Assembly: GCA_947650365.1 (NCBI GenBank) | Contig: CANTAL010000022.1 | Location: 1,756,831-1,820,830 of the forward strand | Reading direction: 5' to 3' | DNA from: Chamaelirium japonicum | Taxonomy: Eukaryota > Streptophyta > Magnoliopsida > Liliales > Melanthiaceae | Length of the DNA stretch: 64,000 bases | Part shown: one piece after another, positions 1 to 64,000 of the stretch | Layout of the letters: the number at the start of each line of letters is the position of its first letter | Numbering within the stretch: position 1 is the first letter of the stretch | Made by a program: the position numbers and the translations under genes | The notes under the pieces: generated by a model | Database searches by the model: none | The model's input: only the letters and a program-made list of their open reading frames with translations | Told to the model about the DNA's origin: nothing

Positions 1-357
1 TGAAGGGCTTCCTTGTAAAAATATTTATGTGTTGTAGTTTAAATTCGAAATGCAAGCCTTGTATGCTTTTGCCTAGCACTTTATAGAAACTTACTAAACT
101 GATAATCATTGAAAGTGAGGGAGAGAGAGAATCACCCGACATCTAATCACCATTGCATGCAAAATGTAATATTCCACAGTGAGTTATGAACTTAGCATAA
201 CATAAATTTTAATCTACTAGAGGTCTAGCATAATGCCTATTGATCAGGGGGATCATAGAAGATATAATTTTGTAGAGACCATCACGCTCCGGTCATATAT
301 CTCACTGGTCCCTCCATGAGGGATCAACCTGTGGTTAGGTAATTTTAGATTCAATAG
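1..357. other. Left edge, no gene recognised
   Basis: AT-rich sequence with no convincing reading frame or repeat. It adjoins the copia gag remnant that is read leftward from about 855, so it is probably further interior of that element. I see no motif that proves it. Confidence 0.3.
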
Positions 358-915
358 AATCAAGCATTGTCTTCATCTGCGACTTTAACGTCCAGATTCT
401 GTAGATCTGCAAGTAGCTTATTGAAGTTATTCAAGTGTTCTGCCACCGAGCTATCATCCCTGTATTGAAACAAAAATAATTTTTTATTCAAGTAGAGCCT
501 ATTCTCAAAGCTCTTCATCATATACTTCTCTTCCAGCTTCTTCCATAACTCCAAAGCCTTAGTTTACTTCATAACAAAATATTTTTGAATAATTCCTGAG
601 ACAAAGTAGAATTATGCAGCACGCCTGACGATTGATCTTCGTCTAATCTTTTTCCAACATCTCCAATGACTTCTCCTCTTCCAGAGCAACACCCAACTCC
701 TATTGGATCAATACATCTATAATCTCACATTGCCACATGCTGAAGTTATTCGTGCCATTATATTTTTCTACTTTGAATTTTGCGTTTGAGATAGCCATCC
801 TCATAGTTGATGAAGACTTATCCGACGACTTTTCGGACATGTCGGCCATCTCCTTGGATAATCGAATCCATCGAGCAAACAATCGTAGATCAAATCTGGG
901 CTCCAATACCAATTT
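358..915 (-). mobile_element. Ty1/copia gag remnant with primer-binding region
   Basis: Read on the minus strand, this encodes the start of a copia Gag. The N-terminal block reads [20 protein letters not shown], and a later block has LWKKLEEKYMMKSFENRLYL, typical of the UBN2-type gag domain. Just upstream on the same strand (about 900-915) lies TTGGTATTGGAGCCC, which resembles the usual copia primer-binding site next to an LTR. The element is a broken fossil with several breaks, and its pol lies outside the window or is lost. Confidence 0.75.
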
Positions 916-971
916 GTTATGCCGCAAAAGCGAGCAACGAACAAATGCAACGATAGATTCGATGCAAACAA

Positions 972-1528
<557 letters not shown>

Positions 1529-1535
1529 CCACACA

Positions 1536-1538
<3 letters not shown>

Positions 1539-1588
<50 letters not shown>
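1539..1588. repeat. (GA)n microsatellite
   Basis: About 25 GA units follow a short CA run, inside the copia LTR and directly right of the foldback MITE. Confidence 0.95.
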
Positions 1589-1595
<7 letters not shown>

Positions 1596-1876
1596 ACAAA
1601 TCTAATGCAAAAGACAATCAAGATCACAACCTAACCAGGAGACACATGGATTTTAGGTGGTTCGACAATCTTGCCTATGTCTACTGGTGGCAGCACTCTC
1701 ATAGATCTTGTTATTCGATGAAGATCGAGTACAATGGGTTCCGAGAACCCTCGATGAGAACCCTTGATGACGACTCTCCAATCTCTCCCCAAACCAAATC
1801 AATGATCTCATAATCTAAACCCAAAACCTAGACCTCTTTTATATAGTAGGAAAGGTCTAATACAATTACAACTTTG

Positions 1877-2300
1877 ATTCTCCCCCCCCCCTCATCCGAC
1901 GGCCCAAACATATCCGAAAATACCCAAAAATCGACCAAAAGTGGGTCCCCCGTGCGGCTACAGGAATCAGGCACCCGGGCATCACCTTGTGGGCGTCAGA
2001 GCGCCAAAACTGGTAGAGGATTCAGGGGGGGTGGGGGGTCGGCTGTGAACAAATGGTGCTCGGGCACTGGTATGTGCAGTCGCACGGGTCTAGGTCCAAG
2101 TCTCCTCCAACAAGCCTATAACCCACAATCTTAACCATGAGGTTTTATCTAGACGCAAAAGCTCCGACCACAAAAAGGAGGTAGTCCCAAAAGCCTATTC
2201 ATATTATGTAGTATACCGATTTAATCTAGCGATATAGTTACTCTTTCGGATGTGATATCAACCGTCGGATGAAGGGAATACAATGACTAATCCCTCCGTG
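1877..2300. other. Unassigned upstream region of the DREB gene
   Basis: Contains a C-rich run at 1882-1892 and no supported gene. The left part may be the tail of a copia interior, because a purine tract on the minus strand abuts the LTR. The remainder is the distal upstream region of the DREB2F-like gene. Confidence 0.4.
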
Positions 2301-2305
2301 GCACC

Positions 2306-2318
2306 GCCGACGTGTCGG
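2306..2318. promoter_or_regulatory. Overlapping DRE and ABRE motifs upstream of the DREB2F-like gene
   Basis: GCCGAC (2306-2311) fits the DRE core RCCGAC. ACGTGTC (2310-2316) fits the ABRE consensus and overlaps it. Reading the other strand from 2319 gives ACCGAC, a second DRE. The cluster lies about 350 bp upstream of the start codon at 2667. DREB proteins bind DRE and bZIP AREB/ABF proteins bind ABRE. Autoregulation is my inference; no expression evidence is available. Confidence 0.5.
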
Positions 2319-2666
2319 TCTAGTGGTTACAAAACCCTAACCAACCCTACACTGGTCGAGCCTAGGTAAGATCTATACTCATGTATTGTACATTTGCAGT
2401 ACTACAAAAAGACCAATATGAAAATTAAAAATAACATTTAATAATTATATTTTGAGGCATCATATTGCTCCCTTTGGAGCTTCAATTTTCATCAAAACCT
2501 CTCATATCATCGCCCAACGGTCACATGCGTTCAAACCAAAAAACCCCAACCGTGACAACATTTAAACCAACGCCACTCCTCTCACTACATATCCCGCGCC
2601 CTCTCCACTCCACTTCTCCCCTACCGACCACCACCACCGCCACCACCTTCTCCTCCAAAACCCACA

Positions 2667-3557
2667 ATGGAGAACATCCGGAAAGCCGCGCTGAGGCCGT
2701 GGAAGAAAGGCCCGACGCGGGGGAAGGGCGGCCCCCAGAACGCGGCCTGCGAGTACCGGGGGGTGCGGCAGCGGACGTGGGGCAAGTGGGTGGCCGAGAT
2801 TCGGGAGCCCAAGAAGCGGACTAGGCTCTGGCTCGGCTCCTTCGCCACCGCCGAGGAGGCCGCGCTCGCCTACGACGAGGCCGCGAGGCGGCTCTACGGC
2901 CCCGACGCCTACCTCAACCTCCCCCACCTCCGCTCCAGCCTCAACCCCGCCATCACCGGCAAGCCCCACCGCTTCAAATGCTTCCCTTCCAACAACCTCA
3001 CCTCCATGCTCCCCTCGTGCGGCCTGCTCAATCTCAGCGCCCAGCACAATGTCCACGCCATCCACCGCAAGCTTCAGGAGCTCAAGAACTCCAAAACCTC
3101 TTCCTCCTCCTCCTCCTCCTCTCCCCTTCCTCCCAATTCTTCTTCACAGCCCACTGCCCTGCCCATAGAAACCACCCTGTTTGAGGGCTCGGTCGTTGGC
3201 GTGGAGGACCCGCCGGCCCTCCCACCTGAGAAGCAACCGGCCATTCGCGCCGAGAAGCCTCAGATTGATCTGAACGAGTTCCTTCAGCAATTAGGTGTGC
3301 TGAGACCGGACAGCGGGCCGGACGGCGGGGAGGCGTCCGGAAGCGCGCCATTGCCGGAACCCGCCCCGGAGGGCAGTGGGGCGGCATCGGGGATCTTGGA
3401 TTTCGATCAGGGCAGCTTCGATTGGGACATGCTGGTGGAGATGCGCGCTCTCGACGATCGCCCACCCGGTGGAGATGGCGGGTTGCAGGGCGACGACGAC
3501 GACGACAACGACGGGCACGAAGAGCTAAGCTTGCCTATTTCCATATGGGATCTCTGA
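2667..3557 (+). CDS. DREB2F: DREB2F-like AP2/ERF transcription factor
   Basis: A 296-aa single-exon protein. A basic N-terminal stretch [14 protein letters not shown] (residues 13-26), typical of A-2 DREB factors and likely part of the nuclear signal, leads into one AP2 domain (about 29-88). That domain has [19 protein letters not shown] and ends in AYLNLPHL. The WVAEIREP core keeps the Val and Glu associated with DRE (RCCGAC) recognition. Outside the AP2 domain it shares blocks I recall from Arabidopsis DREB2F: the [10 protein letters not shown] region (117-126), [11 protein letters not shown] (200-210), FDWDMLVEM (251-259) and a C-terminal SIWDL. A serine run (145-152) and an acidic Asp run (276-280) look like linker and activation segments. 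Expected role: nuclear activator or modulator in dehydration and heat response. The gene is very GC-rich compared with its surroundings. The start has no earlier in-frame ATG that fits the family. The assignment to the DREB2F branch rests on memory of the family, not on a search. Confidence 0.93.
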
Positions 3558-4190
3558 AGGTGCATCATCATCTTCTTTCAGTGTCAGTTAGTAGCAGTTT
3601 GAAAGAAATGTTTGTTTTGGGTATCAGGTCAAGTAAACAACACATAGGCTTTCAGTTTCTCAAACTAAAAAAAAAAAAAACACCACCACATAGGCTTTCA
3701 TGTAGCCTTGTGCTTTGCTTCTCTGTAGAATCAGTTAATACACAGGCTAGTAGAGTCCATTCACTTCTGTGATTGATCCTCCTCTCCAAGTTTCCATCCT
3801 TTAGTGTGTGTGATTCTCGATCTGAGGTGATAAGATCCAATCGATCGGGTGGTCAAGAACTCATCCTCCTGTCCATCCTTTAGTAGGTGTGTTGCTCGAT
3901 GTCGGCCTTCGCCGCCGGCGACGGTCGAAGGGGGGCAGGACTTGAGCTAGCTTTGTGTTGGGTGGTGGCTGTAAATTGTGTGAAGATTTCCGGGGGGGAA
4001 AAACTGGCAGGACTTAAGCTAACTTAAATGTTTTAACTTGGAGCTCTGAAAGTTTTGATGCACAGGTTGTGTGCAGTATGGAAATGATACAAGGTCAGTA
4101 GACATGGAAGTGTACAATGGTCAGTGTTTTTTGAACTCCTTTGGAGACTTTGGTTGATATATATATCATGACTGCAAAATGGAGACAGGT
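3558..4190. other. 3' flank of the DREB2F-like gene
   Basis: Probably holds the 3' UTR and terminator region. There is an A-rich run at 3668-3682 and T-rich patches, but I could not fix a polyadenylation site. No second gene is seen before the tRNA. Confidence 0.4.
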
Positions 4191-4270
4191 GTCAAGATGG
4201 CCGAGTTGGTCTAAGGCGCCAGTTTCAGGTACTGGTCCGAAAGGGCATGGGTTCGAATCCCATTCTTGAC
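4191..4270 (+). tRNA. trnL-CAG: tRNA-Leu (anticodon CAG)
   Basis: The 80-nt cloverleaf has a perfect 7-bp acceptor stem (GTCAAGA with TCTTGAC), A-box-like TGGCCGAGTTGGTC, and anticodon stem CCAGT/ACTGG enclosing loop TTCAGGT, which gives CAG. A short variable arm TCCGAAAGG of the leucine class follows, then a perfect T arm ATGGG/CCCAT around TTCGAAT (B box GGTTCGAATCC). There is no intron and CCA is not encoded, as expected in nuclear plant genes. A T-run about 8 nt downstream can serve as the Pol III terminator. Confidence 0.93.
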
Positions 4271-4918
4271 AATTTACATTTTTTTATTCAATAGGAAGCC
4301 ATTCTTGACATTAGACATTTTTTTTCTTCTTTTTGACCATTGTTTCAATGGAGGTCCGATTGTGACCTCCACCTTGATGAATACCAAAAAAAATATATAT
4401 ATACCAGTGAGGAAAATTGTGCTTCTCACATCTCTAACTACCGGTGAGGAGAATTATGTCAGATATTAGTACCAAAAAAAATAATTGTGTCAGATATTTA
4501 AATTGATTAAAAGGGCATGGGTTCGAATCCCATTCTTGACATTTTACATTTTTTTTTCCAGTAGGGTGGGCCGCCGGGTGGGACTTCGGCGGGTTGAAGG
4601 GTCTGGCCATGCCCAACCCGATTTATAAAAATCTTAACCCATTTTGTCCGTGGAATTCCAACCCGTGCTTGCCCATTCAAGAATGAGTTGGAATGCCATT
4701 CTTGATATTAGACATTTTTTTTCTTTCTTTTTGACCATTGAAGGTGGAGGTCCGATTGCGACCTCCACCTTGATGAATACCACCAAAAAAAAAAAAAATA
4801 CCAGTGAGGAAAATTGTGCTTCTCACATCTCTAACTACCAGTGAGGAGAATTATGTCAGATATTAGTACCAAAAAAAAATTTGTGTCAGATATTTAAATT
4901 GATTAAAAGGGCATAGTT
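4249..4918 (+). repeat. Tandem duplication carrying the 3' part of the tRNA gene
   Basis: The stretch 4249-4518 is repeated from 4519 to 4918. The copy begins with the T arm and acceptor end of tRNA-Leu and repeats the CACCTTGATGAATACC, CTTCTCACATCTCTAACTAC and AGATATTTAAATTGATTAAA blocks. Both junctions lie at AAGGGCAT, which occurs inside the tRNA and at the end of the unit, so an 8-bp microhomology probably mediated it. The second copy has about 130 bp extra near 4566-4692 (or the first lost it). The partial tRNA at 4511-4540 lacks the 5' half and is not a gene. Confidence 0.85.
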
Positions 4919-5217
4919 GGAGGGAATTTGGCAAAGAAAGCATTGGTTGCCTGTCCTGTCCAACAGGCGATCCAATGATGTGTCACGGGCTTAGCCGTCC
5001 GTTTTCATCTAGCCCCAACCAGTGAATCGCACTTAGCCTAGACCGGTAGGCAAAGGGATGTTGTGATGGGATGCCACGTCATTATGTGTAAAAGGTAATA
5101 CATGGGATCACCTGTCGAATCAGCCCATTTGGATCCCCCGTTCAATATACCTTCTTTGCCAAATTCTCTGCAACTATTAGGGATGGCAATGGGTCAGGTT
5201 CGGGTTTTAAATTCCTA

Positions 5218-5331
5218 CTAGTAAGAAACCCGGGCAATGCCCGAATATGCTTGATGCACGCCATTTGACAAAGACAATATTACAACTGTTCGAAGAAGTG
5301 TAAAATGTGAAGTGAGTGTGATTCACTTGTT

Positions 5332-5375
<44 letters not shown>

Positions 5376-5568
5376 GGAGAGATTAACATCAAATGACCAT
5401 TAAATGTCATTGAATGAAAATTTATCATCTTTATAGTAGATTTTTAATGGATTTAAAATAGAGCCGCGTTCACATACGAAAAAAAAATTCTAGTACTTTA
5501 AAAGACGTCCACATCTCACAACACAGGACAGAGGCTTCCATTTTAGTATAGATATATAGATATATAGA
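5218..5568 (-). mobile_element. Small non-autonomous Helitron
   Basis: On the minus strand it begins TCTATATATCTATATATC and continues CTATACTAAAATGGAAG, the classic plant Helitron 5' end. It finishes with a hairpin CGGGC-ATT-GCCCG about 10 nt before the terminal CTAG. It lies between A and T, as Helitrons require, and makes no target duplication. At 351 bp it encodes nothing and contains a (GA)n tract. Confidence 0.88.
5335..5374. repeat. (GA)n microsatellite
   Basis: About 20 GA units inside the small Helitron. Confidence 0.95.
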
Positions 5569-5700
5569 TTGTAAACGGACGGGTTCGAGGCGGGCCTATT
5601 CAAAAATCAATTCTCATACCCGCCCCATTACCATTCCTAGCAGCTGTGCCCTTTTAACCAATTTAAATATTTTATATACTTTTTTTAAAAAAATTTGGTT

Positions 5701-6060
5701 ATTTTAGCTCTCAAAGCAGTTGGGATTAGTCCTACATTGGCTGAGGGCCGGGCAATGATGTCTTTATATACCCTCTGTGGACCTCCCCTTACGACCCGGG
5801 TTTTGGTACGTGATGGTATCTGCAAGTAATATCAGAGTTAGGCTGGCCCATACCTATGTCAAGTCGGTGGAGGGAGGGTGTTTGCTCCGCATCCCGGGCC
5901 TCCATGTTGTGCTCGTCGGTGTCCCGAGCATCAGAAAATCCATGTATCCCACAGTGAGGAGGAAGGGTTTACTGTCGACCCCAAGTCCAAGTCTGGGGGG
6001 GGGGGGGGGATTTTTGAACCCCAAGCATCAGAAAATCCGGTGACTCGAAATACCAAAAAA
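5701..6060 (+). mobile_element. Possible small LTR (TRIM-like) remnant
   Basis: GGGATTAGTCCTACATTGGC near 5723 resembles the promoter-side motif of TRIM LTRs. TAATATCAGAGTTAGGC near 5828 resembles a tRNA-Met primer-binding site. No second LTR was found. A G-run lies at 5995-6008. Tentative. Confidence 0.3.
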
Positions 6061-6489
6061 AAGAACAAGACTACTAGAAATTGTAGGCATGATTCCTGTA
6101 AGCTCCTCACAGTCTTCTTTCTTCGCTAAATTACTATTCTGGATTTAAGCCGCCAAAACCAAGTCCCCAAGTGGAACAAAACTACTTAGTAGGCGACAGC
6201 CCATTGAGGAGAGTAGAACATTAAACTTAGATAAACCAAACTTAGATAAATTAAACTTTATAAATGAAACTCTAAGCCATGCGATCGTAAGCTTGCTCCA
6301 TATTAATCTTTAACGTCATGGTCTCTCCTCCTAAACCACAATTAGCTATAAAGTGAAGGGCTTCTTGGGCCATCGAGGTATTGGTCGCACGCGCACACAC
6401 ACACCGCAACCACCACAACTTGTTATGTAGAAACTAGACTTGGGAGGAGAGGTTTCACTCTATTCATTGGAATCTTGGCGATGATCTTA
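6061..6489. other. Intergenic, nothing recognised
   Basis: No gene, tRNA or clear repeat termini. It contains a short CA repeat near 6393-6404 and runs up to the A|TC junction of the Helitron cluster. Confidence 0.4.
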
Positions 6490-7124
6490 TCTATATAATA
6501 AGGGACGTTGGTTTTGTACTGACTAGACAAAACGGAAGCTGACTAGGACAATTGGACTGGACAAAAATGAATCGAATAGATCTAACTATTCATTCAAAAA
6601 TCAACGCATGGTCTCTCCTTGGTTTCAAATCCCAACCCATTTAAACTGCACTAAACTCCTAAAATTCCGGCACATTTAAACTGCACTAAACCTGACCGTT
6701 CATCCCGTGATCGTTCGCATCAATGGCTATAAACCCACCTGCGGAAATTTCGGCCGCCCCAGACCATCGGGTCGATCTCGAGGAATCCATTCGAACAGAG
6801 ACAGCTATGATTGATCGATTATAGGGGGAGGGGGAGTTGGTCGTGCCGAAGGCGCCCTCTTCGTGCCAATCGGCACGAGCGAGGAAATAGGTGTCTCTAT
6901 GAATGTCGGTGTTGTTGTCGAAAGTGTTTTGTTGCCGAAGGCATTCAGGTGTGTTGCCGCCGAATGTGGCCCGCTATAGTGCAGACAAGTGTGTTGCCGC
7001 CAAAGGCGATCTGCTGCAGTGCCGATAGGCACGAGCATCTATATAACAAGGGACGTCAGTTTTGTGCTGACTAGACAAAACAAAAACTGACTAGAACAAA
7101 ATAAACGCTGACTAGACAAAACCC

Positions 7125-7125
7125 C

Positions 7126-7184
<59 letters not shown>

Positions 7185-7243
7185 CCCTCTCCGATCTCTC
7201 TCTCTCTTTCCCCGTTTCTCTCTCCGTATCTCTCTCTCTTTCC

Positions 7244-7274
<31 letters not shown>

Positions 7275-7400
7275 CGATCTCTCTCTCCGTCTCTCTCTCT
7301 ATCCCTCTCTCCCCGATCTTTCTCTCTCCATATCTTTATCTCCTCTCCATATATCTCTCTCTGATCTCTCTCTCTTCTCCAAGTCTTTCCCCCAAGTCAC
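7125..7400. repeat. CT-rich microsatellite region
   Basis: Long (CT)n runs broken by CCGATC and CCGTAT interruptions inside the Helitron. Similar runs continue at 7575-7710. Confidence 0.9.
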
Positions 7401-7742
7401 AGCCGTCCGTTGCACCCATACCCGACCGGTGCATCATTATTCTCACACCAACTGGCAATAAAGGGACGACGGTGATCAATCTCTCTCTCCATAACAGTCA
7501 TCCGTTGCACCCATACCCGATTGGTGCATCGCACTACCCCAACCGGCATGAAAGGGACGACAATGATCAAGCTCTCTCTCTCTGTATCTCTCTTTTTCTC
7601 CGTCTCTCTCTTTCTCTCTCCGATCTCTCTCTTTCTCTCTCTTCGTATCTCTCTCTCTTCCCCCGATCCTTCTCTCTCTCCTTCTCTCTCTCTCTTTCTC
7701 CCCCGTATCTCTTCTAACCGGCAGCAAAGGGACGGTAGTGAT

Positions 7743-7745
<3 letters not shown>

Positions 7746-7800
<55 letters not shown>
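7746..7800. repeat. (CT)n microsatellite
   Basis: An uninterrupted CT tract of about 54 bp in the distal part of the Helitron. Confidence 0.95.
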
Positions 7801-7807
<7 letters not shown>

Positions 7808-8009
7808 TCCTCCATAATAGTCGTCCGTTGCACCTATATCCTTCTCTCTCCCTCCATAATAGCTGTCCGTTGCACCTATATCCATTGCACCTATATCCTT
7901 GACCCCAACCGGCAGCAAAGGGACGTTAGTGATCAGCTTTGTCGACAAGTGTGTTGCCACCGAAGGTGGCCCGTTGTAGTGCTGACAGGCACGGGTATGC
8001 ACTAGTAAG

Positions 8010-8882
8010 TGACATTACATAAACTTGTGGGTGCAAATTTTGGCCAGAAGGCTCACAGACAGCTAGACCCACCAGCCCTGCCTGGGGGGTCCACAGAGAT
8101 TACAGCGAGACCTACTAGCCCTGCCTAGGGAGTCCACCCAGGCGACAGCGGGACCCACCAGCCCTGCTTGGGGGGTCCACCCAGGCGACAGCGGGACCCA
8201 CCAGCCCCACCTGGGGGGTCCACCGAGGCGACAGCGGGACCCACCAGCCCCGCCTGGGGGGTCCACAGAGACGACAGCGGGACCCACCAGCCCCGCCTGG
8301 GGAGTCCACAGAGACGACAGCAGGACCCACCAGCCTTGCCTGGGAAGTCCACAGAGACAATAGCAGGACCCGCCAGCCCTGCCCGGGGGATCCCCATATA
8401 CAATAGCAGAAACCGCCATTTGCCCCGGTTTTCTTTCCAGAGATTCCTATAAATAGTAGACCATACCAATGTAAAAAGGATCTGAAATTGAATCTCTGAT
8501 TCCAGAACCAGACTTTCAAAAACCCAGAGCTCTGATATCTAACCCTTCGATATTCCATTTCCTTCGATCTTCTTTTCGAAAGAGATTAGTGACACTCGGC
8601 CTGTCAAGGTCACTTCGAGCAAAGTGTTAGTGAATTCGGGTTGCTCCCTATAGCACAGAGACGTAGGCTTCGGCTGAACTCCGAGATCATATCTAGTGCC
8701 AATCTGCCATCCTTACTCTTCAAAGTCTAAAAGCTCAAAGGCTCCTACGAACGACATTCCAAAGGCTCCTTCAAACGACATTCGAATCAACAATGTAGAC
8801 AAACACTCGATCAGACCTTCGACTCAACTCGATTGACTGGTTGGGTGGAGTCTTCGGGTCAGCACGAAGATCATCCCCCACA
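8010..8882 (+). repeat. 5' LTR of the Tat element
   Basis: The right edge is set by the TTTGCCACCATCTGTGGG stretch (about 8884-8901), the usual primer-binding context of Tat elements. TATAAATA at 8448-8455 marks the LTR promoter. The left edge (TGACATTACAT) is a guess, because no second LTR exists for comparison and a Helitron ends 5 bp away. Confidence 0.5.
8066..8390. repeat. 43-bp tandem repeat in the U3 part of the Tat LTR
   Basis: About eight units built around GGGACCCACCAGCCC, GCCTGGGG and GTCCACAGAGACGACAGC, with period near 43 bp. The array ends about 60 bp upstream of the LTR TATA box. The several GC-rich reading frames across it are repeat artefacts. Confidence 0.9.
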
Positions 8883-9051
8883 GTTTGCCACCATCTGTGG
8901 GATACGTTCAAAAAGCTCAGTTCACTCTACAACAAGTATCAGATCGGTTGAGTAGACAACCAATCTTGATAACCAAACTTCCCGGCCCCCTTGGTTGAGC
9001 AGACAACCGCTAGGACACCGGTGATCGGGTTGCTTCCTTCGCTTTCTCTAA

Positions 9052-10500
9052 ATGGTGAAGACGAGGCATCAAGATTATCCAGAGGGAAGCAACACTCGTC
9101 AAAATCAACCTTGTCCTGAAACTCGTTCAATGAGCCAGCGACTCAACTTCGGGCAGCCTCTTACTGTCCCCGAGATAGCAACTTGTTCAAGAAGTGAAAG
9201 ATCGGTCGATCGACCGATCCCCCCGCCTCTCCGATAGTTGATCGGGCAAACTGCCCCCACTCCTGCAGAGGACCCTCCATTCACCTATCAGATCTCGGCG
9301 CTCGACTTTCAGCTGCTAAAGCTGGCAAAGCAGAACGCCACGCTCATAGTCGAGAGAGACGCCCTCAAGAAGGCAGCTTCTGATGCCGAGGTTGCCCTCT
9401 CTGTCCCTTTATTCAATGAGAGAGTCGATCCGCCTCGACGATCGGTTCACTCCGAGCTACAAAGGTCTATGGGCACCGCTGCCCCCGAGTAAGTTTGCCG
9501 CAACCCCACCCCCTCTGCAGCTTCATGGAATTAGAGTGTTTGGGATCGCATCGATGACCAATCATCTCAATCATCCTCGGGTCACAACTGTGTTAGGCAG
9601 GTACAGTCAAAAACCAATCTACGGGTGAGGCATCGGACGAAGGAAGCACCATCAAAGAGCAGAGCTTCCCCATCTCTCCCGCTCCAATATAAAGTTGGGA
9701 TCGATCTTCGTCACTAAATTCATCCGATAACTACTCAAGGGCTCAGACAAGACCTCTCGATCTTGCCCCTTGATCTGCATCCAAGTTGGGGACATGGTCG
9801 CAAGAAGGATACTCTTCCGCTAGACCCCTCCACCGAAGCTTATTTCAATCATCCTTCCCGAGAGGTTGGAGGACTCCGACTCTCCCGAAGTTCAACTGTC
9901 TCAAAGGAGATCCTACCCTCCATATCCTAGCATTCAAGTAAGCTCTAACATCGCACGAAGAAGAGAACAACGTCCTCTGCCAAACCTTCGCTGAAAGCCT
10001 TGACGAACCATCTCTCGATTGGTACCACAACCCTCGTGCTGGATCTATCACCCAGTTCTGAGTACTTGTGAACCACTTCGTGCAGCACTATCAACTCAAC
10101 CTGAAGCTGGAGAAGAAACTCAATTCCCTCTATGGGCTAAGGATGGGAGCCAATAAGAGTCTTCGCAGCTTCACACGAAGATTCCGCAACGAACACGCTG
10201 CTCTCTTCGGACGGCATCTGGACAACGAGGCCATCATGTTGGCCTTCTAAAATGCCCTCCGATTCGATCTGCATATCTACAATGACTTCATCCGCAAGGC
10301 CTCGCCTTCCCTGGGTTCGATGTTTGATCGAATCTAGAGGGAGATTGAGGTCGAAGATGATCAGATCGCCCAGAAGGGACGTGAAACCAGACGGCGACCT
10401 GCCGAGAGAGAAGCGTCGAAGCATACTGCCAAAGCTCACAATGCGGAAGCAATGACACCTCCGCCATCTAAGCGGCCAAGGAACGATGGTCGTAGATTTC
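9052..10500 (+). mobile_element. Tat gag region (fossil)
   Basis: Reading frames here begin MVKTRHQDYPEGSN and include a retrotransposon gag block near 10,050-10,250 (FVQHYQLNLKLEKKLNSLY and LRSFTRRFRNE). Broken in several places. The family assignment rests on this block and on the pol that follows. Confidence 0.7.
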
Positions 10501-10789
10501 CTCCGAAGAAGATGACATTCACAGATTAGATCCTCCCGATCGAGCAGATTCTCGATCAAATTCAATATGAGGAGTTTCTTCGAAGGCCGAATCCGCTGCA
10601 ATCGGATACAAAGGTCACTGCTGATAGATCGGTCTACTACGATTTTCATCGCAGCCACGGCCATCCTACCGATCGATGCTACCGACTAAGATATCATCTA
10701 GAAGACCTGCTACGTGAAGGTCATCTCCAGGAATTCGTCAAAGGCAGACAAGACCAACGCCAATCCTCTTCTACGAAGGGGAAAGAAGT

Positions 10790-13700
10790 TTGCTGGATCC
10801 ACCAAATCTCTACCGGTCCATCATCTATTGCTGTGCGAACCAATGTCTTCGGCATCCATGGAGTGTTGCATAATCAAATGTTGATAGGGAAAGAGGTCGA
10901 TCGGCAAGTGCGACGCATCTTCAATGTTCGCTCTGCAGCGAACAAAGAAGATACCTGGGTCGAGAAACCTGTCAAAGGTCTGGCGTGGCCTTCGATCATC
11001 TTCAACGACTCCGATCTTCAAGAAGTCTATACTCCGTATCAGGATCCCCTGGTCCTACGGCTCATCATCGATGGGAGCATTGTTAACCGCATCCTCGTCA
11101 ACACGGGGAGCTCGATCGATATTATATACTCTGCTTCAACGGGGAGCAGAGTATAACCACGGGTGAATCAAGATTCACCCTGAACCTAAGCCGGGAGACT
11201 CGAGTCTCCGTGAGGTTCGCCATCGTCGAAGGAACGTCCAACTACAACATCATCCTCGGGCGATCATTCCTCCATCAGATCAATGCAATCTCCTCCTCCT
11301 ATCATCAACTCCTCAAGTTTGCAACAGGAGAGGGTATTGTCTGCATCCGAGGAGATCAACAGGCAAGGCGATCCTGTGAAGCAGCTGCATCAAAGGCAGA
11401 TCATTGAGTAGATCTGGCGCCACCAAAGCATCCGAGAGATGAAGCTGGTACTTCTTCAAGATAGTAACCAAAGGAGATCCCATTGTCCTAACCTCCGTCA
11501 ATCGAGTGGGAAGCTTCACCTTCAATCGAAGAAATCATTTGAATAAACATCGACAATGGTGATCTCCCTCGAGAGACATTCATGGGTACCAGTCTCAGCG
11601 ACGTAGAAGTGCGAGACATGGTATCCTTCCTTTAGTCCAACATTGACGTCTTCGCTTGGTGTTTCGAAGATATGCCCAGGATCAACCCGGATGAAGCGTG
11701 TCATCGACTCGCCATCAAAGAAGGAGCGAAACCCGTCAAGCAAAAACCTTGGGCAATCCGACCAGAACGTCAAGCTACAGTTCAAGAGGAGATCAGTAAG
11801 TTACTCGCGGCAGGCTTCATTCGTGAAGTAGAGTACCCTACTTTGATCTCCAACATCATCGTAGTTCCTAAGAAGAATGGGAAGATCCGGGTCTGCATCG
11901 ACTTCACTATCCTCAATAAGGCATGCCCCAAAGACCCATTCCCCTTACTAAGGATAGACAGACTCGTTGACGCCACTGCTGGCCATGATCTCCTATCTTT
12001 CATGGACGGGTACTCCGGGTATAACCAAATTCTTCTACATCCGGACGATCGGGAGAAGACATGCTTTTTGACAAACAAAGGCCTCTACTGCTACAACGGC
12101 CAGTTGGCCTCAAGAACACTGGATCAACTTATCAAAGATTAGTCACGAAGATGTTCGAAGAACAAATTGACCGCAACGTCGAAGTCTATGTCGACAATCT
12201 CCTCACCAAGTGCTTCAGTCGTGAGAGCCATCCCTCCGATCTGGCAGAAACATTTCAAATCCTCCGAAAGTATCGCATGAAGCTCAACCCAGCTAAGTGT
12301 GCCTTCGAAGTTAAATCGAGCAAATTCATGGGTCACCTTGTGACCAGGAGGGGCATCGAAGCCAACCCCGACCAAATTCGAGCAATCCTCGATATGCCCT
12401 TGCCTACCAATCGGAAGGAAATGCAACGCCCCACTCGAAGATTAGCTGCTCTTAACCAGTTCATCTCCAAATCTTCCGACAAGTGCAAGCCACTCTTCGA
12501 TAAATTACGGAAGACAGACACATCCGGATGGAGTCCAACTTGCGAGCAAGCCTTTCAAGACGTCAAGAACTATCTCATGCGAGCTCCTATCTTGATAGCT
12601 CCACTTGCAAAAGAAGATCTCTGGCTCTATCTCGCCGTTACCGATCAACCTATCGGTGCAGTCTTGGTCAGTGGAAGAGAAGGCGCAGAACGTCCAGTCT
12701 ACTACATCAGCCATACCCTTCTTCCGGTAGAGACTCGCTATTCAAAGATCGAGAAGGTCACGCTGGCCTTGCTCATGGCATCTCGACGGCTCTGACCCTA
12801 CTTTGTCTCCCACCCGATAACGGTTGTCTCGGAGCACCCACTCAAAGACATCCTCAATAAGACAGGTCGAGCGGGTCGAATAATAAAATAGGTAATCAAG
12901 ATGAGTGCTCTTGGGATTCAGTTCGAACCTCGCACTTCTCTCAAAGGGTAGGCAGTTGTTGATTTCCTTGCCGACTTCCCCGTGGAGGATCCCATCACTT
13001 GGGAGGAAGACATCGAAATGCGCCTCGAAGACAGTGATGAACCTCCACTTAATCCTGTTCCAAAGACCCTCACTCAGAGCCTTGAAGCTCCCACTACTTC
13101 GTTAACTCGATGGAAACTCTACACTGATGGGGCTTCAAGTGCGATCGGTTTGGGAATTGGGACAGTCTTAATATCCCTCGAGCTCGATCATCTTCAAAAG
13201 GCTATTCTCCTTGGGTTCAATGCCACCAATAATGAAGCCGAGTATAAGGCACTTATTTCTGGATTAGAGATTGCTGAATCCCTGGGGGTAGATCGACTCA
13301 CCATCTACAGCGACTCCCAGCTGATAATTAGGCAGATCAACGGAGAGTACACAACACAAGAAGAAAGGATACAACATTATCTAGCTCTGGTGCGATATCA
13401 CCAACAACGTTTCGCTAGCACCGAATTCATCCAAATCCCGAGAGCAGAAAATCGAGAGGCAGATGCCCTAGCTAATGCTGCTTCGATGCTCGGAGACTCG
13501 CTCAGAGAAAGGAAAATTCAGATCGACTATTAAGAGTCACCCAAGGCTACCATTGAGCAACAGATCGTTGCCATGACTGAAGGATCTGGGGGTTGGAGAC
13601 AGCCAACCTTCAATCTTACCATGGTGCATGAACTCGGAGATTGGAGACAGCCAAGCTTTGACTTCTTCAAACAAGGTAAAATGCCAGAAGATCCAATCCA

Positions 13701-14880
13701 AGCCAGAAGACTCCAAAGGAAACTTCCATGCTATAGTCTCCAAGAAGCAGATCTCTACTTCAGATCACACAGTGGGATGCTACTCAAATGTGTTGGTCCC
13801 CTACAAGCGAAGGCGATCCTAACCGACATTCACTCCGGGGCATGTGAAAATCATTTAGGTGGAAGATCTCTCGAAGCCAAAACAAAACTTCAAGGTTACT
13901 ATTGGCCAACCATGGTAAAGGATGCTCGCCAGGTCATTCAAAGGTGCGAGCCTTGTCAACGACACACCCGAGCCATCCATCTCCCAATAGATGAACTCCA
14001 TCCATTAACAAGTTCTTGGCCCTTCCACCAATGGGGGTTGGATTTCTTGGGTCCTTTTCCACCATCACCAATCAAGAAGAAGTATCTGTTATTGGCCACA
14101 GATTACTTCACCAAGTGGGTGGGAACAGTGCCACTCTTTCGAGAGACCGATGATGAATTCATCAAGTTCATCAGATATAACATCTTCTCTAGGTTTGGCA
14201 CACCCCAAGTCCTGATTGCTGACAACGGAGCTTAATTCGATTTTGATAATTTCGAGACTTCTGTCTAAACCACGGGATCAAACTTTTCTACTCAATACCG
14301 AGGTACCCTCAATGTAATGGTCAAGCCGAAGCCTCTAACAGAGCTATCCTCGGTCTACTCAAGAAGAAACTGGATGATAAGAAAGGATTATGGGAGAAGA
14401 TCCTATCGGAGGTCTTATGGGGCTATCGAACTACTCTGAGAAGATCGACTAGGTTTTCACCCTTTCTCCTAACCTATGGATCAGAAGCAGTTCTCCCAAC
14501 GGAAGCCATATCTAACACTCTGAAGACCAGAGCAATCGAAGAGGGGGTAAACGACGAGCTTTGAGCTAATAACCCCGACTTCTCGAAAGAGTTACGTGAT
14601 CAAGCAACTATCCACATTGCCGATTACCAACAGAAGATCAAATAAGCCTACGATTAGAAGGTTAGTAGAAGGCACTTTCTGATCGGAAGCCTAGTTCTCA
14701 GAGCAGTCTTCTCCAATACAAGGGAACACGACAGTGGGAAACTAGCTCCCAACTGGAAAGGACTTTACATCATCGAATCCATGGGAGGCAAAGGATCTTA
14801 TCGCCTGATCTCGCCAGAAGGAGATAGAATACCATGAGCTTGGAATGCTAGACATCTCAAAATGTTTTATCCTTGATGTA
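10790..14880 (+). mobile_element. Tat pol region: protease, RT, RNase H, aRNase H, integrase (fossil)
   Basis: An aspartic protease-like block lies near 11,050-11,300. A Ty3-type RT lies at about 11,670-12,400 (SNIIVVPKKNGKIRVCIDF, MDGYSGYNQILLHPDD), and the RT-linked RNase H at about 12,420-12,800. A second RNase H follows at 13,090-13,530 (WKLYTDGASSAIGLGIG, NNEAEYKALISGLEIA). The integrase zinc region and core lie at about 13,790-14,880 (LQGYYWPTMVKDA, CEPCQRH, HQWGLDFLGPFPPSP). Two RNase H domains in this order define Tat. The region is not functional; it has multiple breaks. Confidence 0.88.
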
Positions 14881-14956
14881 GACTCTACTAAATGAAGACT
14901 AGTTTTGATGTCAATCTCTTGTTCATTCCAATTCTAGACACTCAAATAACCACATA

Positions 14957-15350
14957 GTTTTGAGTTGTGAGACAGCACAACTCTTAACTACCAGATCGAT
15001 TAACAAGTTGGGGTGTTCATGTTGTGACACAACCCCTTACATGCAGATGTTAAACAGTTTTGGGTTGTAAGACAGCACAACCCTCAACTACCAGATCGGT
15101 TAACAAGTTTGGAAGTTCGTGTTGCGACACGATCCCTTACAAGCAGATGTTAAATGGTTTCGGGTTGTGAGACAGTACAACCCTTAACTACTAGATCGTT
15201 TAACAAGTTTGGGTGTTCGTGTTGCGACACGACCCTTACAGGCAGATGTTAAACGGTTTCGGGTTATGAGACAGCACAACCCTCAACTACTAAATCAATT
15301 AACAAGTTTAGGTATTCGCGTTGCGACACGACCCCTTACAGGCAGATGTT
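14957..15350. repeat. 99-bp tandem repeat, four units
   Basis: Units start near 14,957, 15,056, 15,157 and 15,255 with GGTTGTGAGACAGCACAACC, followed by CTACCAGATCG, TTAACAAGTTTGGGTGTTCG and GTTGCGACACGACCCCTTAC. They directly follow the integrase end, in the 3' non-coding zone where Tat elements commonly carry arrays. Confidence 0.92.
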
Positions 15351-15537
15351 AAACATTCATTCAACCATTCCATTCAAAACATTAATATCCATAACATTTA
15401 TCCTAGAAGAGATTCCATTTCGAACATCCGAAATAAGTTTTTTCTATTACTCAAAACTTTGCAGATACAAATTGTTATAGATACAAGTCTTACATATGCA
15501 AAGAATGAAAGAGAATACATCAGGGTTTTGCTACACT

Positions 15538-17226
15538 CTAAGCATGTGACCTATCTCCTTCGGATCCCCCATGAGACTTGCTCGCCGTAGACGCCTTGGA
15601 AAAATGGATGCCGCTAGCGTGAGCCTGCCTGAGGGCTTCTATTGCTTTCTCCACAGTCGACCTATAGCTCTCACTGTCGATACGTGTCTGCTCGAGCTCC
15701 TTCATATAGGCCTCCTCCTTGGCCACAAAAGCTGCCTCCTTCGTAGCGAGCTCAGCCTTCAGCTCCTTTATTTCTGTCGCTCGATTATAGGCAAAAGTCT
15801 CCACCTTGAAGAACCTGTTCTTCAAGTCATGGAACTCCTTGTCTAAATCGATATAAGTGGCATTCAAAATTTTCTTCTCCAGCTGCTCCTTGCGAACAAC
15901 CTTCTTACTGGCAGATAGGGCTGCCTCCAGCTTCTCCTTCTCGTCATTGGAGGCCTCCATAAGGGTGTTCAAGCGTGCGACTTCTGCTGAAGCCCCCCGC
16001 TCACCGGCCCTTTTAAAAAGCCTGCTGTTGATCTTTAGCAAAGCTGAGTTCTGCCAATAACAAGGAACAAGTTAGAAGCATATCGAAGGATTACGATTCA
16101 CAGCCCAAGTCAAAGTCGATGCACTCACCACAACTTCGAGCCTGTTGAAGGCTTCTTCCAGGGGAGCGTCCGGAAGATTGCATAACTTCCTTAGCATCCC
16201 CGTTGGGAGGTTGATATCCACCTCCCCTAAGATCCTCATCACGAGAGGAGGGCCGACAGGTACATCTGCAGACAAACAAAGACTTAGACATTCAAATTTC
16301 AAATGCAAAAGAGAGAAAGTACGGGGTTAGCATACACATACCTATGGAGGCCCCCCGAGATGCTTCTTCTTGTCCTTTCCCCCGATCGGAGCTATTCGCC
16401 TTGGGGGTCGATCTCTCCTTCACGGGGGACACGACCGGGATCGATTGGGGCGTCTCCCCCTCCCCCTGACTTCCTCCCCCCTTTTGCACGGGGAAAGGAA
16501 CGTTATGAGGAGGAGAGATTTCCCCTTCCTCGAGCCGCTCACCTGCCCCCTGAAGGGAGGCCACGAGTACGGCAGCCTCCTCCGCCATCTGGGCCGCAGT
16601 GATTCGCGGTGCGGGCTTCGGCTGCTCGACCTCCAACCCCCTGCTCGTCGAGGCCCGTCCCGTGGAAGCCTCACCCTGACGGAGGCCACCCGGTGGAATC
16701 TGTGCAAGGGGCGTTGGGTTGCTAATAACTAAATCGCTGCCCGAATACTTGACCCTGATGCGCGAGGGGCGTGTTAGGGTCTCAAAATGATAGATGGGTG
16801 GTACCATCTTTCCATTGCCCACCTGGTCCATAACATCCTCCATTCGACGGGCCTTAGCCTCGTCGATAGGAGGGACCTTGCCAACCCCGAGAGGAGTGGG
16901 GGGGACCTCGTCACCTCCCTCCTCGTTCTCTTTTCCTTCTCCCTTCTTTCCGTCTCCTTCTCTCTCTTCTTCTTCTTCTTTTTCTTCTTCTTCTTCATCA
17001 TCTTCTTTTTTACCTCCACCTTCTTCATCTTCTTCTCCCCCTCCTTCGCCTCCATCTTCCTCTTCTTCTTCCTCCTCCTTTTCCTTATCCTTCTCCACCT
17101 CCTTCAACACTTTTCGCTTCTTGACCTGGCCCAGCCTGGTCACCACCAGCTTCTCCTCAGTCGGGCCCGAGCGTCGCCTCGCCCCATAGACCTTCTTCTC
17201 GGCCCTGATGTATCTGACAACCCTGT
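15538..17226 (-). mobile_element. Antisense coding block of the Tat element, downstream part
   Basis: Coding-like frames on the minus strand, opposite to gag-pol. In reading order there is a very acidic/basic Glu-Lys region (about 16,900-17,100), a Pro/Ser-rich linker, a short MRILGEVDINLPTGML block, and a coiled-coil-like segment (15,538-16,041; LEAALSASKKVVRKEQLEKK). The gaps between the last blocks have GT and AG borders with pyrimidine-rich acceptor sides, so splicing is plausible. Antisense frames in the 3' region are known in Tat/Grande-type elements. The block is interrupted by the copia insertion and resumes at 27,277. Function unknown. Confidence 0.6.
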
Positions 17227-19553
17227 TGTTGGAAGTGAATCCATGGTAGAGGACCGCAGCGGAAGCAAAGTGAAGGTCCGAGGACCGTGAGCGGTGTGCG
17301 TTACATATCAAAATTTTTATCGAAACGATTTACATATGCATGTATGAAACTAGCATGGCAACTACACGAACCCCTAATGACGATCTAACGCAAAAGAACA
17401 ATCTAGCATGTATGCATGTTCTAATTATGTTAGATCTACTTGTTAGAGATCATACCTGCGTGCGGAATCTTTCACCGCGATAAATTTTTTCTTTGTCGAT
17501 GGAGACGGGCTACGGATCTGCTCGACATAGCTTCGGTGCGACGGCCATAACTTTCTGCTCCAAACTCCGATTGGGCTGAAATTTGGACTGCAAGTAATCA
17601 ACTACGAGACGCAACTTTTCCAACAAGTTTCATGTCGTTTGGACTTCTGTAGCTCCCGGAATCGCAGAAACAACGTTGATTTTCTGTGCAGATTTTGGAC
17701 AGCAAAAGGTTGCGGGAGACGCCTTCTAGTTCACCCGATCTCACACGATGCATGGCACCTCGTCGATGGATCTCTGAGTGCCTCCATACGACGAGCCTTC
17801 TCCTTCTATGAAACACCACACGAGGAAGACTAGTCGCCATCCAATGACGCAAGCGAGGGAGAGAGAGACGAGGGAGGAGATGCGAAGAGAGGAGAGGGGC
17901 TTCGGTTTCCCCATGGCTTGCATGGCCGGCCCTAGGGCTTGCCCATGCATCTAATTTCGTGCCCCCTCTCTCTCTTTCTCATATATAGGGCCGGCCTATC
18001 CATATGGATAAGGACAGTATGGATAAGGATGATTGATTCAAGCCTTATCCCTATATATCTCTTCTTTATCTCTATCATTTCCTTGTTTTCGAAAACGGTC
18101 AAAACCAGCCCGTTTTCTGCGCCTCATAACCAGCCCCTTCATCGGAGGCAACAACCTCCCGAAACTAATAGGGCCGGCCTTGACCAGTCTCTCAACACTT
18201 AGGGCCGGCCCCCTTAGTGCATAGTGGCGCATGGTATGACCAAAACGCCCTTATGCCACTAGTTGGCCGTTCCTCGTGTACGAGACTTTGCAAGGCACAC
18301 ATAAGTGAAGTGCACCAGTGATTTCACTATTCTCTGAGGTTCCCATAGGGTGCCCCTAGTGAAGTCAACTAGTCAACTCGCAACATATCCCGGTGCATCG
18401 CACCCATGTGGCAAAGTCCACTTATGGCAAGGAATTGCTACATGCGTCTCTGCACTAACCTAGGGTTTCCCCTTAGTGCACACACGTAGCTACGCATCTA
18501 CCGTGCACTAGTGCGAAGCACTCACGGAGCGTATGCTTGGACTTCTCGCTTCCTCTAACTACGTTCTGTGTTTCGAGGAGATGGTATAAGAACCATACAT
18601 AATGTCGATAAGGTGGAACCTTCAGGGACCAGGGTTCATGGCTTCCAACTCAAACTCGATCGACATACTACCCGAGTGTACCATCGATCCTCTGAGTCCG
18701 AGTTAACCTGCGTAACCACCCAGAGTGCGACGCAGGCTGCACTCCAATTCCCCCGGACTTACTATGTTCTCCCTCATACCCCTGCTCTCCGCTTAGTATG
18801 GTAAACTCGTTGTCCCTCCACTGGTGCCATGACGCAACTCGAGCGGTGGAGAATACCGTCAGACTCGAGTGCTCATATGACTCGGTTCCTTCCAAGTTGA
18901 CCATATACATCGTACCTCCGATTACTCTGACGAGCAACCGGATCCGTCATCAGTCCAACTGATGACCACCTGGCCAGGGTTTAATACGACGTAGGTCAGA
19001 CCAAGGAACGCACCTCCCGTTAGGGGTGTGGATAGCCTACAGGAGTGACACGCTGATGCAACGCCAGCCGGGTAACCCAGTACACCGTGGTTTTGGATCA
19101 CTGCATCCGGATCCTCACACATTGGTGCGCCAAAGCACCACACAACTGGTTAGTCCACCAGACATGGCTCCTCAGGGTTTAGGACCGTTTTACCCTAAGC
19201 AGAAACACGATTTAGTGCACCGATGTCTGCTCATCGATCTGTGCATCGTGTTGGTTCCGTTCGGCCACAGACACTGTGCCTGGTAATGACCGTGGTGGAG
19301 ACACCCACGCTCTGTCATCCCAACAGCTTATCCTGATAGGGCGACCAACCCTTATCAGAGCTGCGAACGTATTTAGGTTACATGGGACCAGCCCCTTGAG
19401 TCTCCCACTCAAGTGGATTACCATGTAGCCATGGCTCTCTGTTCTGTAATCAGAACACGTACTAAGGTATGTACCAATATGCATTCCTATACTATCAACC
19501 ATACATAGCTAAACTATAGGTTTTACGAGCTGTAGACCTCACCAATTCTAACA
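17227..19553 (-). repeat. Copia LTR, left copy
   Basis: 2,327 bp running from TGTTGGAAGTGAATCC to CACCAATTCTAACA. Same length as the right copy with no indels noticed. It contains GGGCCGGCC blocks and a (CT)n patch near 17,964. Confidence 0.95.
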
Positions 19554-22500
19554 ATCTCCCACTAGGTCTAACGAGGAATAACGGTGTTGAGCTCTGTAGC
19601 TTCTACATGCTGCCCAAAAGCCTTTGCAGGAATTCCCTAAAGGAATTGGCAACATTGTCTGTAGATTCCACCTCAGTACCGCTACTTGCATTTCCTCCTA
19701 TAACTGTCAGATCAAGTGGAGTTTGTACTTGATGGGTTTCCCCTCACGGTGGTGCCTAGTCTCCTTGGACCTTGCTTACCGCTCTTCTGTTGTAACAACA
19801 GATAACTGAGCCTCTGGTACGCGTCCCAAGGTCTCTAAGAACTTCCTAAGCCTTACCACCTGATATACTACTTCGCACGCAACAACGTGCTAAGCCTCTG
19901 TGGTAGAGTCTGTGATGCACTTGCTTCACACTCTACCAACTACCGCTTCTAATCCCAAGATAAAAATAATCCCTGAAATCGATTTTCTGGAACGCACATC
20001 TGACACCAAAGTCAGATCCTGTGTGTCCAATCGATATCAGGACCTGTGAAGTGCAAACTAACTCACAATCCTTACTTAATGAGGATTTCTGAGTATACCC
20101 TTCGCATCGGTCCAAAGATCTGGACCCGGGTTCGACTGAAACTGACCCATCTTCCTGCTGCGCAATAGATATCTAGCCTCGTAAACCAAATCTGGCTAGA
20201 ATCTTATCTTCATGCGTAGCCTGTGACAGCAAGAGAATCTTGCTCTGGTTATCTCGAGTTACCTTGATTCCCAAAGCATAACTCGCCTCACTAGGGTCTT
20301 TCACATTGAATTGTGATGACTACAAACCTTTACCGTAAACAATATTCCTACGTCATTTTCAATCAGTAGAATATCGTTAACGTAACGTACTAAATATACC
20401 CTTGTAGCTATTTCACCTTTTCTGTACCATCTTTGTTTATCCTCATTCTGATCAAATCCGTGTTAGCGGATTCCCTTGATCAAAATAGATATTCCAACCT
20501 GGATGCTTGCATCAGTCCATAAATGGACCGTTGCAACTTGCATTCCAAATCTTCCTAACCTACTGACACAAAGCTTGGGGCTACATCATCCATATGTCCT
20601 TTCTAAATTCCCGTTAGGGAATAACTGTCTTGACATCCATCAACCAGATCTCCCAACTATAATGGGCTGTGATGGATTAAAAGGATCCGTTATAGACTTA
20701 GGCATAGCTACCAGTGGGATGGTTTTGACATAGTCAATCCCTTCTCCTTTGGTAACTAATCTAGCTACTTAAGTCTTAACCGGGTGCTCTTCTTATACAC
20801 CTCCTACACCCCGAAGGGTGATAGTGCTATAAGTGTCAAGACTGTTCCAAGGGACATTGATGCAAGCTTGCCTTCATGGTCTTTTTTCAGTCAGAGCTGT
20901 CGGAAGCTCCCACTACTTCTTCATAGCTCTAGGGATCATCCTCCTGAAACTCTGGATTAACTATCAAAGTTTCTCCATAGTATCTTTCAGGAGCTCTGAT
21001 GGTCCCACAACGACGAGGTGGTGGTGGTACAAAGGAAGCTCCCACTACTTCTTCGTAGCTCAAGGGATCATCCTCCTGAAACTCTGGATTAACTATCGAA
21101 GTTTCTCTATAGTATCTTTCAGGAGCTCTGATGGTCCCACAACGATGAAGTGGTGGTGGTACAAAAGTGAATTGTTTCTATAGTGTCTGGTATACTAGTT
21201 TCTTGTATCATCTACTCCCACTACGTTTTCAGATGCGCACTCTCTACCAGTACCCAGTAGTTCACCCAGAACTACCTTACCGGTAAACTTATGGTTTATA
21301 ATATAATCCTGGTCTAGGTAGATGGTATTCGTAGAAACGATTACCTTCCAAACCTAAAGATCATAGAACAGTCCACCTTATGCCTCCTAAGGGTAACCTA
21401 CAAATAGATATACCTGGAACTACATCTCCATCTCATCCCTCTTGTCCTTTTGCACAAGTGCAGGACAACCCTATATCTCGAGACTCTATAGTGTCAGCTT
21501 TCGCTTAGACCATAGCTCTCTATAGGTCTGGGGCACTGATCTAGATGAGAGAGAGTTTCAGATATAAGCTACTGTTTTAAGGTACAACCCCACCAAAGGG
21601 TGGGTAGTACATTTGACAATATTCATCATACTACGGACCATGTCAAACAGGGTCTGATTCCTTCTCTCGGAGACTTCATTCTGACGTTTCATCCTAGGAG
21701 CATTTAACTGGGAGATAATCTCATGCTCCTTCAGGATCCTATGGAACCCATCCGATAGGTTCTCATTCCCTCGATTAAATCGAAGAGACTTCTATCGTCT
21801 GGACGCTTTTGGAACCATAGACGTCAAAATTAACTAACACCAATACCTTAGTGGCCCTTTTAGTTATTCTGCCTTCTAGATAACACTCATAGGTTAGAAG
21901 GATCTCCGATGAATCTGTGAACAGAAACTCGGCCTTCTTTTACCTTTGAATTTATCTAAGGTAGAATATCTAAATCAGAGGGGTCACAAATGGGATAGCT
22001 TCTCCAAAGGATTTAGATGAATTTCAATTAGACGCTACAGCTGTCATGAAATCTATTTCCGAATTAAGATTAAATACAAAGAGATTTTTCTGATCTATTC
22101 CTCTAGTAATGAAGCTATCTATTCAGTTTAAGATACACACATACGGTGCTGTCTAAAACTAAAAAACTTTATTTACTAAGGAGGAAACAGAACTACATCT
22201 CTAAAAAAACAAAATCTGTATTTCGGAAAAACTAAGACATTCATATCTAACAGCTTCCGCAGCGGCTTATGGCATCAGTACCTATGTTAGGATTATTTCA
22301 CTATAAAGTAGCCTTCTGCTTTCCTTGAATCTCTGTAGACCCGAAGTCTACATTCCAAGAAGCATAAGAACTTCTACTAGATAGCGACTCAACTCCTAAC
22401 ATCCTGAGGCCATACTCAATCTTCAAATACCCCCTATAGTTGCCAAAACAGAAACACTTCTGTCCTTAGCGTTACCAAACTTAGGAGTCCATACTAGTTT

Positions 22501-24944
22501 CTGCACTAAAATAGTATTCGATCTCTTATAAGTTACTCCCTTAGGTTCTTCTATAGAAGACCTAGGTTAAGCACTAAAGGCTTTGCCTTTAATCTTGATC
22601 CCATCCTATGTCTCTTGGAAATCTTCTTAGAAGTTCTGCGTTTATCATCTCTAACTTGTTAAAGGTAAAGTCTCTGATAACGCCTTCGAAGGTTCCAGAC
22701 AAGGATGCAAGACAGACGTCTTCCACCACCTCGTCATCCGGTACTATGTCTTTGGAATCTAGTTCGATCTGGAACTCAAAGATGTGTTCCCGAACAAGCA
22801 TACCCTCAGACATCTCGGTACCGACAAGTATCTTAGTGGAAAAGCAATGAGTCGACTGACTTCGCCTTCCAGACATCTAATGCAAGTAAAACTTAATTAG
22901 AGAAGACCCGGCATATCTTTGACTTGCTTCTAAAGAGTTGTCCGCAAGTCTGCTATAACATAGCACTTGCACATCTCCTTAGACTCTTGCTAGTCGTCAT
23001 ATGCCCTAGTTAGTGCCCTAGTGATATCTGGACCCGTTAGGTCTAGTACAGGGATATTTAGATTGGAAGCCAATGTACGTTTACTACCCTAAGCATAAGC
23101 TAAAGTTAGTACTTCCGCTCTACGTAGTTAGAGACCCGATAACTGGTTCTCTTATGGGATAACGGATAGGGGAACTATATGGTTGAATGAAAACGAATGC
23201 AAAATAACTTATTTTATGGAATTTTAAAATAAGTTAATTATATCCAAATGTCAGCGCTACCCTCACAGCGAAGACACCTCTATGGATTAATTAACCATGC
23301 ATGTAAGATCTCGGAATAGGCTACACATGTCCGAGGGGGCAGTGTGCAGGTCATCCGCTTACACGGGTCTTTCCCTTGACCCTATCCAAATCTGCCAACT
23401 AAGGGCTTTGATGAACCATGGTTATCTTTTGGCCAGTACCACGTGATCACCATTGTCTTCGCAATGAATACCTCACGTGTACTTCGGATGCTTAACCACG
23501 AGCCTAGGCAATTACGGAATGGAAGTTCTAACGGCCCCCACGAGGGTGAGTAAAGCCTGAACCCTTGGCGCCGTAACCGCCATATCCCGAGGGAGATCAC
23601 TAAGTAACTTGGCATGGAAAAACACAGCTCTCACCCGAGGGGGTTGTTGAGTTATGCCCTTCCACCCGAGCACGAAGTGATTGGCCGTGGAGGCCAGAGG
23701 ATCTCTAAAAGTCCTCTCTTGCATCCCTTATTAAATTTGAGGGTTATTTAATGCAAGTATGAGTGTATACTAAGGTCACGACAACCTATACACTAGACCC
23801 TGGTCATACCGTGCTCCCACTAGCGTTTCAAGCCTTTCGTGAAGTATTAATCGATCTCAGAATATCATAGTCCCTGCCTCAAGTGGATTTCTCCACTCAA
23901 GGGTCACATTACATATCCCAAGAACATAGATGCTTCGCAAACTTGGCTATCACACTAATGCCCTGGAGCCTAACCTAAGGTCAGACTGAAAGGAAAGGTC
24001 TTCCACTACCATGGCGCCTCACTTATAAATTTGACGAATGATGTCATAGTAGAATTCCAACTCATTCTAGGTTTTGATGCTTGCCAAATAGGCACACCCG
24101 ACTAATCGGGTGTTGACCTAATGGGGGCATAACCAAATGTGAGGAATTCATGCTATCATCAAGGGTCAATTAAATAATAGGCGTTACTAGTGGAATCCTA
24201 TCCTAATAAGGTCGCTAGAACCCGAGGGGAAAGGGCATCCCTCTAACACAGATAATCAAATTATCGCATCGGGGTTCTCTACAGAAATATAAAGAACTAC
24301 TGAAAGAAACAAGCACACAACTGAATCAAGTTCAGGGTCCGACCCCTGAACCTGACTGGTACAGCGCAGGCTCTCTGTCTCCTTCGCAAGGCTCCTCGAT
24401 CCGGTGCAAGCCTCTGTATACGATCTCCTGACGCTTTCTGCCCTTTGCCGTCATCGTGTACGCTTCGCCGGATCGCCATCGTCCTCCAAGGTTCCGCTCG
24501 TCCTCCCGGTGGTGGATCTTCACGGTAGGTCCTCCTCTTCAATCTGTAACCGGAAAAGATCTAGTACGCTTCGAGCAAGTGCTCGCTCGTACACAATTTC
24601 CTAGAACAAAAAGGAAAACAAACCTAGCTAAAAGCCTGGGAATCAAGGGTGGTAAATCTTCACATCTTGCCCGACTATGGCTCTAAAATCTATCCACACA
24701 CAGAAGAAAAAACATCCAGACAAAATCGCTAACACGGGGTCCGACCCCCGGTAGCAAGCAATCACATATCTAGAATAATTTTTAGAAGCGGCGCCCTGCA
24801 AGAACGATTCATAGAACACACAAAAAATATACTATGCATGATCTACTCGTAGAACCCCGATGGCGGCACATACTATTCATGCGCGCACATGACGGTTTCA
24901 TGAAAAATATGAAACGCACACCACTAGCGGGCTCTGATACCAAT
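19554..24944 (-). mobile_element. Copia interior, degenerate
   Basis: 5.4 kb between the LTRs. On the minus strand it holds the primer-binding site at the right end, gag traces near 22.6-22.9 kb, RT traces near 20.3-20.6 kb and a polypurine tract at the left end. The reading frames are thoroughly broken. Because the LTRs are still close to identical, the element was probably copied in trans when already defective. Confidence 0.75.
20902..21166. repeat. 132-bp direct tandem duplication in the copia interior
   Basis: GGAAGCTCCCACTACTTCTT starts at 20,902 and again at 21,034. The two units are nearly identical through CTGAAACTCTGGATTAACTA and GGTGGTGGTACAAA. Confidence 0.92.
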
Positions 24945-27271
24945 TGTTGGAAGTGAATCCATGGTAGAGGCCCGCAGCGGAAGCAAAGTGAAGGTCCGAG
25001 GACCGTGAGCGGTGTGCGTTACATATCAAAATTTTCATCGAAACGATTTACATATGCATGTATGAAACTAGCATGGCAACTACACGAACCCCTAACGACG
25101 ATCTAACGCAAAAGAACAATCTAGCATGTATGCATGTTCTAATTATGTTAGATCTACTTGTTAGAGATCATACCTGCGTGCGGAATCTTTCACCGCGACA
25201 AATTTCTTCTTTGTCGATGGAGACGGGCTACGGATCTGCTCGACATAGCTTCGGTGCGACGGCCATAACTTTCTGCTCTAAACTCCGATTGAGCTAAAAT
25301 TTGGACTGCAAGTAACCAACTTCGAGACGCAACTTTTCTAACAAGTTTCATGTCGTTTGGACTTCTGTAGCTCCCGGAATCGCAGAAACAATGTTGATTT
25401 TCTGTGCAGATTCTGGACAGCAAAAGGTTGCGGGAGACGCCTTCTAGTTCACCCGATCTCACACGATGCATGGCACCTCGTCGATGGATCTCTGAGTGCC
25501 TCCATACGACGAGCCTTCTCCTTCTATGAAACACCACACGAGGAAGACGAGTCTCCATCCAATGACGCAAGCGAGGGAGAGAGAGACGAGGGAGGAGATG
25601 CGAAGAGAGGAGAGGGGCTTCGGTTTCCCCATGGCTTGCATGGCCGGCCCTAGGGCTTGTCCATGCATCTAATTTCGTGCCCCCTCTCTCTCTTTCTCAT
25701 ATATAGGGCCGGCCTATCCATATGGATAAGGACAGTATGGATAAGGATGATTGATTCAAGCCTTATCCCTATATATCTCTTCTTTATCTCTATCATTTCC
25801 TTGTTTTCGAAAACGGTCAAAACCAGCCCGTTTTCTGCGCCTCATAACCAGCCCCTTCATCGGAGGCAACAACCTCCCGAAACTAATAGGGCCGGCCTTG
25901 ACCAGTCTCTCAACACTTAGGGCCGGCCCCCTTAGTGCATAGTGGCGCATGGTATGACCAAAACACCCTTATGCCACTAGTTGGCCGTTCCTCGTGTACG
26001 AGACTTTGTAAGGCACACATAAGTGAAGTGCACCAGTGATTTCACTATTCTCTGAGGTTCCCATAGGGTGCTTCTAGTGAAGTCAACTAGTCAACTCGCA
26101 ACATGTCCCGGTGCATCGCACCCATATGGCAAAGTCCACTTATGGCAAGGAATTGCTACATGCGTCTCTGCACTAACCTAGGGTTTCCCCTTAGTGCACA
26201 CACGTAGCTACGCATCTACCGTGCACTAGTGCGAAGCACTCACGGAGCGTATGCTTGGACTTCTCGCTTCCTCTAACTACGTTCTGTGTTTCGAGGAGAT
26301 GGTATAAGAACCATACATAATGTCGATAAGGTGGAACCTTCAGGGACCAGGGTTCATGGCTTCTAACTGAAACTCGATCGACACACTACCCGAGTGTACC
26401 ATCGATCCTCTGAGTCCGAGTTAACCTGCGTAACCACCCAGAGTGCGACGCAGGCTGTACTCCAATTCCCCCGGACTTACTATGTTCTCCCTCATACCCC
26501 TGCTCTCCGCTTAGTATGGTAAACTCGCTGTCCCTCCACTGGTGCCATGACGCAACTCGAGCGGTGGAGAATACCGTCAGACTCGAGTGCTCATATGACT
26601 CGGTTCCTTCCAGGTTGACCATATACATCGTACCTCCGATTACTCTGACGAGCAACCGGATCCGTCATCAGTCCAACTGATGACCACCTGGCCAGGGTTT
26701 AATACGACGTAGGTCAGACCAAGGAACGCACCTCCCGTTAGGGTTGTGGATAGCCTGCAGGAGTGACACGCTGATGCAACGCCAGCCGGGTAACCCAGTA
26801 CACCGTGGTTTTGGATCACTGCATCCGGATCCTCACACATTGGTGCGCCAAAGCACCACACAACTGGTTAGTCCACCAGACATGGCTCCTCAGGGTTTAG
26901 GACCGTTTTACCCTAAGCAGAAACACGGTTTAGTGCACCGATGTCTGCTCATCGATCTGTGCATTGTGTTGGTTCCGTTCGGCCACAGACACTGTGCTTG
27001 GTAATGACCGTGGTGGAGACACCCACGCTCTGTCATCCCAATAGCTTATCCTGATAGGGCGACCAACCCTTATCAGAGCGGCGAACGTATTTAGGTTACA
27101 TGGGACCAGCCCCTTGAGTCTCCCACTCAAGTGGATTACCATGTAGCCATGGCTCTCTGTTCTGTAATCAGAACACGTACTAAGGTACGTACCAATAGGC
27201 ATTCCTATACTATCAACCATACATAGCTAAACTATAGGTTTTACGAGCTGTAGACCTCACCAATTCTAACA
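24945..27271 (-). repeat. Copia LTR, right copy
   Basis: 2,327 bp with the same termini as the left copy. This is the 5' LTR of the minus-strand element, next to the primer-binding site. Confidence 0.95.
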
Positions 27272-27276
27272 CCTGT

Positions 27277-28348
27277 CAGTCTCAGGATCCTCCTCATAGT
27301 CGAAGTACATGGCATCATTGTCTTTGTATCTCACCATCAGCCGGTGCATCAAGTTGGCGTTGCCGTATCGGGCCGGGCAGTTCGAAAACTGCTTCCACGA
27401 TCGGGCGCCGCAAGTTAACTCCAAAAATAGGTTGTCGATGGCCCCGACCCGATTGGAGGACCAGCACAGATCCCCTCCCGGGGCGTATCTCTCAACCTCC
27501 TTATGTACCTAAGTACGAGGAGTCTCAGGCACAGAGAAGGGAGTCCACGCCCCCGAGATAGAAACTGGCCAGTCAATGTAGAGTTTGTCGGAGGGGATCA
27601 TGTCGGTGATCGGACGGAGGGGAGAGATACCATAGAGATTGAAGAATGGGCTATCCTTCCTTGACACCCACTTATAGTGGTAGAAGAAATAGCCCAACTT
27701 AATCTGGGCCGGTTTGCCTTCGGGGACGCTGGAGTAGCAGGCTCTCAGCTTCTCTTGGTGGTCTGACTCCGCCCAGCAGAACGCGTAGATGATCCTCCAC
27801 GCTTTCCCCATCAGCTAGTCAGGGCAGAGGCCAGAAGTATTCAACACTCGAGCAGCGAACATCGGCAGAGGTAGACGCAGCCCGCAGTTTAGTTGACCGA
27901 TCGTAACGATCGTCCTCATGACTTGCTCCCTGCTAGCCACCTCAGTGAAGACGGATCGTTTGTCGATCCCAAAAGCAGATTGAACTCTAGCAAGGGCTGG
28001 GTGATGGGTACCTTCAGTAAAGAAGCTGAGCAGCTTCTCCCACTTGGCCCTCTTGGCTTTGGTAGTCTTCTTGCCAAGCCCATACTCGTACATTGGTTCC
28101 TCCGCCAACGGCCCCAGCACAAAGTCCGCCTTGGGGATATGCGCCGGTCTGGAAGGCGCAGTAGCAAACCCCACTCCGAAGTGCCTCTTGCCGAGAACAC
28201 CCAGAGCACCCTTGCCCTTGCCTTTCCCAGTATCCTTGGGTGATGAAATTTCAGCCCTCTCCTTCCCCTTCTGTGAGGCCATCATCTTTGGTGGGACGAC
28301 ATTCTTCGTACTGCTTGTAGATGCCATTGCAACTGATCGGGAGAACAC
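27277..28348 (-). mobile_element. Antisense coding block of the Tat element, upstream part
   Basis: The minus-strand frame opens near 28,348-28,327 (MASTSSTKNVVPPKMMASQK) with a Lys/Ser/Gly-rich start, then ARWEK-like and FGIDKRSVFTEVASREQV blocks, then WRIIYAFCWAESDH and FFYHYKWVSRKDSPFF. It resembles proteins annotated as putative gypsy-type plant transposon proteins, which travel antisense in such elements. That family assignment is from memory. The copia insertion separates it from the rest at 17,226. Confidence 0.55.
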
Positions 28349-28554
28349 AGAGAGCAGAAAGCAGAAAAACCAGGAGCAAAAGCTATGGACTTGGAGAATT
28401 TTTTGATAGCGCGAGGAGAAAAATGAACTTCGAAGCGGAACTTATAGGCCCCGGGAAAAGTGGCAGGAAAACCGGAGTGACACGTGGCGCCTCGAGATTG
28501 CATACAGTCTTTTCTAGAGTGCCACGTGGTGCTTCGAGATCTGATGCCACATAG

Positions 28555-28625
28555 CGTCTAACCAGGCGAAACGTCAGACCAGGAAAAGCGTCAGACCAGG
28601 CGAAGTGTCGGACCAGGTGGAACAC
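28555..28625. repeat. Short roughly 20-bp tandem repeat
   Basis: Four imperfect units of the type AAACGTCAGACCAGG, in the region upstream of the antisense block. Confidence 0.7.
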
Positions 28626-28639
28626 CGATAGCCTTAGAA

Positions 28640-29935
28640 GACTTCGTCCGTTCGACAGGCAGATGATCGGGCGAATTTCCAAAGAATCTGGCAAAAAACC
28701 ATGTTTTTTGTCCGATCGTCTCAACCTCCATCGGTTGAAATTGACCGATCGGTCAAAATTATCTGATCAGGCAATCTTGATCGATTGCCTTAGAAGACTT
28801 TGGCTGTTCGACAGGCAGACAATCGGGCGAATTTCAAAAGAAACTGGCAAAAAACTATATTTTTTGCCCGATCGCCTCAACCTCCACCGGTTGAAATTGA
28901 CTGATCGGTCAAACTTGTCCAATCGAAAAATCTTGACCGATTGCCTTACAAGACTTTGCCCGTTCAACAGGCAGACGATCGGGCGAATTTCCAAAGGATA
29001 TGGCAAAAAATCATGTTTTTTGCCCGATCATCTCAACCTCCACCGGTTGAAATTGACCAATCGGTCAAACTTGTCCGATCGGGCAATGTTGATCGATCGT
29101 CTTAGAAGACTTCGCCCATTTGACAGGCCGACGATCGGGAGAATTTCCAAAGAATCTGGCAAAAAACATTGTTTTTTTCCCGATCGTCTCAACTTCTACC
29201 GGTTGAAATTGACCGATCGGTCAAACTTATCCGATCGGATAATTTTCACTGATCGCCTTACAAGACTTCGCCTGTTCGACAGGCAGACGATCGGGTGAAT
29301 TTCCACAGGATCAGGCAGAAAACGTGCTTTTTTGCCCGATCGCCTCAACCTCCACCGGTTGAAATTGACCGATTGGTCAAAACTGTCTGATCGGACATGT
29401 TTGACCGATCGGACAAATTCGACCGATCAATCGGTTTTTCACAGGATCGGGCAGAAAATAAGCTTTTCTACATGATCGCCTCAATCTCCACCAGTTGAAT
29501 TTGACCGATCGGTCAAAACTGTCCGATCGGACAATTTTGACCGATCGGACAAATTCGACAGATCAGTCGATTTCCCAAAGAATTGGGTAGAAAATATGCT
29601 TTTCTGCCCGATTGCCTCAATCTCTACCGGTTGAATTTGACCGATCGATCAAAACTGTCCGATTGGTTAATTTTGACCAATCAGACAAATTCGACGGATC
29701 GGTCAGTTTTTCACAGGATCGGGCAGAAAATGAGCTTTTCTGCCCGATCGCCTCAACCTCCATCGGTTGAATTTGATCGATCAGTCAAAAATGTCCGATC
29801 GGACAATTTTGATCGATCGGACAAATTCGACAGATCGGTCGGTTTGCCACAGGATCGGGCAGAAAACGAGATTTTCTGCCCGATTGCCTCAACCTCCACC
29901 GGTTGAATTTGACCGATCGGTCAAAACTGTCCACG
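28640..29935. repeat. Hairpin-rich tandem array, 157- and 138-bp units
   Basis: Nine units are marked by CTCAACCTCCACCGGTTGAA. The first four have a period of about 157 bp and the later ones about 138 bp. Nearly every unit carries the palindrome TTGACCGATCGGTCAA (with variants). The 138-bp units also contain an inverted repeat; the clearest is 29,717-29,730 with 29,736-29,749 (GATCGGGCAGAAAA and its complement), a perfect 14-bp stem with a 5-nt loop. It lies in the 3' zone of the Tat element. Confidence 0.93.
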
Positions 29936-30854
29936 AAAGACACTTTATTTGATGTAGGGATTTTACCTTACACTAGCTACAGTGACCACGAAAAACAGTC
30001 ACGTAACCATTTGTGCACTCTGACTCCCACATCATCAATTCATATTTCTTTCAAATGTTTTAATTTATTTTCTACACTTTATTTAAATTTTTCTTGTATT
30101 GGATCTACTATGCCTACAAATGGCCTCCGATGCTTGTAGTTTAAGTACATGTAATCAATTATCATACCATTGTTGCTTACAACTTTTTTTGTTGTTCTTA
30201 TCCTTAAATGATTCAAGACGTTATTGGTAGATTCCAGGGTTATTTGGTAAAGAAGAATTATATGTTCTTTGCCCGTGCCATTATTTGATTTATGTCATCT
30301 AATTTCCATCACGATATTTAGGGACTCAATTAACAAATATTTTTTCTTTGGTAGTTCAAAGCATAATTAAAATCATCCGTAATGATACATGGTCTTTCAA
30401 AGCTTTTAGTATCTTTGGAATAAACTATAAACTCTCTTTATTCAAAATGATAATTATATAATAGTGTTATAAGGTTTCTTAATCTTGATATTTGTTTTAG
30501 CAAACATACATAATATTATTTTTTTCTTTCTACAATCTTGGATGATCACATGAAGTTTTTTAAATTATAATTAACTTTGCAGCAAAATCATATTTTACGG
30601 TAATGTTAGTTTCAATTTAATTTCTTTACAAAAAAAAAAGACATGTCACCCTCACAAAACCATCATGGACCTCATAGTTACATCACAGAACTCAACTTAC
30701 AGCTTGTTTGATTGTAGTGATTTCGAACGATGGGGTTCATACTTACACGTACTCATCGGACCCCCATTGTTTGGTTCCGTGTTTTATTTTCCCAATGGTT
30801 TCTGTTCCAACTACTCATCAGTTCGAATTATACTCCTAGGGCATAAGTCAGAAC
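29936..30854. other. AT-rich intergenic region, nothing recognised
   Basis: No reading frame with family features. GCTTGTTTGATTGTAGTG near 30,701 looks like a MITE-type terminus, but no partner end was found. Confidence 0.4.
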
Positions 30855-31326
30855 TGTTATGAAATCAAGCAATCCGACAACGGAATTTTATGGATCAAAT
30901 ATTGTTGTGGCAATACAAAACAACCTGCACACCAAGATGAAAAAATACCAAAAAATAAAGACACATGTGATTTAGGTGGTTCACCCAAATTTGGGTTACA
31001 TCCACCAGGAGAGCGTGATATCTTTCACTATAAGTAACAATAGTACAAAGCTATAAGGATTTCTTTGATAGCAAATAACAAGAACTATCACACCTTCTTC
31101 ACGACTATCCAACCCTTTAACAATCATTTTTTCCAAACCTAAACATACAAGAGAATCGTTAGAAAGGCCGGATAAGAGATCGGCAACGATACGCTCTCAC
31201 GAAAGACCACCAAGAAACTCTACAAGAGAATACCTGAGAATCAAAGTTCACCTGATGAGACAAATCACTTTCTCTCTCTCTCTCTCTCTCTCCTTCTTTT
31301 CTCCTCTCTCGATCTTCTTTTCTTTC

Positions 31327-31360
<34 letters not shown>

Positions 31361-32850
31361 GTGCTCTATATAAACCTTGGCATTGCACTCGGGCTCCTTA
31401 TAAGGCTAGCTACCGTGTGTATAGAAGGATATTTGTATTGAGGTGAGATTCCGGGTCTCACCTCAGTCCATATCAATTATGGCTTTTGAAAGGTTACAAA
31501 AACGTCAATATTCTCCACCTTGGTTTTTAAATGCCAACTATTAAGAGTAATTTGTAGCCATTAGTCATCATATCTCAGTACACCCCCTCTCCCTACGGTT
31601 CGGCTAACTTATCTCTAATAAGACACGAACTCGAGTCTGGATCAAATTCGTCCTTCTGACCTGCACTACTGGTCTTCTAAATACCCATCAAAATACTTGA
31701 CGTCATAGCAAAATTGACCTGGTAGACTTCCTGTCTACCATTGGAATATCCCGAACAACACGTCTCCACTTTACTGTAGAGACCACGGGAATTCCACCTG
31801 TAAGGGTATTCCCAATCAATTGGTATAGATTGTCACACTTCTTTCCCTTCATCAAAAGCATGATGACACGTGTCACGTTCATAACTCCGCTTCTTGTTGA
31901 ATAGCCATATCCCTTGGAGTCCAAAACACAGAGGAAAATTAGATTATTGCTCATCTTCGATGCATACCGTACCTCACTCATAGTATATGTTGCTCTATCA
32001 AATATCTTGATTTTCACTATGTCTACAATAGCAAATTTGGATACTGAATTATCACCTAATAGAATAGTACCTTCATTCTTAGTCTTGTAGGAGTCAAACC
32101 AATCCCTCATGGAGCAAACATGATAAAAACAACCAAAATCTAAAATCCACTTATAAGAAGTGGTCATACTTGCGAAGACTGTCAGGATACACCCATTATC
32201 ACGGCCATCTCTATCTTCATCCATCCCCATTGCATAAAAGGTATCATCTTTATTCTTTTTCTGTGTATGCTGCGGATAATTTCTCCTTATGTGTCCCTTC
32301 TTCTTGCAATACCAGTACTAAACCATATACTTGGACTTTGATCGAAAACCTTTCTTTGTCTCCATTACGCTCCCTCAATCTTCCTCTTTGTTTATCTTCT
32401 TAATGTGAATTTCTCCTCATCTCATTGGATAGGAGAGCAGTCATATTATCTTCTATCACGGGAGTTTTTTTTCCATAGAGAATCGTTATCACTAGATGCT
32501 CATAAGATTCAAAAAGTGATGTGGGAAGGACAAGTACCTTATCATCCTCATCCAACTTTACTTCAATACACATAAGTCTAGTAATGATCTTATTGAAAAC
32601 ATGTCAGTTTCTATAATCGGGGTATCTTTCTTCATATGAAGCCCATATAACTGTTATTTCAGGTACAACTTGGTTGAGAGGTTTTTTTGCCATGTATAAT
32701 GTGTCCAACTTGAACTATAATCCGGTAGTAGTTTCCTAGTCCATCAACTCGTCACCCAAACATGATATAATTGTGCTCACCTCCGTCAGATCTAACTTTT
32801 CGCAGTTTTCATCACTCATCGTTGCTGGCTTTTAGATTTTTTGAGAAATG
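30855..32850 (-). mobile_element. Ty1/copia fragment: LTR plus gag and start of pol
   Basis: Minus-strand frames from about 32,820 down to 31,703 contain Gag N-terminal sequence (MSDENCEKLDL) and the protease-to-integrase border with WILDFGCFYHVCSM and CDNLYQLIGNT. The LTR (30,855 to about 31,513) starts TGTTATGAAATC on the plus strand and has the GATTTAGGTGGTTCACCC block also seen in the copia LTR at the left of the window. It is preceded on the minus strand by a purine tract AAGGTGGAGAA. Most of pol is absent. A fossil with several breaks. Confidence 0.75.
31262..31356. repeat. CT-rich microsatellite in the copia LTR
   Basis: Two (CT)n runs separated by TTCTTTTCTCC-type sequence. Confidence 0.9.
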
Positions 32851-33499
32851 CCTTATGAAGGTCTTGTTGAACCAACATACTTCAAGATATCATATATTTT
32901 TATTTTAATATTATTTTTACTAATTGTAGTCAAGTAACACCTTGTTTTTCATATTATGTGTTAGGAGACTAGAACATTTTTTAAAATATCATATCAATAA
33001 AATTTGAATATATATATTTTGAGATATCATATCAATGAAATTCATATTTTAAACGTCTAATGAACTTGTAATACAATTATAGTGAGTGAATGCCAATTTA
33101 AAAGAGAGAAAATTCATTTGAATTATAGAAAGAGAATAATTATTTACAAAGACAGAAGGTAGAGACTTAAATTCTTCAATTTTAGAGATAATATTATGTT
33201 CAGATATAAAGCCTTTAGTCACTTCAGCAAAGAATATATTAACTACACACAACCCACTACATCCAACCAAACAGTTGAGTTGAATTTCAGCATAAGAACT
33301 CCTTGCAACTAAACAGTAGGATTGCAACAATATAATCAAAACTCTTTACAACTAGATAGAGGAGTTTCAATTCAGCATCAAAACGCACTGCAACCAAACA
33401 ATATATTTGGAGCTGCAATTACATGCCATCCAACTGTATATATTGGAACTATACTATCTAGTCAGAACACACTGCAACAAGTATACCGTTATTTATTAT
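32851..33499. other. AT-rich region with MITE-like fragments
   Basis: No gene seen. GCAACTAAACAG, GCAACCAAACA and similar blocks recur between 33,240 and 33,480, as in the termini of PIF/Harbinger- or hAT-type MITEs, but I could not pair complete ends. Confidence 0.35.
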
Positions 33500-33648
33500 G
33501 GCCTGTTTGGTTGGGAGGAGTTCCAACCACATGAGTTACAAGTCGTGCATTTTTTACCAAACCCAATGTTTGGTTGTGTGAGTTGCAACTAGTGTGCTTG
33601 GTTGTGTGAGTTGCAACTAGTGTGCTGCAACTCAATACAACCAAACAT
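33500..33648. mobile_element. Possible MITE with GTTTGGTTG termini and a 28-bp direct duplication
   Basis: GGCCTGTTTGGTTG at the left and CAACCAAACATAA at the right form short inverted ends. Inside, 28 bp are perfectly repeated in tandem (33,570-33,597 and 33,598-33,625), each containing the palindrome AGTTGCAACT. No target duplication could be fixed. Confidence 0.4.
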
Positions 33649-34240
33649 AAATGCAGTGTAGTTAAAACTCCTCGTGGAGCTCCAATTTCATCATTTTTTT
33701 ATTTTTTTTTCAGATTTCTATTATGGAGCAACTCACCCCCAAAAGCTGTGTGTATGAACACTTGAGTTGCAACTCGGGTGGCACTGCTGGCCACCATCGT
33801 CCGCAGTCGGCTACCATTGTCGGCCTCCCTACCATCACCTGCCGCCTGACCGGCCACCATCCATCGCCATCTGTCGCCATTCGAGTGGTGCCGGATGCCG
33901 CTCGACAACCATTGGCCGACTGACATCGCCCACCGGCTCCCACAACCTCCTAGGACAAAACAACCAAGTAGCCTTTTTACAATTGCATGGTAGTTGTAAC
34001 TCATGCTCTTCCAGATGCATGAGTTTGCAACTCCACCGGACCACCAAGCCGTCGCAACTCCTCCCGGCCAGAATGGGTGGGGCCTGACTTGAGGACCTGA
34101 GAGGTGAGAGCTAACCAGAGGGGCTAACTTAACATCTATAGCTGCTCCGCGAGGCATGATAACCAGCACCCCCATCCTTTTTCCGTTTTTAATGAATTTC
34201 TGCTGACCTCTGTTCTGCATGATGCAGAATGGGCAGCGCG
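33649..34240. other. Upstream region of the LPAT2-like gene
   Basis: A GC-richer stretch with more AGTTGCAACT-type blocks (33,770, 34,020). The long minus-strand frame here shows no family features, and I treat it as non-coding. It leads into the promoter. Confidence 0.4.
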
Positions 34241-34250
34241 TTTATTTATA
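34241..34250 (+). promoter_or_regulatory. TATA box of the LPAT2-like gene
   Basis: TTTATTTATA lies 120 bp upstream of the start codon, in an otherwise GC-rich context. It would place the transcription start near 34,275-34,280. Confidence 0.6.
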
Positions 34251-34323
34251 GCAGAGGTCTCCGCCGCCCCCTCGAAGCTCGATCTATTGTCTGAGTTTCT
34301 ACCCTTTTCCTTAGATCACCTCC

Positions 34324-34326
<3 letters not shown>

Positions 34327-34367
<41 letters not shown>
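34327..34367 (+). repeat. (CT)n tract in the 5' leader
   Basis: About 20 CT units end three bases before the ATG of the LPAT2-like gene. CT-rich leaders are common in plant housekeeping genes. Length polymorphism is likely. Confidence 0.9.
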
Positions 34368-48949
<14,582 letters not shown>

Positions 48950-50214
48950 GGAACCGCCGGTCCCTCCTCAGTCAGGGAACCACCTCAGCTCTCATGCAGA
49001 ACAGCAAATTTGTCGCATCCCTTTCAATTTATATTTTTGTCTTAACTGTGACCATAGTTCTGCAGTTTATTGTGGTAATCATACGGATGGCAGTCGTGTT
49101 TTGTATGTGATGTAGGAAAGTGTAGAAATGCATCGCATGTGTCCCCTTTTCGTTATTATTATTATTATTTTTTTCTGTTTTTGTAGCATGGGGATAAGGT
49201 GTTTGTAGCGGAACACGATTTGTATGATTAAAATCTTTAAATTGAATCGACATAATAATACGATAATTGATCATGGAACTGAACTGTTTCTTAGGTTAGA
49301 ATGAGACGAGAGGTTCTACGGAGATGCAACGGAGATACACGAACTAAAGTGAAGGTATTGGGCCGATTCCCAATTCTCAGTATATTTTGCTTGAATTGCT
49401 CTTTTGTTTCACATATTATCTATTAAATCAAAATAGTTGAAGTTAGGTTGCAAGCAGAAACTAAAGCAGTAGTTGAAGTTAACCCTCTAGAGCAACTTTG
49501 CCTATGCCTGAAACCCATGTTAAAAAAACTCGAAACTTGGACTTCTACTCGAAAGTCCGACGAGTCAAGTAAACTCGGTCCAACCCGGTTGAGTTTTATC
49601 CCACCTCAGACCAAGAGCCGAGTTGACTCGGTTGAGTTTTAAAATAATGCCCGAAACTGATGATGAAGAGTTGAAATGGGAGTTGAGAACATTTGATGGC
49701 CCTAAAAGTTTTAGAATTTTCTGATTTTTGGTGAGTACCCTAGCATATCCGGATCCCCTTTTTCCATATATATTAGGGTTTTTTTTGAAGGGGGGGGGGG
49801 GGGGGCGATGTCTTCTCATTAGGGCCGAGCTCAATATATACAAGAGGGTACGAGTTTCATACACAATGGAATGATGTATAATCCTAATACAAACAGGCTA
49901 AAGCTCGGCTTGACTGGCCTCGTGAATGTGTTTATTTAGGTCTCGTGAGCATGCTCATCAATAGGCTCATGAAGGGCTTGAATAGGCCCAATTTATATAG
50001 TAAGTTTTGACGAACTCTAGGTTGCGAACAATCTTGGTAAGAGCTCGTTCAAGCTCACTTAATAGGCAGGCCAAGTTCAAATAGACCAAAGCTTTGGGGG
50101 CCCGATTCATTTGCAGCCTGGGAATAACCTCATTAATTCCTTCTAATGAGGAATACTTTTTAATCTTTGGACTTCTCATCTTCCTCAAAGTAATATACAT
50201 GTTATGTACATTTT
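48950..50214. other. 3' flank of the LPAT2-like gene
   Basis: Contains the presumable 3' UTR (to about 49,250, with an ATT-rich stretch near 49,156-49,172), a repeated GTTGACTCGG/GAGTTTTA patch near 49,570-49,640 and a G-run at 49,788-49,806. Near 49,890-50,080, words of the GAGCTCG/AAGCTC type recur, as in degraded SINE or MITE copies. No gene. Confidence 0.4.
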
Positions 50215-50488
50215 CCTTACAAACCTGGAGTGCTCCAAAAGGCTAACCTCTTGAAGGGGAGAGAGCATAACATGTAAATTAAGCGGCTTAATGGCTCCCC
50301 CTTTTTCGATGTGGGACTAAACCTGTCCCAACATTCCCCCTCGTACAGAGCATGCGTGGCAAGGCACAGTCGGGACGTGCGCTCCCAAAGCGAGTCCAAC
50401 TCTGATACCATGTTACTCCAGAATGCTCCAAAAGGCTAACTTCTTAAAGAGGGGGGGAGAGCACCTGTATGTTAAGTGGCCTAATGCT
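50215..50488 (-). mobile_element. TRIM retroelement, second LTR truncated
   Basis: The left LTR (about 50,215-50,333) and a partial right LTR from 50,411 share GTGCTCCAAAAGGCTAAC and the following roughly 60 bp. The 77-bp interior (50,334-50,410) has a polypurine tract next to the left LTR and GGTATCAGAGTTGGACTCG, a tRNA-Met primer-binding site, next to the right LTR, both on the minus strand. The LTR contains GATGTGGGAC on the plus strand, common in TRIM LTRs. The right LTR is cut off by the foldback MITE. Confidence 0.78.
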
Positions 50489-50635
50489 ATTCAGCCCGAA
50501 GGTTTTCCCGATTCCGCTCAGCCCGATTGATATGGCAGCATACAAATGGTGGCTGAAACCCTCTAGCAACATTGCCACCGGTTGTATGCAGCCAAGGAAT
50601 CGGGCTGGCGGAATCGGGGAAAACCTTCGGGCTGA
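50489..50635. mobile_element. 147-bp foldback MITE inside the TRIM
   Basis: The arms ATTCAGCCCGAAGGTTTTCC and the reverse complement at the right continue for about 35 bp, with GGCAGCATACAA matched by TTGTATGCAGCC further in. Inserted in the right LTR of the TRIM. Confidence 0.85.
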
Positions 50636-51334
50636 ATAACATTTCTCTTCTTGCGTGATATGGGGGTTGTCCCTATGCCACTGAACCTATTACCTTAGTT
50701 TGTGACACCACCTGAAATTATGATTTCATGAAAACCCCAAAGTGTCATAGCATGACAAAACCAATCGGCATTAAGTGTCACTTTGCTCATCTCATCTCAT
50801 ATCAATTGAGGAAGTAGTGGTGGTGTGTTTGGTTGCCAGATAAACAGAAAAGGAAAACAAAAAACACCACCTACTTTTTCTGCACAATTGTGTGTTTGCT
50901 TGATAAGAAAGTGCGGTCTCCACAAGAAAATAATTTTGTGGGACTTAATGATCGATCTCCGACAAGAGATCAAATTTAGCTAAAGGACATCCATATTTCA
51001 AGGACAAAAATACCTCGCCACTCATTTCTAAACTAAACCAAATCATAAACCCTAAGATCTATAGGTCATGGGATGAACCCTAGACCTAATCCTAATCCAA
51101 ACCAAACCCCTTTGTTTGTCGCCGATCTCTCATCTTCACTGCTCGTCACCACCGAGACACAACGGCGAGTAGCTGCTGCTCGCGCTCGTTGCCGCCTCTG
51201 CTTCTCGCGCCGCTGCTCGCCACCGTTTCTGTTGCGCCTCCGCTTCTCATGCCGCTGCTCGCCACCGCTTCTCAGGAAAAACCTAAAGAAGGGGAGGACA
51301 GGGGTGAGGGCTTTTGCGACATTTGACGGATCGT
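50636..51334. other. Flank of the minisatellite, no supported gene
   Basis: AT-rich, then from 51,060 GC-rich with a Pro/Arg-rich frame (51,073-51,342) that runs into the minisatellite. That frame contains a 36-bp spaced duplication of CGCTGCTCGCCACCG and has no family features. It could be the 5' end of a gene destroyed by the array, but I cannot support that. Confidence 0.35.
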
Positions 51335-54300
51335 ACGAATGAATTAGAATGGATACATTCGTGCGAATGAATTAGAATAGATCGTACAAATGAATTAGAA
51401 TGGATACATTCATGCGAACGAATTTGAATGGATCGTACGAATGAATTAGAATGGATTGTGCGAATGAATTAGAATGGATCGTATGAATGAATTAGAATGG
51501 ATACATTCGTGCAAATGAATTAGAATGGATCATACGAATGAATTAGAATAGATACATTCTTGCGAATGAATTAGAATGGATCGTACGAATGAATTAGAAT
51601 GGATCGTACAAATGAATTAGAATGGATATGAATGAATTAGAATGGATATATTAGTGCGAATGAAATAGAATGGATCGTACAAATGAATTAGAATAGATAC
51701 ATTCATGTGAATGAATTAGAATGGATTGTACGAATGAATTAGAATGGATCATACCAACGAATTAGAATGGATACATTTGTGCAAATGAATTAGAATGGAT
51801 CGTACCAATGAATTAGAATGGATCGTATGAATGAATAAGAATGGATACATTCGTGTGAATGAATTAGAATGGATCGTACGAATAAATTAGAATGGATACT
51901 TTCATGCGAATTAATTAGAATGGAGCGTACAAATGAATTAGAATGGATCGTGTGAATAAATTAGAATGGATACATTCGCACGAATGTATCCATTCGTTCG
52001 AAAGAATTATAATGGATCGTATGAATGAATTAGAATTGATCGTTTGAATGAATTAGAATGGATCGTACGAATGAATTAGAATGGATACATTTGTGCGAAT
52101 AAATTAGAATGGATACAATACGTTGCTGAATGTCATGAGAGAACTAGCCCATAAGTCAGTACTGTGACTAGAGAGCATTAGTCTGAATCAATTTTAAGAC
52201 AAATGGTAGTCGGGATAGTATAGTCGTACTAGTTCCCTCGATTAATGCTAGAGAACGAATGTATCCACTCTAATTCATTCGTACGATCCATTCTAATACA
52301 TTCGTACGATCCATTCTAATTCATTTGTACGATCCAGTCTAATTCATACGATCCATTCTAACTCATTCGCATGATTATATCCATTCTAATTCATTCGTAC
52401 GATCCATTATAATTCACTCGTATGATCCATTCTAATTCATTCGTTTGGTCCCTTCTAATTCATTCACACGAATGTATCCATTCTAATTCATTCGTATGAT
52501 CCATTCTAATTCATTCATACGATCCATTCTAATTCATTCATTCGCACGATCTCTAATTCATTCGTACAATCCATTCTAATTCATTCGTACGATCCATTTT
52601 AATTCATTCGTATGAATGTATCCATTCTAATTCATTCGTACGATCCATTCTTATTCATTCGTACGATCTATTCTAATTCATTCGTACGATCCATTCTAAT
52701 TCATTCGCATGAATGTATCCATTCTAATTCATTTATACGATCCATTCTAATTCATTCGTATGATCCATTCTAATTCATTCGTACGAACGAATGTAGCCAT
52801 TCTAATTCATTTGTATGATCCATTCTAATTCATTCGTACGATCCATTCTAATTCATTCGTATGAATGAATTAGAATAGATTGTACGAATAAATTAGAATG
52901 GATCGTACGAATGAATTAGAATGGATCGTGTGAATGTCTAATTCATTCGTACAATCCATTGTAATTCATTCATACGATCCATTCTAATTCATTCGCATGA
53001 ATGTATCTATTCTAATTGATTCGTACGATCCATTCTAATTCATTCGTATGATCCATTCTAATTCATTCGCACGGTCCATTCTAATTCATTCGTAGGATCC
53101 ATTCTAATTCATTTATACGATCCATTCTAATTCATTCATACGATCCATTATAATTCATTCGTACAATCCATTCTAATTCATTTGCACGAATGTATCTATT
53201 CCTATTCATTCGTACGATCCATTCTAATTCATTCGTATGATCCATTCTAATTCATTCGTACGATCCCTTCTAATTCATTCTAATTCATTCATATGATCCA
53301 TTCTAATTCATTCGTACAATCCATTCAAATTCATTCGTACAATCCATTTTAATTCTTTCGTATGATCCATTCTAATTAATTCGTACGATCCATTCTAATT
53401 CATTCGTACGTTCTATTCTAATTCATTCGCACAAATGTATCCATTCTAATTCATTCGTACGAAAGATTCTAATTCATTCGTACGATTCATTCTATTTCAT
53501 TCGCATGAATGTATCCATTCTAATTCATTCGTACGATCCATTCTAATTCATTCGCACGAATATATATATCCAATCTAGTTCATTCGTACGATCCATTCAA
53601 ATTCATTCTCACGAATGTATCTGTTCTACTTCATTCATACACATTAATTAGAATGGATCGTACGAATGAATTAGAATGGATCATACGAATGAATTAGAAT
53701 GGATACAATATAGATCGCACGAATGAATTAGAATGGATCATATGAATGAATTAGAATGGATCGTACGAATGAATTAGAATGGATACATTCGTGCGAATGA
53801 ATTAGAATGGATTGTACGAATGAATTGGAATGGATACATTCGAATGAATTCGAACGAATGAATTGGAGTGGATACATTTGTGCGAATAAATTAGAATGGA
53901 TCGTACGAATGAATTAGAATGGCCAGATTCGATCATGCGAATGAATTAGAATGGATCGTACGAATGATTTAGAATGAATCATATGAATAAATTTGAATGG
54001 AATCTACAAATCAATTAGAATGGATACATTCATGCGAATGAATTAGAAAGGATCGTACGAATGAATTAGAATGGATCGTAAGAATGAAACGTATGAATGA
54101 ATTAGAATGGATCGTACAAATGAATTAGAATGGATCGTACGAATGAATTAGAATAGATACATTTGTGCGAATGAATTAGAATGGATCATACGAATAAATT
54201 ATAATGAATCGTACGAATGAATTAGAATGGAATGCATTCACACGAATGTATCCATTCTAATTTATTCGTACGATCCATTCTAATTCTTTAGAATGGATAA

Positions 54301-57300
54301 AGTCTTACGATCCATTCTAATTCATTCGTACGATCTTAATCGCACGAATGAATTAGAATGGATCGTACGAATGAATTAGAATAATTCGTACGAATGAAAT
54401 AGAATGGATACATTTGTGCGAATGAATTAGAATGAATCGTACGAACGAATTAGAATGGATCGTACGAATGGATTAGAATGGATACATTCGTGTGAAAGAA
54501 TTAGAATGGATCATACGAATGAATTAGAATGGATCGTACGAATGAATTAGAATGGATACATTCGTGCGAATGAATTAGAATGGATCGTATGAATGAATTA
54601 GAATGGATCGTACGATAATATTAGAATGGATTGTACGAATGAATTAGAATGGATACGTTCATGCTAATGAATTAGAATGGATTGTACGAATCAATTAGAA
54701 TGGATAGTATGAATGAATTAGAATGGATACATTCTTGCGAATGAATTAGAATGGATCGTACGAATGAATGATAATGGATCGTTCGAATGAATTAGAATGG
54801 ATACATTCGTACGAATGAATTAGAATGGATCGTATGAATGAATTAGATTGGATCATACGAATGAATTAGAATTGACGAATGAATTAGAATGGATCGTACG
54901 AATGAATTAGAATGGATTATAAGAATGAATTAGAATGGATACATTTGTCCGAATGAATTAGAATGGATCGTACGAATAAATTAGAATGGCTACATTCGTT
55001 CATGCGAATGAATTAGAATAGATTAGAATGGATTGTATGAATGAATTAGAATGGATCGTACGAAAGAATTAGTATAGAATTAGAATGGATCGTACGAACG
55101 AATTAGAATGGATCATACGAATGAATTAGAATGGATACATTAGTGTGAATGAATTAGAATGGATCATACGAATCAATTAGTATTTGCCTTACGAATGAAT
55201 TAGAATGGGTCGTACGAATGAATTAGAATGGATCATATGAATAAATTAGAATGGATCGTACGAAGGAATTAGAATGGATCGTACGAATGAATTAGAATGG
55301 ATACATTCATACGAATTAGAATAGATCGTACGAATGAATTAGAATGGATACATTCGTGCGAATGAATTGGAATGAATCAATCGAATGAATTAGAATGGAT
55401 CGTACGAATGATTTAGAATGGATTGTACGAATGAATTATAATGGATACATTCGTGCGATTGAATTTGAATGGATCATATGAATGAATTAGAATAGATCAT
55501 ACGAATGAATTAGAATGAATCGTGCGAATGAATCGTACGAATGAATCGTACGAATGTATCCATTCTGGGAATGAATTAGAATGGATTGTACGAATGAATT
55601 CAAATGGATCGTGCGAATGAATTAGAATGGATATATTCGTGCGAATGAATTAGAATGGATACATTCGTCCGAATGAATTTGAATGGATCAGACGAATGAA
55701 TTAGAATGGATCGTACGAATGAATTAGAATGGATCATGCGAATGAATTAGAATGGATACATTCATGCGAATGAATTAGAGTGGATATATTCGTGCGAATG
55801 AATATGAATGGATCGTACGAATGAATTAGAATGGATCGTGTGAATGAATTAGAATGGATACATTCGTGTGAAAGAATTATATTGGATCATACGAATAAAT
55901 TAGAATGGATCGTACGAATGAATTAGAATGGATCGTACGAATAAATTAGAATGGATACAATTGTGCGAGTGAATTAGAATGGATCGTACGAATGAATTAG
56001 AATGGATCATACGAATGAATTAGAATGTATTGTACGAATAAATTAGAATAGATACATTCGTGCGAATGAATTAGAATGGATCGTACGAATAAATTAGAAT
56101 GGATCGTATGAATGAATTAGAATGGATCGTACGAATAAATTAGAAATGATCGGGCGAATGAATTAGAATGGATCGTACGAATGAACTAGAATGGATACAT
56201 TCGTGTGAATGAATTAGAATGGATCGTACGAATGAATTAGAATGGATACATTCGTGCGAATGAATTTGTACTGATGATACGAATGAATTAGAATGGATCA
56301 TACGAATGAATTAGAATGGATCGTGCGAATGAATTAGAATGGATACATTCATGCGAATGAATTAGAATGGATCGTACGAATGAATTAGAATGGATCGTAC
56401 GAATGAATTAGAATGAATCGTGCGAATAAATTATTATTGATCGTACGAATGAATTAGAATATATACATTCGTCCATATGAATTTGAATGGATCGTACGAA
56501 TGAATTAGAATGGATCGTACGAATGAATTAGAATGGATCATACAAATGAATTAGAAAGGATTGTGCGAATGAATTAGAATGGAACGTACGAATGAATTAG
56601 AATGGATACATTCGTGCGAATGAATAAGAATGGATCGTACGAATGCATTAGAATTGATGCATTCGTGCAAATGAATTAGAATGGATCTACGAATGAATTA
56701 GAATGAATCGTACGAGTGAATTAGAATAGATCGTGCGAATGAATTAGAATAGATCGTATGAATGAATTAGAATGGATACATTCGTGCGATTGAATTAGAA
56801 TAGATCGTTCGAATAAATTAGAATAGATCGTATGAGTGAGTTAGAATGGATCATACGAATGAATTAGAATGGATCATGCGAATGAATTAGAATGGATCGT
56901 ATGAATGAATTAGAATGGATACATTCGGGGGAATGAATTAGAATGGATCGTACGAATTAATTAGAATGGATCGTACGAAAGAATTAGAATGGATCGTACG
57001 AATGAATTAGAATCGATCGTGCAAATGAATTAGAATGGATCGTTCGAATGAATTAGAATGGATACATTCGTGCGAATGAATTAGAATGGATCGCACGAAT
57101 GAATTAGAATGGATCGTATGAATGAATTAGAATAGATCATACGAATTAATTAGAATGGATTTTGCGAATGAATTAGAATGGATCGTTCAAATGAATTAGA
57201 ATGGATATATTCATACGAATGAATTAGAATGGATCGTATGAATGAATTAGAATGGTTCGTAAGAATAATACATTCGTGCGAATGAATTAGAATGTATCGT

Positions 57301-60300
57301 ACGAATGAATTAGAATAGAACGTACGAATTAATTTGAATGGATTGTGCGAATGAATTAGAATGGATCGTGCGAATGAATTAGAATCGATACATTAGTGCG
57401 AGTGAATTAGAATGTATCGTACGAATGAATTAGAATGGATCGTGCGAATGAATTAGAATGGATCATACGAATGAATTAGAATGGATACATTCGTGTGAAT
57501 GAATTAGAATAGATCGTATGAATGAATTAGAATGGATCGTGCGAATGAATTAGAATGGATTGTACGAATGAATTAGAATGGATACATTCGTGCGAATGAA
57601 TTAGAATGGATCGTACGAATGAATTAGAATGGATCGTATGAATAAATTAGAATGGATCGTACGAATGAAATAGAATGGATCGTACGAATGAAGTAGAATG
57701 GATCATACGAATGGATTAGAATGGATACATTCGTGCGAATGAATTAGAAAGGACCGTATGAATGAATTAGAATGGATCGTATCTTATGAATGAATTAGAA
57801 TGAATCATGCAAATGAATTTGAATGGATCATACGAATTAATTAGAATGGTTACATTAGTACGAATTAATTAGAATGGATCATACGAATGAATTTGAATGG
57901 ATCGTACGAATGAATTAGAATGGATCGTGCGAATGAATTATAATGGATCGTACGAATGAATTTTAATGGATACATTCGTGTGAATAAATTAGAACAGATC
58001 GTATGAATGAATTAGAATGGATCGTATGAATGAATTAGAATAGATCATACGAATGAATTAGAATGGATCATACGAATGAATTAGAATTGATATATTCGTG
58101 CGAATAAATTAGAATGGATCGTATGAATGAATTTGAATGGATCGTATGAATAAATTAGAATGGATCGTATGAATGAATTAGAATGGATACATTCGTGCGA
58201 ATGAATTAGAATGGATCGTACGAATGAATTAGAATGGATCGTACGAATGAATTAGAATGGATACATTCATGCGAATGAATTAGAATGGATCGTATGAATG
58301 AATTAGACTGGATCGTACGAATGAATTAGAATGGTTCGTGCGAATGAATTAGAATGGATCGTACGAATGAATTAGAATGGATAAATTCGTGTGAATGAAT
58401 TAGAATGGATCATATGAATGAATTAGAATGGATAGTATGAATGAATTAGAAAGGATCGTACGATCCATTCTTATTCATTCGCACGAATGTATCCATTCTA
58501 ATTCATTCGTACATTCCATTCTAATTCATTCACACAATCCTTTCTAATTCATTCGTATGATCCATTCTAATTCATTCGTACGATCCATTCTAATTCATTC
58601 GTACGATCCATTCAAATTCATACGGACGAATGTATACATTCGAATTTATTCGTACGATCCATAATAATTTATTCGCACGATTTATTCTAATTCATTCGTA
58701 CGATCCATTCTAATTCATTCGTATGATTCATTCTAATTCATTCGTATGAATGTATCCATTCTAATTTATGCGCACGATCCATTCTAATTTATTCACACGA
58801 TCCATTCTAATTCATTCGTACGATCCGTTCTAATTCATTCGCACAATCCATTCTAATTCATTCGTACGATCCATTCTAATTCATTCGCATGATCTATTCT
58901 AATTCATTCGTACTATCCTTTCTAATTCATTCGTACGATCCATTCTAATTCATTCGCACAAATGTTTACATTCTAATTCATTCGTATGATCCATTCTAAT
59001 TCATTCGCACGATCCATTCTAATTCATTCGTACAATCCATTCTAATTCATTCGCATGAATGTATCCATTCTAATTCATTCGTACGATCCTTTCTAATTCA
59101 TTCGCACAATCCATTCTAATTCATTCGTACGATCCATTCTAATCCATTCACACTAATGTATCCTTTCTAATTCATTCGTACGATCTATTCTAGCATTCGC
59201 ATGATCCATTCTAATTCATTCGTACGATCCATTCTAATTCATTCGTACAATCACTTCTAATTCATTCGCACGAATGTATCCATTCTAATTCATTCGTACG
59301 ATCCATTCTAATTCATTCGCACGAGTGTATAAATTCTAATTCATTCGTATGATCCATTCTAATTCATTCATAAGATCCATTCTAATTCATTCATACGATC
59401 CATTCTAATTTATTCGTACAATCCATTCTAATTCATTCGTACGACCCATTCTAATTCAATCGCACGAATGTATACATTCTAATTCATTCGTATGATCCAT
59501 TCTAATTCATTCGTACGATCCATTCTAATTAATTCACACGAACGATTCTAATACATTCGTACCATATGTTCTAATTCATTTGTACGATCCATTCTAATTC
59601 ATTCGCATGAATGTATCCATTCTAATTCATTCGTACGATCCATTATAATTCATTAGTACGAATGCATCCATTCTAATTTATTCGTACGATCCATTCTAAT
59701 TGTTTCACATGATCCATTCTAATTTATTCTTACGATCCATTCTAATTCATTCGTACGATCCATTATAATTCATTCGCACGAATGTATCTATTCTATTTCA
59801 TTCATACGATCCATTCTAAATCACTCGCACGAATGTATCCGTTTTATTTCATTCGTATGATACATTCTAATTCATTCATATGATACATTCTAATTCATTC
59901 GTATGTCCCATTCTAATTCATACGCACGAATGTATCCATTCTAATTCATTCGTACGATCCATTCTAATTCATTCGAACGATCCATTCTAACTAATTTGCA
60001 CGATCCATTCTAATTCATTCGTACCATCAATTCTAGTTCATTCGTACGATCCATTCTAATTCATTTGCACGAATTTATCAATTTTAATTTATTCGTATGA
60101 TCCATTATAATTCATTCACACGATCCATTCTAATTCATTCGTACGATCGATTCTAATTCATTCGTACGATCCATTCTAATTCATTCGCATGAATGTATCC
60201 ATTCTAATTCGATCGTGCGATTCGTACGTTCCATTCTAATTCATTCGCTCAATCCATTCTAATTAATTCGTACGATCCATTCTAATTCATTTGTACGATC

Positions 60301-61616
60301 CATTCTAATTCTTTCACACAAATGTATCCATTCTAATTTATTCGTACGATCCATTCGAATTCATTCGCACGATCCATTCTAATTCATTCGTACGATCAAT
60401 TTTAATTCATTCGTACGATCCATTCTAATTCATTCGCACAATCCATTCTAATTCATTCATACGATCCATTCTAATTCATTCGTACGATCCGTTCTAATTC
60501 ATTTGCACGAATGTATCTTTTTTAATTCATTCGTACGATCCAATCTAATTCATTCGCACGATCCATTCTAATTCATTCGCACGAACGTATCCATTCTATT
60601 TCATTCATATGAACCATTCTAATTCATTCGCCCGATCCATTCTAATTCATTCATACGATCCATTCTAATTCATTTATACGATCCATTCTAATTCATTCGG
60701 ATGAATGTATCCATTGTTATTCATTCATACGATCCATTCTAATTCATTTGCATGATCCATTCTAATTCATTCGTTCGATCCATTCTAATTCATTCATACG
60801 ATCCATTTTAATTCATTCGTACGATCCATTCTAATTCATTCGCACGAACGTATCCATTCTAATTCATTCGTATGAACCATTCTAATTCATTCGCACGATC
60901 CATTCTAATTCATTCATACGATCCATTCTAATTTATTCGTACGATCCATTTTAATTCATTCGGATTAATGTATTCATTCTAATTTATTCATACGATCCAT
61001 TCTAATTCATTCGTACGATCCATTCTAATTCATTCGTATGATCCATTCTGATTCATTTGCACGATCCATTCTAATTCATCCGCACGAATGAGTCCATTCT
61101 AATTCATTCGTATGATCCATTCTAATACATTCGTAAGTTCCATTCTAATTCATTCGTACGATCCATTCTAATTCATTCGTATGATCCATTCTAATTCTTT
61201 CGCACGAATATATCCATTCTAATTCATTTGTACGATCCATTCTAATACATTCGTGCGATCCATTCTAATTCATTCACACGAATGTATCCATTCTAATTCA
61301 TTAATATGATCCATTCTAATTCGTTCGCACGATCCATTCTAATTCATTGGTACGATCCATTCTAATTCTTTTGTACGATCGATTCTAATTCATTTGTACG
61401 ATCCATTCGAATTCATTCGCACAAATGTATCCATTCTAATTCATTCATACCATCCTTTCTAATTCATTCGCACGATCCATTCTAATTCATTCGTACGATC
61501 CATTTTAATTTACTTGTACGATCCATTCTAATTCATTCGTACGATCCATTCTAATTTATTCGCAAGATGCAGCCCCCCCACGATCCATTCTAATTCATTT
61601 GCACGATCCATTCTAA
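51335..61616. repeat. 10-kb minisatellite of 23- and 28-bp units in inverted blocks
   Basis: The unit is GAATGAATTAGAATGG plus ATCGTAC (23 bp) or plus ATACATTCGTGC (28 bp, a 5-bp ACATT insertion); 28-bp units recur every few copies. At this unit size there are about 400 copies, individually diverged. Orientation alternates: forward 51,335-52,125; reverse 52,256-52,860; forward 52,862-52,935; reverse 52,936-53,640; forward 53,640-54,235; short reverse to about 54,345; forward to 58,455; reverse to 61,616. Borders are by eye. A 23-bp period cannot maintain a frame, and there is no coding. Confidence 0.95.
52126..52255. other. Unique spacer inside the minisatellite
   Basis: About 130 bp without repeat units separates a forward block from a reverse block. 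It includes GTCAGTACTGTGACTAG and ATAGTCGTACTAGTTCCC. No gene or element termini recognised. Confidence 0.6.
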
Positions 61617-61664
61617 GTCATGGGGGGGCTGCATCTGGGGGTGGAGATGCAGCCCCCCCATGAC
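61617..61664. other. Perfect 19-bp hairpin at the array/LINE junction
   Basis: GTCATGGGGGGGCTGCATC (61,617-61,635), a 10-nt loop, then the exact reverse complement (61,646-61,664). A third copy of GATGCAGCCCCCCCA lies 80 bp to the left at 61,566-61,580, inside array sequence. Both candidate start codons of the LINE ORF lie in this hairpin. Confidence 0.92.
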
Positions 61665-64000
61665 CCAAATCTCATTCGGATTCTAGTAGGGAAGGCAGCC
61701 GGTGGCTTGGGTTCAGCGGGTGAAGGAATTTCGTCTAGATCTGTTGCAGATTTGGAGGTGGGTAAGACTCGTTTGGAGCTCGAGGTCTCTTCCCAACCTT
61801 CTAGTGATCCCACCATAGCAGATTTCTATTCTAAGGGGCAAGGAGGAGGAGGTGTGTGCATTTCTTCTTTGTCGGATGGAGGAATGCATGGTTCGAGACT
61901 TATATCTGGTGGATCAGATACCAGATCTGGTAGTTTGGGTACTAGATCTGGTGCGATAGATTCTTCTCTGGCTCACAAGACAGTTGGAAGGGGATCGGGT
62001 CCAAGAAGTGTTGATTCGAGTCCCTTGGGAGCTGTTGGACAAGCTGATTGCGGCTCTGGAGATGTGAAGACCAGAAGTGGTCTTGTTAGAGGATCTTGTC
62101 CGACTAGGCATGCTACAAACCCTCGAGCTGCAGATGATCAAGAATTGGGCCTGGGTGACGAAGGGGAGTTCCCGCCCCTCTGCTTTACCCAACACAGCCC
62201 AAGGAGTGCTTTTGCCCACCAGGTATTCGATGGAAAACCTGCAACAGCAGGGGACTTTGGATCGTCCCAGGTAAGTGCAGCAGGCAAGCAGCAGCTGGGT
62301 GCCTGCCAAGGATTGCTGGGGTCTACCGGTATTGTTGGCTCTGCAGGAGAGACATCTAGAGAAGGCCAGGTGTTTGTGGGAGTGCCCGAGAGAGGTAACA
62401 GTGATGCGGGTTGTGCAAATGTTTGGACCTCTTCTCCAAGTCCTCTTCCCACCAATCTTCCTCTAGAGAAATTAAGGTTGCGTATCATTGAGACGGGAAT
62501 TTTCGAAGGTCAAAAAGTTGCAATCTGCCCAACTCATGAGCTGGAAGCTAACTGCAAAAAATGGGAGCATACTTTAGTGGGGTTTGTGCTTGGGAGGCGG
62601 CCATTCTACATCCATCTCAAGAATTTTATTCAACGCAATTGGCAGCCAAAGGGAAGATTGGACATTCTCTCAAGAGAGAATGGGGTGTTTTGGTTTAAGT
62701 TTGAGCTTGAAGCTGACTACACCCGAATTCTCGAAGGTAAAACTTGGCATTTTTTTGGTCGACCTTTGATTGTGAGGAAATGGGCTAGAGGCATGTGTAG
62801 TGATAGGGAGTTAGTCTCAAAAATCCCAATCTGGGCTAATTTTCCTAATCTTGAAGGGGATATGTGGACTGAACCCATGTTAAGTCGATTAGGGAGTGTT
62901 TTTGGTACTCCTATATACATGGACCAAGCTACTGCTGGAGGTACTCGTGCCCAGTTTGCTCGGATTTGTGTGGAGATAAATGTAGAAGACTCACTTCCAA
63001 GCCGAGTTCAAGCGAGGAATGATAAAGGTGAGTTTCACTCCTGGCAGCCGGTGAAATACGATTGGATCCCAACAAGGTGCAAAGCTTGTAAAAGTTTTGA
63101 TCATAGCGATTCTAATTGCTCCAAACATCCAAAACTGGTTCCAGCTAGGGCTAAGCGTGTGTGGCAGACCAAACCTTCCCAAGGGATTGATCCCCTCGCT
63201 CATTCTGACAAGGGAAAGGCTAGATTAGAGGAAGAATGTCATGTAATTGGTGGGATTCCTGCTAAGTTGAGGGCCCCACATCTAAAGTATACGGATCCTG
63301 TGCCTACTAGCTCCCGATTTTCAGCCCTCTTGGAGGTAGGAGATGAAGATAGTGGTGTTGCGGGTGGGGTTGATGTTGTGGCTAGTGATGTCACGCTCCC
63401 TGGAGCTGGGGATGGTGGTGATGTTACAGTGGTAGCAGATGGTGTAGATGGTGCTTATGTATCACAGTCTGCTGGTCTTGGAGAGGGCTCTGCTTCATTA
63501 GCAATGCCTGAAGGTGTTGTTACACAGCTTGTGGGCGAAATTGCTGAGAACGTAGCTGATGATTCAGGTATTGATGGTGCTGACGTTGCTGTAACACAGC
63601 CTGGTGGCGATGTTACACAGCTTGTGGGTGCTGCTGTTGCCACAGTTGTTGTTACGCAGATCCAACACAGTGATGGACTGCAGGATGGTGTGAGGGGCTG
63701 TGTTGCAAAGGGTGTCAGTGGTGGTGATGGAGTAGTTGTTTGTGCTGGTAATAGAGCAGTTTTGAATGTTACGCAGCCTGATGTTACTGCAGATTTGAAT
63801 GTTACGCAGCCTGATGTTGCTGCAGTTTTGAATGTTACGCAGCCTGATGTCGCAGTAATAGCTGATGTTACGCAGCCTGATGTTTGTGCAGATTTGAATG
63901 TTACGCAGGCTGATGTTGCAATAGCTGATGTTACACAAGTAGAGACTGCTGCCGAATGTCAAGAGGCAAATGTTTTGCAAGTAGAGGCTACTGATGTTAC
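61620..64000 (+). CDS. LINE (L1-type) ORF1 protein, partial at the window edge
   Basis: Open without a stop from ATG 61,620 (or 61,647; a TAA lies just upstream at 61,614) to the window end, at least 793 codons. The N-terminal third is Ser/Gly-rich and low in complexity. A DUF4283-like region (about 300-395) contains WEHTLVGFVLGRRPFYIHL, VFWFKFELEADYTRILEGK and a WARGMCSDRELVSKIPIWA block. A CX2CX4HX4C zinc knuckle (487-500, CKACKSFDHSDSNC) follows. These together mark the nucleic-acid-binding ORF1 of plant L1 LINEs. From about residue 715 the chain consists of repeats of LNVTQPDV with short spacers. ORF2 (endonuclease and RT) would lie beyond the edge. An undamaged frame suggests a recent insertion. 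A host gene with a domesticated DUF4283 domain is possible but less likely. Confidence 0.85.
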   Translation, partial: MGGLHLGVEMQPPHDPNLIRILVGKAAGGLGSAGEGISSRSVADLEVGKTRLELEVSSQPSSDPTIADFYSKGQGGGGVCISSLSDGGMHGSRLISGGSDTRSGSLGTRSGAIDSSLAHKTVGRGSGPRSVDSSPLGAVGQADCGSGDVKTRSGLVRGSCPTRHATNPRAADDQELGLGDEGEFPPLCFTQHSPRSAFAHQVFDGKPATAGDFGSSQVSAAGKQQLGACQGLLGSTGIVGSAGETSREGQVFVGVPERGNSDAGCANVWTSSPSPLPTNLPLEKLRLRIIETGIFEGQKVAICPTHELEANCKKWEHTLVGFVLGRRPFYIHLKNFIQRNWQPKGRLDILSRENGVFWFKFELEADYTRILEGKTWHFFGRPLIVRKWARGMCSDRELVSKIPIWANFPNLEGDMWTEPMLSRLGSVFGTPIYMDQATAGGTRAQFARICVEINVEDSLPSRVQARNDKGEFHSWQPVKYDWIPTRCKACKSFDHSDSNCSKHPKLVPARAKRVWQTKPSQGIDPLAHSDKGKARLEEECHVIGGIPAKLRAPHLKYTDPVPTSSRFSALLEVGDEDSGVAGGVDVVASDVTLPGAGDGGDVTVVADGVDGAYVSQSAGLGEGSASLAMPEGVVTQLVGEIAENVADDSGIDGADVAVTQPGGDVTQLVGAAVATVVVTQIQHSDGLQDGVRGCVAKGVSGGDGVVVCAGNRAVLNVTQPDVTADLNVTQPDVAAVLNVTQPDVAVIADVTQPDVCADLNVTQADVAIADVTQVETAAECQEANVLQVEATDV
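63760..64000 (+). repeat. Coding repeats encoding VTQPDV in ORF1
   Basis: Units of 30-36 bp with GTTACGCAGCCTGATGTT recur at least six times to the window end. Related VTQ units are scattered from about 63,500. All are multiples of three, so the frame is kept. A composition bias toward Val, Ala and Asp precedes them. Confidence 0.85.

Follow-up and report, generated by a model that had tools for sequence, protein, structure and literature searches.

A two-strand satellite array matching Chio of Chionographis japonica, and the palindromic core at its strand switches

The array and its neighbours in the window

The window, as we call the whole 64-kb stretch of DNA analysed here, is C34:1756831-1820830, where C34 is a 2.08-Mb contig outside the twelve large contigs of an assembly of 1,518,659,071 bases (3253 contigs). 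When a two-strand ring HMM was run over the whole window, satellite was confined to 51328-61621, and a run on 51000-62000 alone gave the same limits; the extent of 51335..61616 given in a preliminary description of this DNA was essentially right. The HMM cut the array into 439 unit segments, 398 of them complete, which bears out the estimate of about 400 copies of a 23/28-bp unit; 298 of the complete units are 23 bp long and 86 are 28 bp long. The array is not limited to 10 kb, as had been supposed, because its right boundary is an insertion beyond which it resumes in the same orientation. No satellite lies to the left of 51328 within the window, which makes this position the left edge of the array, or of this stretch of it. 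The features are listed below; block and spacer limits are those of the HMM, and the blocks bear the name of the satellite to which we assign them in the next section.

51328..52117, plus strand: Chio block 1, the left edge of the array
52118..52254, no strand: non-satellite spacer of 137 bp between blocks 1 and 2
52255..52853, minus strand: Chio block 2
52845..52876, no strand: switch from minus to plus centred exactly on the palindromic core, a 32-bp near-perfect palindrome with the centre ATTCGTATGAAT
52854..52936, plus strand: Chio block 3
52937..53640, minus strand: Chio block 4
53641..54231, plus strand: Chio block 5, with a core-centred switch at 53640
54232..54335, minus strand: Chio block 6, with an internal micro-switch at 54287-54310
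54336..58463, plus strand: Chio block 7, the longest, with 177 unit segments and a 19-bp micro-inversion at 55547-55565
58453..58466, no strand: switch from plus to minus on the perfect palindrome GGATCGTACGATCC
58464..61621, minus strand: Chio block 8, with 134 unit segments, carrying on past the insertion
61622..64000 (the part in the window), plus strand: LINE-like insertion interrupting block 8, with a DUF4283 open frame (E 3.3e-26)

Eight blocks alternate in strand, where at least seven had been claimed, and they are separated by seven strand changes, six of them direct and one across the spacer, in which no unusual fold was found (z -0.32). With a cheaper switch cost, the HMM returned 10 direct switches, the extra ones bounding micro-inversions of 24 bp and 19 bp.

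The commonest short unit is GGATCGTACGAATGAATTAGAAT. A self-complementary word had been noted in the unit, and a palindrome is indeed present, but the consensus form is the 8-bp TCGTACGA, which occurs 115 times in the array, whereas the 10-bp TTCGTACGAA has only 4 occurrences. On the strand opposite to TCGTACGA, the consensus reads TTCGTACGA. The 28-bp unit is the 23-bp unit with ACATT added after GGAT and, in most cases, G for A in the core. Its letters, GGATA CATT CGTGCG AATG, fit an inverted copying of the AATG arm across the core, by which the longer unit may have been derived from the shorter one.

In blocks 7 and 8, the 28-bp units are spaced far more evenly than expected by chance (0 of 5000 shuffles were as even); the corresponding fractions of shuffles were 0.02, 0.05, 0.85, and 0.16 in blocks 1, 2, 4, and 5. 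The higher-order repeat suggested earlier is upheld as a multi-unit order in this spacing, but besides the 28-bp unit itself only one base position marks that order consistently in both long blocks.

Behind the DUF4283 frame, the insertion has a non-coding tail and then a poly-A that ends at C34:1821569 (about window position 64739). Satellite resumes in the same strand at C34:1821570 (position 1570 of the piece L028), which gives the insertion a length of about 3.1 kb, and it fills the piece L029 to C34:1840000, the last base examined. The insertion looks like an ORF1-only LINE derivative and has no room for a second open frame of full length. Its 5' end (window 61565-61664) folds back on itself: a perfect inverted repeat of 20 bp, GTCATGGGGGGGCTGCATCT, encloses a loop of 8 bp. 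The word is present a third time (95% match) some two satellite units further upstream, as might result if several template switches had occurred while the 5' end was copied.

A 296-aa open frame with an AP2 domain lies at window 2667-3557, about 48 kb from the array edge, and is a putative gene for a transcription factor of the AP2/ERF type, with no intron apparent. At 11672-14235, domains of a retroelement reverse transcriptase, an RNase H, and an integrase are found in separate frames, probably the remains of a decayed Ty3/gypsy-type element. A second tandem array, at 28624-29932, has periods of 156 and 136 bp, with GATCGG-type words and short inverted motifs in abundance, and there are short tandem arrays at 8058-8393 and 14957-15354 with periods of 43 and 100 bp, respectively.

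Identity of the satellite

Although the preliminary description did not recognise the satellite, it is very probably Chio1/Chio2 of Chionographis japonica, which has already been published, alternating orientation included (PMC10264360; PMC12722358). The assignment follows the descriptions given in the accessible parts of these two papers and draws on monomer lengths, a difference of 5 bp plus 1 bp between the monomers, a 9-bp word, abundance, orientation, and assembly statistics. Chio1 and Chio2 are monomers of 23 and 28 bp that are one 5-bp deletion and one substitution apart (Kuo et al., 2023, PMC10264360), the short form being described as the one with the deletion; in the window, 23- and 28-bp units are intermixed, with ACATT present or absent and A or G in the core. 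Chio arrays are megabase-sized and mix forward and reverse copies (PMC10264360), in what a 2025 paper calls a "frequently alternating orientation" (PMC12722358), and we found eight blocks in the window and 51 switches over seven stretches of array. A conserved 8-bp dyad symmetry is reported for Chio (PMC10264360), as is a 9-bp word, TTCGTACGA, common to Chio and the 60-bp Chama repeat of Chamaelirium luteum (PMC12722358). As the window's consensus carries TCGTACGA with TTCGTACGA on the other strand, we infer that the published dyad is TCGTACGA.

Chio is the most abundant repeat of its genome, of which it makes up about 16-17% (PMC10264360). In the assembly analysed here, an exact 39-bp word made of two adjacent short units has 1077632 copies (535,170 forward and 542,462 reverse), and its reversed control has 0 copies genome-wide. 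At 233 copies per 64,995 bp of sampled array, this count corresponds to roughly 300 Mb or 20% of the genome, an extrapolation from pieces that were not drawn at random. Each chromosome is described as having seven to eleven spaced, megabase-sized Chio units (PMC10264360). Array was present in 0 of 18 10-kb pieces placed arbitrarily on C1-C12, a piece at 3.0 Mb of C13 was array throughout, and the C34 piece adjoining the window held 8431 bp of array; among the matches listed, core palindromes fall into separate clusters along C1. The published assembly has 12 chromosome scaffolds totalling 1090.73 Mb, an N50 of 81.11 Mb, and a primary length of 1,526,137,861 bp (PMC10264360). Here, C1-C12 range from 137.3 to 69.9 Mb and sum to 1090.67 Mb, the thirteenth contig has 3.9 Mb, and the assembly-wide N50 is reached at C8 (81.107 Mb). 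An exact search for the unit in collections of prokaryote genomes and viruses returned 0 stretches in each, as expected for a plant repeat.

In the holocentric C. japonica, Chio carries the centromeric histone CENH3, as determined by ChIP, and its CpG methylation is high (PMC10264360). Given the ChIP published for the family, this exact stretch would be expected to act as centromere DNA as well. In monomers, mixed strands, dyad symmetry, a share of about one-sixth of the genome, and assembly statistics, the window array is like Chio as described in the accessible text, and nothing separates the two; the window piece itself is the edge of an array, where no recent homogenisation could be detected. 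Because the satellite is already published, the main value of the identification is negative: what had passed for an unknown repeat is already named, and a role is assigned to it.

Strand switches and the palindromic core

We scanned eight pieces (the window and L027-L033), of which L031 contained no array. The junction sample is the remaining seven, that is, the window and six 10-kb pieces, on five contigs and with 64,995 bp of array; it is not a random sample, as two pieces are neighbours of the window on C34 and L030 was picked for its known satellite content. It contains 51 direct switches, about one per 1.3 kb, and the alternation of strands first described in the window is therefore genuine and extends beyond this locus.

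Each junction was scored by its symmetry axis and set against 3000 joins made at random from the same sequences. We used the symmetry axis because a test that asked whether both sides lay in the core gave diffuse posteriors, any point of a palindrome fitting equally. Three of the window's six direct junctions are exactly core-centred (p=0.0028; p about 0.05 at a tolerance of 1-2 bp), which is weak evidence taken alone, and the axis offset of the junction at 54231 was scored as 1, 6, or both, depending on the run. Among all junctions, 17 of 51 are exactly core-centred, compared with 4.8% of random joins. Some junctions are copies, so we merged those at least 93% alike; 12 of the 32 distinct junctions that resulted lie exactly on the CGTACG core, against 4.8% by chance (p about 1.5e-8), and 9 of 26 do so when the window is left out (p about 2e-6). 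Merging at 84%, a threshold at which core junctions may be merged merely through their common palindrome, left 5 of 23 core-centred (p=0.0043), or 3 of 18 once the window was excluded (p=0.053). The core was the commonest single centre at every merging threshold tried. The palindrome had been proposed as a site of rearrangement, and these results mark it as a preferred switch point.

Genome-wide counts point in the same direction. Exact 34-bp core-centred palindromes number 2241 for plus-to-minus switches and 2566 for minus-to-plus switches, and the control palindromes, one per direction, number 542 (GATC-centred, plus to minus) and 141 (AATT-centred, minus to plus). All four figures are raw, copied junctions included. 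The GATC-centred palindrome contains no CpG that could decay, yet it is four to five times rarer than those centred on the core. The product of the window's base frequencies puts the share of units with an intact CGTACG at about 39%, a handicap that the core palindromes bear in the comparison with the GATC-centred one and that is greater still for the AATT-centred palindrome, which has two such words.

It is possible, if somewhat doubtful, that the switch points reflect microhomology at any short self-complementary word and that the CGTACG core is not special. Most of the distinct junctions (20 of 32) are not exactly core-centred, a few of them having GATC- or AATT-like centres by eye, and exact palindromes of both these kinds occur across the genome. 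Against this stand the rank of the core among centres at all merging thresholds and its excess over a GATC-centred word that is spared CpG decay. As the core is the longest palindrome in the unit, microhomology and a hotspot at the core differ only in degree.

The preliminary description also raised hairpin-mediated rearrangement, and the inverted pairs could in principle be snap-back duplications whose arms are copies of each other. We consider this improbable. Many switch centres are perfect or near-perfect palindromes, and at 3 of 29 near-core junctions the similarity of the arms exceeds that of 95% of randomly drawn in-phase pairs, but over all 29 the arms differ by a mean of 21.7 edits per 100 bp, compared with 21.3 in random in-phase segments, so that on average the arms are no more alike than chance pairs. 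Nor, by eye, are the patterns of 28-bp units mirrored across 58463. Old snap-back events whose arms had since decayed or been overwritten would look the same; nevertheless, a true inversion, or a template switch to another place in the array, fits the arms better.

Satellites are prone to misassembly, and the window lies on a 2.08-Mb contig that is not among the twelve large ones. Even so, it is very unlikely that the switches are errors in a repeat that is hard to assemble. They occur at about one per 1.3 kb on five contigs, including the chromosome-sized C1, and one junction is identical letter for letter over 48 bases on C1, C20, and C30. Mixed orientation was also reported by the authors of the assembly, who had 58.5x HiFi coverage from libraries with mean lengths of 14-26 kb, longer than the blocks seen here (PMC10264360).

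Transposons with inverted tandem-repeat ends are known, and some, such as Tetris of Drosophila virilis, have been connected with satellites, but that the array is the body of such a foldback or CACTA-like element is scarcely credible, because it has eight alternating blocks rather than two arms and extends past the window, and because the family forms megabase arrays for which the available text of PMC10264360 reports no similarity to annotated transposable elements. Inspection of the ends and of target-site duplication by eye likewise revealed no two-armed foldback or CACTA-like element.

Copying of switched segments and what it may mean

A 3150-bp stretch of L032 matches itself (96.7% identity) when shifted by about 1.95 kb, and it contains a minus block of about 1167 bp and a plus block of about 793 bp. 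Copying of switches is also seen in the junction that recurs unchanged on C1, C20, and C30. Unequal exchange had been taken to give a single orientation, a premise that fails here, since a direct repeat of about 1.96 kb with both strands in it has been copied in tandem. As mixed-strand repeats are copied, ordinary direct amplification can spread a two-strand texture once a switch has arisen. Within C1:115045593-115190000, copies of the exact AATT-centred palindrome are, judged by eye, about 14.5 and about 20 kb apart in alternation, a spacing that points to a tandem higher-order repeat near 35 kb.

We assessed homogenisation by shuffling base columns among units of equal length, which keeps mutation rates and removes shared ancestry (60 shuffles). 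The window showed no excess of long shared words (34 shared 60-mers against a shuffle mean of 69, and 0 against 0 for 100-mers). L027, L029, L030, L032, and L033 exceeded 60 of 60 shuffles at both 80 and 100 bases, and L028, the next piece inward on C34, exceeded the shuffles only at 46 bases. The edge in the window is thus without detectable recent homogenisation, whereas five of the six other pieces are clearly homogenised. CpG decay in the window is symmetric between strands, with C4 to T at 9.4% and G9 to A at 8.4%, and G5 to A at 20.2% and C8 to T at 19.2%, a pattern that independent loss of methylated CpG would give; the other six pieces show less symmetry. Outside the core, all seven pieces have diverged to about the same degree (3.7-4.3%), so by this measure the window is no older than the others; what it lacks is recent copying.

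We found core-centred switching, mixed-strand repeats, and the edge contrast nowhere in the accessible text of PMC10264360 or PMC12722358. Our additions to a known satellite are modest: a preferred palindromic switch centre, mixed-strand higher-order repeats, and a contrast between array edge and interior.

Two systems described in the literature offer comparisons, each taken from the available part of its source. Chama of C. luteum is centromeric and shares the 9-bp TTCGTACGA with Chio; unlike Chio, it has a 60-bp unit, and its arrays, about 10-15 Mb long, keep to a single orientation and are stated to contain no interspersed retrotransposons (PMC12722358). TmSat1 and TmSat2 of the beetle Tribolium madens form putative (peri)centromeric arrays with "macro-dyad symmetries", in which the strand changes every few kb at conserved inversion sites (PMC13081366). 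The likeness is one of description, and these satellites differ from Chio in having much longer units and predominantly two subarrays per array; TmSat1 has two predominant inversion types, compared with the many different junctions in Chio (PMC13081366).

A two-step process is the most likely origin of the alternating strand. Breaks or template switches at the CGTACG palindrome would join opposite strands, and the resulting mixed-strand segments would then be copied as direct repeats of at least 1 kb, within and between arrays. At the array edge in the window, copying would have stopped, leaving units to decay one by one. We regard the case for the palindrome as the cause of strand switching as evenly balanced; both the involvement of hairpins or breaks and the order of events are inferred from the arrays as they now stand. 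A 2025 paper proposed that TTCGTACGA hairpins might cause breaks and ectopic recombination (PMC12722358), and if switches do prefer the palindrome, that idea, as set out in its accessible text, gains sequence evidence.

A broader proposal, which we put forward tentatively and think less likely than not, is that the centromere palindrome common to the tribe is an inversion hotspot, and that flipped segments have spread between centromere units as mixed-strand higher-order repeats. If this were true, the two-strand texture of the holocentromere would record the process that multiplied the centromere units, and the sister genus, in which the 9-bp word is also present but each array keeps to one strand, would be without the flipping step.
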